From positions 2,453,001 to 2,517,000 of the forward strand of contig NZ_WTYR01000001.1 in NCBI RefSeq assembly GCF_009827575.1: a stretch of DNA of 64,000 nt, given 5' to 3'. Shown piece by piece: positions 1 to 64,000 of the stretch (within the stretch, counting starts at the first letter, position 1; every line of letters begins with the position of its first letter). Under the pieces are notes generated by a model, which did not search any database, was not told the DNA's origin, and saw only the letters and a list, made by a program, of their open reading frames with translations. The position numbers were made by a program, and so were the translations under genes. This stretch comes from Alteriqipengyuania halimionae. GTDB taxonomy: Bacteria; Pseudomonadota; Alphaproteobacteria; Sphingomonadales; Sphingomonadaceae.

Positions 1-1333
1 CGCCGGGCTTGGGCTCGGCGGTGCCGTAAACCAGGCGCGTCAGGCTGCGGAAGAATGCCTCGTCGCCGATCAGTTCGCGCAGCGTGTGGAGTATCCAGCT
101 ACCCTTGAAATAGATGTCGCCCCCCCAACCCGAACTGTCGAGATAGCTGCCCGAATCAATCCCCGCACCTGGTGCGACGGGCACCTTGCTGACGATGCGC
201 GGCAAATACTCGTCGAGCTTCGCGCGATAGGCATCCTCGCCCGCCACATCGCGCAGGTAGAGCGCTTCCATGTAGCTCGCGGCTGCCTCGTGCAGCCACA
301 TGTCCGCGTTCGAGCGGTTGGTCATCTGGTTGGCGAACCATTCATGCGCAAACTCGTGGAACAGCAGCCAATCATACGGCTCATCGGATTCCCGGAAGCC
401 ATTGCCGTAGGCGTTGATCGTCTGGTGCTCCATGCCGAGGTGCGGCGTCTGCGCAATGCCCGCCTTCTCGTCGGCAAAGGGATAGGGGCCGATCCGGCGT
501 TCGAACCAGTCGAGATATTTCGCCAACTCGTCGAGCATGCGCGCGGCACCGGCTTCGTCTCCGCGCAGGTGGTAGAACGCGAGCGGCACATCCTGGCCCG
601 AAGGTGCGCGATGGGTGCGCTCTATCACGCCGTAGGGCGCGATGTTGAGCGCGATGGCATAGGTATTTGGCTGGCGCGCCGACCATTTGTAGCCGCGCCA
701 ATCGCCTTTGTCCTCGATCCCCAGCAGCTTGCCGTTACCGGCAGCATAGAGGCGCGATTCGGCGGGGACCCAGATCGTGCTGTCGACCCTTCCGATTTCC
801 TTGGTGGGGTAATCGATGCAGGGGAACAGCAGGTCGCAGCCCTGGCCCTGCATCGCGGTGGCGATCCACGGTTCGCCATCGGAGGTCTGAGACCAGACGA
901 ATCCGCCATCCCATGGCGCATTGGGCGCGGTGCGCGGTTCGCCTTCAAAGTCGACCCGCAGCGCGATCCGGCCGTTGGCGCTGCGTGCGCCCTCAAGCGG
1001 CACAGTGAGCAGGCCATCGGTGTGCCGGAAACCTTCCGCCGGGAGCTCGATCTTGCCCAGGCTAACGCGGGTGACGCGAAAACGCTGGTCGAGCTCCATC
1101 TCGATCTTCGATGCCGGATCGGCGATTTCCAGAGCGTATTCGGCGCGGCCCTTGATCGACTGCGCTTCGGGATCGACCCAGATATCGAGCCACAGATGCT
1201 CGGGCGTGATCGCCTGCTGGTCGGCGGTTAGCGGCAGCCCCGAAACGGTGGTGCGGCGTTCGCCGAAATCCTGGGCGGTGGCAGGGACGGCAATAGCTGC
1301 CCCAAGCGCGATCACGGCAGTTGCGAACTTCAA
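1..1333 (-). CDS. M1 family zinc aminopeptidase (C-terminus beyond window)
   Basis: Zinc metallopeptidase that would remove N-terminal residues from peptides; the first 444 residues are visible and the rest lies left of the window. The zinc site HEFAHEW is at about residues 325-331 with the third ligand Glu348, which is the HEXXH-X18-E spacing of family M1. The substrate-binding motif appears as GMEHQT (299-304), a variant of GAMEN. The first 20 residues form a signal peptide ending in an Ala-rich cleavage region, so the enzyme is probably exported. The start is a TTG preceded by a purine-rich GGGAGAGAG site; no better ATG gives a signal peptide. It lies 72 bases downstream of clpA on the same strand, with a GAAA-loop hairpin between. 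Family call is firm; the natural substrate is unknown. Confidence 0.9.
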   Translation of the reverse strand, partial: MKFATAVIALGAAIAVPATAQDFGERRTTVSGLPLTADQQAITPEHLWLDIWVDPEAQSIKGRAEYALEIADPASKIEMELDQRFRVTRVSLGKIELPAEGFRHTDGLLTVPLEGARSANGRIALRVDFEGEPRTAPNAPWDGGFVWSQTSDGEPWIATAMQGQGCDLLFPCIDYPTKEIGRVDSTIWVPAESRLYAAGNGKLLGIEDKGDWRGYKWSARQPNTYAIALNIAPYGVIERTHRAPSGQDVPLAFYHLRGDEAGAARMLDELAKYLDWFERRIGPYPFADEKAGIAQTPHLGMEHQTINAYGNGFRESDEPYDWLLFHEFAHEWFANQMTNRSNADMWLHEAAASYMEALYLRDVAGEDAYRAKLDEYLPRIVSKVPVAPGAGIDSGSYLDSSGWGGDIYFKGSWILHTLRELIGDEAFFRSLTRLVYGTAEPKPG

Positions 1334-1353
1334 CGCTCTCTCCCTCGTGCAAA

Positions 1354-1379
1354 CGGGCGGACGCTTTCGCATCCGCCCG
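1354..1379 (-). terminator. GAAA-tetraloop hairpin after clpA
   Basis: An 11-bp stem with a GAAA loop when read on the minus strand; the only non-Watson-Crick pair becomes G.U in that strand's RNA, so the minus strand is the functional sense. It is followed by only three T residues, so it may be a weak intrinsic terminator, a 3' stabiliser of clpA mRNA, or a 5' structure of the aminopeptidase transcript. Confidence 0.55.
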
Positions 1380-1405
1380 CTGACTGTCTTCGTATGTTGC
1401 GCGGC

Positions 1406-3775
1406 TTAGCCTTCGCCGTCCGATTCGTCGGTGGCCTTCGCTCCGTCCTCGGGCGTTGCCTTCTTGGCCGGCGCCTTGCGCTTCTTCTTGGGCGAGGGCT
1501 TGGGCGCGGCCGAGCTGATGGCGAAATGCAGCGCATCGTCCTTCACGCTCACATCGACTTCGCCGCCGTTGGCCAGCTTGCCGAACAGCAGTTCTTCGGC
1601 CAGCGGCTGTTTGACCTTTTCCTGGATCAGGCGACCCATCGGGCGCGCGCCGTAGAGCTTGTCGTAGCCGCGCTTGCCGAGCCAGGCCTTGGCATCGTCG
1701 TCGAGCTGGATGTGCACGTTCTGGTCGGCCAGCTGCAATTCGAGCTGGATCACGAATTTTTCGACCACGCGGGCGATGGTATCTTGCCCAAGATAGCCGA
1801 ACGGCACGACCGCATCGAGGCGATTGCGGAATTCGGGCGTGAACATGCGCTTCACCGCTTCCTCGCTCGCATCTTCCTTCGAGACGTCGCCGAAGCCGAT
1901 GCCCTGACGCGCCATGTCGGAAGCGCCGGCATTGGTGGTCATGATCAGCACCACGTTGCGGAAATCGACCGTTTTCCCGTGATGATCGGTCAGTCGGCCG
2001 TTATCCATCACCTGCAATAGGATGTTGAACAGGTCCGGGTGGGCTTTCTCGATTTCGTCGAGCAGCAGGACGCAATGCGGGTTCTGGTCGATCGCGTCGG
2101 TGAGCAGGCCGCCCTGATCATAGCCGACATAGCCCGGAGGCGCGCCGATCAGGCGAGAGACCGAATGGCGCTCCATATATTCGGACATGTCGAAGCGCTT
2201 CAGCTCGATTCCCATGATACTGGCGAGCTGGCGAGCAACTTCGGTCTTGCCGACGCCGGTCGGGCCGGAGAACAGGAACGAGCCGATCGGCTTGTCGGGA
2301 TCGCGCAGGCCCGCACGGCTCAGCTTCATCGCAACCGAGAGCTTCTCGACCGCGCTGTTCTGACCGAACACGACATGCTTGAGATCGCGTTCGAGATTTT
2401 CGAGCGCCTTCTTATCGTCCTTCGACACCGATTTGGGCGGAATCCGCGCCATTGTCGCGATCACGCTTTCGATTTCTTTCGCCGTGATTTTCTTTTTGCG
2501 ACGGCTGGGCGGGACCAGCATCTGCATTGCGCCGACTTCGTCGACGACGTCGATCGCCTTGTCGGGCAGCTTGCGGTCATTGATGTAGCGCGCCGAAAGC
2601 TCGACCGCGGTCTTGAGCGCATCGGGCGTGTACTTGACCTTGTGATGGTCCTCGAACGCGCTTTTCAGCCCCTTGAGGATCTTCACCGTGTCCTCGATCG
2701 TCGGTTCGTTCACGTCGATCTTCTGGAATCGGCGCAGCAGCGCGCGGTCCTTCTCGAAGTGGTTGCGGAATTCCTTGTAGGTCGTCGACCCGATGCAGCG
2801 GATCGCACCGCTGGAAAGCGCGGGCTTCAGCAGGTTCGAGGCGTCCATCGCCCCGCCGCTCGTCGCGCCGGCACCGATCACGGTATGGATCTCGTCGATG
2901 AAGAGGATCGCGTGCGGCATCCCTTCGAGTTCGTTGACGACCTGCTTCAGCCGCTCCTCGAAATCGCCGCGATAGCGGGTGCCGGCCAGCAGCGAGCCCA
3001 TGTCGAGCGAATAAATCACTGCTTCCTCGAGCACTTCGGGCACATCGCCTTCGACGATCTTGCGGGCCAGCCCTTCGGCGATCGCGGTTTTCCCGACGCC
3101 TGGGTCGCCGACATAGAGCGGGTTGTTCTTCGACCGGCGGCAAAGGATCTGGACGGTGCGATCGACTTCGGGGCCACGCCCGATCAGCGGGTCGATCTTG
3201 CCGTCTTCGGCGCGCTTGTTGAGATTGACCGTGAACTGGTCGAGCGCGCTTTCCTTCTTTTCCTTGCCGGGCTTTTCTTCGCCTTGCGCCTGCGCATCTT
3301 CGGCGCCCTGCGGCGGGGCGATCTGCCCGTTCTGGCCGTTCTTGCCGATGCCGTGGCTGATATAGCTGACCGCATCGAGCCTGCTCATATCCTGCTGCTG
3401 GAGGAAATAGACCGCATAGCTGTCACGCTCGGAAAAAAGCGCGACGAGCACGTTCGCGCCGGTCACCGTGTCCTTGCCCGAAGACTGGACATGCAGGATC
3501 GCGCGCTGGATCACCCGCTGGAATCCGGCGGTCGGCTGCGGATCGACCGCTTCGTCCACCTTCAGCGACTGGTATTCCTCGTCGATATACTGAGTGACGG
3601 CTGCGTCCAGTTCGCCCAAATCCACGCCGCAGGCATCCATCACCTGTGCCGCATCCTCATCCTGCACGAGAGCGAGGAGGAGGTGCTCGAGCGTCGCATA
3701 TTCGTGATTGCGCTCGCCGGCATGGGCCAGCGCATTATGGAGCGTTTTTTCGAGGCTTTGGGCGAAACTGGGCAT
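1406..3775 (-). CDS. clpA: ATP-dependent Clp protease ATP-binding subunit ClpA
   Basis: AAA+ unfoldase that threads substrates into ClpP in the cytoplasm. The 789-residue protein has the double Clp N domain (about 1-145), a first AAA module with Walker A GDPGVGKT (about 223-230) and Walker B LFIDEIH (about 291-297), and a second with GPTGVGKT (about 502-509) and [13 protein letters not shown] pore loop YVGYDQGG and the ClpP-docking tripeptide IGF in the second module mark it as ClpA rather than ClpB. There is no ClpB-type middle coiled coil. The last 35 or so residues are an unusual Lys/Ala/Pro stretch followed by an acidic end, extending beyond the usual family terminus. No clpS is visible upstream within the window, although clpS-clpA is a common pairing. 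Confidence 0.97.
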
Positions 3776-3891
3776 TGGTCACCTGAATTGCGGGCAGGGT
3801 ATCCGTATGGATTGGGCCCGATGGGAACGATTGTCTAGCAGGTCCGGTGTGAGCGGACGTTGAACGGCGGCGGCGCAGGCGGGCCGGGGGC

Positions 3892-4095
3892 TCAACCGCC
3901 CGGCTTTCCGAACAGCGCATCGGCGGCAGCGCGATGGGCACTGGACTTGTCGCGATGCGCCCGCACCCGCGCGATTTCGGTCTCGAGCAAAGCGATCCGT
4001 GTATCGAGCTCTTCGACCGAATAGGGATCGAGGCTCTCCTTGGAGAGGGCTTCCGCCGCGTCACCGCGGGGCCGGGGGCGATCATCGTCGTCCAT
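3892..4095 (-). CDS. DUF1192 family small protein
   Basis: A 67-residue cytoplasmic protein with the pattern typical of the alphaproteobacterial DUF1192 family: an acidic MDDDDRPRPR start, a central SVEELDTRIALLETEIARV helix and a C-terminal AADALFG. The middle is predicted helical and could form a short coiled coil. No biochemical role is established for the family. It sits 116 bases upstream of clpA on the same strand and is divergent from the quinone oxidoreductase gene to the right. Confidence 0.85.
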   Translation of the reverse strand: MDDDDRPRPRGDAAEALSKESLDPYSVEELDTRIALLETEIARVRAHRDKSSAHRAAADALFGKPGG

Positions 4096-4210
4096 CTGCC
4101 CGGGAAATGTCGGTATTCACCGCCTTGCTGTCAATGGCACGAAAGGTTAGCCCTGCTTCAAAGCGGGCGGCCATAGCATTTCGGCCACATAACCTGCGGT
4201 GGGGACCCAT

Positions 4211-5212
4211 ATGCCAGACCTTCGGAAAACCATGCGTGCCATAACGTTCGACAGCCCGGGCGGCCCTGACGTGATGAGCTTGTCGGAAATCGATACTCCG
4301 ACACCTCGCGAGGGTGAGGTGCTGATCAAGGTCGGCCATGCCGGGGTGAACCGGCCGGACGTGGTGCAGCGCAGGGGCCTGTATCCACCGCCACCGGGGG
4401 CGTCGCCACTATTGGGCCTCGAAGTCTCCGGACAGATCGCCGGGCTGGGCAAAGGCGTTTCGCAATGGGTGCCAGGCCAGAAAGTCTGCGCGCTGGTGCC
4501 GGGCGGCGGCTACGCCGAATATGTTCGGGTCGATGCGCGACATTGTCTGCCGGTGCCCGAAGGCGTCTCGATGGTAGAAGCGGCAGCGATCCCCGAAACC
4601 CTGTTCACCGTGTGGCACAATGTGTTCGAACGCGGGATGGCGGGCGAGCGGGAGACGATCCTGATCCATGGCGGTACCAGCGGGATCGGCACCACCGCGA
4701 TTCAGCTGTGCAAGGCCTTCGGTATGACGGTAATCGTCACCTGCGGGTCGGAAGAGAAATGCGCTGCCGCGAAGAAGATCGGGGCCGATCACGCGATCGA
4801 TTACAAATCACAGGACTTCGTCGAAGCGGTGAAGGAAATCACCGGTGGTGCAGGCGTTCAGCTGGTCCTCGACATGGTGGCGGGCGATTACGTCGCGCGG
4901 AACCTGAAATGTCTCGCCGAGAGCGGGCGTCATGTTACCATTGCGATCCAGGGTGGCGCCAAGGCCGAGATCAATATGGGCGTGGTGATGACGAAGCGAC
5001 TGACCCTCACCGGATCGACGCTGCGGCCGCGCTCGGACGAGTTCAAGGCGCTGCTGGCCGACGAAATCGCAGCCAATGCCTTGCCGCTGGTCGAAGATGG
5101 CAGCTACCGGCCGGTTATGGACGAGACGTTCGCGCTGGCCGATGCGGCCGATGCTCATGCGCGGATGGAAGCGGGCGACCATATAGGCAAGATCGTGCTG
5201 GCCGTGGATTGA
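4211..5212 (+). CDS. NAD(P)H-quinone oxidoreductase, zinc-free MDR family (PIG3-like)
   Basis: Predicted NADPH-dependent reductase of quinones or enones, 333 residues, cytoplasmic. It has the GroES-like N-terminal domain (about 10-130, including GHAGVNRPDV) and a Rossmann domain with the nucleotide motif HGGTSGIGTTAIQL (about 150). The zinc-binding cysteines of true alcohol dehydrogenases are absent, which places it among quinone oxidoreductases or PIG3-like proteins. I chose the ATG at 4211 because a GGGGA site lies five bases ahead of it; an in-frame GTG at 4199 and an ATG at 4232 (MRAITFD) are alternatives. It is transcribed alone, divergent from the DUF1192 gene. Confidence 0.9.
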   Translation: MPDLRKTMRAITFDSPGGPDVMSLSEIDTPTPREGEVLIKVGHAGVNRPDVVQRRGLYPPPPGASPLLGLEVSGQIAGLGKGVSQWVPGQKVCALVPGGGYAEYVRVDARHCLPVPEGVSMVEAAAIPETLFTVWHNVFERGMAGERETILIHGGTSGIGTTAIQLCKAFGMTVIVTCGSEEKCAAAKKIGADHAIDYKSQDFVEAVKEITGGAGVQLVLDMVAGDYVARNLKCLAESGRHVTIAIQGGAKAEINMGVVMTKRLTLTGSTLRPRSDEFKALLADEIAANALPLVEDGSYRPVMDETFALADAADAHARMEAGDHIGKIVLAVD

Positions 5213-5266
5213 CGTCCAATCGTCATAAATCTGTGAATCCACTGTAACAATCGGGCGGTAGCAACA

Positions 5267-5289
5267 GGCAAACCGGAAGGGGGTTTGCC
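5267..5289 (+). promoter_or_regulatory. Perfect hairpin displaying the ribosome-binding site of the LpxH-like gene
   Basis: GGCAAACC at 5267-5274 and GGTTTGCC at 5282-5289 are exact reverse complements separated by the seven-base loop GGAAGGG. The loop and first stem base form the Shine-Dalgarno sequence, and the stem ends directly against the ATG at 5290. The structure could present the SD in a loop while occluding the start region, so a translational control role is plausible but not shown. Confidence 0.6.
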
Positions 5290-6237
5290 ATGCTCAAACG
5301 CTTTGCAAAGACCGATGACGGTGCGGTCACCGCGCACGATACGATCGCAGATATCGCCAATTTCGCCGGCCGCGGCGGGCATGGTCCTGCCACGCCCGAG
5401 CCGAAAGGGATCGAGCGCCGCCAGTTCCGCACGATCTGGATCTCCGATGTTCATCTCGGCACCAAGGGCTGCAATGCCGAACTGCTGATCGACTTCCTCG
5501 ACCATACCGATAGCGAGACGATCTATCTGGTCGGCGACATCATCGACGGCTGGCGCCTGAAGAAAAAGTTCTACTGGCCGCCCGAGCACAACGACATCGT
5601 CTGGCGGATCATGAAGCGCGCGCGCCGCGGTACGCGGGTCGTCTACATCCCAGGCAATCACGACGAGATGTTCCGCCAGTTTACCGGGCTCAACTTTGGC
5701 GGGGTCGAAATTCGCCGCGCGGCTTTTCACGATACGGCCGACGGTCGCCGCCTGATGGTCCTTCACGGGGACGAATTCGACACGGTGATGCTGGCACACC
5801 GCTGGCTCGCCTTCGTCGGCGATGCTGCATACCATGTGATGATGCGCCTCAACGGTTGGGTCGCCACGGTGCGGCAGATGCTCGGCTTGCCCTATTGGTC
5901 GATCTCCAAAGCGGCAAAACACAAGGTGAAGAACGCCGTCGAGTTCATCGGACGATACGAAGAGGTCGTGGCGCGGGCTGCCGCCCAGCGCGGGGTGGAT
6001 GGGGTGGTGTGCGGACACATCCACACCGCCGAGCACCGGACATTCGCCTTCCACGGCGACGATATCGAGTATTGGAACGACGGCGACTGGGTCGAAGGCT
6101 GCAACGCTCTGGTCGAACATGCCGATGGACGGATGGAAATCCTCGACTGGCCGGCCGAAATGGCGAAGCGCGCCACCGAAGAAGCGAGCGTGGAATCGGC
6201 CGAAGGTTCGAGTAAAGAACTGGCCGATGCCGCCTGA
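5290..6237 (+). CDS. UDP-2,3-diacylglucosamine diphosphatase-like metallophosphatase (LpxH family)
   Basis: Calcineurin-like metallophosphatase of 315 residues. The metal-binding signatures are in family order: SDVHLGT (about 53-59), GDIIDGW (about 81-87), GNHDE (about 122-126), LHGDEFD and CGHIHTAEH (about 242-250). Proteins of this LpxH-like type in alphaproteobacteria are usually annotated as UDP-2,3-diacylglucosamine hydrolases acting in lipid A synthesis at the inner membrane. The first 40 residues are a non-conserved extension. The next gene, a glycosyltransferase, starts four bases after the stop (or overlaps it), so the two are probably translated together. The start codon is at the foot of a perfect hairpin that carries the SD. 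The exact substrate is an inference from family membership. Confidence 0.88.
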   Translation: MLKRFAKTDDGAVTAHDTIADIANFAGRGGHGPATPEPKGIERRQFRTIWISDVHLGTKGCNAELLIDFLDHTDSETIYLVGDIIDGWRLKKKFYWPPEHNDIVWRIMKRARRGTRVVYIPGNHDEMFRQFTGLNFGGVEIRRAAFHDTADGRRLMVLHGDEFDTVMLAHRWLAFVGDAAYHVMMRLNGWVATVRQMLGLPYWSISKAAKHKVKNAVEFIGRYEEVVARAAAQRGVDGVVCGHIHTAEHRTFAFHGDDIEYWNDGDWVEGCNALVEHADGRMEILDWPAEMAKRATEEASVESAEGSSKELADAA

Positions 6238-6241
6238 ATCG

Positions 6242-7264
6242 ATGCGGATCGCGCTGGTGACCGATGCGTGGGAACCGCAAATGAACGGTGTGGTGCGCAC
6301 GCTCACCACCACGGTCGCAATCCTGCGCGGTTGGGGTCACGAAGTGCTCGTAGTCTCGCCCGACGACTATCTCAATTTTCCCTGCCCGACCTATCCCGAA
6401 ATCCGTCTGGCGATGACGACGCGCATAGCGGTCGGCCAACGGATCGAGCGGTTCGCGCCCGACGCGGTTCATATCGCGACCGAAGGGCCGCTGGGTCTGG
6501 CAGCGCGGCGGCATTGCATCAAACGCGGTCGCGCCTTCACGACTGCCTATCACACGCAATTTCCCGACTATGTCGCGCGGCGCACGCCACTGCCGGCGGC
6601 GGCGATCTGGCCGTATATTCGGCGCTTCCACCGCGATTCGGCGGGAATTATGGTGGCGACCGCCAGCATTGCTGCAACCTTGCGCGACCAGGGCCTCCCG
6701 CATTTGCGCGACTGGAGCAGGGGAGTCGATCTCGCCCAGTTTTCGCCGGACATTCCGCGACCGGCAATGTTCGCCAATTTGCCGCGACCGATCCAGCTCT
6801 ATGTCGGACGGGTCTCCGCCGAAAAGAACATCGAGGCCTTTCTCACCAGTCCACATCCCGGTTCCAAAGTGGTTGTCGGGGATGGGCCCGCGCTCGATCG
6901 GCTGCGCGCACAGTTCCCCGAGGCGCATTTCGTCGGGCGGCAGTCGGGCATCGAACTTGCTGCGCATTATGCCGGGGCCGACGTGTTCGTCTTCCCAAGC
7001 CTGACCGACACGTTCGGGCTGGTGATGATCGAGGCGCTGGCTTGCGGCACACCGGTGGCCGGTTTTCCCGTCACCGGGCCTATCGATATCCTGACTCCGG
7101 CCTGCGGAGCGATGGACGAAAACTTGACGCGCGCGATCGAGCGCGCCCTCCAGTGCGCGGAGGCCGACTGCGTCTCGGTCGGACGGTCATACAGCTGGGA
7201 AGCCAGTGCACGGCAATTCCTCGCCGCCCTTGCGCCCGAAGGCGCAGAGACGATCGCAGCTTAG
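6242..7264 (+). CDS. GT4-family glycosyltransferase (GT-B fold)
   Basis: A 340-residue retaining glycosyltransferase. The N-terminal half begins MRIALVTDAWEPQMNGVVRT, typical of family GT4 enzymes related to sulfoquinovosyl- and mannosyl-transferases. The C-terminal half has YVGRVSAEKNIE (acceptor-side loop), GDGPALDRL and the donor-binding motif PSLTDTFGLVMIEALACGTPV with the E-X7-E pattern. It follows the LpxH-like gene directly; an alternative ATG at 6227 would overlap it by 11 bases, but the 6242 start matches the family N-terminus. Convergent with the next gene: its TAG stop and that gene's TAA share bases 7262-7263. Pairing with a lipid-A-type phosphatase suggests a membrane glycolipid product; the sugar and acceptor cannot be read from sequence. 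Confidence 0.88.
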   Translation: MRIALVTDAWEPQMNGVVRTLTTTVAILRGWGHEVLVVSPDDYLNFPCPTYPEIRLAMTTRIAVGQRIERFAPDAVHIATEGPLGLAARRHCIKRGRAFTTAYHTQFPDYVARRTPLPAAAIWPYIRRFHRDSAGIMVATASIAATLRDQGLPHLRDWSRGVDLAQFSPDIPRPAMFANLPRPIQLYVGRVSAEKNIEAFLTSPHPGSKVVVGDGPALDRLRAQFPEAHFVGRQSGIELAAHYAGADVFVFPSLTDTFGLVMIEALACGTPVAGFPVTGPIDILTPACGAMDENLTRAIERALQCAEADCVSVGRSYSWEASARQFLAALAPEGAETIAA

Positions 7265-8403
7265 AGCGACAGCCCGCCTTCCACCCGGCGAAGCTCATGT
7301 CGCGCCATGGCAAGTGTCGCCGCCTTGCGATCGAGCACGACACACAGAAACAACCCATCGTTCGAGCCGAGCGGCCGCAGCAGGTGATATTGCGAAAACA
7401 GAGTGACGATAACGTCCTCGACCTCGTCCTCCATTCCGATCGCGCGAATGGCCTTGCGCTTTGCCCGAAGCATTTCGGTGTTCCCGGCGACGGCGATATC
7501 CAAGTCCATACCGCCGGCCTCACCGACACTTGCCAGCGGCATCCCGCTTTCGATCTCTACCAACGCCGCCGCAAGCGCTCCTTCGATCTCGAGCAATTGT
7601 GCCAGAGCGGTGTGGATTGCATCGTCTCTCGCGGTCGTTTTGCCGGTCGCGGGCGGAGGCGAGACATCCGCTTCGGCCGCGCCTTCCGCTGGTAGCGGAT
7701 CGAGTGCTTGCCGCTTGCGCTTCTTCGGCGTGCGCCCTTCCGCCGGAACGGACTCTGCCTCCGGTTCTTCTTCCGCCTCGACAACCTCGTCGGCCACGGG
7801 TTCCCCGGGATCGCGCCGCATATTGGCGATCACCGAGCGCCAACCCTCGCGGGGCATGTCGCCTTCGTCGGTGGCCGAATGGTGCTCGGGCGCGATTTTT
7901 GACGCCGGGAGCGGTTCGTCTTCGACCAGCGTATAGTCGACGACGCCCAGCACCGCGTCGATCGTATCTCCGTCGCTGGCACAGGGCAGGGCGATGGCGC
8001 GATAGCCGATCGCCGATCCGTCCTCGTTTACGAACTCCGCTTCGAAACCGACCGCAGTCCGGTTGGCCACCGCTTCGAGATAATGCTCGGTGATACGCGA
8101 CAGCACCGAGCGCGCGGGCACTTCGGAAATGTCCTGCGGCAGAATTCCGTCGAGGCCGAGCCACAGCTGGGTGCCGATATGCGAAATGATCGGCGCGGTA
8201 TCCTCGCCCACGATGCGGATCAGCACCGAGTGATCGACAAAGTCGCATTCCTGGTGGCCGAGCAATTCCTGCTGGGAGGGGACCGCGCCATCCTGGTGGC
8301 ACCGCGTCCACAGATCATATGCCATGAGATCGCGGCGCTCGGCGGGCGGCACGGCGGTATCGTCCTCGAAATCGCGGCTCGCTGCGTTCACGGATGTCCC
8401 CAA
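7261..8403 (-). CDS. PAS-like domain fused to a roadblock/LC7-like domain
   Basis: A 380-residue soluble protein without signal peptide or membrane segment. Residues about 27-165 look like a PAS-type sensor of the PAS_5 kind (DLWTRCHQDGAVPS near its start, then alternating strands ending GVVDYTLV). Residues about 165-260 form an acidic, Pro/Ala-rich linker with one basic patch (PKKRKRQ). Residues about 262-375 resemble a roadblock/LC7 dimerisation domain, with AGNTEMLRAKRKAI and a GLFLCVVLDR strand. Roadblock proteins such as MglB regulate small GTPases; no GTPase gene is next to it. The start is a TTG with AAAGGA seven bases upstream; an ATG (MAYDLW) 26 codons in is the alternative. Function unknown; domain calls are by eye. 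Confidence 0.65.
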   Translation of the reverse strand: MGTSVNAASRDFEDDTAVPPAERRDLMAYDLWTRCHQDGAVPSQQELLGHQECDFVDHSVLIRIVGEDTAPIISHIGTQLWLGLDGILPQDISEVPARSVLSRITEHYLEAVANRTAVGFEAEFVNEDGSAIGYRAIALPCASDGDTIDAVLGVVDYTLVEDEPLPASKIAPEHHSATDEGDMPREGWRSVIANMRRDPGEPVADEVVEAEEEPEAESVPAEGRTPKKRKRQALDPLPAEGAAEADVSPPPATGKTTARDDAIHTALAQLLEIEGALAAALVEIESGMPLASVGEAGGMDLDIAVAGNTEMLRAKRKAIRAIGMEDEVEDVIVTLFSQYHLLRPLGSNDGLFLCVVLDRKAATLAMARHELRRVEGGLSL

Positions 8404-8565
8404 GTCTCAATCCTTTATTCTCGGGCCTAGGGCGGGGCGGCTAACAAAGGGTGAAAATGGCCTTTGCCGGACGGTAGAACCTTTGCCGCGGGACCCGGCG
8501 TCGGTACGACATTCGGCAAAACCCTTGCCCGAAAGCGCACAAGCGCCTATCCCTCCTGCCAAGCG

Positions 8566-8599
8566 GCCGCTCCGGTAAGGGGCGGCCCGTTTTATTTTC
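8566..8599 (+). terminator. Intrinsic-terminator-like hairpin in the trcR leader
   Basis: GCCGCTCC (8566-8573) pairs with GGGGCGGC (8579-8586) with one G.U pair and a five-base loop, followed by CCGTTTTATTTT. That is a textbook Rho-independent terminator on the plus strand, but it lies 28 bases before the trcR start and no plus-strand gene precedes it. It could be a transcription attenuator of trcR or the 3' end of a small RNA encoded in 8404-8599. Confidence 0.6.
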
Positions 8600-8626
8600 A
8601 CTTCCCGCAAGTGCCGGAGAATCAAC

Positions 8627-9343
8627 GTGTCCGCTCCCACCCCCCTGATGCCGCATGCGACCGCCAGCTGGCTGGTCGACAACACTTCGCTCAGCTTCGA
8701 ACAGATCGCCGAATTCTGCGGTCTGCACATTCTCGAAGTCCAGGCGATGGCGGACGATCTCGCGTCGAGCAAATACACCGGGCGCGATCCGGTGCGCGCG
8801 GGTGAGCTGACCAACGAGGAAATCGAGAAGGGCGCGGCGGACCCCGAATACAAGCTCAAGATGCAGAAGCAGCCGGTTGCGGTCGCGCGCACCAAGGGCC
8901 CGCGCTACACGCCGGTATCGAAGCGCCAGGACAAGCCCGACGGGATTGCCTGGCTGCTGCGCAACCACCCCGAAATCTCGGACGCGCAGATCGGCAAGCT
9001 GATCGGCACGACCCGCAACACGATCGGCGCGATCCGTGATCGCACCCACTGGAATATCCAGAACATCCAGCCCAAGGACCCGGTCACGCTCGGCCTGTGT
9101 TCGCAGCGCGAACTCGATGCGGTCGTGGCCAAGGCGGCGAAGAAGGCCGGGCTCGAGGATTCGAGCGGCGACGACGAGAAGCTCGGCGGCGATCGCGAGA
9201 AACTGATCGCGGAGCTGAAGCAGGAGCGCGAGGACGCTGCCAAGGCAGCAGTCGAAGCCGCGCAGGAAGCCGAGGCCGAAGCCTGGCTGCAAGCACGCAA
9301 GGATGCCGAGGCGACCGGCGAAGGCACCGAAGCCTCCGACTAG
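8627..9343 (+). CDS. trcR: Cell-cycle transcriptional regulator TrcR (DUF1013)
   Basis: A 238-residue protein with the full DUF1013 sequence pattern: ATASWLVDNTSLSFEQIAEFCGLH, a KGPRYTPVSKRQDKPD stretch, then WLLRNHPEISDAQIGKLIGTTRNTI, which reads as a helix-turn-helix. In Caulobacter the family member TrcR associates with RNA polymerase and affects cell-cycle gene transcription; that role is taken from the family. The C-terminal 60 residues are Ala/Glu-rich, helical and probably a coiled coil. GTG start with GGAGA six bases upstream. A terminator-like hairpin lies in its leader, which suggests attenuated transcription. Confidence 0.9.
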   Translation: MSAPTPLMPHATASWLVDNTSLSFEQIAEFCGLHILEVQAMADDLASSKYTGRDPVRAGELTNEEIEKGAADPEYKLKMQKQPVAVARTKGPRYTPVSKRQDKPDGIAWLLRNHPEISDAQIGKLIGTTRNTIGAIRDRTHWNIQNIQPKDPVTLGLCSQRELDAVVAKAAKKAGLEDSSGDDEKLGGDREKLIAELKQEREDAAKAAVEAAQEAEAEAWLQARKDAEATGEGTEASD

Positions 9344-9410
9344 GCCCGGCTGCGGAGCGGCACGGCGGGTTTCGCTTGCCGCGCGTGTACCGACACGCCA
9401 TGCTGCTGAC

Positions 9411-11078
9411 ATGGCTGTCAATTACGCTCAGAATTATTCGCACCCCGGTCCGTGGGACATGGACCTGCCGCCCCTGTCGATGCCCGATATGCTGCGCGCA
9501 ACGGTCGAGCGTGCGCCCGACGCGCCGCTGATCGACTTCATGGGGCGTCGCTATAGCTACGCCGAGGTCTATCGCGATGCGCAGCGCTTTGCCGCCGGCC
9601 TCCAGGCCCGAGGCATAGCCAAGGGGGAGCGCATCGGCCTGTTCCTGCCCAATGTCCCGATCTATCCGGCCGCCTATTACGGGGCGATGATGGCCGGTGC
9701 GGTGGTGGTCAATTTCTCGCCGCTCTACACGGTCGAGGAACTGAGCCATCAGGTCGCTGACTCGGGCACTCGCCTGTTGGTGACGGTCGATCTGGATGCG
9801 CTGCTGCCGACTGCGCTCGACGTGCTCGATTCAAGCGAACTGGACGGGCTCGTAGTCGGTGATTTCGCCGGGATGCTGTCGCGGTTCAAGGGTTTCGCGC
9901 TCAAGCTGTTCAAGCGCGACATGCTGGCCTCCGCGCCCGACCGTGCCGATGTCACCGCCTGGGATGCCTTTTGCACCGATTCCCCGCTCGACCCGGTGGT
10001 GATCGATCCGGAAAACGATCTCGCGTTGCTGCAATACACCGGCGGCACGACCGGCACGCCCAAGGGCGCGATGCTGACGCACCAGAATCTCAGCGCCAAT
10101 GCCCGGCAGGTGAATGCGGTCGATCCGCGCACGGACGAACGCGACATGATCCTCGGCGTACTGCCGCTGTTCCATGTCTTCGCCAATGCCTGCGTGCTCA
10201 ATCGCACGGTGGTCAATGGCGGGTGCATGGCACTGCTGCCGCGGTTCGACGCGAAGGATGCGCTGGCAACCATCCAGCGGGTCAAGGCCACCGCGATGCC
10301 GGGCGTGCCGACGATGTATCAGGCGCTGCTCGATCACAAGGATTTCGCCGCGACCGACTTCTCGTCGCTTCGCGCGTGCATTTCGGGCGGTGCTCCGCTT
10401 GGACCGCAACTCAAGGAGCGCTTCGAAAAGGGCAGCGGTGCGCGCCTGCTCGAGGGCTACGGGCTGACCGAGAGTTCAGGCGTGGTGTCGACTAACTCCT
10501 ACGAAGGCGAAGAGCGCGTCGGCACGATCGGGCAGCCGATCCCGGCAACCGAAGTGAAGCTGATCGACAAAGAGGATTCCTCCCGCCCCGCGCCCGATGG
10601 AGAGCCCGGCGAACTCGTTGTTCGAGGTCCGCAGATCATGCGCGGCTACTGGAACCGGCCCGATGCTGCCAAAGATGCCTTTACCGAAGACGGGTGGCTG
10701 CGCACCGGCGACGTCGCGGTGATCGATGCCGACGGGTTCATCAAGATCGTCGATCGCTGCAAGGACATGATCGCAGTCGGCGGTTTCAAGGTGTTCCCCA
10801 GCCAGGTCGAAAATGCCCTGCTCGAGCACGAGATGGTCAAGGAGGCGCTCGTGATCGGCGCGCCCGACCCCTACAAGGGGGAGCGGGTCGAAGCCTATGT
10901 TACTTTGCAGATCGATGATGGCGCACTCGGCGCGGACGAATTGCGCGACTGGGCCAACCAGCGCCTGGGCAAGCACGAACGGATCGCCGATTTGGTCATC
11001 CGCGACGATCTGCCCAAGACGATGATCGGCAAGCTCGACCGCAAAGCGCTCAAGGCCGAAGTTTTAGGCGAGGGCTGA
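9411..11078 (+). CDS. Long-chain fatty acid-CoA ligase (FadD-type AMP-binding enzyme)
   Basis: Adenylate-forming enzyme of 555 residues that would activate fatty acids to acyl-CoA at the inner membrane face. The P-loop-like motif YTGGTTGTPKGAMLTH, the GYGLTESSG adenine motif, the WLRTGDVAVIDADGF hinge motif and the catalytic lysine near the end (PKTMIGKLDRKAL) are all present. The start was set at the ATG giving MAVNYAQNYSHPGPW because upstream in-frame codons overlap trcR and have no family similarity. Ends inside a hairpin and converges on the bactofilin gene. Substrate chain length is not determinable. Confidence 0.92.
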   Translation: MAVNYAQNYSHPGPWDMDLPPLSMPDMLRATVERAPDAPLIDFMGRRYSYAEVYRDAQRFAAGLQARGIAKGERIGLFLPNVPIYPAAYYGAMMAGAVVVNFSPLYTVEELSHQVADSGTRLLVTVDLDALLPTALDVLDSSELDGLVVGDFAGMLSRFKGFALKLFKRDMLASAPDRADVTAWDAFCTDSPLDPVVIDPENDLALLQYTGGTTGTPKGAMLTHQNLSANARQVNAVDPRTDERDMILGVLPLFHVFANACVLNRTVVNGGCMALLPRFDAKDALATIQRVKATAMPGVPTMYQALLDHKDFAATDFSSLRACISGGAPLGPQLKERFEKGSGARLLEGYGLTESSGVVSTNSYEGEERVGTIGQPIPATEVKLIDKEDSSRPAPDGEPGELVVRGPQIMRGYWNRPDAAKDAFTEDGWLRTGDVAVIDADGFIKIVDRCKDMIAVGGFKVFPSQVENALLEHEMVKEALVIGAPDPYKGERVEAYVTLQIDDGALGADELRDWANQRLGKHERIADLVIRDDLPKTMIGKLDRKALKAEVLGEG

Positions 11079-11090
11079 GCCCGCCCTCGC
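11068..11090. terminator. Hairpin between convergent fadD-like and bactofilin genes
   Basis: GCGAGGGC (11068-11075) and GCCCTCGC (11083-11090) form a perfect 8-bp stem with a seven-base loop that contains the stop codon of the ligase gene. Followed on the plus strand by GTTTCC only, so it is a weak intrinsic terminator at best. Its position between convergent genes supports a termination role. Confidence 0.5.
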
Positions 11091-11099
11091 GTTTCCGGC

Positions 11100-11546
11100 T
11101 TACTGAGCGACCTTGAGCTGAGGTTCGCCCTCCTGAGGAATGTCGGGCTGAGACTTTATCGCCTGCTTCACGACCTGCGGAGCAAACCGCCCATCCACTT
11201 TGGCGCCTTGTTCGATCGTCAGCGTCTCGTAATGGACGTCGCCTTCGATATGGGCGGTCTTGAGGATCACCAGTTCCTTGGCTTCGATCGAGCCCGACAC
11301 CGTGCCCGCGAGCCGCGCGGATTGCGCTGTCACGCCGCCATGGATCGCCCCGGTTTCGCCTTGGACCAGGCTGGTGCAGGCGATGTCGCCTTCGACCTTG
11401 CCGTCGAGATGGAGATCCGCATCGGCCTTAATGTCGCCCTTGATCGCGACGTCGCTGCCGAGGACGGAGAACGTCGCGCTGCCATTGCCCGCCATGGGCT
11501 TACTCGCCGCGGGCCGCGACGTTGCGGCGGATTTCTTTGAGAACAT
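11100..11546 (-). CDS. Bactofilin (polymer-forming cytoskeletal protein)
   Basis: A 148-residue protein with a disordered N-terminal 25 residues and a central right-handed beta-helix typical of bactofilins: repeating short strands such as GDIKADADLHLDGKVEGDI and KTAHIEGDVHYETLTI. Bactofilins self-assemble without nucleotide into membrane-associated filaments that localise cell-wall enzymes. AAAAGG lies six bases before the ATG. The gene overlaps the end of the upstream M23 peptidase gene by 47 bases, indicating tight co-expression; a bactofilin with an LmdC-type peptidase is a known morphogenetic pair in alphaproteobacteria. Confidence 0.95.
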   Translation of the reverse strand: MFSKKSAATSRPAASKPMAGNGSATFSVLGSDVAIKGDIKADADLHLDGKVEGDIACTSLVQGETGAIHGGVTAQSARLAGTVSGSIEAKELVILKTAHIEGDVHYETLTIEQGAKVDGRFAPQVVKQAIKSQPDIPQEGEPQLKVAQ

Positions 11547-12651
11547 GGGGAGCCTTTTCGAGGAAAGCGCGCGGATTGAGCGGCTTGCCGCCCTGGCGCA
11601 CTTCGAAGTGGAGGTGCGGTCCGGTCGAACGCCCGGTGCTGCCCATCGCGCCGATATGGTCCCCGGCCTCGACCTGCTGGCCGACCCGGACCTTGAAGCC
11701 CGAAAGGTGGGCGTACCGGGTGGTCAGGCCGTTTGCGTGCGTGATCTCGATCAGATTGCCATAGCCGCCTTTACGCCCAACGAAGGAAACACGCCCATCG
11801 GCCGCAGCGCTGATCGGAGCGCCGATGCGGCCCTTGAAATCGAGGCCCGAATGAAAGGCTGCGCGGCGGGTGAAGGGATCGCGGCGATAGCCGTAGCTCG
11901 ACGACACCATTCCGGTAGCGGCGGGAAGATATTGCGGCACACCGGCAATCCCGCGCTCTAGCGCGTCCATCCGAGCGAGGCTGAGGCCGAGGCGGACGAA
12001 ACGCGGATCGATCTCACCGTTTTCGTCGAGCGGACCACCCATCGCCGTACGGTCGTTGACCGACGATAGCAGGCCGCGAGGGTTGAGGCCCAGTTCGCGC
12101 AATGCGGATGCAGCGCGTTTCGAGCGGCGATCGGCATATCGGGTCAGGCGTTCGACGAATGCGAGTTGCCTAGCTTCGAGTTGGGCGAGGTTGCGCGCCT
12201 CGGGGATCGAGAGGCCGATTTTTTCTACCGTCTCGCGCGCTTCGTCGCCGCTATCGCTGACGGTTTCGTCCGCCGCCGCTTCTTCGGGCAGGACGCCCAG
12301 ATGCGCTTCGACCATCTGTTCGATGAACGCCTGACGCTGGCCGAGATCGTCTGCGACCGTGTCGAGATTGTCGCGATACGCGTCGACCCGGTTTTCCGCG
12401 CTGGCGACCCTGGCTTCACGATCGAGCAGCGCGGTGCGCTCGCTCTGTGCCAGGTACTGGGTCACGCCCATTGCGCCGAGGCTGATTGCCCAGAAGGAAA
12501 GTCCGGCCACCAGAATCGCCGCGGCGATGATCTGGAAGCGCGAGCTGATTTTGATAAAACGCACCTGACCCTGCGAGCGCATGAAGAATTCGCGCTCGGG
12601 GAACCAGCTACGCAGGCGAGCGATGTACCCGCCCGAGTTAATGTCAGTCAA
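11500..12651 (-). CDS. M23 (LytM) endopeptidase with membrane anchor, LmdC-like
   Basis: Predicted DD-endopeptidase acting on peptidoglycan in the periplasm, 383 residues. One transmembrane segment lies at about residues 36-65, a coiled-coil region with RxVAS repeats follows (about 70-190), and the LytM domain is C-terminal (about 240-375). The zinc ligands are intact: HSGLDFKG (HxxxD) and HLHFEVR (HxH), so it should be active. Start taken as TTG (codon at 12651-12649) with a weak GGGG upstream; residue 24 Met is an alternative. Its 3' end overlaps bactofilin by 47 bases. LmdC-type peptidases with bactofilin are reported to shape cells in related bacteria; the same role here is inference. Confidence 0.9.
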   Translation of the reverse strand: MTDINSGGYIARLRSWFPEREFFMRSQGQVRFIKISSRFQIIAAAILVAGLSFWAISLGAMGVTQYLAQSERTALLDREARVASAENRVDAYRDNLDTVADDLGQRQAFIEQMVEAHLGVLPEEAAADETVSDSGDEARETVEKIGLSIPEARNLAQLEARQLAFVERLTRYADRRSKRAASALRELGLNPRGLLSSVNDRTAMGGPLDENGEIDPRFVRLGLSLARMDALERGIAGVPQYLPAATGMVSSSYGYRRDPFTRRAAFHSGLDFKGRIGAPISAAADGRVSFVGRKGGYGNLIEITHANGLTTRYAHLSGFKVRVGQQVEAGDHIGAMGSTGRSTGPHLHFEVRQGGKPLNPRAFLEKAPHVLKEIRRNVAARGE

Positions 12652-12948
12652 AACGAAACCCCGTACCGTCCGTCGTGTGATCAGGACCCTACGCGGCTAG
12701 ATCGAAAGGTCACGCGAGCGGCCGCCGTGCCGGGGTGAATCGTTACAACCCTGCGATGAATCGTTTCGTCGCAGGGTCAAAATGCGACGAGTTGTGGGAA
12801 CATTCCTTAAAGGAGTGCATTTGGTTTCGTTTTGTTCCGCTCAGGCGACGAATCGGAGAAGTCGATTCGTGCCGGAAAGGGGGAGGCGATTGGTCACCGC
12901 TCCCAAGACACTTGCGGGCGCCGTTGCAAATGCGCCATCTGGAGCGCG

Positions 12949-13611
12949 ATGACCGATACCGCGCTTCTCGGCGGCAGTTTCAATCCTGCGCATGGCGGAC
13001 ACCGCCGGATCACCCTGTTCGCAATCGACGCGCTCGGGTTGGACGAGGCGTGGTGGCTGGTCTCGCCGGGCAATCCGCTCAAGCCCAAGGCGGGGATGGC
13101 GCCATTGCCTGCCCGGATGGCCGCGGCAAAACGGCGCGCACGGAGGGCCCCGATCATTCCCACGGCGATCGAGCGCGAACTGGGGACGCGCTATACGATC
13201 GACACGCTTCGCGCGCTCAAACGGCGGTATCCCAAGCGTCGGTTCGTGTGGCTGATGGGGAGCGACAATCTCGCCCAGTTCCATCGCTGGCGCGATTGGC
13301 GGGCAATCGCGCGAACGATGCCGATTGCGGTGATCGCGCGCCCCGGTTATGATGATCGTGCGATGGCGAGCCCCGCCATGGCCTGGTTGCGGCGATATCG
13401 CATTTCCGCCGCCGGTTTTAGAGCAAGGGCCCGCTCAAGGGCCGATTGGAGTGCGCCTGCCCTGGTGATGTTGCGTTTCGATCCCGATCCGCGTTCCGCG
13501 ACCGCGATCCGCCGCAAGTCTCCGGATTGGGCTTCCCGCTTTGCCAATCTGCCCGTGCGCGATCCCCTGACACACCGCCTGGTGACACCCGAACGGGAAC
13601 CGGAACGCTGA
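12949..13611 (+). CDS. nadD: Nicotinate-nucleotide adenylyltransferase
   Basis: Transfers AMP from ATP to nicotinate mononucleotide in NAD synthesis; 220 residues. The nucleotidyltransferase signature GGSFNPAHGGH is at residues about 7-17 (HxGH motif), followed by the family pattern WWLVSPGNPLKP and GSDNLAQFHRW. The C-terminal ISSTxIR signature appears as a variant, RSATAIR. Start is the ATG with GGAG just upstream. First gene of a conserved series with rsfS, rlmH, an EnvC-like gene and ctpA. The 297 bases upstream, shared with the divergent peptidase gene, hold no gene I can support. Confidence 0.95.
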   Translation: MTDTALLGGSFNPAHGGHRRITLFAIDALGLDEAWWLVSPGNPLKPKAGMAPLPARMAAAKRRARRAPIIPTAIERELGTRYTIDTLRALKRRYPKRRFVWLMGSDNLAQFHRWRDWRAIARTMPIAVIARPGYDDRAMASPAMAWLRRYRISAAGFRARARSRADWSAPALVMLRFDPDPRSATAIRRKSPDWASRFANLPVRDPLTHRLVTPEREPER

Positions 13612-13666
13612 TGCGTCGTCGCCTCCCCTTGGCGTGGCGGGCGGAACACCCTACATTGCAGGAGCT

Positions 13667-14071
13667 ATGGTCACACCGATGAGTCCGGCTAATTCTGTGC
13701 GCGACGAAACCGCGCCCCCGCATCCCCAGCCTCTCCCCGAGGCCGAGGAGGGTTCTCTGCACGAAACCGTGCTCAAATCCCTCGATGACGATCAGGCGCA
13801 GGATATCGTCTCGATCGATCTCGAAGGCAAAAGCGGCATCGCCGACTTCATGGTCGTGGCTTCGGGCCGATCGACCCGCCAAGTCGCCGCGATCGCGATG
13901 AAGCTGGGTCAGCGCATCAAGGAAGCGGGGCATCCGCCACCCAAGATGGAAGGCCTGTCGCAAGGCGACTGGGTGCTGATCGATGCGGGCGACGTAGTGG
14001 TCCACATCTTCCGCCCTGAAGTGCGCACGTTCTACAATCTCGAACGGATGTGGACGCTGGGCGAAGCATGA
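13667..14071 (+). CDS. rsfS: Ribosome silencing factor RsfS
   Basis: Binds ribosomal protein uL14 and blocks subunit joining under starvation. The protein is 134 residues; the conserved core starts at about residue 30 (TVLKSLDDDQAQDIVSIDLEGKS) and includes ADFMVVASGRSTRQVAAIA and GDWVLIDAGDVVVHIFRPEVR FYNLERMW, diagnostic of the RsfS/DUF143 family. The first 25 residues are Pro-rich and not conserved. The start is uncertain: the ATG at 13667 has AGGAG only two bases away, and the ATG at 13679 is also possible. Confidence 0.95.
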   Translation: MVTPMSPANSVRDETAPPHPQPLPEAEEGSLHETVLKSLDDDQAQDIVSIDLEGKSGIADFMVVASGRSTRQVAAIAMKLGQRIKEAGHPPPKMEGLSQGDWVLIDAGDVVVHIFRPEVRTFYNLERMWTLGEA

Positions 14072-14103
14072 CTTCGCGCGCGGTTTGAGCGGGAAGTCGA
14101 ACC

Positions 14104-14523
14104 TTGCTGCTCCATATTATAGCGCGCGGAAAAATCGGTCGCTCGCCCGAGGCTGAGCTGGTCGAACGCTATCTCAAACGCATTCGCTGGGATACGAAGA
14201 CCACCGAACTGCCCGATAGTGGGGGCACCATTCCCGCACCGCAGACACCGGCCCGGATCGTCGCACTCGACGAGCGAGGCAAGGACCTTCCTTCCGAAAA
14301 ATTCGCCGATATCCTCGGTCGCTGGCGCGACGACGGGATTCGCGAAGTGCAGTTCCTGATTGGCGCTGCCGACGGGCATGAGCGCGCGGTACGGCAGGAT
14401 GCCGACCTCCTGCTCGCCTATGGCAGCGCGACCTGGCCGCACATGATGGCGCGCGCCATGCTGGCCGAGCAATTGTATCGCGCCACCGCGATCCTTGCCG
14501 GGCATCCCTACCATCGCGCATAA
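14104..14523 (+). CDS. rlmH: 23S rRNA (pseudouridine1915-N3)-methyltransferase RlmH
   Basis: SPOUT-class methyltransferase of 139 residues that methylates pseudouridine 1915 in helix 69 of 23S rRNA on assembled ribosomes. Knot-forming motifs are visible: VALDERGKDLPSEKFA, FLIGAADGH (usually GGADG; the first Gly is followed by Ala here) and the C-terminal EQLYRATAILAGHPYHR. Start is TTG, in agreement with the family N-terminus (LLHIIARGKI). Follows rsfS by 32 bases, a conserved pairing. Confidence 0.95.
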   Translation: MLLHIIARGKIGRSPEAELVERYLKRIRWDTKTTELPDSGGTIPAPQTPARIVALDERGKDLPSEKFADILGRWRDDGIREVQFLIGAADGHERAVRQDADLLLAYGSATWPHMMARAMLAEQLYRATAILAGHPYHRA

Positions 14524-14532
14524 GCATCTTCT

Positions 14533-15753
14533 ATGCCCACACCACCCTTTCTAGCCAGCCTCGCAACGCTCGCATTAGCGGCAGTGGGGGCGGTTGCGAT
14601 TGCAGCCATGCCGGAGCCCATGCCGAGGGCGGATGAAGACGCGGCAAGCGCGCGCGAAGCCATCGCCCGAGCGCGCACCCAGGCCCGCGAAGCGGCGGAG
14701 CGCGGCGATCGACTGGAACGCGAAGCCGCCGAGTCGGATGAAGCGGCGGAGAAGAGCGCGCGCGAAGCGGCCGCGCTGGCGGCCCGCGTTCAACAAGCCG
14801 AAGCAGAACGGGTGCTCGCCGAAGCCCAATTGCGCACGGTGGCGCGCGAGCGGGCGCGGCTCGAATCCGACCTTGCGGCGCGCCAACGGCCATTGATGGG
14901 TCTCACCGCGGCGCTTCAGCGCCTGTCGCGTAGCCCGCCTGCATTTTCGCTGCTGCGCCCGGGCACGGTCGAAGACACCGTCCGGGCCAGGGCGCTGATG
15001 GCGAGCACGCTTCCCGTGATCGAGCGCCGGACGAGCGCCTTGCGCAAGGAGATCGCGGCGATCCAGGGAATCGAGGCTCGCGAGCAAGCGGCGGCAGAGC
15101 GCCTCCGTGCCACCAAGACTCGCCTCGCCACGAGACGCCGCGAACTGCTCGCGCTCGAAACCGAACAGCGTCTCGCTTCGCGCCGCCTCGGCAATGATGC
15201 CGCACGCGAAGAGGAGCGCGCGCTCGCGCTCGCCGAAGAGGCGCGCGATCTCGATGAACTGGTCGAGGGATTCGATCGGAGCGCTGCCTTGCGCAGCCGG
15301 CTTGCCAGGCTCCCCGGCCCCAAGATCCGGCCCGCGCAGCCCGATGCTGCGGTAGCGTCGCCTGTCATCCCATCGCCAACATCCAGCGAACGACCGAACG
15401 AGGCCGCTCCGCAGCCCTATATCCTCCCTGCCAATGGCCGCCTCGCACGTGGCTTCGGCGGGGTTTCGCGCGGAGTTACGCTGGCGGTCGAACCGGGCGC
15501 TGCAGTCACTGCGCCGGGCGCAGGCCGCATTGCCTTCGCCGGGCCCTATTCAGGCTATGGCCGCATCGTCATCATCGAGCATGGGGGAGGATGGACCTCG
15601 CTTGTCACCGGGCTGGGGCGACTCGATGTCGATGTAGGAAACGATGTGGTCGCCGGCGGGTCGCTCGGGGTTGCCGATCCCCGGCTCGGGCAGGTGATGC
15701 TCGAGTTGCGCCGCGACGGCGAGACGGTCAACCCGCTCGCGCAGGTGCGGTAA
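14533..15753 (+). CDS. EnvC-like murein hydrolase activator with degenerate LytM domain
   Basis: A 406-residue exported protein: hydrophobic signal segment (about 8-27), long Arg/Glu/Ala coiled coil (about 35-270), short Pro-rich linker and a C-terminal M23-like domain (about 295-405). In that domain the zinc-ligand positions are lost: the HxxxD place reads GVTLAVEP and the HxH place reads VMLELRRD. This matches EnvC-type activators, which stimulate amidases at the division septum rather than cutting peptidoglycan themselves. Starts nine bases after rlmH. Followed by ctpA. Confidence 0.9.
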   Translation: MPTPPFLASLATLALAAVGAVAIAAMPEPMPRADEDAASAREAIARARTQAREAAERGDRLEREAAESDEAAEKSAREAAALAARVQQAEAERVLAEAQLRTVARERARLESDLAARQRPLMGLTAALQRLSRSPPAFSLLRPGTVEDTVRARALMASTLPVIERRTSALRKEIAAIQGIEAREQAAAERLRATKTRLATRRRELLALETEQRLASRRLGNDAAREEERALALAEEARDLDELVEGFDRSAALRSRLARLPGPKIRPAQPDAAVASPVIPSPTSSERPNEAAPQPYILPANGRLARGFGGVSRGVTLAVEPGAAVTAPGAGRIAFAGPYSGYGRIVIIEHGGGWTSLVTGLGRLDVDVGNDVVAGGSLGVADPRLGQVMLELRRDGETVNPLAQVR

Positions 15754-15851
15754 CGCGACGCAGGGCGAGCCGTTTCGCTTTCCCGTCGCGGCAAGCTGGT
15801 ATTCATCACCAGCCTGCGATAAATCCTCCACAATCCAACAGGAGCGCCCGC

Positions 15852-17204
15852 TTGAAGACCAAATTCGCCGCCATCGCCCGTGCCACCGCGCTTGTCGTTG
15901 CCGTCGCCCTGCTGCCTGCCACCACGGCAGGCCTTGCCCAGGTCGATGCGCGCACGTCTCCGGATTTCGCCCGCCTGTTCGAAATCTACCAGATGGTGAA
16001 GGACAACTACGTCGAAGGCGTCGATGACGAACAACTGATCCGTGGCGCGATCGACGGCATGCTGGGAAGCCTCGATCCGCATTCGAGCTATCTCGACGGG
16101 TCGGCGATCCAGCGGCTCAACACAATGGTCGACGGCGAATATCAAGGGCTCGGCCTGTCGGTCGTGGGCGAAGAGGGCGCGGTCAAGGTCATCTCGCCGT
16201 TCAAGGGCAGTCCGGCCGAGGAAATGGGCATCAAGGCCGGCGACTACATCACCCATCTCGATGGCAAGTCGATCATCGGGCTCGATCTCGACGAAGCCGT
16301 CGCAAAAATGCGCGGGCCAGAGGGCACCGACATCCAGCTGACCATCTTCCGTCCCGGTCGCGACGATACGTTCGACGTGACCGTTACGCGCGGCACGATC
16401 CAGCTCGAACCAGTTACCTACGAACTCGACGGCACGATCGGCGTCATCTCGATCAACGAATTCGCCGCCGATGTCGGGGTCGATGTCGCCGAAGCGATCG
16501 ATACGATGCGCCGCGACGTCCCGGGCGGCAAGCTCACCGGGCTTGTGCTCGACATGCGCAACAATCCGGGCGGCTCGCTGCGCGAAGCGATCATCCTGTC
16601 GGACCTGTTTCTCACCAAGGGCACGATCGTTTCCCAGAAGGGGCGGCGTAGCGAGGACAATCGCAGCTTCCCGGCGGAAATCGTGTTCCGCGGCGAGATC
16701 GCACCCGACATGCCGATGATCGTGCTGATCAATGCCGGCTCCGCCTCGGCCAGCGAGATCGTCGCCGGCGCTTTGCAGGATCAGCGGCGCGCGTTGGTGA
16801 TGGGTGAACGCAGCTTCGGCAAGGGCAGCGTGCAGTCGCTGTTCTATCTCGATGATGACCGCACCAAGGGGCTCAAGCTCACCACCGCGCGGTATTACAC
16901 GCCGAGCGGCAAATCGGTGCAGGAGGGCGGGATCGATCCCGATATCCGCGTGCCGCAGATGTCCGATCCGGACGCCGCGCGCCGCTCCAAGCTCGCCTTC
17001 CGCGAAAGCGATCTGCGCGGTCATCTGATCAACGAGGCCGATGTCGACGATCGCGAGTTGGAGAATGATCGGCAGACCGATCCGCGTTTCGATGTCACCG
17101 CCGAAGAGCTCGAAAAGCAGGGCATCGAGGATTTCCAGCTCGACTACGCGATCAAGACGCTGAACCGCACGTCCAATCCGGTCGGTCTCGCGAAGCGGAA
17201 ATAG
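15852..17204 (+). CDS. ctpA: C-terminal processing peptidase, S41 family
   Basis: Periplasmic serine protease of 450 residues that trims or degrades exported proteins. A signal peptide occupies about residues 1-30. The PDZ domain lies at about 95-185, and the catalytic Ser is in INAGSASASEIVAGALQD with the general-base Lys in GERSFGKGSVQ. The EIYQMVKDNYVEG cap region is typical. Start is a TTG with AGGAG seven bases upstream. The C-terminal 75 residues beyond the protease domain are charged and variable. Sits directly after the EnvC-like gene, a common alphaproteobacterial order. Confidence 0.95.
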   Translation: MKTKFAAIARATALVVAVALLPATTAGLAQVDARTSPDFARLFEIYQMVKDNYVEGVDDEQLIRGAIDGMLGSLDPHSSYLDGSAIQRLNTMVDGEYQGLGLSVVGEEGAVKVISPFKGSPAEEMGIKAGDYITHLDGKSIIGLDLDEAVAKMRGPEGTDIQLTIFRPGRDDTFDVTVTRGTIQLEPVTYELDGTIGVISINEFAADVGVDVAEAIDTMRRDVPGGKLTGLVLDMRNNPGGSLREAIILSDLFLTKGTIVSQKGRRSEDNRSFPAEIVFRGEIAPDMPMIVLINAGSASASEIVAGALQDQRRALVMGERSFGKGSVQSLFYLDDDRTKGLKLTTARYYTPSGKSVQEGGIDPDIRVPQMSDPDAARRSKLAFRESDLRGHLINEADVDDRELENDRQTDPRFDVTAEELEKQGIEDFQLDYAIKTLNRTSNPVGLAKRK

Positions 17205-17208
17205 GAAG

Positions 17209-17700
17209 ATGCCAAGGCCCAAGACCGCAGCGACTGCGCTCAGGACGGCACGCTCGGTTGCGCTTCTGGTGCCGTGCTTCCTGCTCGGCGGTGCATTGAT
17301 CTCGCAATATGTCTTCGGGCTTTACCCGTGCGAGATGTGCTGGTGGCAGCGCTATCCGCATATCGCGGCGATAGTGTTTGGCATCCTCGCGTTTGCTCTC
17401 AAGCCGGCGCGCTGGCCGATTGCCCTGGCGGCTCTGGCCGTCCTCGTATCGGGGCTGATCGGCGCGTTCCATGCCGGGGTCGAATATGGCTGGTGGGAAG
17501 GCATCACCGGATGCGCATCGGCGGTCGATTTCGGCAATGGCGATCCGCTCGAGGCGATCATGAATGCCGACCTGATCCGCTGCGACGTCGCGCCGTGGTC
17601 GCTGCTCGGTATTTCGCTCGCTGGCTGGAACTTCCTTTTCTCGAGTGCGGGCGCGCTGATCGTGTTCGCACTCCTCATCAAGACGCGGAGACCCGCATGA
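17209..17700 (+). CDS. Disulfide bond formation protein B family
   Basis: Inner-membrane protein of 163 residues with four hydrophobic segments that reoxidises a DsbA-type thiol oxidase and passes electrons to quinone. The first periplasmic pair is C41-EM-C44 followed by WWQRYP; the second pair is Cys102 (ITGCAS) and Cys125 (LIRCDVAPW). These match DsbB family positions. Begins four bases after ctpA and shares an ATGA with the next gene, so it is co-translated with coq7. Confidence 0.93.
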   Translation: MPRPKTAATALRTARSVALLVPCFLLGGALISQYVFGLYPCEMCWWQRYPHIAAIVFGILAFALKPARWPIALAALAVLVSGLIGAFHAGVEYGWWEGITGCASAVDFGNGDPLEAIMNADLIRCDVAPWSLLGISLAGWNFLFSSAGALIVFALLIKTRRPA

Positions 17701-18239
17701 CCGATCATCCCCAGTCTCGCTCCACCGCCGCCGAGCGGCGCGCCCAGATGATTCGCGTCGACCAGGCCGGAGAATTCGGCGCGACGCGGATCTACAAGGG
17801 CCAGTTGGCAGTGATGGGCAATCGCTCGCACCTGTCGACCGAGATCGAGGGTATGGCGCGGCAGGAAGAAGGCCACCGCTCGCGATTTGACGCGTTGATG
17901 GCCGAACGCGGCGTGCGTCCTACGGCGCTGCAGCCGTTCTGGTCGGTCGCGGGGTATGCGCTGGGCGCGGGCACCGCGCTGCTCGGCCCCGAAGCCGCCA
18001 TGGCTTGCACCGCCGCAGTCGAGGAAGAGATCGACCGCCATTATTCCGACCAGCTCGACGAATTGGGCGAAGACGATCCCGAACTCAGCGAAATGATTGC
18101 CGAGTTCCGCGAGGATGAGCGCGAACATCGCGACGCTGCGCTCAATGCGGGAGCCGAACGCGCGCCGGGCTACCCGCTGCTGTCGGGCGCCATCCGCCTC
18201 GGCTGCCGCCTCGCCATCCGAATTTCCGAGAAAGTCTGA
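17697..18239 (+). CDS. coq7: Demethoxyubiquinone hydroxylase (Coq7 family)
   Basis: Di-iron monooxygenase that hydroxylates 3-demethoxyubiquinone in ubiquinone synthesis; 180 residues, membrane-peripheral. The carboxylate-bridged iron ligands are visible: QAGEFGA (Glu26), ARQEEGH (Glu57, His60), VEEEIDRHY and EDEREHRD. The start ATG overlaps the dsbB stop by four bases. Some alphaproteobacteria use UbiF-type flavoenzymes instead; presence of the Coq7 type supports an alphaproteobacterial origin. Confidence 0.95.
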   Translation: MTDHPQSRSTAAERRAQMIRVDQAGEFGATRIYKGQLAVMGNRSHLSTEIEGMARQEEGHRSRFDALMAERGVRPTALQPFWSVAGYALGAGTALLGPEAAMACTAAVEEEIDRHYSDQLDELGEDDPELSEMIAEFREDEREHRDAALNAGAERAPGYPLLSGAIRLGCRLAIRISEKV

Positions 18240-18299
18240 TTTTACCGGAACCGTCGCGCTTCATCCTGCGCTAATCCGGTGGAGACAAGGATCTAAACC

Positions 18300-18902
18300 A
18301 TGCAGAAACCCACTATCGTCCTCGCCCCCGCCGCTCTTGCCATCGGGCTCGCCTTTGCGTCTCCCGCCATGGCTCAGGATGAGAGCACCAAGATCAACCA
18401 GGTGTTCATCACCGAGGACGAGGAATGCCCGCAATCGACCGAAACCACGATCGTGGTCTGCGGCAGGCTCGAAGATCCGTATCGCATCCCCAAGGAATTG
18501 CGCGGGGCCAGCGGTCCCCAGGCCGAACCATTCGAAGAACGTGTTCGCAGCTATGAGATCATGACCGACACGGGCATCCAGTCCTGCTCCCCCGTGGGCG
18601 CGGGTGGTTTCACCGGCTGTACGCAGGAAATGATCCGTCAGGCCTATGGCGAAAAGGCCGTCGCCGATTCGGTGCGCTTCGCCCAGCTGATTGAGGAGGC
18701 GCGCGCCGAACGCCTTTCGGAAATCGACGAAGATGCGGCGGAAACGCAGCGCCGGGTCGAGGAGCTCGAAGCAGCTTATATGCGCAAGCTCGAAGCAGAG
18801 CGGCGGGGCGAAGACCCGGATGCCGAACCGCTCCCGGCGCCCGAAGGGCAGGGTACCCCCGCTTCTGACGAGGCCGAAGACGCCGAAGCACCCGAGGCTT
18901 AA
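18300..18902 (+). CDS. Periplasmic protein of unknown function with four cysteines
   Basis: A 200-residue protein with a clear signal peptide ending ASPAMAQ (about residue 25). The mature part has four cysteines in two close pairs (EECPQ/VVCGR and QSCSP/TGCTQ), which could form two disulfides. The C-terminal third is Glu/Ala-rich and probably helical (about 130-165), followed by a Pro/Glu/Asp tail. Similar small proteins occur in sphingomonads as hypotheticals, to my recollection; no function is assigned. It lies downstream of dsbB and coq7, which would fit a need for disulfide formation, but this link is speculative. Confidence 0.75.
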   Translation: MQKPTIVLAPAALAIGLAFASPAMAQDESTKINQVFITEDEECPQSTETTIVVCGRLEDPYRIPKELRGASGPQAEPFEERVRSYEIMTDTGIQSCSPVGAGGFTGCTQEMIRQAYGEKAVADSVRFAQLIEEARAERLSEIDEDAAETQRRVEELEAAYMRKLEAERRGEDPDAEPLPAPEGQGTPASDEAEDAEAPEA

Positions 18903-18952
18903 TGACAGTTTAGGCTTCGCACGCTAACTCCGCCCGCAATGGAGTGGGGTGC

Positions 18953-20068
18953 ATGAAAACAATCCTCGTCGTCTTCGGCACACGGCCGGAAGCCATCAAA
19001 CTGTTTCCGGTGATCAATGCCCTCCGGGAGGCGGACGGCATACGCCCCGTCGTATGCGTTTCCGCGCAGCATCGTGGTCTGCTCGACCAGGTGCTCGCAA
19101 TTGCCGGGATCGTGCCCGATTTCGATCTCGACATCATGACGCCAGGCCAGACTCTCGATGCGCTCACCGCATCATTACTGGTCGAGCTGGGCAAGGTGAT
19201 GGACGACGTGAAGCCCGATCGCGTGCTGGTCCAAGGCGATACCGCAACGGTCATGTGCGGCGCGCTTGCCGCCTATTATCGCAAAATACCGGTCGACCAT
19301 GTCGAAGCGGGGCTGCGCAGCGGTAATATCTATCAACCCTGGCCCGAAGAGGTGAATCGCAAGGTCGTCGGCAGTTTTGCCGTGCTTCATTTCGCGCCGA
19401 CCGAAACCGCCGCCAATGCGCTGAAGGCAGAGAATGTCGACCCGGCGGCGATCCACGTGACGGGGAATACGGTGATCGATGCGCTGCACTGGGTCACCGA
19501 CCGGATCGAGCGCGAACCTGAATTGGCCGACGCGCTCGACGATCTGAAAACGCGCTTTTCCGGCAAGCGGATCATCGGCGTAACCAGCCACCGCCGCGAG
19601 AATTTCGGTGGCGGTCTCGAAGCGATCGCCGAAGCGATCCGTCGCCTCGCCGCGCGCGACGATGTCGCCTTGATCTTCCCTGTCCATCCCAATCCCAACG
19701 TGCGTGCGGTGATGGAAGAGGCACTGAGCGGGCTCGAAAATGTCGCGATGATTCCCCCGCTCGATTATCCCAACTTCGCGCATCTGCTTTCGCTGGCGGA
19801 CATCATGCTCACCGATAGCGGCGGGGTGCAGGAAGAAGCGCCCGCGCTCGGCAAACCGGTGCTGGTGATGCGCGACACCACCGAGCGGCCCGAGGGCGTG
19901 GCGGCAGGCACGGCCAGGCTCGTGGGGACCGATGCCGACACAATCGTCGCCGAGGTCGAGCATCTGCTCGACGATAGCGACGCGTACGAAGCGATGGCGC
20001 GGGCGCACAACCCCTTTGGCGACGGGAACGCAGCCGAGCGGATCGCGCGTCTTATCGCCGCAGCGTAA
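18953..20068 (+). CDS. wecB: UDP-N-acetylglucosamine 2-epimerase (non-hydrolysing)
   Basis: Converts UDP-GlcNAc to UDP-ManNAc in the cytoplasm; 371 residues with GT-B-like fold. Family motifs seen: FGTRPEAIKL, QGDTATVMCGALAAYY, HVEAGLRSG, GNTVIDAL, SHRRENFG and DSGGVQEEAPALGKPVLVMRD. The start is the ATG at 18953 rather than an upstream GTG/ATG, since the family begins MKTILVVFGTRPE; GGAGTGGGG is just ahead. First gene of the surface-glycan locus, 86 bases before wecC. It differs from the hydrolysing legG enzyme further along. Confidence 0.96.
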   Translation: MKTILVVFGTRPEAIKLFPVINALREADGIRPVVCVSAQHRGLLDQVLAIAGIVPDFDLDIMTPGQTLDALTASLLVELGKVMDDVKPDRVLVQGDTATVMCGALAAYYRKIPVDHVEAGLRSGNIYQPWPEEVNRKVVGSFAVLHFAPTETAANALKAENVDPAAIHVTGNTVIDALHWVTDRIEREPELADALDDLKTRFSGKRIIGVTSHRRENFGGGLEAIAEAIRRLAARDDVALIFPVHPNPNVRAVMEEALSGLENVAMIPPLDYPNFAHLLSLADIMLTDSGGVQEEAPALGKPVLVMRDTTERPEGVAAGTARLVGTDADTIVAEVEHLLDDSDAYEAMARAHNPFGDGNAAERIARLIAAA

Positions 20069-20154
20069 GCGGAGCGCTTCCCACGGTTTCCGTTTCCGGC
20101 GATTTAACCCTATCGCGCTAGGTCAGCTGCGAAAGACAAACAAATAGGGCGAAT

Positions 20155-21414
20155 ATGCCGAACGGACAAGACATGACGGCGTGTGTGATCGGGCTGGGCT
20201 ATATTGGCCTGCCCACCGCTGCGATCATCGCACGCGCGGGAATCGAGACTTACGGCGTCGATGTCAGCCAGGACGTGGTCGACACGATCAATCGCGGCGA
20301 GATCCATATCGAGGAAGTCGATCTCGACGGACTGGTGCGCGGGGTTGTGCAGCGCGGCCTGCTTTCGGCCGGAACGGCGCTCCGCCAGGCCGACGTGTTC
20401 GTGGTCGCTGTGCCGACCCCGTTCGAAAAGGACGGCAAGCATACACCCGACCTGAGCTATGTGATGGACGCGGCCGCCAAGCTCGCGCCGGTGCTTGCGC
20501 CCGGGAACACCATCATCCTCGAGTCGACCTCGCCCGTCGGCACCACCGAAGCAATGCGCGACCGGATCGCCGAACTGCGTCCCGATCTGAAGCTGCCGGG
20601 CCTGACCGAGGGCACCGCGGACGTCGCGATCGCCTATTGTCCCGAACGCGTCCTTCCCGGACGCATCCTGGTGGAACTGATCGACAACGATCGCTCAATC
20701 GGCGGGATCACGCCGCGCTGCGCACGCAAGGCTCTATCCTTCTACAAGAAATTCGTGCGCGGCGAGTGCATCGTCACCGATGCGCGCTCGGCTGAAATGA
20801 CCAAGCTGGTCGAGAACGCCTTCCGCGATGTGAACATCGCCTTCGCCAACGAGCTGTCGATGATCGCCGATGCGATGGATCTCGACGTGTGGGAAGTGAT
20901 CCGCCTCGCCAACCGGCATCCACGGGTGAACATCCTTCAGCCCGGACCCGGTGTGGGCGGGCACTGCATTGCGGTAGATCCGTGGTTCATCGTCCACGGC
21001 GCGCCCGAACAAGCGAAGATCATCCGCACCGCGCGCGAGGTCAACGACGCCAAGATGGCGCATGTCCTCGAACGTGCGACGGCGCTGTGCGAAGCACATT
21101 CGGACAAGCAGATCGCCTGCTATGGCCTCGCCTTCAAAGCGAATATCGACGATTTCCGCGAGAGCCCGGCGCGTTTCGTCGCGGCCCGGCTCGCCCGCAA
21201 GTTCGGCGACCGAGTGGCGATCGTCGAACCGCATGCGCGCAGCCTCCCGATCGAGTTCGAAGACACCGGCGCCACGCTGACCGATCTCGACGACGCGCTC
21301 GAACGCTGCGACATTCATATCGTGCTGGTGGATCACGACGTCTTCCGCGCAGTGCCCGCCGAAGAGCGCGGCGATGCGCTGGTCTACGATACACGCGGCA
21401 TCTGGCCCGACTGA
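20155..21414 (+). CDS. wecC: UDP-N-acetyl-D-mannosamine dehydrogenase
   Basis: Oxidises UDP-ManNAc to UDP-ManNAcA with two NAD; 419 residues. N-terminal Rossmann motif VIGLGYIGLPTA (about 10), ESTSPVGTTE, the YCPERVLPG signature and the catalytic-cysteine motif GPGVGGHCIAVDPWF near residue 270 identify the UDP-sugar dehydrogenase family. WecB next to it fixes the substrate as UDP-ManNAc with good likelihood. No ManNAcA transferase (WecG/TagA type) was recognised in the window. Confidence 0.95.
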   Translation: MPNGQDMTACVIGLGYIGLPTAAIIARAGIETYGVDVSQDVVDTINRGEIHIEEVDLDGLVRGVVQRGLLSAGTALRQADVFVVAVPTPFEKDGKHTPDLSYVMDAAAKLAPVLAPGNTIILESTSPVGTTEAMRDRIAELRPDLKLPGLTEGTADVAIAYCPERVLPGRILVELIDNDRSIGGITPRCARKALSFYKKFVRGECIVTDARSAEMTKLVENAFRDVNIAFANELSMIADAMDLDVWEVIRLANRHPRVNILQPGPGVGGHCIAVDPWFIVHGAPEQAKIIRTAREVNDAKMAHVLERATALCEAHSDKQIACYGLAFKANIDDFRESPARFVAARLARKFGDRVAIVEPHARSLPIEFEDTGATLTDLDDALERCDIHIVLVDHDVFRAVPAEERGDALVYDTRGIWPD

Positions 21415-21486
21415 GACAGTGCGCGATGGACCTGCAGACCGCCGCGCGCTAGGGCCGCGCCAGACGCATTGAATTACGGGTTCGCC

Positions 21487-21921
21487 ATGTCACGCTTTTC
21501 GTTTGCTATGCTCATGATCGCTGCGACCGCTTTGGCCGGCTGTTCGTCGGAGCCTGCTCCCGCGTCGGATCGCGCTGAGCCCGCCTCGGCGCCGGCGGGC
21601 ACGGCCCGACTGCTGTCGCTAGGCAGTCACTTGGTCGAAGAAGGCGGCACGAGCGCCGAACTCGCATTCAATTGCGCTGTCGCATTGCGCGTCACCGAGG
21701 TCGCGGTGGCCCCGCTGACGACGGCCGCCAATGCCGATCAGATGGAACTGATCAAGCGGGCGAGCGAGATCTACACGCGTCGCGCGGTTGGCACGGAGGC
21801 AGGTCGTACGGAGCGCGAAGTGACAACCGATATCGCGCGTCAAACCCGGGCGAAGATGGACGAGAAGTCAGAGCAGGCCCAACTCGCGATCGTCTGCCTG
21901 CGCGGCCTGAAGCAGCGCTGA
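21487..21921 (+). CDS. Small lipoprotein of unknown function
   Basis: A 144-residue protein with a lipoprotein signal peptide: hydrophobic FAMLMIAATALAGC with the lipidation Cys at residue 19. The mature part begins with a Ser/Pro/Ala-rich stretch, followed by a helical domain with two further cysteines (FNCAVALR and IVCLRGL). I recognise no family. ATG at 21487 is preferred; a TTG at 21469 would place six residues before the signal peptide. Lies 72 bases after wecC and converges exactly on the next gene (stop codons abut). Confidence 0.7.
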   Translation: MSRFSFAMLMIAATALAGCSSEPAPASDRAEPASAPAGTARLLSLGSHLVEEGGTSAELAFNCAVALRVTEVAVAPLTTAANADQMELIKRASEIYTRRAVGTEAGRTEREVTTDIARQTRAKMDEKSEQAQLAIVCLRGLKQR

Positions 21922-23139
21922 TCAGCGCCGGGCAAGGCTCGGAGAGGAAATGGTCATCGAGGTGTCTCGCGGTTCGTAGCCGATCCGTGCGAAGGCCGTG
22001 ACGATCTGGCTTTCGCACCATTCCGGGACCTCGAAATCGGCCTGGACCGTAAATTCGTTTTCCATCGCGACAGTCCGGTTCAGGACCGTTTCCTTCCGCT
22101 CTCCGCCGATGCACTCGATCTGCCAACGCAGTTCGCTGTCCGGTGCGAAATCATCGGCGCGTTGCTGGGCTGAAAACGTATAACTGCCCGGCGCAATGGC
22201 AGCGACCTTGCGCATGATCGGTCCGGGAAAGCCAGGTTCGAACGTGCTCGAGAGCTCGTAGTCGCCGTCATCGGCAACGAGGAATAGCGAATCGACGCCT
22301 GCGATATCATAGCGTTGCCAAGAAACCGGCGTGTAGCGGGCGTTGGTCGACGCGTCGGTCATGGCCAAGCTCGCAAGGTAGGCCGGATCGGCACCGTCCA
22401 GCGAACGATAGTAACGCAGCGCCAAGTCCGTGCGGCCCTCGCTCACCAGGCGGCTCAAAAGCTGGCTGTGGAGGGCTTGGTAAAAATCGCCTTCGGGCAT
22501 GCCGCCCGATTCAATCAGCAGCGCAACGACGTCTCGCGAATCGGGTGTGGTCGCGACCGCCTGACGAAGAAACTCACCGAGCCACGGCGTGTCGCGCTTG
22601 AGGTACGGCTGCAAATGGGCACGGATTGCAGGCGACTTAATCGCCGCCGCAAGCACGGGGAGCAGCAGGGCGCGGCTCGATTCGCGCATCCGCATCGCAT
22701 TGTCGTAGTGATAGAGTACGGATGCAACGTCATCGTCCTCGACCGCGGTCTCGATCAGAAACAGCTGGGTCCCAAGATCGCGGCGCGAAAGGCGGTCCGA
22801 CATAGCGACCAGCGCCTTGAACCGATCAAGTTCGTCGGACGAGGCATTGGTGCTCGCAAACAGGCGGAACGCCGGTGCATTGAGGGGAAGAGCGGCGATC
22901 GAATCTCTTGCCGCGGCAAATAACTGGTCACCGCTGGAGGTCGATTCCCCACCCGCCTGCGCCAGTCGTTCCGCGCGGCGGATGATCGCATCCGGATTGT
23001 CGCCATCCAACGCTAGCGCGGCTTCGGGATTGGCCCGGGCGAGCGCGAAGGAGGCCGAGAACAACCCTGCGCTGACGGCGACGAAAACCGTGGCCAGCGC
23101 GGCCAGCGCAATGATCGAATATCGAGTGGCCGGCCGCAT
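21922..23139 (-). CDS. Membrane-anchored accessory protein of the polysaccharide export unit, unknown function
   Basis: A 405-residue protein with one N-terminal transmembrane segment (about 6-30) and a large predicted periplasmic part. Residues about 40-230 are helical and may hold TPR-like repeats (NPEAALALDGDNPDAIIRRAERLA). Residues about 250-395 look beta-rich and could be a carbohydrate-binding-like module (EFTVQADFEVPEWC). I do not recognise a named family. It starts one base after the stop of the Wzc-like kinase gene, so it is co-translated with it and probably serves in export or its control. Confidence 0.7.
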   Translation of the reverse strand: MRPATRYSIIALAALATVFVAVSAGLFSASFALARANPEAALALDGDNPDAIIRRAERLAQAGGESTSSGDQLFAAARDSIAALPLNAPAFRLFASTNASSDELDRFKALVAMSDRLSRRDLGTQLFLIETAVEDDDVASVLYHYDNAMRMRESSRALLLPVLAAAIKSPAIRAHLQPYLKRDTPWLGEFLRQAVATTPDSRDVVALLIESGGMPEGDFYQALHSQLLSRLVSEGRTDLALRYYRSLDGADPAYLASLAMTDASTNARYTPVSWQRYDIAGVDSLFLVADDGDYELSSTFEPGFPGPIMRKVAAIAPGSYTFSAQQRADDFAPDSELRWQIECIGGERKETVLNRTVAMENEFTVQADFEVPEWCESQIVTAFARIGYEPRDTSMTISSPSLARR

Positions 23140-23140
23140 A

Positions 23141-25357
23141 TTAGGCGCGCTCTTCTTCGTCCTGACCGTAGCGGAACCCGTAGCCATATCCGTAGCCATA
23201 CCCGTACCCAGTGGTGGATGCGTTGTCGAACTTGGTCAGGACGCCGCCGAGCAGGTTGGCGCGGCTGTCACGCAGGCGATCGAGCGAAAGGTTGATGCCA
23301 CGGACCGGAACGCCGCGCGATTCGATCACGTAGACAACGCCGTCGACTGATTTCGAGAGGAGCGGTGCATCGGCGATTCCGAGCAGAGGCGGTGCATCGA
23401 CCACGACATGGTCGTAGTTCTCGCGCAGCTTGCTGATTAAAGTACCTGTCCGATCGCCACTGAGGAGTTCGGCGGCGCTTGGCGGCGTGGGGCCTGCCGT
23501 CATCACATCGAGGTTCGACATGTCGCTGTGGTTGATGAGCAGGGCAAGGTCGTCTTCGCCGGCAAGGAAATTCGCGAAGCCCTGGCCGTTGGCCATGCCG
23601 AACGCATTGTGAACCGACGGGGAGCGCATGTCGGCATCGATAATGATAACGCGTTTGCCGGTTCGGGCGAGAATGCGCGCCAACGCGTAAGACGTCGTGC
23701 TCTTGCCTTCGGCTGCCCGGCTCGAAGTGATCATCACCACGCCGGGGACCCCTCTGGTCGAAGACAAAGCGAGGTTCGAGCGAATCGTGAGATAAGCCTC
23801 CGACACCTCGGACTTCGGATCGTCGACGAGGTCGGCGATTTCTTCGTCGTCCTCGGCCACCGGAACCACGCCCAACAGGGGCAGGCCAGTGGCGCTTGTC
23901 ACGTCGTCCGGTGTCCGGATCCCGTCATCGAACTGCTCGAGCAGGAACACAACGACTGCTGCGGCCACCGCACCGCCGAACAGCGCGATGAGCAGGTTCA
24001 GCATCAAATTGGGCGAAGACGGCGCTCCCGGCACTTGGGCCTGGTCGACGATCGCGATATTGCTGGCACCCACCGACGCTACGCCGATCTCGCGGTAGCG
24101 CTGGAGCGTGCCCTCATAGAGCTCGCGGTTGGTATCCACCTCGTTCTGGAAAATATTGTACTGGATTCGCGCGCGTTCCTGATCGCGGAGCTGTCCAGTT
24201 AGCGCGTCGACGCGGGCAGTCAGATCCTGCTCGCGCTTGAGCGCTGCCTGGTAATCGGCTCGCGAGCCACCGCGCAGACGCGATTCTTCGCGGGCAATGG
24301 AGGTTTCGAGCGCATCGATCTGTTCGGCAAGCGCGCGCGCTGCAGGATAGCCGGGTTCGAACTTAACCATCATCTCGGCATATTGCGCCTGCAAGTCGGC
24401 GAGCCGGTTGCGAAGATTGGCAACCGCCGTATTGCCAGCGAAATCCGACCCGCCGGGCGATGCGGCGCGAGCTTCCAGGGCAACACGCTGGGCGGTGGCC
24501 TCGACCAGCGCGGAATTCAGTTGTTCGAGGGTCGCGGCCTTGAGCGTGGGCGTCGCAACGGTGCGGCCGTCCTGCTCTTGCCGGTTGAGGATCACGATGT
24601 CGTTTTGGTTGGCGTAAGTCACCAACTTGCGTTCGGAGTCTTCGACGTCCTTGCGCAATTCGGCGAGGCGTCGTTCGAGGAAGGACTGGGCATCGCTGGT
24701 CATCGAGAAGCGACGGTCGATGCTCTCGGCAATGAACTGTTCCGACCAGGCATTGGCGATTTCTGCCGAAAGCGCGGGGCTGGCACTGGTGTAGACGATA
24801 TCGACCAGCGAGGATCGCGCGATAGGCGAAATCGAGACATTTCCAAGGAGCAGCCCAACCGCCCCTTTGCGCAGTTTATCCAACTCCTCGCGGGTGGGAA
24901 CCTGGCCGGTCGATTCGCGCAGCGGAAGATCGTTGATATCGATGCCATGGGCCTCGAAAAATTCGGGGCGGGTGGCCAGACGCAACTCACGTTCGACCCG
25001 TTCGGCGACGGACCTTGCGGTCAATAACTGGTACTGGGTTTCGTAGAATTCCTGATCGAATGTACGATCGACATCGTCGACGCCTTCGACGTTGGTGATC
25101 CGCTGGTCCTGCCGCGCGATTTCGAGACGCGAGGATGCGGTGTATTGCGGCACGGCGAGCAAGGTTGCGGCGATCCCGGCGAGCAACGCCGCGGCGACAA
25201 CCCCGAGGATGATCCACTTGCGGCGTAGAATGATCCCGAGATATTCGCGAATGAGGGATGCCTCGTGCCCCTGGTGATTGGCGGTGGCATCGGAATAGAC
25301 TTCCGGCGCGGAGAAGATGTTATCGCCTTCCGGCGAGAAGTTGGTTGCACTAGACAT
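23141..25357 (-). CDS. Polysaccharide co-polymerase/tyrosine autokinase (Wzc/ExoP type)
   Basis: A 738-residue inner-membrane protein controlling chain length and export. Two transmembrane segments (about 50-70 and 460-480) flank a periplasmic Wzz region with long coiled coil (about 200-430). The cytoplasmic BY-kinase domain has Walker A SRAAEGKSTTS, Walker A' VIIIDADMRSP and Walker B VVVDAPPLLG. The C-terminus carries six tyrosines in an alternating Gly-Tyr run, the autophosphorylation cluster typical of BY-kinases. Downstream of the Wza-like gene by 17 bases. Phosphorylation cycling would need a phosphatase (Wzb), which is not visible in the window. Confidence 0.94.
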   Translation of the reverse strand: MSSATNFSPEGDNIFSAPEVYSDATANHQGHEASLIREYLGIILRRKWIILGVVAAALLAGIAATLLAVPQYTASSRLEIARQDQRITNVEGVDDVDRTFDQEFYETQYQLLTARSVAERVERELRLATRPEFFEAHGIDINDLPLRESTGQVPTREELDKLRKGAVGLLLGNVSISPIARSSLVDIVYTSASPALSAEIANAWSEQFIAESIDRRFSMTSDAQSFLERRLAELRKDVEDSERKLVTYANQNDIVILNRQEQDGRTVATPTLKAATLEQLNSALVEATAQRVALEARAASPGGSDFAGNTAVANLRNRLADLQAQYAEMMVKFEPGYPAARALAEQIDALETSIAREESRLRGGSRADYQAALKREQDLTARVDALTGQLRDQERARIQYNIFQNEVDTNRELYEGTLQRYREIGVASVGASNIAIVDQAQVPGAPSSPNLMLNLLIALFGGAVAAAVVVFLLEQFDDGIRTPDDVTSATGLPLLGVVPVAEDDEEIADLVDDPKSEVSEAYLTIRSNLALSSTRGVPGVVMITSSRAAEGKSTTSYALARILARTGKRVIIIDADMRSPSVHNAFGMANGQGFANFLAGEDDLALLINHSDMSNLDVMTAGPTPPSAAELLSGDRTGTLISKLRENYDHVVVDAPPLLGIADAPLLSKSVDGVVYVIESRGVPVRGINLSLDRLRDSRANLLGGVLTKFDNASTTGYGYGYGYGYGFRYGQDEEERA
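23168..23210 (-). repeat. Short tandem coding repeat, Tyr-Gly cluster of the autokinase
   Basis: Imperfect six-base repeats (TAC/TAT GGN) encode five Gly-Tyr dipeptides, then a Phe-Arg-Tyr-Gly. Such simple repeats can change copy number by slippage without breaking frame, which would alter the number of phosphorylatable tyrosines. Confidence 0.6.
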
Positions 25358-25374
25358 CGTGACCCGGTCTCCGC

Positions 25375-26100
25375 TCAGAGCGTATTCTGCAAAAGAATCG
25401 TCAACGGCGTGGCGACCAGCGTTGCCGCACTTACGATGTTGTCGAACAGGCGCCGCGAGTTGCTTTCGCCGACGACGATCACGTCGTTGGGATAGATCGC
25501 CGGATCGTCATACATTCCGCGGCTGATCGCTTCGAGATTGTAAAGCGTCGCCATGCGCTGTCCCGACACGGTGCGAAAGACGACGACATCGCGCGAATTC
25601 GCGAACTGGCCGAGTCCGCGCGCCTTGGCGATCGTCGTCATCAACGAAGATTTGCGAGCGACCGGATAGACGCCCGGCATCTGAACCGAACCGTACACGG
25701 TGACTTCCCGTTCGGTCGTCTGCGTGACAAGTGTGCTCACTTGCGGATCCCGGACGAAGTCGCCGCGCAGTCTTTGTTCGATGCGTTCGGAAACTTCTTC
25801 CGGCTGCAGGCCGGCGACTTCGACGGTACCGATGAGGGGGAACGAGATTCGACCGTTCTCGTCGACCGCGACTTCGCGATTGCTGAGGTCGGGAACGCCA
25901 AACACGTCGACCTTGAGGCGATCGCCGATCCGCACGCGCGTATCCGTAGGCACGCCTTCCATGTCGGCGTCGGTCGGCGCAGGCATTTCGCCCTCGATGA
26001 CCTCGAGGCCCGGCGCACCACCCACCGGTGCGGGCGTACTACTGCAACTGCTCGCCAAGAGGGAGCAGAGCGCAATGCCCATTGCCGCAATAGATTTCAT
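25375..26100 (-). CDS. Polysaccharide export outer-membrane protein (Wza-like)
   Basis: A 241-residue secretin-like export protein. It has a signal peptide with a possible lipid-attachment Cys19 (LLASSC; the lipobox is atypical), then a Poly_export domain (about 55-135, RIGDRLKVDVFGVPDL and ISFPLIGTVEVAGL) and a SLBB domain (about 140-210, VYGSVQMPGVYPV). The C-terminal hydrophobic stretch (SAATLVATPLTILLQ) may be the outer-membrane helix. Start ATG has GGTGGGA ahead; longer in-frame starts would overlap the O-antigen-ligase-like gene. Followed by the autokinase gene, the classical wza-wzc pairing. Confidence 0.92.
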   Translation of the reverse strand: MKSIAAMGIALCSLLASSCSSTPAPVGGAPGLEVIEGEMPAPTDADMEGVPTDTRVRIGDRLKVDVFGVPDLSNREVAVDENGRISFPLIGTVEVAGLQPEEVSERIEQRLRGDFVRDPQVSTLVTQTTEREVTVYGSVQMPGVYPVARKSSLMTTIAKARGLGQFANSRDVVVFRTVSGQRMATLYNLEAISRGMYDDPAIYPNDVIVVGESNSRRLFDNIVSAATLVATPLTILLQNTL

Positions 26101-26132
26101 GTCGATCCCACCCGGTTCGCTTCGACGCGGCT

Positions 26133-27530
26133 TCAAGGCCGTGCTGTTTGTTTTGCCTGCCCCGCCGAAGCAGCGGGCAGTCTCATCCATACCGCCGCGA
26201 CCGCAGCCACACAGGCCAGCGACGGAACGCGCAGGGGGTAATCGACCAGACTCCAAAGTCCAAGAATAAAAAGCGCGGACAAGCCCACCCAAGACAGCAG
26301 GTCGGGCGTCCGGCCGAGTGGCAAACGGGCCCATGCCGTGCGCCCTGTGCGCGCGATCGCAACCATCGCGAGTACGAGCAGGATGACTGCCGGGACGCCC
26401 AGTTCGAGGATCCACTCGAGCCAATCATTATGCGCATGGTTCCAGTAGGTGGTGCCGAGCATGTCGCGAGGCTCGTGGACCTGAAACAGCTCGACGAACG
26501 ATCCCACGCCCGAGCCGAAGGGCTGGTACTGGCCCATGAACCCGACCACGGTTTCCCAGACCGGCCAACGGTTTTCGTCGGCTGCGCTGGTTTCGGCGAG
26601 GCGACCGAGTCCGTCGGCACGCGAGAAGGCGATTGCGATGAATGCGGTCACGAACACGGTGGCGATCGCTCCGACGATATAAAACGGCTTCAGCGACCGG
26701 GCGCCACGCTTTCGCACCGGGGGTTCCCATGCGCGGATGAGAGCGGCGCTGAACAGCGCCGCGATCACCAGCCCCACAAACCCGGCGCGCGACCCCGTTG
26801 CAAGAGCCAGCAAAACCAGCACGATTGCAGTGGCCCCTGTGGCGGTGTGCACCAGCGCGCGAACCGCGCCTTTGGCTTTCAGCCCGAAGACCGCGAGCAT
26901 TGGAAGCGCTATACACAACATGGCAGCGGAGTGATTGCGGTTGGCGAAAAGGCCGACGGGATAATCCGTATTGGTAACCGCATAAGGAAACAGCGAGCGG
27001 TTGAGCCCGCTGGCGACCTGCGCCACGGCAAGCAGTGCGCTCGTGGCCGCGAGGGCGAGGATGACCAGCAGAAGCTTGCGATGCTGGTCTACCGTCAGCT
27101 GCATCGCGAGGATCATGGCTGCAGCGGGGACCAACATGGCGTAAAATGCATTCCAGCCACGGTGCGGCGAAAGGGTCAAGGGACGCCATTGGTCTTCGAG
27201 CCCAACGAGGCGACCTGCTTCGACCGCGATGTCGCGCCCGGGCAGCGCCGACCAGATTGCTGGTGGCAGCGGCACCACATGCAGCCCGATCAGCACCACG
27301 ATGGCCGCCATGATGCCGAGTGCGAGGCGATGGATGTGCACCTGATCGCGCTTCAGTGTCACCAATCCGATCGCTAGACAGATCACTCCGAGCGGGCGCA
27401 GCAGAATCAGCGAGATGATATCGCCGCGCGAGCCCCCACCCATGAGGAAGACGGCAATCATCAGCACAACAAGCGTGAAGAACGGAATCGATCGGCTATC
27501 GAGCCGCTTGAGAGTGAACTTTCGGCCCAT
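26133..27530 (-). CDS. O-antigen ligase/polymerase family membrane protein
   Basis: A 465-residue polytopic protein with about eleven hydrophobic segments. The large periplasmic loop carries the family signature with GLFANRNHSAA and HAHNDWLEWILELG, matching the Wzy_C/O-antigen ligase (PF04932) pattern with its functional histidine. It could polymerise repeat units (Wzy) or transfer the glycan to an acceptor (WaaL); sequence alone does not decide. It follows the SDR epimerase gene by four bases and precedes the Wza-like gene. Confidence 0.85.
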   Translation of the reverse strand: MGRKFTLKRLDSRSIPFFTLVVLMIAVFLMGGGSRGDIISLILLRPLGVICLAIGLVTLKRDQVHIHRLALGIMAAIVVLIGLHVVPLPPAIWSALPGRDIAVEAGRLVGLEDQWRPLTLSPHRGWNAFYAMLVPAAAMILAMQLTVDQHRKLLLVILALAATSALLAVAQVASGLNRSLFPYAVTNTDYPVGLFANRNHSAAMLCIALPMLAVFGLKAKGAVRALVHTATGATAIVLVLLALATGSRAGFVGLVIAALFSAALIRAWEPPVRKRGARSLKPFYIVGAIATVFVTAFIAIAFSRADGLGRLAETSAADENRWPVWETVVGFMGQYQPFGSGVGSFVELFQVHEPRDMLGTTYWNHAHNDWLEWILELGVPAVILLVLAMVAIARTGRTAWARLPLGRTPDLLSWVGLSALFILGLWSLVDYPLRVPSLACVAAVAAVWMRLPAASAGQAKQTARP

Positions 27531-27534
27531 AGCT

Positions 27535-28665
27535 CTACTTTAGCAATTTGCGCTCGCGCATTTCGTCGAGGCTCTTCTGATAGGCGCTTTCCTGCGGGCC
27601 CGAGGCTTTCGCCCAGTCTGCCAGACGCGCAATGCCGCGTTCGAAATCGAACTGCGGGGCAAAACCCAGCCGATCGCTGATCTTCGCCATATCCGCGTAG
27701 TTGTGGCGGATGTCGCCAAGGCGGAAATTGCCGCTGACTTCGATCGGCACGTCGGCTTCGAGCAGGCGAGACAAGGTTCGCGCAACGGTCATCACGCTGA
27801 CCGGCACGCCGGTTCCCACGTTGAAAACCTCGTTCGCGGCGGCCGGATGCTCGACGCCGAGCACGGTCGCTTCGACCACATCGTCGACGAACACGAAGTC
27901 GCGGCTTTCCTCGCCATCCTCGAAGATGTTGATCGGCTTGCCCTGCATCATCAGGTTCGAGAAGATCGAGAGGATGCCGGTATAGGGGTTGGAGAGCGAC
28001 TGGCCGGGGCCGAACACGTTCTGATAGCGGAAGGCGACGCCTTCGATCCCGATCGACGGGCACACCGTCATCACCAGCTGTTCCTGCACCTGCTTGGTGA
28101 TGCCGTAGACCGAGCTGGGGTGGATCTTCGAATCCTCGTCGGTCGCGACCAGTTCGAGCGTGCCATCCACTCCGGGTTGCTTCACTTCGAAATCGCCCGC
28201 TTGCATGTCGGCTTCTGCGCGATGCTCCGGATAGACATAGCTGCCATCGGGGGCGCGATAGCGGCCTTCGCCGTAAATCGAGCGCGATGAAGCCACGACC
28301 ACGCGTTTTACCGCATGATCTCCGTTCGCCAGGATATCGAGCATCAGAGATGTGCCGCCGATATTGACGTCGGAATATCGTTCGATCTGGTACATCGACT
28401 GGCCGGTGCCGGTTTCTGCGGCGAGGTGGACAACCACCTCCTGGCCGTCGAGTGCGCGCTCCATCGTAGCGCGATCGGTCACCGAGCCACGGATGAACGC
28501 TGTCTTTTCGGCAATCGCGCGATAGCCTTCGGATTGTTCCGGATCGGCACCGTGTACCTGTTCAAGGAGACTGTCGAGCACGGTCACGTCGTGACCTTTT
28601 TCGACGAGTCGCAGCGCAAGCCGCGAGCCGATGAACCCGGCTCCGCCCGTAATCAGTACCTTCAT
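27535..28665 (-). CDS. NAD-dependent epimerase/dehydratase (extended SDR)
   Basis: A 376-residue nucleotide-sugar-type SDR. The N-terminal GGAGFIGS binds NAD; the active site has a Ser-Ser pair (VASSRSIYGEGR) and YGITK (YxxxK, about residue 188). A 40-residue insertion (about 130-180) between the Ser and Tyr motifs is longer than usual. The C-terminal substrate-binding part contains FRYQNVFGPGQ and SRDFVFVDDVV. ATG start overlaps the stop of the gene before it by four bases. Third gene of a coupled trio with the Gfo/Idh/MocA oxidoreductase and an aldo-keto-reductase-like protein. Substrate unknown. Confidence 0.88.
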   Translation of the reverse strand: MKVLITGGAGFIGSRLALRLVEKGHDVTVLDSLLEQVHGADPEQSEGYRAIAEKTAFIRGSVTDRATMERALDGQEVVVHLAAETGTGQSMYQIERYSDVNIGGTSLMLDILANGDHAVKRVVVASSRSIYGEGRYRAPDGSYVYPEHRAEADMQAGDFEVKQPGVDGTLELVATDEDSKIHPSSVYGITKQVQEQLVMTVCPSIGIEGVAFRYQNVFGPGQSLSNPYTGILSIFSNLMMQGKPINIFEDGEESRDFVFVDDVVEATVLGVEHPAAANEVFNVGTGVPVSVMTVARTLSRLLEADVPIEVSGNFRLGDIRHNYADMAKISDRLGFAPQFDFERGIARLADWAKASGPQESAYQKSLDEMRERKLLK

Positions 28666-29561
28666 GCGCTGGCTCCCTCGGGTTCGATCAGCGAAACGCT
28701 CTGCCGGATGTTGCCGGGGGAGGACGCGCCGAACACGACCGACTGGATATTGTGGCGATTTATATATTCGTAGGCTTCGGCCGGCGGCACTGCGCCCGAC
28801 GCGAGAGTCGACATTGCCATGACCGGGTACTTGGTTCCGTCGTTTTCGGCCAGTACCTGCTCATATTCCTCGACGCCCGGTGACATCAGATAGCCGATCT
28901 TGTTGATCGAGGCGCAGATGACGACATCCTCGATCCCCCATTCGATCAGCTTGGCCCGCAGGAATGGCAGGTTCTGCGTAATGAGGCCGGGGTAGGCGCC
29001 GTACTTCTTGCGGATATGCTCGCAATAGGCCTTGAAGGGTTCGGCCACGTCGTAGCCCAGCATCAGATCGACGATGACGTTCTGCAGGAACACCACCCGG
29101 ACATCGAGATCGTGATAGATCTCCATCTCCTGGTCGACGAGCATCTTCATCAGCTTGACCGCGTCGAGAGTCGCGACCGCCATGCCGCCTTTCAGCATCT
29201 TGCCGAGCGCTGATTTGGCGCCTTGCGCGAACAGAATTTCCTGCACCGCGCCGACCATGCCGCGATCGTTGACCATGCTCGCATATTTATGCGGATAGGG
29301 GATCGAGGGATACCAGCGCAAATGGCCGTATTTGTCCGGATCGGCGCGGAATCGGTCGCAAATGCCCTTTGCGCGATCATTGCTGTTGAGCATGATGCCT
29401 TCGATGCCCGCTTCGATCGCGTGATCGTAAACAGCCATTACATTGTCGAGCTTGGCAAATCGTTCGGCACGTTCCTGTGCCTTGTCCTGGCTCATGTGGT
29501 TGATGCCGAAGAACTGGTTGTCGCCGAACACGATGCGGTCGATGGGGCCGTTGGCGCTCAT
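28662..29561 (-). CDS. Aldo-keto-reductase-like TIM-barrel protein lacking the usual catalytic residues
   Basis: A 299-residue soluble protein. The first strand (RIVFGDNQFFGINH) and first helix/strand (AVYDHAIEAGIEGIMLNSND) have the layout of aldo-keto reductases. The end (VVFGASSPGNIRQSVSLI) matches their C-terminal GASSPEQL pattern. However, where the family has its catalytic Asp and Tyr (DTAxxYG), this protein reads NSNDRAKG. It may be a different TIM-barrel enzyme working on a sugar. Coupled by four-base overlaps to the Gfo/Idh/MocA gene before it and the SDR gene after it. No function assigned; family call is tentative. Confidence 0.6.
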   Translation of the reverse strand: MSANGPIDRIVFGDNQFFGINHMSQDKAQERAERFAKLDNVMAVYDHAIEAGIEGIMLNSNDRAKGICDRFRADPDKYGHLRWYPSIPYPHKYASMVNDRGMVGAVQEILFAQGAKSALGKMLKGGMAVATLDAVKLMKMLVDQEMEIYHDLDVRVVFLQNVIVDLMLGYDVAEPFKAYCEHIRKKYGAYPGLITQNLPFLRAKLIEWGIEDVVICASINKIGYLMSPGVEEYEQVLAENDGTKYPVMAMSTLASGAVPPAEAYEYINRHNIQSVVFGASSPGNIRQSVSLIEPEGASA

Positions 29562-30616
29562 GCAGCGTCTCCCTGGGCATTCGCGGCACCGTCGGCGAAC
29601 AGCTGTTCGATGACCCGAAGATTGGCGCTCGCATCAGCGAAGGTGCAGCGCACCGGTGCAGGCTCGCCCGCCTTTGCCGCGCGCACGGCGTCGATGAAAT
29701 CGAACATCTGCGCGGTGTATTCGATGCCGCGGACGTAGAAGGGCACGCTGGAGAACACATCGGTGATGTAGAGCTGGTTCCAGCCCTCTTTCAGTCCATG
29801 CGCCTCGTGCGCCCGGGTAAGGAAAATCTTTATCCCGTGCTGGTCGACCTGGATCTTGCCCTCGCTGCCGAAGACTTCGAACTTGTTGGTCGGCTTGCGG
29901 AAACTGGCATCGGACCAGTTGACGTAGATCGTGCCGGCCAGCCCGCTCTCGTAGAACAGCGAGGAGCTGACCACGTCCTCGACCTGCTTGGACCAGACCT
30001 TCGTCAGGCTGGTGCCACCGACCCTGTCGGGCGCGCCGAGCATGTAGTTGATCAGGTCGAGCGCATGACTCGCCATTTCGTAGACCGCGCCGCCACCATT
30101 GGCATGGGTCGAGCGCCAGCCCGCGTCGCCCGGATCGCGGATGATCGTAGGGCTGAACATTTCGCTGCGAAAGCGCAGCGGCCTGCCGATAAGACCATGC
30201 TCGATGAAGCTCTTGGCCTTGGTGAACATGTCGTTCCAGCGATTGACGTAGCCGACCTGGTTGACGAGCCCCGCAGCGTCGAACGCGCGGGCGAAACGTT
30301 CGCCGTCGCCCGCGGAAAGCATGAAGGGCTTTTCGACGAACGCGTGGAGCTTCGCCTCGAGCGCAGCATCGAGAATCTCGGGATTGAGCGCGGGCGGGGT
30401 GCAGACGAGCACACCGTCGAGCTGCTCGCCTTTCAGCAAGCCCTTGTAATCCTTGTAGGTCGAAACCTTGGTATACTTGCCGAGCATCGTGGTTATGAGC
30501 CTGGATGGATCGGCGACGCCGGTCACTTCGGCGTGTTCGTGCGCATTGGCGATCGAGAAATGGGTGATACCCATCCGTCCCGCGCCGACGATGCCCAGTT
30601 TCAGCGAATTGTTCAT
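29558..30616 (-). CDS. Gfo/Idh/MocA family oxidoreductase
   Basis: A 352-residue NAD(P)-dependent sugar oxidoreductase. N-terminal Rossmann domain with GIVGAGRMGITH and the family EKP motif (HAFVEKPF, about residue 97). The C-terminal alpha/beta domain has GGGAVYEMASHALDLINYMLG, with the catalytic His in SHALD. Such enzymes oxidise or reduce nucleotide sugars at C3 in glycan loci. First of a three-gene coupled unit; the preceding 88 bases to the CgeB-like gene hold no gene I can see. Confidence 0.9.
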   Translation of the reverse strand: MNNSLKLGIVGAGRMGITHFSIANAHEHAEVTGVADPSRLITTMLGKYTKVSTYKDYKGLLKGEQLDGVLVCTPPALNPEILDAALEAKLHAFVEKPFMLSAGDGERFARAFDAAGLVNQVGYVNRWNDMFTKAKSFIEHGLIGRPLRFRSEMFSPTIIRDPGDAGWRSTHANGGGAVYEMASHALDLINYMLGAPDRVGGTSLTKVWSKQVEDVVSSSLFYESGLAGTIYVNWSDASFRKPTNKFEVFGSEGKIQVDQHGIKIFLTRAHEAHGLKEGWNQLYITDVFSSVPFYVRGIEYTAQMFDFIDAVRAAKAGEPAPVRCTFADASANLRVIEQLFADGAANAQGDAA

Positions 30617-30704
30617 GAATTAAAGTTCGACCCAACGGCGTATTTGTTTTGCGGTACCCAACGGCGCCGATTGCGCTGGCCTTCTAATGACCCAATCGAT
30701 CAAG

Positions 30705-31700
30705 TCAAACGGCTTGCGGCGGCTCCCGCTCGCCGATGATTTCTAGCAGACAATCGGTCACAGAACGCCATTTGATCGTCGGCCGCTTGCCCTTCAGCGC
30801 GGCCACTTCGAGCGCGAGGGTCGCGGGATCGTCGCCGGGCTCGAACACCACGCGATGCTCCTCGTCGAAATGGGGGCTGCGCGCGATATTGGGGTTGTTG
30901 GTGATCAGCTTCGCGCCGCTCGCCAGCGCCTCGAAGCTGCGCATGGTCAGCCCGGTCTGCTTGTCATGGGCGTAGTCGATCGTGAAATCCGACGTGGCCA
31001 GCACGCGCCGGTAATCCTCGTACGGCAGCGGCGTGCGATGGATATGTTTGCGCCAGCGGCGATAAAGGCGCGGCTGCTTGAGGAAGTTCCACGCCAGCGA
31101 GCGAATGTCCTGCTCGAAGATGTAGAAGAACGAATCCTCGGGCCGGATATCGAGCGCGCGGACCACGGCGTCGAGATAGGCGAGCCGGTTGGAATGATTG
31201 CGCATGATCGCGGAAAATCCGATCCGGATCGGCTCGACTTCGGCAGGCGGGGCCTGGGCCGAGAACAGCTCCACCAGCGGCCAGCCCTTGTCCTTCGCAT
31301 CGCGCGAATCGAAGGTAGAGACGCGGTCGATCCCTTCGGCCCAGCGTTCGGTCGCGCGGTCGTAGGCGAGCGCATCGAAATGATAGCCGACGACCCTGTC
31401 CGCATGAGCTTTCAGGTCCGCGACCAGCTGCCTGCCGACCCCGCGCCCCTTGATGATGACCACCAGATCATAGCGCTTGCCCGTCAGAAACCTCTCGTTG
31501 ACGACGCGGCGCGTGATCCGCCGCGCCACTTCGAGGTCGAGCTTGGCGATGACCTTGCCGACGGGGTTCTCCGGATATTCCTCGTTCGCCTCGGTCACAT
31601 CGTAGCCGAGCTCGCGCAGCGCGTTGCCGAACATTCTCGCGAAGCTGTAGAAGGTGCGCGGGAGGATCAGCAGGCAGGTCTTGTCGGCGTGATCGGCCAT
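30705..31700 (-). CDS. CgeB-like glycosyltransferase, copy B
   Basis: A 331-residue GT-B-like protein. The C-terminal half has the donor-side pattern DYAHDKQTGLTMRSFEALASGAKLITNN, which fits the CgeB/Glyco_trans_1_2 family. The N-terminal half (TFYSFARMFGNALRELGYDV) fits an acceptor domain. A closely organised homologue is encoded four bases upstream, sharing the layout HQTGYTMR..ENL..RKIITSN. The two probably arose by duplication and may add successive sugars. Donor and acceptor unknown. Confidence 0.75.
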   Translation of the reverse strand: MADHADKTCLLILPRTFYSFARMFGNALRELGYDVTEANEEYPENPVGKVIAKLDLEVARRITRRVVNERFLTGKRYDLVVIIKGRGVGRQLVADLKAHADRVVGYHFDALAYDRATERWAEGIDRVSTFDSRDAKDKGWPLVELFSAQAPPAEVEPIRIGFSAIMRNHSNRLAYLDAVVRALDIRPEDSFFYIFEQDIRSLAWNFLKQPRLYRRWRKHIHRTPLPYEDYRRVLATSDFTIDYAHDKQTGLTMRSFEALASGAKLITNNPNIARSPHFDEEHRVVFEPGDDPATLALEVAALKGKRPTIKWRSVTDCLLEIIGEREPPQAV

Positions 31701-31704
31701 CGCG

Positions 31705-32682
31705 TCAGGTCTGCGGATTGGGATGGGACGTCCCGTCGATCAGGTGCTTGGCAAAGGTCTGCACGTGATACTCGGGGAACATCCGCTCGGGTTCGGCCAG
31801 CGGCATGTCGAGGAATTCTTCCACGCCTTCGAAGCCGTCACCTTCCTCGAACACATGAAAGCGGTCGGGCGAATAGAAGCTCTCGCGCTTTACGCCGGCA
31901 TTGCTGGTGATGATCTTGCGCCGGGCGCACAGGTTCTCGATTACCCGCATCGTGTAACCGGTCTGGTGGTGATTGGCGAAATCGAAGGTCGCGCTGACGG
32001 ACTTCATCATTGCGATGAAGTCCTCCTTGGCAATCGGTCCGCTGGCGAGGCCGCGGGGCACGTGCCCGGCCTTGACCAGGGCCGCCTTGACCGGCGGTGT
32101 GGTGGCAAGATGCGTCTTGAACTCGATGCCGCGCTGCTCGCAATAATCGCGAAACTCGGCGATCATCAGATAGCGCGGGATCTTGACGAGATTGCCGACG
32201 AAATAGACGCCCTTCGGGGCCTCGCGCGGATCTTCCTCGAACTGGAACTGGCGCAGGCAGAACAGCGGCAGATATTTGTAGCCGTATTTGGCCGCATCAC
32301 CCTGATCGAAGGTGTAGATATCGTCGAAGCGATCCGCGTAGGGCCGGTAATCGTGGTTGTCGATCGAGTCCCAGTTGTAGAGCGCAAAGCGCGCGCCGGG
32401 AAAGGCGTCGCGAAATCCGTCGAGCTCGGCAGGACGCAACTGGTGGACCTGGATGAAAAGCACCAGATCGTAGGTTTTGTCCTTCTCCGCACGCAGGATA
32501 GCCGCATGGTGGCGATGCAGCGCTTTTTCCCACATCGGCCGCGACAGCGTGCTCAGCGCTTTCCACGCCAGCGAGCGTGGCTGGATGTCGTACACCGAGA
32601 CGGTATGTCCCATCCGCTCGAACTCGTCGGCGATAGCGCGGGTGTAGTCGTGGTAGTGGAGCGCCACCATCAGGATGTTCAT
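31705..32682 (-). CDS. CgeB-like glycosyltransferase, copy A
   Basis: A 325-residue GT-B-like protein with start MNILMVALHYHDYTRAIADEF and the C-terminal motif FDFANHHQTGYTMRVIENLCARRKIITSN. Like its neighbour it belongs to the CgeB/Glyco_trans_1_2 type by eye. A DSIDNHDY loop in the middle is followed by YTFDQGDAAKYGYKYLPLF, where the neighbour reads STFDSRDAKDKGWPLVELF, so the two are paralogues. ATG start; the gene to its left begins four bases after its stop. Confidence 0.75.
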   Translation of the reverse strand: MNILMVALHYHDYTRAIADEFERMGHTVSVYDIQPRSLAWKALSTLSRPMWEKALHRHHAAILRAEKDKTYDLVLFIQVHQLRPAELDGFRDAFPGARFALYNWDSIDNHDYRPYADRFDDIYTFDQGDAAKYGYKYLPLFCLRQFQFEEDPREAPKGVYFVGNLVKIPRYLMIAEFRDYCEQRGIEFKTHLATTPPVKAALVKAGHVPRGLASGPIAKEDFIAMMKSVSATFDFANHHQTGYTMRVIENLCARRKIITSNAGVKRESFYSPDRFHVFEEGDGFEGVEEFLDMPLAEPERMFPEYHVQTFAKHLIDGTSHPNPQT

Positions 32683-32796
32683 CGACGGTATCCTCGAACG
32701 TCTGCGTTTGGCGACAGGTCGGCCTCTCGCCCGGTCGGATGGCGGGGGCGACGCGACCGCGAGGGAGGATCGGAGCGACCCGGAGTGGTTCGCGCC

Positions 32797-33429
32797 CTAG
32801 TCGGCAAAACTGCCGTCTTCAAGCGTCCGTCGCCAGATGTCCTGCTCGGTGTCGAGCCGGCGAACAATCCGGTTCACCCCGACCACCACGCAATGATCCG
32901 GGATATTGCGGTTCACAACGGCATTGGCGGCGATCACGCAATGACGGCCGATCCGCGCGCCGAATACCACGGCATTATGGCCGATCCAGCTACCTTCCCC
33001 GATCACGGTTTCGGCGAGCGGATCGATCGGCTGGTCCATGATCGCGACATCCGGATTTTCGAACCGGTGCGAATTGTCCGAAATATACACCCCGTTTGCG
33101 GTGAGGACCTTCGGCTCCAAACGGACGCTGCCATAGGCGTAAATATGGTTGAAGCGGCCGATCTTGCAGCCTGCGCCTATATCGAGACGTCCGGCCTCGG
33201 GACGATCATAGACCTGCAGACCCGTCAGCGGGGCGACGAACACATCGTCGTCGATGAAAATCCGATCGGCGCGCTCGATCCCGACGGGGCGCACGATTCG
33301 GCTCCCCTTGCCCAGCCGGCCGAACGACCGCCCCGAAACAAGCCGCAGGAAGGTGGAACTGATTGCGTTGCGAAGCCGGATTGCGAGCATGGTCGGGTTC
33401 TGCAGCAATTCTCCAACCGCAGCAAACAT
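32797..33429 (-). CDS. Hexapeptide-repeat acyltransferase (left-handed beta-helix)
   Basis: A 210-residue predicted acetyltransferase. After a helical N-terminus (about 1-40) there are imperfect hexapeptide turns (IGAGCKIGRFNHIYAYGSV, IGEGSWIGHNAVVFGARIG). A typical end, IPDHCVVVGVNRIVRR, follows. A conserved SDNSHRFEN loop near residue 118 holds the likely catalytic His. Such enzymes O- or N-acetylate sugars using acetyl-CoA in the cytoplasm. Lies between the CgeB-like genes and the Wzy-like gene. Confidence 0.85.
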   Translation of the reverse strand: MFAAVGELLQNPTMLAIRLRNAISSTFLRLVSGRSFGRLGKGSRIVRPVGIERADRIFIDDDVFVAPLTGLQVYDRPEAGRLDIGAGCKIGRFNHIYAYGSVRLEPKVLTANGVYISDNSHRFENPDVAIMDQPIDPLAETVIGEGSWIGHNAVVFGARIGRHCVIAANAVVNRNIPDHCVVVGVNRIVRRLDTEQDIWRRTLEDGSFAD

Positions 33430-33480
33430 CGTTCTTGCGCGCTCGCCTGAAATCTATTCTCGATGGCGGGCGCGCCAAGC

Positions 33481-34854
33481 CTATCGTGATCGGCCCGGGC
33501 CTCGAATGCCGGGATGAGATCGCGCCGGCGACGAGGCCTGGCCGCGGCTCGACGATGTCGTGGAAAATCCAGGCCGGCCCGTGAGGGTCGGTTTGCGGTG
33601 GAGTTTACGCACAATCTCGGGGTTGCTCGATCGCGTCGACTCTCTGCTGGGCGGGATCAGCAAGCCGCTGAACGCGATCATGAGGATGAAGGGCGAAAAA
33701 ACCAGCGCTTCGGATGTCATCGAGAGCAGGATCAGCATCGCGAACAGCCAGCGCGGTCGCCAAAGACGCTGGCGCCAGATGCCCCACAGGAACACCAGGG
33801 AAAGCGGAATGCCGACAGAATAAAGCAGCACAACGAGGCCGTTGCTGTTGGTCCGTTCGGAGATACTCTTCGCGGACAGACTGACATCAAGGTAGCCAAC
33901 ATCTGCGGCGATGGCCTGGTATTTTTCATGATCGAACCCGATCCCGGTCAGCGGTTTTTCCATCGCCACGTTGATACCGGTGCGCAAATCGAACTCGCGC
34001 GCTTCGGTCGATCCGCTGAATTGGCCATGAAACTTCTCGCCGAGATTGTAGGTCGCGTAGGCGGCGATCGGCACGAGCAGGATCGGCCCTGCGAGCAAGA
34101 CGGCCAGTCTCCAGCGGCCGGTCGTCCTGATCCACCTGAACCACACTATGCCGTATTGCATCACGAGGATAACCGCGCCGGTGGTCGATTGCGTTGCGAT
34201 CACGGCGAGGGTGGCGAGCCCGATATTGACCAGCGAGAACCTGCGCATGAACAGGCAGATGAAGAGGAAAATATTGAGATATATCTGAAACACGCCTGCC
34301 TCGAAAAAGAAGCCGTCGGGTCGTTTGAAGGTCGTCGCGTTGGCGATGAGGTCATGGTACGTGAAAATGTACAGAAAGGTCTCGTAGACCGCTTTGCCGA
34401 CGTTGAACGACCAGAACAGGTCCGGGCGCAAAAACGCAAGGACCGGCGTCAGGACGGCCTGGACAGCCATGAGCCGGAGGATCGGGAACAATTCGTCCGC
34501 GATCGTTCCGGGGCGGACGTCGACATAGATCGCCAGCAGCGCCACCGCCGCCAGGAAGTTGGCATAACGCACGGCAAAGGCGCTCACCTGAACGTCGCCG
34601 CCACCGATGAGCGCAACCCCTCCCGTCACCAACAGGACAAACCAGACCGGCAAGAACTCGCGACGGAACATCCGTATGGGATTGGTGTGCGCAAAGCAGA
34701 AGATGAGCAGAGCGAGAAGCAGCGGTAAACGGGGAAGCGCGAGCGATCCGCCCGAAAGCAGCATGGCGGTGAAAAGCGCCAATTGCCGGAGGCGAAGAAG
34801 AGTGACAGGGTCGCGGAAGGCGAACCCGATGCGAGGCGCACTCCGAGCGATCAT
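33481..34854 (-). CDS. Wzy-like O-antigen polymerase candidate
   Basis: A 457-residue polytopic protein with about eleven hydrophobic segments and a long periplasmic loop (LGEKFHGQFSGSTEAREFDLRTGINVAMEKPLTGIGFDHEKYQ), a layout usual for Wzy polymerases and O-antigen-ligase-like proteins. The region around 34,240-34,400 is visibly richer in A+T than its neighbours. The last 55 residues form a Ser/Arg/Pro-rich tail unlike membrane proteins, which may be a read-on after a frame change or a genuine disordered tail. Start uncertain between TTG (34866) and ATG (34854). Second such protein in this locus. Confidence 0.75.
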   Translation of the reverse strand: MIARSAPRIGFAFRDPVTLLRLRQLALFTAMLLSGGSLALPRLPLLLALLIFCFAHTNPIRMFRREFLPVWFVLLVTGGVALIGGGDVQVSAFAVRYANFLAAVALLAIYVDVRPGTIADELFPILRLMAVQAVLTPVLAFLRPDLFWSFNVGKAVYETFLYIFTYHDLIANATTFKRPDGFFFEAGVFQIYLNIFLFICLFMRRFSLVNIGLATLAVIATQSTTGAVILVMQYGIVWFRWIRTTGRWRLAVLLAGPILLVPIAAYATYNLGEKFHGQFSGSTEAREFDLRTGINVAMEKPLTGIGFDHEKYQAIAADVGYLDVSLSAKSISERTNSNGLVVLLYSVGIPLSLVFLWGIWRQRLWRPRWLFAMLILLSMTSEALVFSPFILMIAFSGLLIPPSRESTRSSNPEIVRKLHRKPTLTGRPGFSTTSSSRGQASSPARSHPGIRGPGRSR

Positions 34855-35120
34855 CTGACCGGCCAAGGCTCGGCTCGAGCATAAGTGGGGGTGAAAAGCT
34901 CGGTGTCCGCGGTCGGCGACCCCGACCCCGTCATACGCGAAGGCATAGCCGTGAGGCTGTACTTGCTCGACTTTAAACCGCTGATGCGGAACTGAACCAT
35001 GCTACCCGCCCGATAAGACCAAAGCGCCGTTACACCTTGCGTTGCGCAGCGGCAAGCGCTCGGACCTTCCGGAGCTATGGCGCAGGATGAAGGCCTCTTC
35101 CTCAGATCAGTGAGCATCCT
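34855..35120 (-). other. Gap between SGNH-like and Wzy-like genes, with a possible gene remnant
   Basis: No complete gene fits here. One minus-strand frame, about 34,855-35,000, reads VQFRISGLKSSKYSLTA and SGSPTADTELFTPTYARA, which resembles the end of a beta-sandwich surface protein. It has G/C-rich third positions but no plausible start. It may be a decayed fragment of a lost gene or chance. Confidence 0.3.
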
Positions 35121-36092
35121 TCATTCCACGTTTTCGAAGAAGCGCCCGAGATACCGGCGTACCGACGCGGTTTGGATTTTCCTCCCGCCCGCATCAAGGT
35201 GGATGGCCCCATCGAAGAACAGTGTCTCGGCCAAGCAGAAGTCGCGGCCGTCAGGCTTCAGGGCCCGGGGTCCGTTCAATCTGTCGAGCCTGTCGAGTAT
35301 CTTTTGAAAATGTGAACTATCGCGATCGCAAATCGCTTCCGGAACCGCGGCAGGGATCACCACGACATCGAACCCTTGGGCGATCAGGGTATTGCGAACA
35401 TAGGCCTCGAACCGGGCAAGCCGTTCTTTCGTGATCGGGGTGAGGGCGCTTTCGCGGAGGTCCGGAGCGGCATGATCGACCGTCAGATGGGATGTCAGAT
35501 CTCCGACCTCGTTGAAGCCCGATCGGCGATATATCGGGTTCGATGCCTCGATACCTTGTGCATGGTAACGAATCTCCGACCAAGTCCGGTGGATGATCTG
35601 GGGGACGCAGCGCGGCCGGTTCGCCAGCAGATCGACCCGCTTGAGCAGGAAAACAACGTCACAATAGGTCGAGGTATAGCGCTCATCCAAGTCGATAAGC
35701 TGCAGCTCGGGCACGATCACGATCGTGTCCTTCTCGGGGTCGAGGTGCGGAAGGTACAAATCGGTCAGATTGCGGAAGCCGATACTCGCCTGGATGCCGC
35801 CGTTGTAAACGGGCCGTCCCAGGGTTTCGCCAAGTTGTTCGGCAGAAATGGAGAACGCAACCCCCGATCCGCCCAGCAGCACCACTCGACCCGGTTGGCC
35901 CTTGCTTCCCTGAAGCATGGCGATGTGGTCCGCCGCTGCGGCCAGATAGCGCTCCTCGCTGACCTGGCTGAACGGGATCGCCTGCCACGCCACCAGCGCC
36001 AGCGCGTTGAGCGCGACGAAAACCATAGCGAGCGTGGCCAGCCGCCGCTTCGCGTGGGAGGCTGCTTTAAAACTGGAAATAGATGAAGGCAC
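35121..36092 (-). CDS. SGNH-like membrane-anchored protein, AlgJ/AlgX/DltD-type partner of MBOAT
   Basis: A 323-residue protein with an N-terminal transmembrane anchor (about 17-40) and a periplasmic domain. A GDS-like block (LLGGSGVAFSISAEQLGETLG) comes about residue 72, then VYNGGIQASIGFRNL, and near the end DGAIHLDAGGRK, which supplies a D-x-x-H-like pair. This matches SGNH-fold partners that receive acyl groups from MBOAT proteins and transfer them to glycans. GTG start overlaps the MBOAT gene's end by 26 bases, so the two act together. The exact motif residues are degenerate, so activity is uncertain. Confidence 0.7.
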   Translation of the reverse strand: MPSSISSFKAASHAKRRLATLAMVFVALNALALVAWQAIPFSQVSEERYLAAAADHIAMLQGSKGQPGRVVLLGGSGVAFSISAEQLGETLGRPVYNGGIQASIGFRNLTDLYLPHLDPEKDTIVIVPELQLIDLDERYTSTYCDVVFLLKRVDLLANRPRCVPQIIHRTWSEIRYHAQGIEASNPIYRRSGFNEVGDLTSHLTVDHAAPDLRESALTPITKERLARFEAYVRNTLIAQGFDVVVIPAAVPEAICDRDSSHFQKILDRLDRLNGPRALKPDGRDFCLAETLFFDGAIHLDAGGRKIQTASVRRYLGRFFENVE

Positions 36093-37500
36093 TTGGATCG
36101 GTCCGGTTGGCGGCGTTCACGAGGACGAGGATGAGGGCGAGAGCGAACAGCACGGTTTCGACCGCGGCGCGCGGGATTGCGCCGAGCCAAGCGAGGTTGA
36201 GCCCGCGATCGAGCCGCGTTCGTCCGCGCCACAGAAGGTCCACTGCCAGCCATCCGACCACGAAAACCATGCCGCCTCGCTGAGCATGCGGCAGTGCGGG
36301 ATCGGTGACAATGCGCGCGAGATAGTCTGCGGCAACGGAGATATTCGGGCTGCGGAAAATAACGAACAGCAGAGCGACCGCGCCGAATGTGTAGGCCCAT
36401 GCGATGATCGAAATGAGGGGGGACGGTCGCATGGCGAAGCGCCGATGCCACAGGCGTTCGAACACGAGCAGGATACCATGGGCCAGGCCCCAAGCGAGGA
36501 AGGTCCAGTTGGCTCCATGCCACAGACCGCTCACGAGAAACGTGAGGATCGCCGCAAGGTTCGCCTTCCAGAAAACGCGGGTCGCGCCGCTTGTCGGGAT
36601 ATAGACATAGTCGCGCAGGAACAGCGATAGCGTAATGTGCCATCGACGCCAGAAGTCCGTGATGGAGCGAGCAAAGAACGGTGTGTCGAAATTGGTCGAA
36701 AGCCGAAATCCCATGAGCGCGGCAAGACCTATGGCGATCGAGGAATAGCCGCAGAAATCGGCGTAGATCTGGATTGTGAAATAGAGCCCGCCCAAGGCCA
36801 GTTCGCCCCCGTTGTAGGAGGTGTAGCTGGCAAAAATGCCATCCACATACGGCGCCAGATTGTCCGCGAGTACGATCTTGAGGAACAGTCCGGCGATGAT
36901 CAGGCAGACCCCCTGATAGGCGCTCGGCCAGCTGAACCGTTCCAATTTGCCGAACTGCGGAATGAGGTCTTTTGCGCGTTCGATCGGTCCGGCCACGAGC
37001 TGCGGAAAGAACGCTACATAGGTGGCGTAGCGCAGCAAGTTGCGTTCAGCTCGGAAACGGCCGTGATAAACGTCGATCGAGTAGCTCAACGTTTGCAGCG
37101 TATAGAACGAAATGCCGACCGGGAGGATGATATCGAGCGTCCCCCACCTCGCATCGAAGCCGATAGCGACGAGCGCGGATTTGAGCTCGTTGCCAAAGAA
37201 ATCGAAATATTTGAAATATCCCAGAATGCCGAGATTGCCGACTACCGATAGGTGGAGCCAGCGGCGGCGGACGGACTGCCGGCGCGTGGACTCCATGCCG
37301 ATCGCAGCTACGTAATCCAACAGGGTGCTGACGGCGATCAGCCCGAGAAAGCGCCAGTCCCACCAGCCATAAAAGACGTAGCTAGCGCCTAGTATGATCC
37401 CGTTCTGGACCGGGACCGAACGCAGCAGCCAGCGGTTCGTCGCCAGCAGGGCGAATACCACCGGAAAGAACAGCCAGAATGTGCCGGTTGAAAACAGCAT
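36067..37500 (-). CDS. MBOAT family O-acyltransferase (AlgI-like)
   Basis: A 477-residue polytopic inner-membrane protein that moves acyl groups across the membrane. The conserved WRRWHITLSLFLRDYVYIP (about residues 293-311) and the catalytic His in GLWHGANWTFLAWGLAHG (about 332) are the MBOAT hallmarks. Overlaps the SGNH-like gene, giving a two-gene O-acetylation module similar in plan to AlgI-AlgJ. ATG start, 145 bases after the preceding gene. Confidence 0.93.
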   Translation of the reverse strand: MLFSTGTFWLFFPVVFALLATNRWLLRSVPVQNGIILGASYVFYGWWDWRFLGLIAVSTLLDYVAAIGMESTRRQSVRRRWLHLSVVGNLGILGYFKYFDFFGNELKSALVAIGFDARWGTLDIILPVGISFYTLQTLSYSIDVYHGRFRAERNLLRYATYVAFFPQLVAGPIERAKDLIPQFGKLERFSWPSAYQGVCLIIAGLFLKIVLADNLAPYVDGIFASYTSYNGGELALGGLYFTIQIYADFCGYSSIAIGLAALMGFRLSTNFDTPFFARSITDFWRRWHITLSLFLRDYVYIPTSGATRVFWKANLAAILTFLVSGLWHGANWTFLAWGLAHGILLVFERLWHRRFAMRPSPLISIIAWAYTFGAVALLFVIFRSPNISVAADYLARIVTDPALPHAQRGGMVFVVGWLAVDLLWRGRTRLDRGLNLAWLGAIPRAAVETVLFALALILVLVNAANRTDPSAFIYFQF

Positions 37501-37644
37501 CCCGTTTTCAGGCGTTCGATCCTGGCCGCAGGTTCAGCCGCTGCGATTGCGGAAACGGTACGCGCTGCAACAGATCGGGCTCCTCGGAAAGGACCAGTCG
37601 TCTATCAATCGTTTCGCCGCGCGGCAATCGGAGGGGCCAGATGG

Positions 37645-39207
37645 CTAGGCGCTTTCGGCGCGCCGCGTGCGATGGTTAAGGAGCGCGACCGGCGTGTCGT
37701 CAATCACCGCGGAGACCATGCGATCGACTGTGGGCTGCGAGAGCCAGTGCGCCAGCGAGTGTTTGCTCCAGCGCTTGAAGCCGCCCGGATTGAACGGCGA
37801 GAAGACCCAGTTGCAGCGCTGAGTCAGATAGTAGCACAGCAATGCCTGTTCGCGCCGGTGCTCGCTCACTTTCAGCTCGCCATCGGCCGCACGCTGAAGC
37901 AGCGTTTCGTATTCTTCGAGCGTGGTGGCGCAATCGACGAAACCCAGCGATGCGTATTGTGGCGCAGAGCCGGTGATCACAGGGCGCCCGAAAGCGACTG
38001 CTTCGGAGCCGAACGTTGAAGTATGGACGACCACTGCGGCAGCAGCTTCGAGCAATTCGTAGCTGTTGACCGGGTCCGCCGCAGCAATGAAGCGCAGTCG
38101 CGGATGATCACCGAATTCGGAGCTCAGCAGGTGGCCATAATCCTCGCTGGTCGCGGCAAGTGCGAGACGTTCGGCCGGATGCTGGCGTACCACCACCAGC
38201 CGGTCGGTATGGTCGAGCAGATAGCGCGCGGTTTCCACGATCCAGGTGGTATTATCCTTGTAGACTCGATGGAGGCCCAGCGCCGCCGCGTCCCAGGACG
38301 AATTGAGAGCAATCAGGATCGCGCCGTCATATTCGCTTTCCAGGCGCTCGGTTTGCGAAACTTGCGATGCGAAGGCATCCTTGCCCTGGCGTCGGGAGGC
38401 CATCTCCGTCTTCGCCTGTTCGATCGCAAAGCTGCGATCCTCGGCGGTGGCGTCGTCGCTCACGAGCCATTTGAAAGCGCGCGGAATATCCTGCAACTGG
38501 CATGAGATCCCGTCGACTGCCAGCAACATGGCGTCGTGTCCGCCACCATCGAACGTCGCGACGCGAACGCCATGCGCCCGCGCTTCTCTCACCCACAAGC
38601 CCGAATCGCCGAAGATGCCGCCGGGAACGAACACGAAAGCAACCGATCCAAAGGCCTCTTCTAGCCGATCGAACAATCCGGCGAGGTGCGCCTGTGCATC
38701 CATCCCCTCGCGAAGATTGCGTTCGACGATGGCTGCGCGTCCGGATCGCTTCATCTCGCCGCGCAGCGCCCAGGTGGCGTTGAGGCGCGCAAGCCGCTCG
38801 ATCTCGCCCGCGTCGTCCTCGTCCACCAGCCCTTGGGCGACCGTGCCGAGATAGATCACCTCAAACCGTTCGGCGACGATGGCCATCACGTCCCTGATTG
38901 CCGGCATGGCCAGCCGATAGCGCAGCGCGTTGCCGCCTTCGATCACGTCGTCGACCACGAAGCGGATCCGCGCGCCCTTGCGCGCCATCATCAGCCCAGT
39001 GGCCAGAGTGAACCACGGCACTCCGCTGCCGTCCCACGGCGATATGACGACGAGGCCGGACGGGGCGTCAGCGTCTTCCGATTGGTCGTCTTCGGGGAAG
39101 GTCTCGAGAAACTCGCGCACGCGCTTCATCATCGTCCGCCGGGATTGCACCCAGCCGATGGGGTTCATCCCGAAGATGCGTTTGATCCAGGCCGAAACAG
39201 GCTTCAT
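37645..39207 (-). CDS. GT-B-like surface polysaccharide biosynthesis protein (candidate glycosyltransferase)
   Basis: A 520-residue cytoplasmic protein. The first half has a Gly-rich start (ISPWDGSGVPWFTLATGLMMARKG) like many GT-B acceptor domains. The second half contains LNSSWDAA, LVVVRQHPAERL and VHTSTFGSEAVAFGRPVITG. The R-x-HP element and the SxxxE element are the sort seen in capsule synthesis and CDP-glycerol- or CMP-sugar-dependent transferases. The start has GGGAG seven bases ahead; the earlier in-frame region is Arg-rich noncoding. As CMP-legionaminic acid is the only CMP-linked donor made here, this is my best candidate for its transferase, but that is inference. Confidence 0.65.
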   Translation of the reverse strand: MKPVSAWIKRIFGMNPIGWVQSRRTMMKRVREFLETFPEDDQSEDADAPSGLVVISPWDGSGVPWFTLATGLMMARKGARIRFVVDDVIEGGNALRYRLAMPAIRDVMAIVAERFEVIYLGTVAQGLVDEDDAGEIERLARLNATWALRGEMKRSGRAAIVERNLREGMDAQAHLAGLFDRLEEAFGSVAFVFVPGGIFGDSGLWVREARAHGVRVATFDGGGHDAMLLAVDGISCQLQDIPRAFKWLVSDDATAEDRSFAIEQAKTEMASRRQGKDAFASQVSQTERLESEYDGAILIALNSSWDAAALGLHRVYKDNTTWIVETARYLLDHTDRLVVVRQHPAERLALAATSEDYGHLLSSEFGDHPRLRFIAAADPVNSYELLEAAAAVVVHTSTFGSEAVAFGRPVITGSAPQYASLGFVDCATTLEEYETLLQRAADGELKVSEHRREQALLCYYLTQRCNWVFSPFNPGGFKRWSKHSLAHWLSQPTVDRMVSAVIDDTPVALLNHRTRRAESA

Positions 39208-39257
39208 CCGAAAACTCCCGCGCAACGATTTCCGGCACTTGCGACGATTTGGTCGCT

Positions 39258-40553
39258 TCACTCCGCCGGGTCGCGGTCGCCCTTGCCGGAGCGGTCGCGG
39301 TCGATCAATCGAAACTCTCGATGGGCGCGCGACAAATGCCACCACCCGCCGATCGTCAACAGTGCGGTCAAGGCCAGCGCCAGCGATCGCGCCGTCACGA
39401 CGGCATCGAGCGATAGTGGCTCGCCCCGCCAGATGGCCGCTCCGAGCACGACCGAAAGAAGCACTGTGCCGCTGCCATACGCGAACAGGAGCAGTCGAAA
39501 TCTGATCAGGACCTTGAACACGAGTGTGAAAGCCGAACTGAGAGCGAGCAACAGCGCGCCCGGGGCGATAATGTAGGCATAGACAAGGTCCGGGGCATAG
39601 CGCGGGGCGAGCAATGCGAGCACCGGTTCCGCAAGGAAAGCGAGCGCGATCGCCGCTACCGCGACGTATCCCAGGAGCAGATAGAAGTATGTTCGCGTCA
39701 CCTTCCTCAGCGATGGGCTGTGGCCTGTATCATGCGCACGCACGGCTGAGGGCAGGAAGATCGCATCCAGCGCGGCAGGAACGAGTTGAAGCAGGGTGAC
39801 CACCATGATCGCGAGGAACAGGTGGCCCAGCGCATCGACGCCGAGCGCTGCCGTGACATACCATCGCTCGAGCTGGATGTTCACCTGCAACAGAATGCCG
39901 GCGAGGAAGAGGATAAAGCCCGCTGCCATGATCCGGCGCAACAAGCCGGGCGCAAAACGCAGGCGGCGCATGCGGAGAGTGTCCCCGAACAGCCAGCCGG
40001 AGATTCCGAACAGAATTGGCTGGCTGACGATGACAGCGGCGCAGGCGTAGATCGGGGATACGTCGAGCAAGGCGAAGCCGGCCAGCGACAGAAAGGCCGA
40101 GCCTAGATTGATCGTGTTGAGGCGCGTCAGGTGCTGGCTGGCGATTAGCTGGTTGGTCTGCCAGTTGCGGATCAGCATCGCGGTTCCGCCAATCGCTCCC
40201 AGCACGCCGATCCAGCCGTCTTCGGGGCGAGCCACGAAGACCAGCACCACACCTGCGACGACGAGCGCCACACCGCCCAGCATTGCGACGAAGCTGTAAA
40301 CGAAATCGACGATCTGCTGCCGTTCATCGCTCACCGCCGAGAGGATCAGGCGATAGGCTCCGTTGAGGACGCCGAACTGGAGCAGGCCCAGTAGCAAGAC
40401 GATCGACTGAAGCAGAGTGACCAGCCCAAGCTCGCGATAATCGAGCACCAGCATGAAGACGTAACTGCGTGCGATGAACAGCAAGTTCACCAGCAGGTTG
40501 ACGATCACGTACTGTGCGCGCGTGTCGCGGGCTAGCCCAGCCAACCGAGACAT
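39258..40553 (-). CDS. Wzx-like oligosaccharide flippase
   Basis: A 431-residue protein with about twelve hydrophobic segments, beginning RAQYVIVNLLVNLLFIARSYVFML. Its length, the repeated pairs of helices and the late SAFTLVFKVLIRFRLLLF segment fit the polysaccharide transport (PST/MATE-like) family that flips undecaprenyl-linked repeat units. Ends in a basic, charged tail (SRAHREFRLIDRDRSGKGDRD). Its position in a glycan locus with Wzy-like and Wza/Wzc-like genes supports the Wzx role. Confidence 0.82.
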   Translation of the reverse strand: MSRLAGLARDTRAQYVIVNLLVNLLFIARSYVFMLVLDYRELGLVTLLQSIVLLLGLLQFGVLNGAYRLILSAVSDERQQIVDFVYSFVAMLGGVALVVAGVVLVFVARPEDGWIGVLGAIGGTAMLIRNWQTNQLIASQHLTRLNTINLGSAFLSLAGFALLDVSPIYACAAVIVSQPILFGISGWLFGDTLRMRRLRFAPGLLRRIMAAGFILFLAGILLQVNIQLERWYVTAALGVDALGHLFLAIMVVTLLQLVPAALDAIFLPSAVRAHDTGHSPSLRKVTRTYFYLLLGYVAVAAIALAFLAEPVLALLAPRYAPDLVYAYIIAPGALLLALSSAFTLVFKVLIRFRLLLFAYGSGTVLLSVVLGAAIWRGEPLSLDAVVTARSLALALTALLTIGGWWHLSRAHREFRLIDRDRSGKGDRDPAE

Positions 40554-40588
40554 GGAGCCTTTTGCAGGCAGGGACGGGTCGTTTCGCG

Positions 40589-42628
40589 TCAGCGCACCCT
40601 CTTATCGAGTTGCTTCAACGCCGCGCCCGCCACGATCGCGGCACCGGCGTCGGACAGGTGATCGTCGTCGTAGTAGTAAGCGACCGAGCCGGTCTGGACT
40701 ATGCAGCGATCGGGCAGCGCCGTGTCGCATAGGAATTGTGCGGGACGAACCGGGCGGATGGCTGCATTATCGATCGAATCTAGCAATGTTATCACCCCGG
40801 CATTGCGATCTTCGAAGCGCGCCTGCGATGTCGATAGTTGCGGACGCCGAGCGGCTCCTGCCAGCGCGGCACGAGCGGTTGCGCGCTTGGGGTCGAATCC
40901 CACTTCCGGAGTTGGATAGACCAACGCTACCGGCGCGATACGGGCAAGGCTATCGACATAGGTTCGCACCGCCGTCTCCACGGCCGAACGCTGATCGGTC
41001 GTGGTGCCATCGGGCTGCACCGCCCTGTTTACGCGGAACGGTGCGTCTCGCTCGCGCCCTCCTTCGCCGTTGTCGAATTCGGGCGCGTCTATCGAACCGC
41101 CCAACGGGTAGAGGCGCAACGGCCACCTTATCGCCAGCACGATCCCTTCGTACTCGCCGCTTTCGATTCTCTCGGCGAGCTTCCGGTGCATCGCCGCGCA
41201 TCCACGCTGACGATCCGCGCCTTGCATTTCGTTGGTCGCGGTCATTCCCGCGACCGGATGGCAGTCGACGTGCAGCAGCGTCCCCGCGAGACCGCGCTTC
41301 GCCAGGATTCGCGACAGGGAATCGGCCAGAGCGAAAGCGTGCGAATCGCCCACCAACGCTATGGTCGGGGTGACACCCGGCGCACCGATCGGGCAGGCAT
41401 GCACTTCGTCTTCGGCCTGTGGGCACCCTTTACGCAGCGAGCCCTCCGACGGAACGGCGATTTGCATCTCGGGCGGAAACCGTCCGGGCGCTCCCTTGCT
41501 TGCCGAGAGCGCAAGTCCGGCACCTGCTAAGAGCGCGATGCTGATGGCCGAAAGCGTGAATACCATGTTGCGTGACAGTCGCTGGCGGTCGCGTAGCGGA
41601 CGTTCGACAAAGCGGTAGGACAGCCAGGCGAGAAGGGCTGATAACGCGATCAGCCCCCAATAGGCTCCGGCATCCAGCCGGTCCGTCGCGAGCCGGGCAA
41701 ACACGAACACCGGCTGGTGCCAGAGATAGAAGCCGTAGGAGATCAGCCCGATCGCGACGAACGGTTTCCACGCCAACACGCGACCGAACAGGGTCCCCTC
41801 ACGCGCGCAGGCGATCAGCAGCATGGTTCCGATAACCGGCGGCAATGCGGCGAGCCCGGGGAAGGGGGTGGCATCGTCGTAGACCACCGTGGTCGCCACG
41901 ATGGCTGCGAGGCCGAGACCGGCGAACAAATCGTTCCAGCGGCCGTAGCGTCCGGTCGATGCCTCGCGCTCGCGTAGCATGATGAGCGCGCCAGCGAGCA
42001 ATTCCCAAGCCCGCGACGGAAGGAGGTAGAAATTGGCACCCGGATTACGCGAGGACAGCCAGATCGAGATCGCCAGCGATGCCACACTGGCGACGAGCAG
42101 CGCCGGCAAGAGGAGCTTTCGCCCGAATCGGAGGATCAGGATGAGCGCGAACGGGAAGACGAAATAGAACTGCTCCTCGATGCCCAGGCTCCAGGTGTGG
42201 ATCATCGGTGTCAGTTCCGGGCCACCACCGAAATACGGGTTGGTCTGCCAGAAGAAGACGTTCGGCACGAAGAGGGCTGCCGCTGCCAGGCTTTCGCCGA
42301 AGGAAGCCAGTTCCTCCGGCAGCATCAGCAGCCACGCGAACGGTACGGCGGCGAGGCAGACGAGGGTCAGCGCAGGCAGGATGCGGCGGGCGCGTCGCTC
42401 GTAGAATGCGGCAACGGAGAAGCGGCGCTGTTCGGCCTCACGCAGGAGAATGCCGCTGATCAGGTAGCCGCTGAGCACGAAGAACACGTCGACGCCGACG
42501 AAACCGCCTGCAAACCCGGAAAACCCCGCGTGGTAGAACACCACCGCAAGCACGGCGAACGCCCGAATTCCGTCGATTTCGGGACGATAAGCTATTGCGT
42601 GGCCGCGGTTGGGCGGGCTGAAACTCAT
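40589..42628 (-). CDS. Acyltransferase 3 with fused SGNH domain (OafA type)
   Basis: A 679-residue O-acyltransferase. Residues about 10-370 are the polytopic acyltransferase-3 domain with the signature YRPEIDGIRAFAVLAVVFYHAGF, containing the catalytic His, and the FVGVDVFFVLSGYLISG motif. Residues about 430-679 are a periplasmic SGNH domain with the nucleophile block VGDSHAFALADSL and the C-terminal DDDHLSDAGA that gives the Asp-His pair. Fusions of this plan O-acetylate lipopolysaccharide sugars. A separate MBOAT system lies nearby, so two acyl-transfer routes coexist. ATG chosen because it begins the conserved N-terminus. Confidence 0.93.
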   Translation of the reverse strand: MSFSPPNRGHAIAYRPEIDGIRAFAVLAVVFYHAGFSGFAGGFVGVDVFFVLSGYLISGILLREAEQRRFSVAAFYERRARRILPALTLVCLAAVPFAWLLMLPEELASFGESLAAAALFVPNVFFWQTNPYFGGGPELTPMIHTWSLGIEEQFYFVFPFALILILRFGRKLLLPALLVASVASLAISIWLSSRNPGANFYLLPSRAWELLAGALIMLREREASTGRYGRWNDLFAGLGLAAIVATTVVYDDATPFPGLAALPPVIGTMLLIACAREGTLFGRVLAWKPFVAIGLISYGFYLWHQPVFVFARLATDRLDAGAYWGLIALSALLAWLSYRFVERPLRDRQRLSRNMVFTLSAISIALLAGAGLALSASKGAPGRFPPEMQIAVPSEGSLRKGCPQAEDEVHACPIGAPGVTPTIALVGDSHAFALADSLSRILAKRGLAGTLLHVDCHPVAGMTATNEMQGADRQRGCAAMHRKLAERIESGEYEGIVLAIRWPLRLYPLGGSIDAPEFDNGEGGRERDAPFRVNRAVQPDGTTTDQRSAVETAVRTYVDSLARIAPVALVYPTPEVGFDPKRATARAALAGAARRPQLSTSQARFEDRNAGVITLLDSIDNAAIRPVRPAQFLCDTALPDRCIVQTGSVAYYYDDDHLSDAGAAIVAGAALKQLDKRVR

Positions 42629-42818
42629 TGCGCTGCACCTGCTTGGCCATATCCCGGCCGGGTGGGTGAGGTCCTGGCAGCGCTTCGGATAGCGAAAGGC
42701 GTCAGCATCCGCAGATCCGTCTCGCACGTTTCCGTGCTTGTGCCGTCGCTATCGCGACCGACCCGGCCGATATATTCGCGCAAGGCGATATCCATGAAAC
42801 AGACCTTGTGATCAAACG

Positions 42819-43877
42819 CTATTCGGAGCGCGGATCGGGGTTTGCCAGTCGCGCCAATTGCAGATCGTCCGGCCGACCAACATCGATCCATTTTTCGTGC
42901 AACGGGTAGACGATAGTGCGGTGATTATGTTGCCGCAACCGCTCGAACAGCGTGGGCATGTCGCAGTGTTTTCCCGGCGACAGACAGTCAAGCACCGACG
43001 GATCGAGCACATAGATCCCGGCATTCACGTGGCTGCGGACCAGCGGTTTCTCCTCGAATCCGGTGATGTCGACCCCGCTGGTGTGGACGACGCCGAATTC
43101 GTTGCGGATCTCGTGGTTGCGGACGGCCATGGTGCCCGTCGCCCGGTGCAGCACGTGGTAGTCGATCATCTCGCCATAGCCGACGTCGGTCATCACATCG
43201 CCATTGGTGACCACGAACGGCGCATCGGGCCGTTCCTCGAGCAGGCTCAGCGCACCGCCGGTGCCGAGCGGCGCGTCTTCACGGATATACTCGATCGACA
43301 CGCCCCACTCGGACCCGTCGCCGAAATGTTCCTCGATCATATGGCCGAGATAATGGACCGAAATGTAGAACCGCTCGATCCCGGCTAGCCTGGCCCGCTC
43401 GATGATATGCTCGAGCATCGGCTTGCCAGCGATCGGCAGGAGCGGTTTGGGACAATTCTCGGTATGGGGGCGCAGCCTTGTACCTTTCCCGCCGGCCATT
43501 ACGACCATCGTGTTGGGACGCCGCGTGGGCGTCTGCATGGCATCCCACACGTGGAGCCCCAGCACGTTGCGCGCCTCGTCGACGATCGGGAGCTGGTGGA
43601 TCTTGTTGGCGGACATGATCTGCAGCACGATCTCGCCGTCGAGGCTGGGCGGCACGACCATCGGCTCGGCATGGGTGATCTCGCTTGCAGGCGCGTCGAG
43701 CGAGAGGCCGCGCAACAGGCCGCGCCGGATATCGCCGTCGGTAATCGTGCCGACGAGCCGTTCATCGCCATCCGTCACGAGCGCGATCTGGAGGGCGGAG
43801 CGATCGAGCGACGCAACCGCTTCGCCAATCGTCGCCTCACTGTCGAGCAGCGCATCGCGCCAGTTCTCGATACCCAT
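42819..43877 (-). CDS. ptmE: CBS-domain sugar-1-phosphate guanylyltransferase, PtmE-like (legionaminic acid pathway)
   Basis: A 352-residue protein with two CBS domains (about 10-115) fused to a nucleotidyltransferase domain (about 122-345). The activation loop is MAGGKGTRLRPHTENCPKPLLPI; further signatures are GTGGALSLL, TNGDVMTDV and NAGIYVLDP. This CBS plus NTP-transferase plan is that of PtmE, which makes GDP-GlcN from GlcN-1-phosphate at the entry to the GDP-linked legionaminic acid route of Campylobacter. Last gene of the cluster, one base after legG. The CBS pair may sense nucleotides. Confidence 0.88.
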   Translation of the reverse strand: MGIENWRDALLDSEATIGEAVASLDRSALQIALVTDGDERLVGTITDGDIRRGLLRGLSLDAPASEITHAEPMVVPPSLDGEIVLQIMSANKIHQLPIVDEARNVLGLHVWDAMQTPTRRPNTMVVMAGGKGTRLRPHTENCPKPLLPIAGKPMLEHIIERARLAGIERFYISVHYLGHMIEEHFGDGSEWGVSIEYIREDAPLGTGGALSLLEERPDAPFVVTNGDVMTDVGYGEMIDYHVLHRATGTMAVRNHEIRNEFGVVHTSGVDITGFEEKPLVRSHVNAGIYVLDPSVLDCLSPGKHCDMPTLFERLRQHNHRTIVYPLHEKWIDVGRPDDLQLARLANPDPRSE

Positions 43878-43878
43878 G

Positions 43879-45078
43879 TCAGTCCGCTCCCTCGCTCGGG
43901 CCGTCGCGTCCGGCTGCCGCGATGGGCAAATCGTGAAAGTGCTTGGATGTCAGGCCTTCGAGCGGGTGTGTGCGCAACGTCTCGAAAATGGCCGCACTTG
44001 CTCCACCCCTACCATAGGGGTTCTCGACATCGGACAGCGCCGAGCGAAACTCTGGCGAAAGGACCTTTTCGATGCCGGCCGCAATCTCGGCCCGCTCGGC
44101 TGCGCAGTTCACGACGCTTTTTGCCCGCAGTCGTCCGGCCTGGCGATTGCCGATGTCGAGCGTTCCGATCCCGAAGCTGGGCACTTCCGCAAGCGCGCTC
44201 GACGAATTGCCGACCACCGCATCGACATAGGATAGTGCAGATAGATAGCGATACTGGCCCAGCGATGGGTGCGCCACCGCGTTGTCGCGTTGGGCGACAT
44301 AGCGTTCGATCATCTCGATCAGGTGGCGCCCACCGGTATCGGCATTGGGAAGGGTGAAGACGACATTCGCGTCCGGTCTCGTGTCGAGCGCTGCGAGCAG
44401 TTCTTGCGTCTGCTGGGCAGGATCCTGCGCGCCAGCCGTTTCCGGGTGGAATGTCACCAGCAGGGATTCCTCGCCGAATGGCAGACCGATGAATTGCTCG
44501 AGCTCGCCCTTCGGCATCGGTTCGAGTTCGGCGATCGCATCGATCCCCAGGCCGCCGACATTGAAAACCCGTTCCGGGTCTTCTCCGAGTTGGATCACGC
44601 GATTGCGATAGGGCTCGGCGGCGGTGAAATGAAGCGCCGCCATCTTGGTCACCGAATGGCGAATTGCCTCGTCCAAGGCGCCTTCGGTGGTCTCTCCACC
44701 ATGCAGGTGGGCGATCGGAATTCCCGCGAACAGCGCGGCGGCGGCGGCGGCAAGGATCTCGTACCGGTCGCCCAGCACCACGACCATGTCGGGCTGAAGG
44801 CGCGCATAGGCGTCAGCAAAGCCGATCATGCCGAGGCCCGTTGCCTTGGTCACGCCGACCGCGCTGTCGGATGACAGCAGCATCTCGACCCGTTCTGCAA
44901 TGGGATAGCCATCGGCCTCGATCTCGCGCACGGTCGTACCGAATTCGGGAGAAAGGTGTGCGGCCGTAACGACCAGCTGGAGTTCGGTATCGTTGCTTTC
45001 ATTAACGCGCGCGATCAGCCGCTTTAGCAGCCCGTATTCGGCGCGGGTACCGGTAACGATGGCAATGCGGCGCGTCAC
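43879..45078 (-). CDS. legG: Hydrolysing UDP/GDP-sugar 2-epimerase (NeuC/LegG)
   Basis: A 399-residue enzyme that removes the nucleotide and inverts C2 to give a free ManNAc-type sugar (2,4-diacetamido-2,4,6-trideoxymannose in the legionaminic route). It begins RRIAIVTGTRAEYGLLKRLI, the NeuC signature TRAEYG rather than the TRPEA of wecB. It continues with VVLGDRYEIL, HLHGGETTEGALDEAIRH and GNSSSALAEVPSFGIGTLDIGNRQAGR. GTG start overlaps the legI stop by four bases. Placement between legI and ptmE supports the pathway call. Confidence 0.92.
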   Translation of the reverse strand: MTRRIAIVTGTRAEYGLLKRLIARVNESNDTELQLVVTAAHLSPEFGTTVREIEADGYPIAERVEMLLSSDSAVGVTKATGLGMIGFADAYARLQPDMVVVLGDRYEILAAAAAALFAGIPIAHLHGGETTEGALDEAIRHSVTKMAALHFTAAEPYRNRVIQLGEDPERVFNVGGLGIDAIAELEPMPKGELEQFIGLPFGEESLLVTFHPETAGAQDPAQQTQELLAALDTRPDANVVFTLPNADTGGRHLIEMIERYVAQRDNAVAHPSLGQYRYLSALSYVDAVVGNSSSALAEVPSFGIGTLDIGNRQAGRLRAKSVVNCAAERAEIAAGIEKVLSPEFRSALSDVENPYGRGGASAAIFETLRTHPLEGLTSKHFHDLPIAAAGRDGPSEGAD

Positions 45079-46082
45079 AGTTCGATCGCCTCGTCTTCCG
45101 CGAAGTCGCGCTTAGCCGTCTTGCCGATCACCTCGTCCCAGCGCATCGGCGAAATGCCTGTGCCGGGACGTTTGGTGCCGAGATTGCTTTCGCTGAACTG
45201 CTCGCCTTCGGCAATGATGCCACTCGCGACAATCGATTTGCGTGCGATATCACGATTGGGCAACTCACTGGGCGAGGGCGTTTTACGCCCATCCCCTGCC
45301 AGCGCCTGCTCGATATTGCGGATGCCCGAGCACATTGCCGCCAGTTCGTCGGGCTCGAGGCTTGCGAGATGATCGGGGCCCGGCAGCGTGCGGTCGAGCG
45401 TGAAGTGCTTCTCGATCACTGTCGCGCCCAGCGCCACGGCGGCGATCGGCACTTCGATCCCCGGCGTGTGGTCGGAATAGCCGATCGCCACGCCGTACGT
45501 GTCGGCAATCTGGCTCATCGCGCGCAGGTTCACGTCGGAAAAAGGGGTGGGATATTCGGTGTTGCAGTGGAGCACGGTGATGTCGGCGCGCGACAGGCCG
45601 GCATCCTCGAACACCGCCAGCGCATCGCCGATCTCGTCGAGGTTGGCCATGCCGGTGGACAGGATCACGGGCAATTGCGCAGCCGCATAATGCCGCAGCA
45701 GCGGCAGGTTGGTCACCTCGCCAGAGGGCACCTTGATCCGGTCGACGCCGAGGTCGAGCAGCAATTGCAGCGATTCCGGATCGAAAGCGGTCGAGAAGAA
45801 GCCGATCCCGTGCTTCTCGCATTCCGCCTTGAGCATGTGGTGGTCGTCGATCGAGAGTTCGAGCCGCTTGACCATTTCGTATTGGGTTTCCCCATCGCCG
45901 GTCGCTGCGATCTGGTACTCCGCCTTGGCCGCGCTGCGCGAAATGCTCTTGGCGGTGTCGAAGGTCTGGAATTTGACCAGGTCCGCGCCCGCCTCTGCGG
46001 CCAGCCGCACCAGCTCGCGCGCCTTGTCCATGTCGCCATTATGATTGACGCCGGCTTCGGCAATGATGAGGCAGGGTTTCAT
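45075..46082 (-). CDS. legI: N-acetylneuraminate/legionaminic acid synthase (NeuB/LegI)
   Basis: Condenses the C6 sugar with phosphoenolpyruvate to the nine-carbon nonulosonic acid; 335 residues. The TIM-barrel NeuB domain (about 1-270) has IIAEAGVNHNGD, DLVKFQTFDTAKS, PSGEVTNLPLL, HCNTEYPTP and YSDHTPGIEVPIAAVALGA. A C-terminal SAF (antifreeze-like) domain follows (about 278-335, SIVASGIIAEGEQFSESNLGTKRPGTG). The start at 46082 has AAGGA seven bases upstream; an ATG two codons earlier is less well placed. Coupled to legG through a four-base overlap. Confidence 0.95.
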   Translation of the reverse strand: MKPCLIIAEAGVNHNGDMDKARELVRLAAEAGADLVKFQTFDTAKSISRSAAKAEYQIAATGDGETQYEMVKRLELSIDDHHMLKAECEKHGIGFFSTAFDPESLQLLLDLGVDRIKVPSGEVTNLPLLRHYAAAQLPVILSTGMANLDEIGDALAVFEDAGLSRADITVLHCNTEYPTPFSDVNLRAMSQIADTYGVAIGYSDHTPGIEVPIAAVALGATVIEKHFTLDRTLPGPDHLASLEPDELAAMCSGIRNIEQALAGDGRKTPSPSELPNRDIARKSIVASGIIAEGEQFSESNLGTKRPGTGISPMRWDEVIGKTAKRDFAEDEAIEL

Positions 46083-46092
46083 CGGCATATCC

Positions 46093-46734
46093 TTATCCAC
46101 GGGCCTTCGCCGGAATGCCGACATAGATGCTGTCGGGATCGCAGGATTTCACCACCACGCTTCCCGAGCCGATCATCGTATTGGCTCCGATTTCCAGATG
46201 GGCGCCCGGCTGCCCCTGATTGACCGCTGCGCCGGTGCCGACCCACACGCCCGGGTGCAGGTGGACATAGCCCGAAAGATTGGCCCCGGGCGCAATGTTG
46301 CAATAGTCGCCGACGATGACGTCGTGGCCGACGGTCGCATTGAGATTGAAAATGCTGAAAGCGCCGACCGCGATGCGATTGGTGAAGCGCACACCGGCGC
46401 ACACGATCACCCCCGGCATCGCTTCGACCCGCTCGCGCTGCCCGACACCGAACGAAGCGGACGGGTGGATAAGCGCGGGGAATTGGAGTGTGCCGGCATA
46501 GCGTTCGGCGATTTTCCGCCGCACCCCATTGTCTCCGATGCCGATCGCGAAGAGCGCATCCGACAGCGAGTCGACTTCGCTCTCGGGCAGAACCTCGCCG
46601 AAATCGGAAAGGTCTTCGGCCTGCGCGGGATCGTTGGTCAAGAAGGCGACCGCATGATCGTTCGCATGTGCGATGTCCGCCACTTCGCGCGCAAAGCCCG
46701 AAGTCCCGAATATGTAGATTGTCGGTTTGGTCAT
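46093..46734 (-). CDS. NeuD-type sugar acetyltransferase (possible LegH role)
   Basis: A 213-residue protein with an N-terminal nucleotide-fold PglD/NeuD domain (IYIFGTSGFAREVADIAHANDH). A C-terminal left-handed beta-helix (about 85-210) follows, with VGHDVIVGDYCNIAPGANLSG, containing the catalytic His (TVGHDV), and IGANTMIGSGSVVVKS. Family members N-acetylate UDP-4-amino sugars or O-acetylate sialic acid. In this cluster no separate N-acetyltransferase is seen, so this protein may supply the 4-N-acetylation step (LegH) or a later O-acetylation. Ten bases from both neighbours. Confidence 0.85.
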   Translation of the reverse strand: MTKPTIYIFGTSGFAREVADIAHANDHAVAFLTNDPAQAEDLSDFGEVLPESEVDSLSDALFAIGIGDNGVRRKIAERYAGTLQFPALIHPSASFGVGQRERVEAMPGVIVCAGVRFTNRIAVGAFSIFNLNATVGHDVIVGDYCNIAPGANLSGYVHLHPGVWVGTGAAVNQGQPGAHLEIGANTMIGSGSVVVKSCDPDSIYVGIPAKARG

Positions 46735-46744
46735 GGCGCCTTCC

Positions 46745-47422
46745 TTACCCGCGCGAGGCGTCGGCCAGCAACAGCTCCGCGATCCGCCAGTCGAGCATCG
46801 TGTCGATATCGACCGAGCTTTCGGCGTCCATCACGAAGCCGAGCGTATCCGCGCCGACCAGGATTTCGGTTTCGCGCAGGCGCGCGGCGGTGTTCCAGTA
46901 CATCGCGCCGTTGAGCGTGTAGAGTTCGGACAGGTCCTGCCGGCGGGCGGCGTCGACACTGGTGTCGTAGCGATCGAGGCCGCCATTGGCATCGCGGTAG
47001 AACATCCAGGCCGGGTGGTCGTCCACCTCGCGCACCGAGACGACCGACGATGCTCCGCTCTTCTCGGCGAATGCGAGCAGCGCGTCGATCTGCGCCGCCG
47101 TGCGCAGCGGCGATGTTGCCTGCAGCAGCACGAGGTCATCATGCTCGGGCAATTGCTCGAGCGCATGCAGCACCGGCGCGGTGCCGGGCGCCTCGTCGCT
47201 CGCAAATTCGGCGGGCCGCATGAACGGAACGTCGGCGCCCCATTCGCGGGCGATTTCGGCGATCTCCTCGTCCTCGGTCGACACGACCACGCGCTCGATG
47301 CCCTCGGCAGCGCGCGCCGCCTCGATCGTCCACGCGATCAGCGGCTTGCCCGCGATGGAGCGGATGTTCTTGCGCGGAATGCCTTTCGAGCCGCCGCGGG
47401 CAGGGATCAGCGCAAGGGTCAT
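46745..47422 (-). CDS. legF: CMP-N,N'-diacetyllegionaminic acid synthase (NeuA/LegF)
   Basis: Activates the nonulosonic acid with CTP to CMP-Leg; 225 residues. The signature IPARGGSKGIPRKNI at the N-terminus and LLQATSPLRTAAQID in the middle are those of CMP-sialate synthetases. Then come VVSTEDEEIAEIA and DIDTMLDWRIAE, with metal-binding Asp. The ATG start overlaps the legC stop by four bases; longer in-frame starts would lie within legC. The nonulosonic acid specificity is inferred from neighbours. Confidence 0.92.
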   Translation of the reverse strand: MTLALIPARGGSKGIPRKNIRSIAGKPLIAWTIEAARAAEGIERVVVSTEDEEIAEIAREWGADVPFMRPAEFASDEAPGTAPVLHALEQLPEHDDLVLLQATSPLRTAAQIDALLAFAEKSGASSVVSVREVDDHPAWMFYRDANGGLDRYDTSVDAARRQDLSELYTLNGAMYWNTAARLRETEILVGADTLGFVMDAESSVDIDTMLDWRIAELLLADASRG

Positions 47423-48603
47423 GTGCCCGCCTTTGCCGGTTCGGCAAGGTTGGGGCTGCTCGGCACGTTGATGACCCGCCCGGCCAGATCTTCGGCACAG
47501 GACACATCGGCGCGCGGCGCGTCGGCAAACATCGGCAGGCGGTGCATCAGCGTCCAGACCGGCCGTGCCATCAGGTCCGCATCGTTGAGCGCGCCCAGCA
47601 GCGCCTCCTGCTCCCCGGCGCGATCGGCATCGAGGATCAGCGTGCAAAGCCAGTAATTGCTGACCGTGTCTTCGGGTTCGCGCAGAAAGCTGACGCCATC
47701 GATCCGGTCGAGCGCCTCGGCATAGCGCTCGGCCAGCACGCGCTTGCGCGCCAGCATGTTAGGCACCCGCTCCAGCTGCGCGCAGCCCAGCGCGGCGTTG
47801 AGGTTCGGCATGCGGTAGTTGAAGCCGATTTCGTCGTGGATGAAGTTCCAGCGGTCGGGCACGCGCGCGGTCGTCGTCAGGTGCTTGGCGCGCTTCGCCA
47901 GCGCGGCGTCATTGGTCAGGATCGCGCCGCCACCGCCGGTGGTCATCACCTTGTTGCCATTGAAACTGAGCGCGGAAACAAGGCCGAAATTCCCGGTGTG
48001 GGTGCCGTGATAGGAAGAACCGAGCGATTCGGCGGCGTCCTCCACCAGCGGGATGTTCCAGCGTTCGCAGACAGCGACCAGCTTCTCCATCCGGGCCGGG
48101 TGGCCGAAGGCGTGCATCACGATCAGTGCGCTGATCCGGCGGCCGGTCTCGCGATTGTAGCACGCCCCGTCGCGCAGTTCGGCGATCGCGTCGAGATGCG
48201 CCGCCAGCTTTTCGGGATCGACACCGAGCGAAGTCGCCTCGCTATCCACGAAATGCGGCACGGCCCCGGCATAGGTCGCCGCATTGGCGGTGGCGATGAA
48301 GGTGAGCGTGGGCATCAGCACTTCGTCGCCGCGCTCGACCCCGGCCAGCAACAGCGAGACGTGCAGCGCCGCCGTGCCGTTCACCACGGCAATGGCATGC
48401 TCCGTACCGCAGAATTCGGCCAGGTCCTTCTCGATCCGGTCGACATAGGAACCAACCGAGGAGACCCAGCCGGTCTCGATGCAATCGGAGACGTAAGCCG
48501 CCTCGTTGCCTGCGAATTCCGGCTCGTGCAGCGGGACGAAGCCGTCCCGCTCGCCCGTAATGGTGCGGACGGTACGGAGAATGGCGTCGGTCAGTTCGGT
48601 CAT
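47419..48603 (-). CDS. legC: PLP-dependent aminotransferase, LegC family
   Basis: Aminates the 4-keto-6-deoxy sugar nucleotide at C4; 394 residues, DegT/DnrJ/EryC1 fold type. The PLP lysine is in SFNGNKVMTTGGGG (about residue 220), with the cofactor Asp in LVEDAAESLGSSYHGTHTG. The N-terminal FVPLHEPEFAGNEAAYVSDCIETGWVSS is the form found in LegC proteins. Between legB and legF, sharing a four-base overlap with legF. Confidence 0.92.
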   Translation of the reverse strand: MTELTDAILRTVRTITGERDGFVPLHEPEFAGNEAAYVSDCIETGWVSSVGSYVDRIEKDLAEFCGTEHAIAVVNGTAALHVSLLLAGVERGDEVLMPTLTFIATANAATYAGAVPHFVDSEATSLGVDPEKLAAHLDAIAELRDGACYNRETGRRISALIVMHAFGHPARMEKLVAVCERWNIPLVEDAAESLGSSYHGTHTGNFGLVSALSFNGNKVMTTGGGGAILTNDAALAKRAKHLTTTARVPDRWNFIHDEIGFNYRMPNLNAALGCAQLERVPNMLARKRVLAERYAEALDRIDGVSFLREPEDTVSNYWLCTLILDADRAGEQEALLGALNDADLMARPVWTLMHRLPMFADAPRADVSCAEDLAGRVINVPSSPNLAEPAKAGT

Positions 48604-48639
48604 GTCGGTCGCGGCGGGTGCCGCCCCTCCGCTAGAGCC

Positions 48640-49650
48640 TCAGATGTTGTAAGTGTCGGCCTTGTACTGCGAAAGGTTGGCCGGATCGGTGAACCATTCG
48701 ATGGTCTCGTCGAGCCCGCGGCCGAAGCCTTCGCGGTCCCCATATTGCGGCGTCCAGCCGGTCAGCTCCTCGGCCTTGGCGTTGGCTGCCCAGAGCCGTT
48801 CGACTTCGCTCTTTTCGGGACGCATGCGCTGGTCTTCGCTGACGATCCTGACGTCGCGGCCCATGCGTTCGGCGATCAGCGCGGCGGTATCGCCGATCGA
48901 GATCTCGAAATTGCTGCCGATATTGATCGCTTCGCCCAGTGCCTTGTCGGATTCGGCCACCGCGCAGAACCCGCGCACCGTGTCGCGCACATAGTTGAAG
49001 TCGCGGGTCGGGTGCGTCGCGCCAAGGCGGATCTTGTCCTTGCCATTGGCGATCTGGGTGATGATCGTCGGGATCACCGCACGCGCCGACTGGCGCGGAC
49101 CATAGGTGTTGAACGGGCGGATCGTCGCCACCGGGGTTTCGAACGAGAGGTAGAAGCTCTGCGCGATCTGGTCGGCGCCGATCTTGCTCGCCGAATAGGG
49201 CGACTGGCCCTGCAGCGGGTGCTCTTCGGTGATCGGCACGAAGCGCGCGGTGCCATAGACCTCGCTGGTCGAGGTGTGGACCACGCGCTCGACGCCCAGA
49301 TCGCGCGCCGCCTGCACGATGTTGAGCGTGCCCTTCACGTTGGTGTCCACATAGCTGTCGGGCGAGTGGTAGGAGAAGGGGATCGCGATCAGCGCGGCCA
49401 GGTGCATCACCACGTCGCAATCCTGCATCGCGGTGCGTACGCCGTTGGGATCGCGGATGTCGCCGGCGAAAACGTCGATCGCCTTTTTCACGTGATCGGG
49501 CGCGCGATCGAGCCAGCCCCAGCTGTTGAAGCTGTTGTAATAGACGAAGGCGCGCACGTCGGCGCCTAGATTGACCAGATGTTCGACCAGATGCGAACCG
49601 ATGAAACCGTCGGCGCCCGTGACCAGGATTTTCTTGTTTTCGAGCTTCAC
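48640..49650 (-). CDS. legB: Sugar-nucleotide 4,6-dehydratase, LegB type
   Basis: Makes the 4-keto-6-deoxy sugar nucleotide from GDP- or UDP-GlcNAc; 336 residues, extended SDR. Motifs: VTGADGFIGSHLVEHL (NAD), HLAALIAIPFSYHSPDSYVDTN, HTSTSEVYGTARFVPITE and YSASKIGAD (YxxxK). The sequence RPFNTYGPRQSARAVIPTII and the short C-terminus fit LegB. GTG start with AGGAGA seven bases upstream. First gene of the seven-gene legionaminic cluster; its promoter is in the 49,651-49,910 gap. Confidence 0.92.
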   Translation of the reverse strand: MKLENKKILVTGADGFIGSHLVEHLVNLGADVRAFVYYNSFNSWGWLDRAPDHVKKAIDVFAGDIRDPNGVRTAMQDCDVVMHLAALIAIPFSYHSPDSYVDTNVKGTLNIVQAARDLGVERVVHTSTSEVYGTARFVPITEEHPLQGQSPYSASKIGADQIAQSFYLSFETPVATIRPFNTYGPRQSARAVIPTIITQIANGKDKIRLGATHPTRDFNYVRDTVRGFCAVAESDKALGEAINIGSNFEISIGDTAALIAERMGRDVRIVSEDQRMRPEKSEVERLWAANAKAEELTGWTPQYGDREGFGRGLDETIEWFTDPANLSQYKADTYNI

Positions 49651-49872
49651 GGCAATGTCTCCTGGACGCCTGTCCGGCCTGTTCTCAATGATCCGGGGCC
49701 GGGGCGCCTGCGCATGAATTCGCTGGAAAATTTGCCCGGCATCGGGGAAGTTGTCGAGCGCGCCCTTACAGGCGCGAACGAAGGCATGGCAACGGGTTTT
49801 TCCTGTCCGGGCCGGAGCTCCGCCAGCTTGGTTGCCGGGGGTGGAAAACCTGCCTATTCGGCTCGCCACGCC

Positions 49873-49888
49873 CGAAGCCATGGCTTCG
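49873..49888. promoter_or_regulatory. 16-bp perfect palindrome in the divergent legB/WreQ-like intergenic region
   Basis: CGAAGCCATGGCTTCG is an exact inverted repeat with no spacer, 22 bases before the start of the plus-strand reductase gene and 223 bases before legB. It could be an operator for a dimeric regulator; no regulator gene is close by. A 6-bp hairpin (CGCGCC/GGCGCG) lies further left in the same 260-base gap. Confidence 0.4.
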
Positions 49889-49910
49889 CCGAACAGGAAA
49901 TCGAGCGCCC

Positions 49911-50834
49911 ATGAAGATTGCTGTTACCGGTGCCAACGGATTTGTCGGACGCGAAGTGCTCCGGCAGTTGCCGCAGGCGGGGCATTCCGTCGTTCCGCTG
50001 GTCCGCAGCGCGTCCGGTCTCCCGGGAGAGGTCGTCACGGGCAATCTCGATGAGGGCCGCCTTTCGGCGCAGGACCTGGCCGGATGCGACGCCGTTATCC
50101 ACCTTGCGGCGCGCACGCATGTCATGAACGAAACGGAAAGCGATCCGCTGCCGGAGTATCGTCGGGCCAATGTCGAAGGCACCGATCGACTGCTCGATGC
50201 GGCGCTCGCTGCAGGAGTCGGGCGGGTGGTGTTCATGAGTTCGGTCAAGGCTGTCGGCGAACGGTCGGCCCCCGGCGCGCCGCTTGGGCCGGACACGCCG
50301 CCGGAGCCGGAAGACGCCTACGGACAATCCAAGCGCGAAGCCGAGGGGCTGGTGCAACAACGCTGCGAGGCCGCCGGAATCGGCTGGACGATCATCCGAC
50401 CGCCGCTGGTGCATGGCGAAGGCGCCCAAGGAAATCTGCAACGTCTCGTGCGGCTGATCGAACGCGGCCTGCCCCTGCCTTTCGGTGCGGTGCGCAACGC
50501 GCGCAGCATCGTGTCGGTGCGCAATTTGGCCGCTGCCGCCATCGCCGCAACCGATGCCACCGATGCCGCCGGGCGTGTCCTGCATATTGCCGACCTCACC
50601 GTTTCGACGCCCGAGCTGATCCGCGAGCTTGGCCGTGCCGTCGGACGCAAGCCACTTCTCGTGCCGGTGCCCCCGGCGTTGATGACGGCGGTCGCCTCCG
50701 TCCTCGGTCGCGGGGCCGAAGTGCAGCGCCTGTTCGGCTCGCTCGAACTCGAAACCGCGTCGAGCTGGGGCGCGCTCGGTCTCGATCCGCCCTTCGACCC
50801 GCGCGAGCAACTGCGCGCTTCGATTCGATCGTAA
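49911..50834 (+). CDS. SDR 4-reductase/epimerase of a QuiNAc-type pathway (WreQ/WbpV-like)
   Basis: A 307-residue extended SDR with VTGANGFVGREVLRQL, HLAARTHVMNE, FMSSVKAVGER and the active YGQSKREAE (YxxxK). This set and the HGEGAQGNLQRLVRLIERGLPLPFGAVRNARSIV stretch match WbpV and Rhizobium WreQ, which reduce the 4-keto group of a 2-acetamido-2,4,6-trideoxy sugar. For WreQ the substrate is undecaprenyl-diphosphate-linked. With the two following genes it forms the same trio as wreQ-wreU-wreV. First gene of a plus-strand unit. Confidence 0.85.
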   Translation: MKIAVTGANGFVGREVLRQLPQAGHSVVPLVRSASGLPGEVVTGNLDEGRLSAQDLAGCDAVIHLAARTHVMNETESDPLPEYRRANVEGTDRLLDAALAAGVGRVVFMSSVKAVGERSAPGAPLGPDTPPEPEDAYGQSKREAEGLVQQRCEAAGIGWTIIRPPLVHGEGAQGNLQRLVRLIERGLPLPFGAVRNARSIVSVRNLAAAAIAATDATDAAGRVLHIADLTVSTPELIRELGRAVGRKPLLVPVPPALMTAVASVLGRGAEVQRLFGSLELETASSWGALGLDPPFDPREQLRASIRS

Positions 50835-50910
50835 GGTGTTGCCGCTCATTAACCTTCCAAGTACTACGCTGGCCCTGTCCTTCGGCCAAGTCGTTGGATA
50901 CTAGAGACTT

Positions 50911-51513
50911 ATGAACCAGCCTTCGTTTCCTTACCGCGTCGCAAAACGCGCCTTCGACCTGGCGGTCGCGATCGTGCTCGCGCCGGTCGCCTTGCCACTA
51001 TGCTTGATCCTATTGGTTGCAATCCGACTGGAATCTCCCGGCGCACCCCTGTTCGTTCAGCAGCGTGTGGGTCGCGACCGAAAGCCGTTCAGGATGCTCA
51101 AGCTGCGCACGATGCGATCGGATACCGAACATGCCGCATCGCATCTGGTGGGTGCGGCGCAGATCACCCGCCTGGGGGCCGTCCTGCGCAAGCTGAAACT
51201 CGACGAACTTCCGCAGCTTGCCAATATCCTGTCGGGATCGATGGCGCTGGTCGGACCGCGCCCGTGCTTGCCAGACCAGGACGAGCTTATTGAGGAACGC
51301 GAAAAGCGCGACGTTTTCGCGGTACGGCCCGGCGTGACCGGGGCGGCACAGATACGCGGTATCGACATGTCCGAGCCGGCTCGCCTGGCTGAGGCCGATG
51401 CGCGCTATATCGAGAATGCGGATTTCTTCGGAGATTTGTCCATAATCGTTCGTACTGCGACCGGTGGCGGGCGTGGCGATGCCGCGACCCGGCGGTTCGG
51501 CGACGAGGCCTGA
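50911..51513 (+). CDS. Initiating phosphoglycosyltransferase, PglC/WreU-like bacterial sugar transferase
   Basis: Transfers a sugar-1-phosphate onto undecaprenyl phosphate to start the glycan; 200 residues. One hydrophobic re-entrant segment near the start (about 15-35) is followed by the catalytic RLESPGAPLFVQQRVGRDRKPFRMLKLRTM. KLDELPQLANILSGSMALVGPRPCLPDQ comes next. Length and absence of extra membrane segments put it with the small PglC/WreU type rather than WbaP. Starts 77 bases after the reductase gene and two bases before the dehydratase gene. Confidence 0.93.
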   Translation: MNQPSFPYRVAKRAFDLAVAIVLAPVALPLCLILLVAIRLESPGAPLFVQQRVGRDRKPFRMLKLRTMRSDTEHAASHLVGAAQITRLGAVLRKLKLDELPQLANILSGSMALVGPRPCLPDQDELIEEREKRDVFAVRPGVTGAAQIRGIDMSEPARLAEADARYIENADFFGDLSIIVRTATGGGRGDAATRRFGDEA

Positions 51514-51514
51514 G

Positions 51515-53569
51515 ATGCTGGGGAGCGATCTCGAGGACCTGCAAGGAAAGCGCCGCTTCGTCGACCTGCTGCTGACCTTGCCGCGCCCGGCCAAGCGCGC
51601 GATAGCGCTGGCGCTCGACGCGATGCTGTGCGGCATTACCGTCTATCTGGCGTTCTTCCTGCGGCTCGGCGTGCTGGTGAACCCGTTCGTGGGGCCGCCG
51701 CATCCTACGATGGGGGCGATCGCGATCGCCTTGCCGATCTTCGTGACGATGGGCCTGTACCGCGCGATCTTCCGCCATGCCGGGTTCGATGCGCTGGCCA
51801 CGGTCGGCCGCGCGGTCGCGCTCTACGCGATCCCCTATATCGCCATCTATACGGTGATTGGCGTGTACGGCGTCCCGCGCACGATCGGGTTGATTCAGCC
51901 AATCCTGCTATTTCTGTTCGTGGCGGCCTCGCGTCTCCTCGCCCGGGCCTATCTGGGCGAAACCTATCGCGCCTTGTGGACCAGCGAGGAACTGCCCCGG
52001 GTCGTGATCTACGGCGCGGGCCGGGCCGGTCGCCAACTGGCGAGCGCCATTCGCGCAAGCGGCGAGATGCGGTTGGTCGGCTTTATCGACGACGATCCGG
52101 ATCTGTGGCGGTCGACGATCAACGGCACCACCGTATTCTCACCGGCGGAACTGGGAGGGCTGGTCAAGCGCAAGAAGGTGACCGACGTCCTGCTGGCCTT
52201 GCCGTCGGCCTCGCGCCAGCGTCGCGGGGAAATCGTGGCCCAGCTCAAGCCCTTGCAGCTCCATGTCCGGACCTTGCCTGGGGTCATGGACCTTGCGCGC
52301 GGCTCGATTTCGGTCGGCGATCTGCGCGATCTCGAGATCGAGGATCTACTGGGGCGCTCTGCCGTGCCACCGGATCCCGCGCTGATCCGCCGCAACGTCA
52401 CCGGCAAGACCGTGCTGGTGAGCGGCGCAGGCGGTTCGATCGGCAGCGAATTGTGCCGCCAGATTGCAGCCGTCCATCCAGCGCGGCTGATCCTGGTCGA
52501 AAATGCGGAATTCAACCTCTTCTCGATCCATCGTGAACTGACGGGCAGAATGCCCGAATACGATATCGATCCGGCCAGCGTGATCCCGATCCTCGGATCG
52601 GTAATGGACGAGCGGCGGATGGACGAGGTGATCGCCGAATTCGCGCCCGATACCGTGTTTCACGCCGCTGCCTACAAGCATGTCCCGCTGGTCGAACACA
52701 ATGCGACGCAGGGCATCGCCAACAATGTCTTCGGCACGCTGACCCTCGCGCGCGCGGCGCAGCGACATGGAGTGGCCGACTTCACCCTGATCAGCACCGA
52801 CAAGGCGGTCCGTCCTACCAATATCATGGGCACGACCAAGCGGCTGGCGGAGATGGTGCTGCAGGCCTTGGCCCACGAAGGCGGCAAAACGCGCTTCTCG
52901 ATGGTGCGGTTCGGCAATGTGCTGGGATCGAGCGGCTCGGTTGTCCCGGTGTTCCGCGACCAGATCGCCAAGGGTGGTCCGGTCACGATCACCGACGCGA
53001 AGATCACCCGCTATTTCATGACCATTCCCGAGGCCGCGCAACTCGTCTTGCAGGCCGGGGCGATGGCGGGAGGCGGAGAGGTCTTCCTGCTCGACATGGG
53101 CGATCCGGTGCGGATCGTCGATCTGGCGCGCAACATGATCGAATTGTCGGGCCTGACGATGCGTGACGAGGACAATCCCGACGGCGATATCGCGATCGAG
53201 ACGATCGGCCTGCGTCCGGGCGAAAAGATGTACGAAGAGCTGCTGATCGGCGAGGAACCGCTGGAGACCGAGCATTCGCGCATCATGCGCTCGCGCGAGG
53301 ACTTCGTGCCCTGGCAAGAACTGGAACGCGGCCTCGAACGGTTGCGTCGGTCGCTCGAGGACGGCGATGCGGCAAAAGCGCGCGACCTGATCATCGCCCT
53401 CGTACCCGAATTCCAGCCGCAATCTCCACTGGTCGATTGGGTGGCTTGTGAAAAGGCCATCCGCAAAGCGCGGGCTGCGGGTCCGCTACCGTCCGAAGCC
53501 AGCAAGGCAAAGTCGGTCGCCAATGTGACCCCGATCGCAGCTGCCAAACGGCCCGCCACCAAGAGTTAG
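51515..53569 (+). CDS. Membrane-bound UDP-GlcNAc 4,6-dehydratase (WbpM/CapD/WreV type)
   Basis: A 684-residue protein with four N-terminal transmembrane segments (about 25-130), a first Rossmann-like domain (about 145-280, VIYGAGRAGRQLASAI) and a catalytic SDR domain. That domain starts SGAGGSIGSELCRQI (about 310) and holds STDKAVRPTNIMGTTKRLAE (active region with TMGxxK type instead of YxxxK). FGNVLGSSGSVVPVFRDQI follows. This is the architecture of WbpM and FlaA1-long enzymes that make UDP-2-acetamido-2,6-dideoxy-4-keto hexose. ATG at 51515 follows the transferase stop by one base. Confidence 0.93.
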   Translation: MLGSDLEDLQGKRRFVDLLLTLPRPAKRAIALALDAMLCGITVYLAFFLRLGVLVNPFVGPPHPTMGAIAIALPIFVTMGLYRAIFRHAGFDALATVGRAVALYAIPYIAIYTVIGVYGVPRTIGLIQPILLFLFVAASRLLARAYLGETYRALWTSEELPRVVIYGAGRAGRQLASAIRASGEMRLVGFIDDDPDLWRSTINGTTVFSPAELGGLVKRKKVTDVLLALPSASRQRRGEIVAQLKPLQLHVRTLPGVMDLARGSISVGDLRDLEIEDLLGRSAVPPDPALIRRNVTGKTVLVSGAGGSIGSELCRQIAAVHPARLILVENAEFNLFSIHRELTGRMPEYDIDPASVIPILGSVMDERRMDEVIAEFAPDTVFHAAAYKHVPLVEHNATQGIANNVFGTLTLARAAQRHGVADFTLISTDKAVRPTNIMGTTKRLAEMVLQALAHEGGKTRFSMVRFGNVLGSSGSVVPVFRDQIAKGGPVTITDAKITRYFMTIPEAAQLVLQAGAMAGGGEVFLLDMGDPVRIVDLARNMIELSGLTMRDEDNPDGDIAIETIGLRPGEKMYEELLIGEEPLETEHSRIMRSREDFVPWQELERGLERLRRSLEDGDAAKARDLIIALVPEFQPQSPLVDWVACEKAIRKARAAGPLPSEASKAKSVANVTPIAAAKRPATKS

Positions 53570-53588
53570 GGCAAAGCGCCGAGGGGCG

Positions 53589-54470
53589 TCAGGCGCTCTC
53601 GTCCAGCAAGCGGGCGACCGTCTCTTCCAGCGAATCCTGCCAGCGCTGCGCCGAATGCCCGAACGTTTCGGCAAACTTCGTGCTGTCGAGGCGCGAGTTC
53701 GCCGGGCGTGCTGCCTTGGTCGGATAGTCGGAAGACGGGATGCCGCTCACTTCGCAGGTGGGCCCTGCGTGCTTTGCGCTTTCCGCGAAGATCGCACGGG
53801 CGAAATCGGCCCAGTCGGTCGAGCCGGTGCCGCCGAAATGGTAAATCGCATTGGCCCCATGGCCGGGCTCATCTTGCCAGCGATCGGCCACCGCCAGCAC
53901 AGCGTCGGCAATGTCGAGCGCGCTGGTGGGATTGCCGAACTGGTCGTCGACGACGTTGAGCGTGTCGCGGGTTTCGGCGAGGCGCAGCATGGTCTTGACG
54001 AAATTGCCGCCGAACGGGCTGTAGACCCATGCGGTGCGCAGGATCGCATACGTCGCGCCCGATGCGGCGATCGCCTCTTCGCCCGCCAGCTTGGTTTCAC
54101 CGTAGGCACCGATCGGCCCGGTCGCATCGTCTTCGCGCCAAGCGCGTTCGCCGCTGCCGTCGAACACGTAATCGGTCGAGATATGGATCACCGGCGCGCC
54201 GATTTCGGCGGCCGCGCGGCCGATATGTCCGGGGGCGACGCCGTTGATCAGCCGGGCGAGCTCGGGTTCGTCTTCGGCCTGGTCGACTGCGGTGTAGGCG
54301 GCGGCGGAAACGATCAGGTCGGGTTGCTCTTCGGCGATGGTGCGCGCGATTCCAGCCGGGTCGGCGAGATCGAAATCGGGCCGCGCGGCGAAGACCAGTT
54401 CGTGGGCGGCATTCCGCTCGGCCAGCGACCGCGCAACCTGTCCCTCACGTCCGGTGACGAGAATCTTCAT
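53589..54470 (-). CDS. rfbD: dTDP-4-dehydrorhamnose reductase
   Basis: Last step of dTDP-L-rhamnose synthesis, reducing dTDP-4-keto-L-rhamnose with NADPH; 293 residues. N-terminal [13 protein letters not shown], the [12 protein letters not shown] block and [12 protein letters not shown] (YxxxK) mark RmlD. ATG overlaps the rfbB stop by four bases; final gene of the operon, converging on the dehydratase gene with 19 bases between. Confidence 0.96.
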
Positions 54471-55540
54471 TCAGAGCCGCCCGGCTTGCTCTCACCCAGC
54501 CGTTCACCGCCATATTTGCCCGAACGGATCGGGCCCCACCACCACTCGTTGTCGAGATACCAGTCGATCGTCTTGGCGAGTCCGCTCTCAAAGCTCTCTT
54601 GCGGAGCCCAGCCGAGCTCGCGCTCGATCTTGCTGGCGTCGATTGCATAGCGCCGGTCGTGGCCGGGGCGGTCGGTGACGAAAGTGATCAGTTCGCGACG
54701 GGACTTTTCGCCTTCGAGCGGCCGCCGCTCGTCCAGCGCATCGCAGATCGCCTCGACCACCTGCAGGTTGGTCCGCTCCTGATTGCCGCCGATATTGTAG
54801 CTCTCGCCCAGGTCGCCGGTGGTCAGCACCGCGATCAGCGCGCGCGCATGATCCTCGACATACAGCCAGTCGCGCACGTTCTCGCCGGTGCCGTATACGG
54901 GCAGCTGCTTTCCATCGAGCGCGTTGAGGATGACCAGCGGGATCAGCTTCTCGGGGAAGTGGTAGGGCCCGTAATTGTTGGAGCAGTTGGAGAGCACCAC
55001 CGGCAGACCGTATGTTTCGTGCCAGGCGCGCACGAAATGGTCGCTCGCCGCCTTCGATGCCGAATAGGGGGAAGACGGCGCGTACGGCGTGTCCTCGGTA
55101 AACAGCGTATCGTCGAAATCGAGATCGCCGAACACTTCGTCGGTCGAGATGTGGTGGAAGCGGAAGTTCGACTTCTTGTCGCCTTCGAGTCCGCGCCAGT
55201 ATTCGAGCGCGGCGTCGAGCAGGCGGAAGGTGCCGACCACATTGGTCTCCACGAACGCGCCCGGCCCGTCGATCGAGCGATCGACATGACTCTCGGCCGC
55301 TAGGTGCATGATCCCGTCGACATCTTCCTCGCGCAGCAGGTTCAGGACGAGTTCGCTATCGAGGATATCGCCTTCGACCAGCCGGTGATTGGTCGCGTTC
55401 TCGATCACCTTGAGGCTTTCGGGATTGCCGGCATAGGTCAGCTTGTCGAAATTGATCACGCGTTTCCCGTCGCGCACCAGCTGGCGCACGACCGCCGAGC
55501 CGATGAAGCCCGCACCGCCGGTGACGAGAATCGTTTCCAT
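54467..55540 (-). CDS. rfbB: dTDP-glucose 4,6-dehydratase
   Basis: Second step of dTDP-L-rhamnose synthesis; 357 residues. Signatures: [50 protein letters not shown] (Asp-Glu catalytic pair) and [37 protein letters not shown] completes the RmlB pattern. Five bases from rfbC. Confidence 0.97.
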
Positions 55541-55545
55541 CAGAC

Positions 55546-56124
55546 TTAACCTTCGAAGGTGAACGGGGAGTCGAAATCGGCGAGAAACGGGGCGACCTCG
55601 TCCTTGTTCGAAAGCGTGGGCTCCACGCCGAACTTCTCTTTGGGATCGGGCCAGTCGATGCCCAGCGCCGGGTCGTTCCAGCGGATCGCGCCCTCATGCT
55701 CCTTCGAATAGGGCCCGCTGACCTTGTAGAGCACTTCGGTGTCGGGCTCGATCGTCATGAAGCAATGCGCAAACCCGATCGGCACCAGCAGTTGGTTCCA
55801 CTTCTCCGCCGACAGCTCCACGCCGACCCATTTGCCATAGGTCGGCGATCCCTTGCGGATATCGACCGCGACATCGTAGATCGCTCCGCGCAGCACGCGT
55901 ACCAGCTTGTCCTGCCCCACCGGCGGGACCTGGAAATGCAGCCCGCGCACCGTGCCGACGGCGGCGGAGAAGGACTGGTTGTCCTGGATCCAGTCGATGT
56001 CGATGCCAGCGTCTTCGAAGGCGGAGCGCTTGAAAACTTCGGAAAAGAAGCCGCGATGGTCGCCGTATTTGGGTGGGCGGACTTCGATCACCTCGGGAAT
56101 GGCGTGGCGGATGAATTCGGTCAT
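55546..56124 (-). CDS. rfbC: dTDP-4-dehydrorhamnose 3,5-epimerase
   Basis: Third step of dTDP-L-rhamnose synthesis; 192 residues in the cupin fold. Contains [29 protein letters not shown] (catalytic His) and [20 protein letters not shown] with the conserved AHCF. Overlaps rfbA stop by four bases. Confidence 0.97.
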
Positions 56125-57002
56125 GCCGGGTTCTCCACGATCCGCTTGAGATAGGCGCCATAGCCGGTCTTGCCCATCATAGCGCTGCGTTCGAGCACCG
56201 TGTCGGCCTCGAGCCAGCCCTGGCGGAAGGCGATTTCCTCTGGGCAGGCGATCTTGATGCCGGTGCGATGCTCGAGCGTGCGCACGAAGCTGGAGGCTTC
56301 GTGGAGGCTTTCATGCGTGCCGGTGTCGAGCCAGGCATAGCCGCGACCCAGGCGCGTGATGTGCAGGTCGCCGCGCTCCATATAGGCGCGATTGACGTCG
56401 GTGATCTCCAGCTCACCTCGCGCGCTGGGTTTCACGTCCTTCGCGATCGCGGTCACGTCCTTGTCGTAGAAATAGAGGCCCGTAACCGCCCAGTTCGACT
56501 TGGGGTTGGCGGGCTTTTCCTCGATGCTGGTGGCCTTGCCGGTTTCGGGATCGAAAGCGGCGACGCCATAGCGTTCCGGATCGTCGACATGATAGGCGAA
56601 GACGTTCGCCCCGCCCGCCGCAGCTTCGGCGGCCGCGGCGCGGCATTTCTCGCCCATTTTCTCGCCATGATAGATATTGTCGCCCAGGATCAGCGCGCTC
56701 GGCTGGCCATTGACGAAATCCGCGCCGATGATGAAGGCTTCGGCAAGCCCGTTGGGCTCGGGCTGGACAGCATAGCTCAGATCGACGCCGAAGGCCGAAC
56801 CGTCACCCAGCAATTGCTCGAACATCGGGAGGTCGCGCGGGGTCGAAATAACCAGGATTTCTCGGATCCCCGCCAGCATCAGCACGCTGAGCGGGTAGTA
56901 GATCATGGGTTTGTCGAACACCGGCAGAAGCTGCTTCGAGAGAGCCATGGTCGCCGGGTAAAGCCGGGTGCCGCTGCCACCGGCGAGAATGATGCCCTTC
57001 AC
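56121..57002 (-). CDS. rfbA: Glucose-1-phosphate thymidylyltransferase
   Basis: First step of dTDP-L-rhamnose synthesis; 293 residues. Contains [54 protein letters not shown] and [13 protein letters not shown], all RmlA. Start is GTG with GAGGA seven bases upstream. First gene of the rfbACBD operon; its promoter must lie in the 222-base gap to fabI, where I see no further gene. Confidence 0.97.
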
Positions 57003-57225
57003 AGATATTTCCTCATGCGCGCAATGGAATGCGCCGAACGCCGCCGCCCTATCAAGGGCGCAAACGCGTGTCACCCCTTGCGCTCGCCCTGCGTTCAGCG
57101 CCCCATCAGCAGCAGGCCGAAATGCCGAGCAATGCGACGATTGCTCGCCCGTTCACGTTCGACAGAGCGACGCTGACGGTCGCGCCAAGCGGTCGAGCTT
57201 TCGCGCATGCGTTACTGAGGCAGGC

Positions 57226-58032
57226 TCAGTCGAGCGCGATATCGGGCGCGTCGACCTGCTTCATGCCGACGGTGTGGTAGCCCGCATCGACGTGGTGCAC
57301 TTCGCCGGTCACGCCCGACGAGAGATCCGACAGCAGATAAAGCCCCGCGCCGCCGACATCGTCGATCGTAACGTTGCGCCGCAAAGGCGAATTGAGTTCG
57401 TTCCATTTGAGGATGTAGCGGAAATCGCCGATCCCGCTCGCCGCCAACGTCTTGATCGGGCCCGCGCTGATCGCGTTGACGCGGATGTTGTCGGGGCCGA
57501 GATCGTTGGCGAGGTAATGCACGCTGGTTTCGAGTGCGGCCTTGGCCACGCCCATCACGTTGTAATGCGGCACCACCTTTTCGGCGCCGTAATAGGACAG
57601 CGTCAGGATCGATCCGCCTTCCTTCATCAGCGGATAGGCGCGCTTGGACGCCGCGACGAGGCTATAGGCGGAGATGTTCATCGTCATCAGGAAATTGTCG
57701 AGGCTGGTGTCGACATACTTCCCGCGCAGCTCGCTCTTGTCCGAAAAGCCGATCGCGTGGACGAGGAAGTCAAGCTTGCCCCAGCGCTGCTGGATCTCGG
57801 CGAAGGTCGCATCGAGCGCATCCATGTCCGAGACATCGCATTCGACCAAGAAATCGCTGTCCAATTGCGCTGCCAGCGGGCCGACGCGCTTCTTGAGCGC
57901 TTCGCCCTGATAGGAAAACGCCATTTCGGCGCCCTGTTCGTGCAATTGCTTGGCGATGCCCCAGGCCAGCGACTTGTCGTTGGCGAGGCCCATGATGAGC
58001 CCCTTCTTGCCGGCCATCAATCCGCTCATCAT
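57226..58032 (-). CDS. fabI: Enoyl-ACP reductase (NADH), FabI
   Basis: Reduces trans-2-enoyl-ACP in fatty acid elongation; 268 residues. Atypical SDR with GLANDKSLAWGIAKQLHEQG, HAIGFSDKSEL, the active site SYYGAEKVVPHYNVMGVAKAALE (Y-x6-K) and AISAGPIKTLAASGI. Typical FabI length. Start ATG overlaps the stop of the YihY/BrkB gene by three bases; a second ATG follows directly. Target site of triclosan-type inhibitors in the family. Confidence 0.96.
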   Translation of the reverse strand: MMSGLMAGKKGLIMGLANDKSLAWGIAKQLHEQGAEMAFSYQGEALKKRVGPLAAQLDSDFLVECDVSDMDALDATFAEIQQRWGKLDFLVHAIGFSDKSELRGKYVDTSLDNFLMTMNISAYSLVAASKRAYPLMKEGGSILTLSYYGAEKVVPHYNVMGVAKAALETSVHYLANDLGPDNIRVNAISAGPIKTLAASGIGDFRYILKWNELNSPLRRNVTIDDVGGAGLYLLSDLSSGVTGEVHHVDAGYHTVGMKQVDAPDIALD

Positions 58033-59084
58033 TCTTCCCTTTCGTCTTCGTCTTCTTTGTGCGCCGCGCGCTCTTTCGCTTCGCGTTCGCGATCGTCTGC
58101 CCGCCCCAAGTGGTTTTCAGCTTCCTCGGGTGTCTCGGCAAGCGCGGCGTTGAGCTCGGCGCCGATAACCACCCCTAGTCCGACGAGCCAGAAAAAGAAA
58201 AGCACGATCATCACGCCTGCCAGGCTGCCATAGGTGAGATCGTAGCTGAAGAAAGAGCGGATCACCGCGGGCAGGGCGAGGGTCACCGTAGCCCACCACA
58301 CGGTGACGAACAGGGCGCCCGGCCATTTCGGATAGCGGCGCGCGCGATAATGGCTCGGCGTCAGCGCATAGAACAGCATGTAGAGCGACCCGAACAGCAC
58401 GAAAGCGGGCGCGATCCGCGACAGGGCAAGATCGGACAGCACGTTTTCGAGCCCCGGCAGGTAGGCCGCGATCACTTCCTGCGCGGCGCCGATGGCGACT
58501 TGCACGAACAGCGACAGCATGATCAGCAACACCGCGATCACGATGATCCCGGTGGTGAACAGGCGATAGCGCCAGAAGGCCACGGCCGGCTCGGTCCCGT
58601 AAGCGCGGCGCAGGATGTCGCGGATGGTCTCGATCAGGCTGCCGACCGTCCACAGGCCCACGAACCCGCCGGCCCATAGCAGCCACCCGCTGCGCGCATC
58701 GATGATGTCGAACGCGACCGGGCCGACGGCATCGGCCACCGGCTTGGGCAGGGTAACGAGAATGGTGACGATCGCGGCGGCGCGGTCTTCGGCTTCACCG
58801 AAGGCGTTGAAGATTGCGGTCGCGGTGACGAAGAACGGAAACAGCGCGACGATCGAGAGATAGGCGAGGTTGCCGGCATGAATCATGCCGTCGTTCCAGG
58901 CCCCAGCCCCGACCCGCTTGAGCACCTGGAAGAAGCGCGTGCCGGGGCCGATCCGCTGCCGCACGCGATAGCGCAAGGCCTCCTTGCGGCGGCCTTCGGG
59001 CGTCAAATTGGGCGGTGGGCGCTTTTCGGGCGGAGGAAGCGCCTTGGCCTCTCCCTCGACCAGTTCGGTAGCCTTGGCCGCCAT
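58029..59084 (-). CDS. YihY/virulence factor BrkB family membrane protein
   Basis: A 351-residue inner-membrane protein with about six transmembrane segments (about 70-300). Family hallmarks are GAGAWNDGMIHAGNLAYLSIVALFPFFV, WATVTLALP and YGSLAGVMIVLFFFWLVGLGVVIGAELNAAL. The C-terminal 50 residues are highly charged (Glu/Lys/Arg). Function unproven; the family was once called RNase BN in error. One-base overlap with the upstream J-protein gene and overlap with fabI suggest a single transcript. Confidence 0.93.
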   Translation of the reverse strand: MAAKATELVEGEAKALPPPEKRPPPNLTPEGRRKEALRYRVRQRIGPGTRFFQVLKRVGAGAWNDGMIHAGNLAYLSIVALFPFFVTATAIFNAFGEAEDRAAAIVTILVTLPKPVADAVGPVAFDIIDARSGWLLWAGGFVGLWTVGSLIETIRDILRRAYGTEPAVAFWRYRLFTTGIIVIAVLLIMLSLFVQVAIGAAQEVIAAYLPGLENVLSDLALSRIAPAFVLFGSLYMLFYALTPSHYRARRYPKWPGALFVTVWWATVTLALPAVIRSFFSYDLTYGSLAGVMIVLFFFWLVGLGVVIGAELNAALAETPEEAENHLGRADDREREAKERAAHKEDEDEREE

Positions 59085-60055
59085 TATCCCGTCAGATCGG
59101 CGCGATGATCGGTCGAATCGGTCCAGCCTTCGAGCTTGGCGGCGAGGTCGTCGACATTGTCGGGCAGCTGGATTTTCAGCGTCGCCAACTGGTCGCCGCG
59201 TCCGCCGGATTTTTTCGACCAGCCCTTGCCGCTCAACCGCATGGTGGTGCCGCCCGACATGCCGGGCTTGATCGTCAGCATGACGGCACCATCGACGGTC
59301 GGAACCCGAACCTTGGCTCCGCGCACCGCTTCATCGACGCCAATCGGCACGTCGAGGCGGATATTGTCGCCGTCGCGGCGGAAATTTGCGTGGCTGTCGA
59401 CCGCGATCTCGACGATTCCGTCGCCCGCGCCGCCGGGGCCTTGCTCGCCCTTGCCCTTGAGACGCATCGTAGTGCCGTTCTCGACCCCGGCGGGCAGCTT
59501 GAGGTCGATCGTCTTGCCGTCGGCCAGCGTGATCCGCTGGTCCTTGCGCGTCGCGGCATCGGTGAAGGGGACGCGCAGGCGATACTTGATATCGGCCCCC
59601 TTGCTCGGGGGCGCGGAACGGCGACCGAAATTACCGCCTCTGGCGCCGCCCATGCCCGCACGGGGGTCGGGTCCGCCGCGGCGACCGAACAGGCCTTCGA
59701 AAAGATCGCCGAGATCGACTTCCTCGCCGCCACCACCGCTGAAGCCGCCGAAATCTTCGGGACGGAATCCGCCTTGGCCACCGCCCGGACGCGCGCCACC
59801 GCCGAAGCCGCCGGCTCCGAACGGCGATTTGGGATTGCCGTCGATGTCGATCTGCCCGGAATCGTACTGGGCCCGCTTCTCCTTGTCGGACAGCAGGTCG
59901 TACGCCTTCGTCGCATCGGAGAACTTGTCCGCCGCCTGCGGATTGTCCTTGTTGCGGTCGGGGTGGAGCTCTTTCGCAAGCTTGCGATAGGCGCTCTTGA
60001 TTTCCTTCTCGCTCGCCGAGCGGGGTACACCGAGGATCGCATAAGGGTCAGCCAT
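59084..60055 (-). CDS. CbpA-like DnaJ-class co-chaperone
   Basis: J-domain protein of 323 residues that would stimulate DnaK. J domain at about 1-70 with HPDRNK, a Gly/Phe-rich linker (about 78-150) and a C-terminal DnaJ substrate-binding domain (about 155-315). The zinc-finger CxxCxGxG repeats of DnaJ are absent, so this is the CbpA/type II form. Starts with [26 protein letters not shown]. Ends one base into the YihY/BrkB gene. Confidence 0.93.
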
Positions 60056-60113
60056 GTGGGTTAGCTAGGTAAACCACCGATGGACTGCAAGTTTCCCGGA
60101 CGCCTAACCGCGA

Positions 60114-60419
60114 TCACTCGTCGAACAGCAAGCCGCGCATCCGGTCGAGATATTCGATCCAGGCGTCCCGGCCCGCTTCGCTCAAATGGACGGTGGTGAG
60201 CGGGCGTTTGTCCCGGAATTGCTTTTCGAGACGGACGTAACCCGCCTGTTCGAGCTTGCTGAGATGGGTCGAGAGGTTGCCGTCGGTCACGCCGGTCTTC
60301 TCGCGCAGCGTGGCGAAATCGGCGGCTTCGGCACCGGAGAGATACGCCATGATCGCCAGCCGCACCCGCCCGTGGATGAGATCGTCGATCCTGCGATAGT
60401 CGTGCGGGGGCTCAGCCAC
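60114..60419 (-). CDS. Winged-helix transcriptional regulator
   Basis: A 101-residue DNA-binding protein with the winged-helix core IDDLIHGRVRLAIMAYLSG, FATLREKTGVTDGNLSTHLSKLEQAGYVRLEK and TTVHLSEAGRDAW. This is close to the HTH_27 or ArsR/MarR-like group of short regulators paired with membrane proteins. GTG start lies inside the end of the membrane protein gene (eight-base overlap), so translation is coupled. It is the last gene of a three-gene operon whose promoter has a palindromic operator; autoregulation is likely. Confidence 0.85.
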   Translation of the reverse strand: MAEPPHDYRRIDDLIHGRVRLAIMAYLSGAEAADFATLREKTGVTDGNLSTHLSKLEQAGYVRLEKQFRDKRPLTTVHLSEAGRDAWIEYLDRMRGLLFDE

Positions 60420-61062
60420 GATCGCGCTCGCGCCGGAGCAGCAGCATGCCGGGAACCACCGACACCACGATCCCGCCCAATGCGGTGGCGAACAATTGCC
60501 ACGCCGTTCCGGCCAGCAATGTCGTGGCGACCAGGAAGGCGATCGACAGCACGGCGAAGGGGCGCAGCGTATCCGAATGCGCGGCCGTGGCGCTTGCCGC
60601 CATGGCGATCGCATAGACCCCGAACACGACCGGAGGCATCAGGACGAACAGCCGGAAACCGGTATCGTCCCCGCGCGACAGGGCAAGATAGGCGTAAGCA
60701 AGGATCGCGAGCGCCAGCGTGCCGAGCGTCGCGCCCGCCACTTGCCACACCTGCCGTTCGACCAGCGCTGCGGTGGTTGCAGGAGCCGGCCGATCCTCGC
60801 TCGCGCGAGCAGCCCGGGCGACGAGGCCGGTTGCGCTCATGATGACGAGCCACACTGCGGCGATCGACCACAGGGGCCACGCCAGCACGCGCATTCCGAT
60901 CAAGGCGTGGAGCATGGCGGCCAAGGCGATGGCGACGCCGTAGAGCACGAGTTCGCGGCCGCCGAGCAGGGGGCGGATGCGCCCCTCCTCGGCCAGTGCG
61001 CGCAGCCGGGCGAGATCGTCATGCGCGATCGGATTCGCCGGCGAGGAGAGGGTATCGGTCAT
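60412..61062 (-). CDS. Integral membrane protein of unknown function
   Basis: A 216-residue protein with about five hydrophobic segments (about 38-55, 61-80, 108-128, 140-160, 170-208). It has a short cytoplasmic N-terminus beginning MTDTLSSPANPIAHDDLARL. No catalytic motif is visible. Membrane proteins coupled to a downstream winged-helix regulator are common in sphingomonads and may act as sensor or partner. One base after the DUF2141 gene stop. Confidence 0.8.
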   Translation of the reverse strand: MTDTLSSPANPIAHDDLARLRALAEEGRIRPLLGGRELVLYGVAIALAAMLHALIGMRVLAWPLWSIAAVWLVIMSATGLVARAARASEDRPAPATTAALVERQVWQVAGATLGTLALAILAYAYLALSRGDDTGFRLFVLMPPVVFGVYAIAMAASATAAHSDTLRPFAVLSIAFLVATTLLAGTAWQLFATALGGIVVSVVPGMLLLRRERDRG

Positions 61063-61063
61063 C

Positions 61064-61501
61064 CTATCGCTCCTGAGCGGGGTAAATCATGGTTTCGCGA
61101 ACACGAGCGGTGCCCTGGCCGACGGTGAAGCTTTGCTCGGCGAAGACCGGTTCACCGCGCAATTGCGCGCCGCCGACCATCGCCCAGCCATCGAGCGGGC
61201 CACGCGATCCCATGGTGAATTGTCCGTCCCGGTCGATATCGTGCCAGGCGGTAAACGAATACGCCCCTTCGGGCACGTCGGTAAAGCGCACGGTCACCGT
61301 GCCGGCTTGCGGATCGTCGATGATTTCTCCGACGATCCCCTCTTCTTTCAGGAACTGCTCCTCGGTCTGCAGCGACACATAAAGGGTACCCGCTTCGCCG
61401 CGCACTTCGTCGAGGACGATCTCGACGTCGCCGGCCAAGGCGGGGGATGTGGCGATCGCGCCGATCAGGGCAGTGGTGATGGCAGTGGATTTGAGCAACA
61501 T
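61064..61501 (-). CDS. DUF2141 family exported protein
   Basis: A 145-residue protein with a signal peptide (about 1-21, TTALIGAIATSPALA) and a beta-rich mature domain carrying VRFTDVPEGAYSFTAWHDIDRDGQF, the DUF2141 hallmark with a DxDxDG-like calcium-type loop. No function is established for the family. Perfect SD AAAGGAGG five bases before the ATG. First gene of an operon with the membrane protein and the winged-helix regulator. Confidence 0.88.
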   Translation of the reverse strand: MLLKSTAITTALIGAIATSPALAGDVEIVLDEVRGEAGTLYVSLQTEEQFLKEEGIVGEIIDDPQAGTVTVRFTDVPEGAYSFTAWHDIDRDGQFTMGSRGPLDGWAMVGGAQLRGEPVFAEQSFTVGQGTARVRETMIYPAQER

Positions 61502-61528
61502 GCAAGCCTCCTTTGTTGATTTGCGAAT

Positions 61529-61560
61529 CACTTTGTAATGCAAAGTGCACGCTGTGTCAA
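61529..61560 (-). promoter_or_regulatory. Promoter with overlapping palindromic operator for the DUF2141 operon
   Basis: On the minus strand, TTGACA (61560-61555) and TACAAA (61537-61532) are separated by 17 bases, a good sigma-70 promoter. The perfect inverted repeat CACTTTG-N5-CAAAGTG (61529-61547) covers the -10 element, so a dimeric protein bound there would block polymerase. The operon's own winged-helix regulator is the obvious candidate. The predicted leader to the ATG is about 25 bases. Confidence 0.7.
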
Positions 61561-61755
61561 AGTTTGGCCTGCGGATGCTGCCGGCGTCGCGTTGCGTTCC
61601 TGAGTGGTGCCACGGGAGGTCTGCCCCTTTCCTACAGTCGGGCAGCGCTCTAGATAGCGGATCATGAACGCGTTTTCGTCCAGCACCAGCCACGTCGATT
61701 TGGCGTCGGAGTGGGCGAAGACTTTTTTGCTTCTGAACAGTGTAACACCCGGTCC

Positions 61756-62367
61756 ATGTCTCCAATGAACGATAGTGAAAGCCAGCTTCCCCAGACCGAA
61801 CCGTTCGGCCTGTTTGCCACCTGGTTCGAAGAAGCCGAAGCGAGCGAGCCAAACAATGCCAACGCCATGGCGCTCGCCACCGCGACGCCGGGCGGCGCGC
61901 CGTCGGTGCGGATGGTGCTGCTGAAGGACTGGAGCCCGGACGGGTTCACCTTCTACACCAACGGGCTGAGCCGGAAGGGCATGGAGATCGGGCAGAACCC
62001 GCAAGTTGCGTTGCTGTTCTACTGGAAGACGCTGGGGCGCCAGGTGCGGATCGAAGGGCCGCTCGAACAGGTTTCGGACGAAGAAGCGGATGCCTATTTC
62101 GCCAGCCGTCCGCGCGATTCGCAAATCGGCGCGCATGCCTCGCAGCAATCCGCCGCGCTCGACGAACGGGCAACCTTCCTCGAGCGGATCGCCGAGGTCG
62201 AGGCTCGCTATGAAGGGCAGGACGTGCCGCGCCCGCCGCACTGGACGGGCTTTCGCGTCGCGCCGCGTTTCGTCGAATTGTGGTCCGATCGGGCCAATCG
62301 CCTGCACGACCGGCGACTCTACACCCGCTCCGCCGAGGGGTGGACCTCCACGCTGTTGTATCCGTGA
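61756..62367 (+). CDS. pdxH: Pyridoxamine 5'-phosphate oxidase
   Basis: FMN enzyme making pyridoxal 5'-phosphate; 203 residues. Conserved VRMVLLKDWSPDGFTFYTNGLSRKG (FMN site), VALLFYWKTLGRQVRIEGPLEQ and the C-terminal RVAPRFVELWSDRANRLHDRRLYTR are diagnostic. The start at 61756 or nine bases later; the SD is weak. Overlaps the next gene's start by one base. The bases between it and the DUF2141 operator hold no further gene. Confidence 0.94.
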   Translation: MSPMNDSESQLPQTEPFGLFATWFEEAEASEPNNANAMALATATPGGAPSVRMVLLKDWSPDGFTFYTNGLSRKGMEIGQNPQVALLFYWKTLGRQVRIEGPLEQVSDEEADAYFASRPRDSQIGAHASQQSAALDERATFLERIAEVEARYEGQDVPRPPHWTGFRVAPRFVELWSDRANRLHDRRLYTRSAEGWTSTLLYP

Positions 62368-63308
62368 TGGTGGACGCCGAACGCGCCCGGCTGACCCGAT
62401 CGGCGGCACTGGCCTCGATGTCGGTTGCCCTGCTGCTCGTGGGGCTCAAGGTCTGGGCCGCGTGGCGCACCGGATCGACCGCGATGCTCGGCAGCCTGGC
62501 CGACACCGCGCTCGACCTCGTCGCAAGTTTTGCGACCCTCATCGGGGTCTGGTTCGCGGCCCAACCGGCCGACCACGATCATCGCTTCGGCCATGGCAAG
62601 GCTGAGGCGCTGGCGGCGATGTTCCAGGTGGTGCTGATCGCGATCTCGGCGACGGCAATCATCGTGCGTTCGGCCATGCGACTGATCGCGGCCGATACCG
62701 CCGTCGAAGCGCCCGGTGACGGGATCCTCGTCTCGGGAATCGCGATCGTCGCCACGATCGGGCTGCTGGCCTGGCAGCGCTATGTGATCGCGCGCACACG
62801 GTCGGTCGCGATCCATGCCGATCACGTCCACTACCAGTCCGACATCCTGCTCAACTTCGCGGTGATCGTGGCGCTGCTGCTCGAATCATGGCTTGGCCTG
62901 GCCGGAGCCGATCCGGTGTTCGGCTTCGCTATCGCGCTATGGCTGCTGTGGGGGGGCTTCCGCGCCGCAACCGAGGCCGTCGACCAATTGCTCGATCGCG
63001 AATGGCCGGACGAGAAGCGCCTTCGCTTCGTCGAACTCGCCGCGCGCCACCCCGAATTGTCGAACCTGCATGATCTGCGCACGCGTTCGAGTGGCTCGCA
63101 GGATTTCGTCCAGTTCCATGTCGATCTGCCGGGGAACATGACGGTCGAGCAGGCGCACGAGATCATCGAGCGGGTCGAGAGCGATCTGTGCGCGCATTTC
63201 CCCGAGATGGAATTGCTGATTCATATCGATCCGATGGGCCATGTCGATGAACCCGACAATCCGCTGGTCGAACAGGACGAGTTCGAAGCGCTGGAGGACA
63301 AGACATGA
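62367..63308 (+). CDS. Cation diffusion facilitator transporter (FieF-like)
   Basis: A 313-residue CDF transporter exchanging zinc, iron or related divalent metals for protons. Six transmembrane segments (about 12-205) with metal-site residues SLADTALDLVAS in TM2 (Asp pair), a HRFGHGKAE loop and HADHVHYQSD in TM5 (His/Asp). The C-terminal cytoplasmic metallochaperone-like domain has VDLPGNMTVEQAHEIIERVE. ATG start overlaps the pdxH stop by one base, and its own stop overlaps the next start by four, so the three genes are co-translated. Confidence 0.92.
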   Translation: MVDAERARLTRSAALASMSVALLLVGLKVWAAWRTGSTAMLGSLADTALDLVASFATLIGVWFAAQPADHDHRFGHGKAEALAAMFQVVLIAISATAIIVRSAMRLIAADTAVEAPGDGILVSGIAIVATIGLLAWQRYVIARTRSVAIHADHVHYQSDILLNFAVIVALLLESWLGLAGADPVFGFAIALWLLWGGFRAATEAVDQLLDREWPDEKRLRFVELAARHPELSNLHDLRTRSSGSQDFVQFHVDLPGNMTVEQAHEIIERVESDLCAHFPEMELLIHIDPMGHVDEPDNPLVEQDEFEALEDKT

Positions 63309-64000
63309 CGGCGATACCCTATTGGCACGTCGACGCCTTTGCCGATGCCCCGTTCGGCGGCAATCAGGCGGCGGTGATGGTGCTCGACAAGTGGTTGCCG
63401 GATGCGACCTTGCAGGCGATCGGGGCCGAGAATAATTTTGCCGAAACCGCCTTCCTCGTTCGCGACGACAGCGGCGTGGCCGACTGGGAGTTGCGCTGGT
63501 TCACGCCGACCAGCGAAGTGAAGATGTGCGGCCACGCGACGCTGGCGAGCGGGCACGTGGTGCTGTCGCGGGATGGAGGAGAGAAGGTCCTGTTCCGCAC
63601 GAGGAACGCCGGCGTGCTCGAAGTGCGCAGGCAAGGCGGGGCCTATGAGCTCGCCTTGCCGACGAGTCGCGTCGAGCAGCGCGCCATGCCCGACCTGTCG
63701 GGCGCGCTAGGCACTGGCGATGCCGCGGTGTTCGATACGGTCCAGGGGGCCGAGCAGACGGCAATCATATTGCTCGACGACGAATCGCAAGTGCGCGCAC
63801 TCGCGCCCGACATGCGAGCGCTCGAGCAGATCGACCGGATGGCGATCTGCACCGCGCCCGGGGATTCGACCGATGTCGTCAGCCGGGTGTTCGTGCCGGC
63901 ATGGGGTGTTCCGGAAGACAGCGTGACCGGCTCCGCCCATGCGGCGCTGGCTCCATTCTGGGCCGAGCGGCTCGGCCGCGACGAATTCACCGCTTTCCAG
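63305..64000 (+). CDS. PhzF family protein (C-terminus beyond window)
   Basis: The first 232 residues of a PhzF-like isomerase. Conserved features: HVDAFADAPFGGNQAAVMVLD, the catalytic Glu in NNFAETAFLV, LRWFTPTSEVKMCGHATLASGHVV and DVVSRVFVPAWGVPEDSVTGSAH. The family includes phenazine-pathway isomerases and many uncharacterised epimerase-like proteins; no other phenazine gene is near, so phenazine synthesis is not implied. Shares a four-base overlap with the CDF transporter gene. The end is cut by the window. Confidence 0.93.
   Translation, partial: MTAIPYWHVDAFADAPFGGNQAAVMVLDKWLPDATLQAIGAENNFAETAFLVRDDSGVADWELRWFTPTSEVKMCGHATLASGHVVLSRDGGEKVLFRTRNAGVLEVRRQGGAYELALPTSRVEQRAMPDLSGALGTGDAAVFDTVQGAEQTAIILLDDESQVRALAPDMRALEQIDRMAICTAPGDSTDVVSRVFVPAWGVPEDSVTGSAHAALAPFWAERLGRDEFTAFQ

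Follow-up and report, generated by a model that had tools for sequence, protein, structure and literature searches.

The stretch of DNA analysed here (the window, 64,000 nucleotides of the Alteriqipengyuania halimionae contig NZ_WTYR01000001.1) raises the question of what a protein with the frame of an aldo-keto reductase (AKR) and apparently without the AKR active site does between a Gfo/Idh/MocA dehydrogenase (Gfo) and an extended SDR. In the open reading frames of the window the three genes lie head-to-tail in the order Gfo, AKR-like middle gene, SDR (Table 1). An earlier note had read them as coupled by four-base overlaps and as likely members of one pathway. The coupling is as it described, each junction being a shared ATGA on the minus strand, and the AKR-like/SDR overlap of 4 nt is also present in the five nearest relatives (L002-L006).

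Table 1. Genes, overlaps and motifs of the three-gene unit, in positions of the window
Feature	Coordinates	Strand	Remarks
Gfo/Idh/MocA dehydrogenase	29558..30616	-	352 aa; PF01408, PF22725 and PF02894 above cut-off
Middle protein, predicted AKR fold without AKR tetrad	28662..29561	-	299 aa; matches no family model
Extended SDR	27535..28665	-	376 aa; PF01370 above cut-off
ATGA, 4-base overlap Gfo/AKR-like	29558..29561	-	read in sequence
ATGA, 4-base overlap AKR-like/SDR	28662..28665	-	read in sequence
GDNQFFGINH, residues 13-22 after strand 1, signature motif	29496..29525	-	81/81 in alignment A1, a count that holds partly by construction for Q16-M23
NSNDRAKG, residues 59-66, near AKR catalytic Asp/Tyr site	29364..29387	-	no Tyr in residues 58-66
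FLQN, residues 158-161 at strand 4 (AKR catalytic His site)	29079..29090	-	Q160 and N161 81/81
AMSTLASG, residues 249-256 at strand 7	28794..28817	-	A249, M250, S255 and G256 81/81
GASSP, residues 278-282 at strand 8	28716..28730	-	G278, A279 and S280 80/81, one gap

Relatives of the middle protein were collected (80 kept out of 146, giving the 81 rows of alignment A1), and 78 of the 80 loci have a Gfo homologue in the 1 kb upstream, in the same orientation, with its stop no more than 75 nt from codon 10 of the AKR-like gene in 69 of the 78. At the remaining two loci (L051 and L075), which are cut by contig ends, no more than 137 nt separate the start from the end of the contig. Among the same 199 genomes the AKR-like gene was found in 10 and the dyad-type Gfo subfamily, defined by a cut-off of our own choosing (E<=1e-40), in 9; all 9 also hold the AKR-like gene, adjacent in 7 and about 1 kb away in 2, and in the tenth genome a 27%-identical AKR-like gene overlaps a 25%-identical Gfo gene by 4 nt. 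The two proteins have diverged in parallel, their distance matrices correlating at r=0.92 over 76 loci, a value that still includes shared ancestry and that was not reached in any of 1000 label shuffles. Six clusters of neighbouring genes, each covering just 8-15 loci and perhaps including paralogues, gave r=0.42-0.86, compared with 0.94-0.96 for the Gfo on the same loci. The linkage of the two genes is far beyond chance. The pair is found in about a dozen bacterial phyla (13 phylum labels), and four plasmid records carry the AKR-like gene, three of them annotating it as a 'hypothetical protein' and one leaving it without annotation; neither a phage record nor a viral-contig relative was found, the latter with patterns from strand 1. 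A literature search that covered few subscription journals returned no paper on the Gfo/AKR-like pair or on a tetrad-less AKR.

The distribution of the SDR is narrower. Because it is limited to one clade and one remote pair, and because looser SDRs occur without the AKR-like gene, the conserved core is the Gfo/AKR-like pair and not the trio, so that the linked unit proposed earlier stands for its first two genes and not for its third, which has a close homologue (cut-off 1e-120, again our choice) in 12 of the 80 relatives' loci. The trio is nevertheless not unlinked in all relatives, being kept in that one clade. That the three genes form one pathway with the SDR as its third enzyme, a reading compatible with the others considered below, we hold tentatively and at somewhat less than even odds. 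In its favour, all 13 loci of the clade (SH-aLRT 99) carry the SDR, directly downstream in 12 and elsewhere in the locus in L011; at 60% identity it is seen again some 3 kb away from the remote pair of L127, where the AKR-like protein is 27% identical; and within the 13 loci its distances follow those of the AKR-like protein (r=0.88) nearly as those of the Gfo do (r=0.91). These points have to be weighed against the 68 of 80 loci without a close SDR homologue and against the looser SDRs (46-50% identity) of two genomes, G410 and G140, that have no AKR-like match; one of these stands beside genes that we read as rmlBDAC and the other near what we take to be an ABC-type exporter. The SDR itself matches PF01370 (1.4e-48) and has its GGxGxxG motif (G7, G8, G10, G13), catalytic Ser/Thr (S126) and YxxxK motif (Y187, K191) intact in 13 of 13 sequences, features shared with GalE, RmlB and related extended SDR NDP-sugar epimerases and dehydratases. 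It differs from them in that none of the best 25 of 86 matched NCBIfam models reaches its curated cut-off, and its score against the galE model is 139.2 bits where the cut-off is 262.3. It is probably an NDP-sugar epimerase or a related enzyme.

The assignment of the Gfo is supported by profiles for both its N-terminal Rossmann and its C-terminal domain, which score above their cut-offs (PF01408, 70.9 bits, cut-off 24, 1.9e-19; PF22725, 85.1, cut-off 27, 5.2e-24; PF02894, 46.4, cut-off 22.9). Residues E95, K96, P97, R126, W167, R168, G174-176 and H184 are invariant in 76 of 76 rows, and position 180 is Asp in 43 and Glu in 33; we take the EKP lysine and GGG..[D/E]..H to be the catalytic motifs, which are intact here. 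The 50 solved folds nearest to its AF2 model (pLDDT 95.5), at Z 33.1-38.5, are chiefly dehydrogenases acting on sugars and inositols, among them the levoglucosan, WlbA, GnnA and glucuronide 3-dehydrogenases. Levoglucosan dehydrogenase comes first, with scyllo-inositol dehydrogenase and others within Z 1, and the fold comparison makes no choice among free sugars, inositols and NDP-sugars.

The middle protein gave no Pfam or NCBIfam match at E<=1. The AKR family PF00248 is absent from the 24 families matched by the 81 members at E<=5, a search in which the HMMER filters drop most matches above 0.1, and the single PF00248 match of the host genome lies elsewhere (L099). The AF2 model (pLDDT 84.3, pTM 0.83) was compared with solved structures by Foldseek (best E 3.0e-07, other TIM barrels appearing at ranks 32, 41 and 50) and by VIA, where it aligned with 4exa_D over 228 residues at Z 18.9 and rmsd 3.2; the 50 VIA entries listed (Z 16.5-18.9, 10-17% identity) are AKRs or else Kv-channel entries, which contain the AKR-fold beta subunit of the channel. 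Profile comparison with true AKRs gave a weak match (hhalign 20% local, 39% global; E 0.5-1.5 against PDB profiles); in the local alignment the last ~40 residues of the protein align. Pentatricopeptide matches in the PDB search were repeats of one short weak match and were dismissed. The model predicts an AKR-type (beta/alpha)8 barrel, and this predicted fold together with the weak profile match suggests homology to the AKRs. With members of that superfamily such as PA4992 (4exa), YghZ (3n6q), AKR11C1 (1ynp) and Kv-beta the family would share the barrel and the strand-7 and strand-8 phosphate loops; it is set apart by its low identity, its lack of a PF00248 match, the loss of the tetrad Tyr and His, and a signature of its own, GDN-x-FFG-[IV]-NH, which reads GDNPFFGVNH in the remote member L091.

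The AKR catalytic tetrad, Asp-Tyr-Lys-His, is nearly universal in AKRs, which are well-studied oxidoreductases. In 23 true AKRs examined as a control, the Asp was present in 22, the Tyr in 23, the Lys in 23 and the His in 21. In none of the 81 rows of the AKR-like family is there a Tyr in residues 58-66 or a His in residues 156-163; an Asp within residues 55-59 is found in one row, at the edge position 55, and a Lys within residues 82-89 in five rows, at the edge position 82 in each. Judged by this alignment the family lacks the tetrad, and its invariant residues in these stretches are different ones. The earlier note had proposed structure prediction for a protein that it thought to keep the AKR frame and to have NSNDRAKG where the catalytic Asp/Tyr segment should be, and both points agree with what we find: the predicted structure is an AKR barrel, and no intact AKR active site was found in it. 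The catalytic Asp of AKRs is placed by hhalign on M57; five residues further on, position 62 is acidic in 76 of 81 rows (D in 58, E in 18), and an acidic residue where AKRs have Tyr keeps some proton chemistry of the AKR kind possible.

The strand-7 sequence AMSTLASG resembles, as we read it, the 'YSPLxxG' pyrophosphate loop of AKRs, and GASSP at strand 8 is presumably an AKR-like phosphate loop; since these cofactor loops are partly kept, NAD(P) binding is possible. The AKR fold and the kept AMSxLASG and GASS could belong to a protein that still transfers hydride, binding NAD(P)H in these loops and reducing the keto product of the Gfo from the opposite face, with new residues in place of the tetrad. 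Oxidation followed by opposite-face reduction, a net 3-epimerisation, would be a simple logic for a pair. We consider this unlikely in view of the complete loss of Tyr and His from their stretches and the confinement of Lys to an edge position. The strand-6 Gln is a nicotinamide contact in AKRs and is present in 22 of the 23 true AKRs; by our reading of a weak alignment it is replaced by Cys, and the strand-7 stacking aromatic by Met, in 81 of 81 rows.

A C3-oxidation/beta-elimination pair, in which the Gfo oxidises and the barrel cleaves the C1 bond, has precedent in LgdA/LgdB1 (PMC7676230) and GlycDH/OGE (PMC10628242). In the available portions of these papers a dehydrogenase likewise acts with neighbouring enzymes on a 3-keto sugar (LgdA/LgdB1/LgdB2/LgdC in the former), and the top fold match of our Gfo is the levoglucosan enzyme, tied within Z 1 with others. 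However, both known systems are there described as catabolic, with partners annotated as sugar phosphate isomerases/epimerases, whereas the setting here is biosynthetic. OGE is a Mn-dependent TIM barrel with a His/Asp/Glu metal site, and a term search of the available part of that paper returned no mention of AKRs (PMC10628242). Among the 81 members of the AKR-like family we found no OGE-type AP_endonuc_2-like barrel with such a site: there is no invariant His/Asp/Glu cluster, H22, which follows strand 1, is the one His in the 39 invariant columns, and PF01261 matches one member of 81, at E 0.18. This chemistry is improbable for the present pair.

Still less probable is a non-catalytic or substrate-channelling subunit beside a Gfo that does the chemistry, which strict pairing, parallel divergence and loss of the ancestral tetrad would suit, since 27 of the 39 invariant residues survive in a remote member of 27% identity and several of them (D14, N15, Y89, Q160, N161, N197, N220) are polar and placed at the ends of strands or directly behind them, an arrangement that resembles an active site. 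Lys221 of strand 6 was considered as a Schiff-base lysine and rejected, as another residue stands there in 7 of 81 rows; Lys92 is present in 81 of 81 rows but is Arg in L091.

The neighbours of the pair (glycosyltransferases, WecG, WecB, SDRs) support a place in glycan assembly, in exopolysaccharide or O-antigen loci, as had been supposed. The NDP-sugar genes nearby are a mixture of dTDP-, GDP- and UDP-sugar types that follows no single pathway; several trio loci, and L127 too, have in their vicinity a homologue of a gene that we take for GDP-L-fucose synthase (Fcl). WlbA/WbpB and GnnA also reside in glycan loci and have the Gfo fold (Z 36.2 to 3q2k and 33.5 to 7bvj) with intact motifs. WbpB oxidises C3 of UDP-GlcNAcA, and in the part of the report available the next enzyme of the route is a PLP aminotransferase (PMC10622841), whereas the Gfo partner here is an AKR-fold protein. 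The 63 upstream neighbours match 20 Pfam families and the 57 downstream ones, some of which are wrong-frame ORFs, match 32; no aminotransferase is among the former families or among the best 25 of the latter. LegC and DesI types appear once each among the best 25 of 52 and the best 25 of 59 NCBIfam families of 216 neighbours (E<=1e-40). Gene calls on these GC-rich loci are crude, with some of the neighbouring ORFs taken in a wrong frame (e.g. L002), and the neighbour counts are therefore rough lower bounds. Bradyrhizose was considered as the product because Bradyrhizobium carries the pair, and was dropped because of the spread of the pair over 13 phylum labels; in the available part of its description that sugar is attributed to a cluster of eleven genes found in photosynthetic strains (PMC4743980).

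The explanation that we prefer, with a rough probability of 0.45, is a module of two tightly linked sugar-tailoring enzymes, located in exopolysaccharide/O-antigen loci of bacteria, that combines oxidation by the Gfo with a non-hydride step on the AKR-fold protein. The proteins are small and look soluble. The Gfo would convert a hydroxyl into a ketone, most likely at C3 of an NDP-hexose or NDP-uronate, and the keto sugar would probably be nucleotide-linked. The tetrad-less protein would then use a rebuilt active site, for which D14, H22, Y89, Q160, N161, N197 and N220 are candidates, for acid/base chemistry on this intermediate, either epimerising or isomerising it beside the ketone or removing water within the sugar. 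The nucleotide diphosphate may now be bound by the strand-7 and strand-8 loops. In its clade the SDR could add or finish a further step, perhaps a 4-epimerisation. It is a more doubtful proposition that the family is a novel class of enzymes with an AKR barrel but no hydride transfer, whose NAD(P)-pyrophosphate site has become a site for the diphosphate of a nucleotide sugar and which, with an obligate Gfo partner, would oxidise, rearrange and re-reduce in a redox-neutral sequence to give an undescribed glycan sugar in more than 10 phyla. A widespread and highly conserved family that keeps the barrel, lacks the tetrad and stands beside one Gfo subfamily at almost all of its loci gives a clear pointer to a sugar-modifying reaction that has yet to be assigned, and the pair may make a glycan sugar that has so far gone unrecognised.

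The three open reading frames reported in the earlier note, encoding a Gfo/Idh/MocA oxidoreductase (Gfo), an aldo-keto-reductase (AKR)-like protein and an extended SDR, proved exact in position, all on the minus strand, and are joined by ATGA overlaps at 29558-29561 and 28662-28665. The observation was right and the hunch of a three-gene unit largely good, but the unit is better restated as a closely linked pair, the Gfo and an AKR-fold protein lacking the catalytic Asp-Tyr-Lys-His tetrad, with the SDR specific to one clade. The surroundings of the three genes in the window are a polysaccharide locus.

Genes of the trio and its surroundings in the window
Feature	Position	Strand	Remark
UDP-GlcNAc 2-epimerase	18944-20068		near trio
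UDP-sugar dehydrogenase	20155-21414		near trio
Wzz/AAA protein	23141-25357		near trio
Polysaccharide export protein	25378-26106		near trio
Wzy_C protein	26133-27530		O-antigen ligase/polymerase type; one of two in one polysaccharide locus
Extended SDR	27535-28665	-	376 aa
AKR-like protein	28662-29561	-	299 aa
Gfo	29558-30616	-	352 aa
WaaS/CpsH-family glycosyltransferase	30705-31700		just upstream of Gfo
WaaS/CpsH-family glycosyltransferase	31705-32682		neighbours the preceding one
Wzy_C protein	33481-34866		second of the two
Hexapeptide transferase			near trio
MBOAT protein			near trio

Of 146 AKR-like relatives found, 80 were kept, and in 78 of these loci the AKR-like gene is preceded by a Gfo homologue on the same strand; the remaining two (L051 and L075) start no more than 137 nt from a contig end. 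The distance from the Gfo stop to codon 10 of the AKR-like gene is at most 75 nt in 69 of the 78, 150 nt in one and 438-986 nt in eight. Small genes are inserted between the two in three loci (L074:5025-5995, L077:5490-5984 and L070:5128-5985), presumably Alg14/Alg13-like (PssD/PssE type) glycosyltransferases, and gaps of similar size with less clear contents occur in L078 and L079. The reverse test covered 199 genomes of the family. Ten matched the AKR-like profile (E<=1e-3) and nine the dyad-Gfo profile (E<=1e-40), all nine common to both; the genes adjoin in seven of these and lie about 1 kb apart in two, while in the tenth AKR-like genome a divergent Gfo overlaps a divergent AKR-like gene by 4 nt. 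The AKR-like and Gfo distance matrices of 76 loci correlate with r 0.92, shared ancestry not being removed, and none of 1000 shuffles came as high (top 0.08). In subsets of 8-15 loci the correlation was 0.94-0.96; six clusters of neighbouring genes, small ones in which paralogues may be mixed, gave 0.42-0.86.

The SDR has close homologues in only 12 of the 80 relatives' loci, which with the window form one clade of 13 (SH-aLRT 99); in L011 it lies elsewhere in the locus. The second WaaS/CpsH-type glycosyltransferase has a homologue in 10 of the 13, counting the window. That the SDR is the third enzyme of a joint pathway, which is compatible with the other readings, is a tentative proposal. It is favored by a remote pair (locus L127, genome G398), where an SDR 60% identical to the window's, a far-diverged AKR-like protein (27%) and a far-diverged Gfo (25%) share a stretch of about 6 kb. 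Against it, looser SDRs occur in G140 (50% identical) and G410 (46%), genomes with no AKR-like match, and no Gfo or AKR-like homologue was found at E<=1e-12 in the 18 kb around either SDR. The genes beside the G140 SDR, which from their start sequences we take to be rmlB, rmlD, rmlA and rmlC, would suit a dTDP-sugar 4-epimerase. In the region L127:6119-16215 the remote pair and its SDR are accompanied by homologues of WecB and of a WaaS/CpsH-type glycosyltransferase, along with homologues of genes that we take to be Fcl and FkbM-like (methyltransferase-like). A WecG query from L010 gave no match in L127 at E<=1e-12; L091:2054-3046, at the locus of a remote AKR-like member, looks WecG-like by eye.

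Neither Pfam nor NCBIfam has a model that the AKR-like protein matches at E<=1, and PF00248 matched none of the 81 family members at E<=5. An AlphaFold2 model of it, built with 81 sequences (pLDDT 84.3, pTM 0.83) and poor at residues 1-4 and 113-131, shows eight strands that follow the order of a barrel. AKRs rank first in Foldseek (E 3.0e-07, TM 0.56), with three non-AKRs among the best 50 rows, at ranks 32, 41 and 50. VIA aligned the model with the AKR PA4992 (Z 18.9, rmsd 3.2, 228 aligned), and its 50 listed entries are all AKRs or Kv-channel entries, the beta subunit of which is an AKR. Sequence support for this kinship is thin: hhalign aligns the last 40 or so residues with true AKRs at 20% probability, a forced global alignment gives 39%, and in a PDB profile search the AKR matches (E 0.5-1.5) follow one unrelated match (E 0.38).

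The earlier note's view of an AKR frame without its catalytic segment, with NSNDRAKG (residues 59-66) in its place, was borne out by the predicted barrel and by the loss of the tetrad in the 81 members. The tetrad columns of 23 true AKRs from the relatives, a set without two weak or partial sequences, hold D in 22, Y in 23, K in 23 and H in 21. In the 81 there is no Tyr at residues 58-66 and no His at 156-163; Lys at 82-89 occurs only at position 82, in five members, and Asp at 55-59 once, at 55. In the global hhalign alignment M57 faces the AKR Asp, and D62 falls near the AKR Tyr; of the 81 members, 58 have D and 18 have E at position 62, so an acidic residue lies near the lost Tyr. The family has 39 invariant columns, although exact peptide patterns, QFFGINHM among them, were used to collect the relatives, which makes the invariance of residues 16-23 partly one of construction. 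Profile searches free of that filter added ten rows, at least four of them from genomes that the set already covered; eight of the ten keep 39/39 and one keeps 37 (M23A, M57A). The remote L091 protein keeps 27, including G13-N15, F17-G19, N21, H22, Y89, Q160, N161, D165, N197, C216 and N220; K92 is Arg there and D143/E145 are gap positions.

The Gfo motifs are intact in 76/76 rows used. Its best folds are levoglucosan dehydrogenase (Z 38.5), scyllo-inositol dehydrogenase (37.7) and WlbA (36.2), followed by glucuronide-3-dehydrogenase (34.5) and GnnA (33.5); since several of these oxidise C3, we guess by analogy at C3 as the oxidised carbon, though fold scores do not identify the substrate. C3 oxidation followed by a second enzyme acting on the 3-keto sugar is described in the levoglucosan pathway (PMC7676230) and with OGE (PMC10628242), and the same logic for WbpB and its aminotransferase (PMC10622841). 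None of the family models tried makes the AKR-like partner an aminotransferase. The lost tetrad, together with the strand-7 (AMSTLASG) and strand-8 (GASSP) phosphate loops that are kept, suggests redox-neutral chemistry, which may involve a diphosphate-bearing ligand, an NDP-sugar or NAD(P). Our main reading, that Gfo and the AKR-fold protein act together on a keto sugar, has a probability of roughly 0.45. That the protein is still a reductase would agree with its fold but sits poorly with the lost tetrad, and is unlikely. An LgdB1/OGE-like eliminase would have a precedent in those two pathways, but the protein shows no OGE-like metal site and we think this improbable. A non-catalytic partner, which would fit the lost tetrad, is the least probable.

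The two-enzyme pair is rare: the phylum sample of 398 has it twice, the window's own genome counted, and a single-sequence search of 289 genomes of the class found it in that genome only. Two named plasmid records carry it, the AKR-like gene labelled 'hypothetical protein' and adjoining a 'Gfo/Idh/MocA family oxidoreductase'. An 83-kb Bacteroides thetaiotaomicron plasmid (L118, NZ_CP103120.1) holds the pair and an O-antigen ligase family gene; on a Palleronia plasmid (L119, NZ_CP136763.1), genes for the VPLPA-CTERM exosortase XrtD, polysaccharide export and a WecB/TagA/CpsF-family glycosyltransferase lie near it. A quick tree with 13 phylum labels from record titles needs 19 label changes against a minimum of 12; the window's clade groups with Bacteroidota, Ignavibacteriota and others, and other Erythrobacteraceae rows (L064 and L074) fall in the opposite half. 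Transfer of the pair between lineages is likely, judging from these sequences. The commonest Pfam families among 63 upstream neighbours are Glycos_transf_1 (12), WecG (10), DUF1972 (10), GT28-C (9) and DUF354 (7), and among 57 downstream neighbours Epimerase-type SDRs (14), with WecG (9) and UDP-GlcNAc 2-epimerase (4) lower down. An NCBIfam scan (E<=1e-40) of 216 same-strand neighbours of 240-480 aa, out of 435 called, gave families in small numbers (best 25 of 52 and 25 of 59), including rmlA/B/D, gmd, Fcl, NeuB, LegB, WecB and UDP-ManNAc dehydrogenase types. By their predicted families, the neighbours of the pair say glycan assembly, not one sugar.
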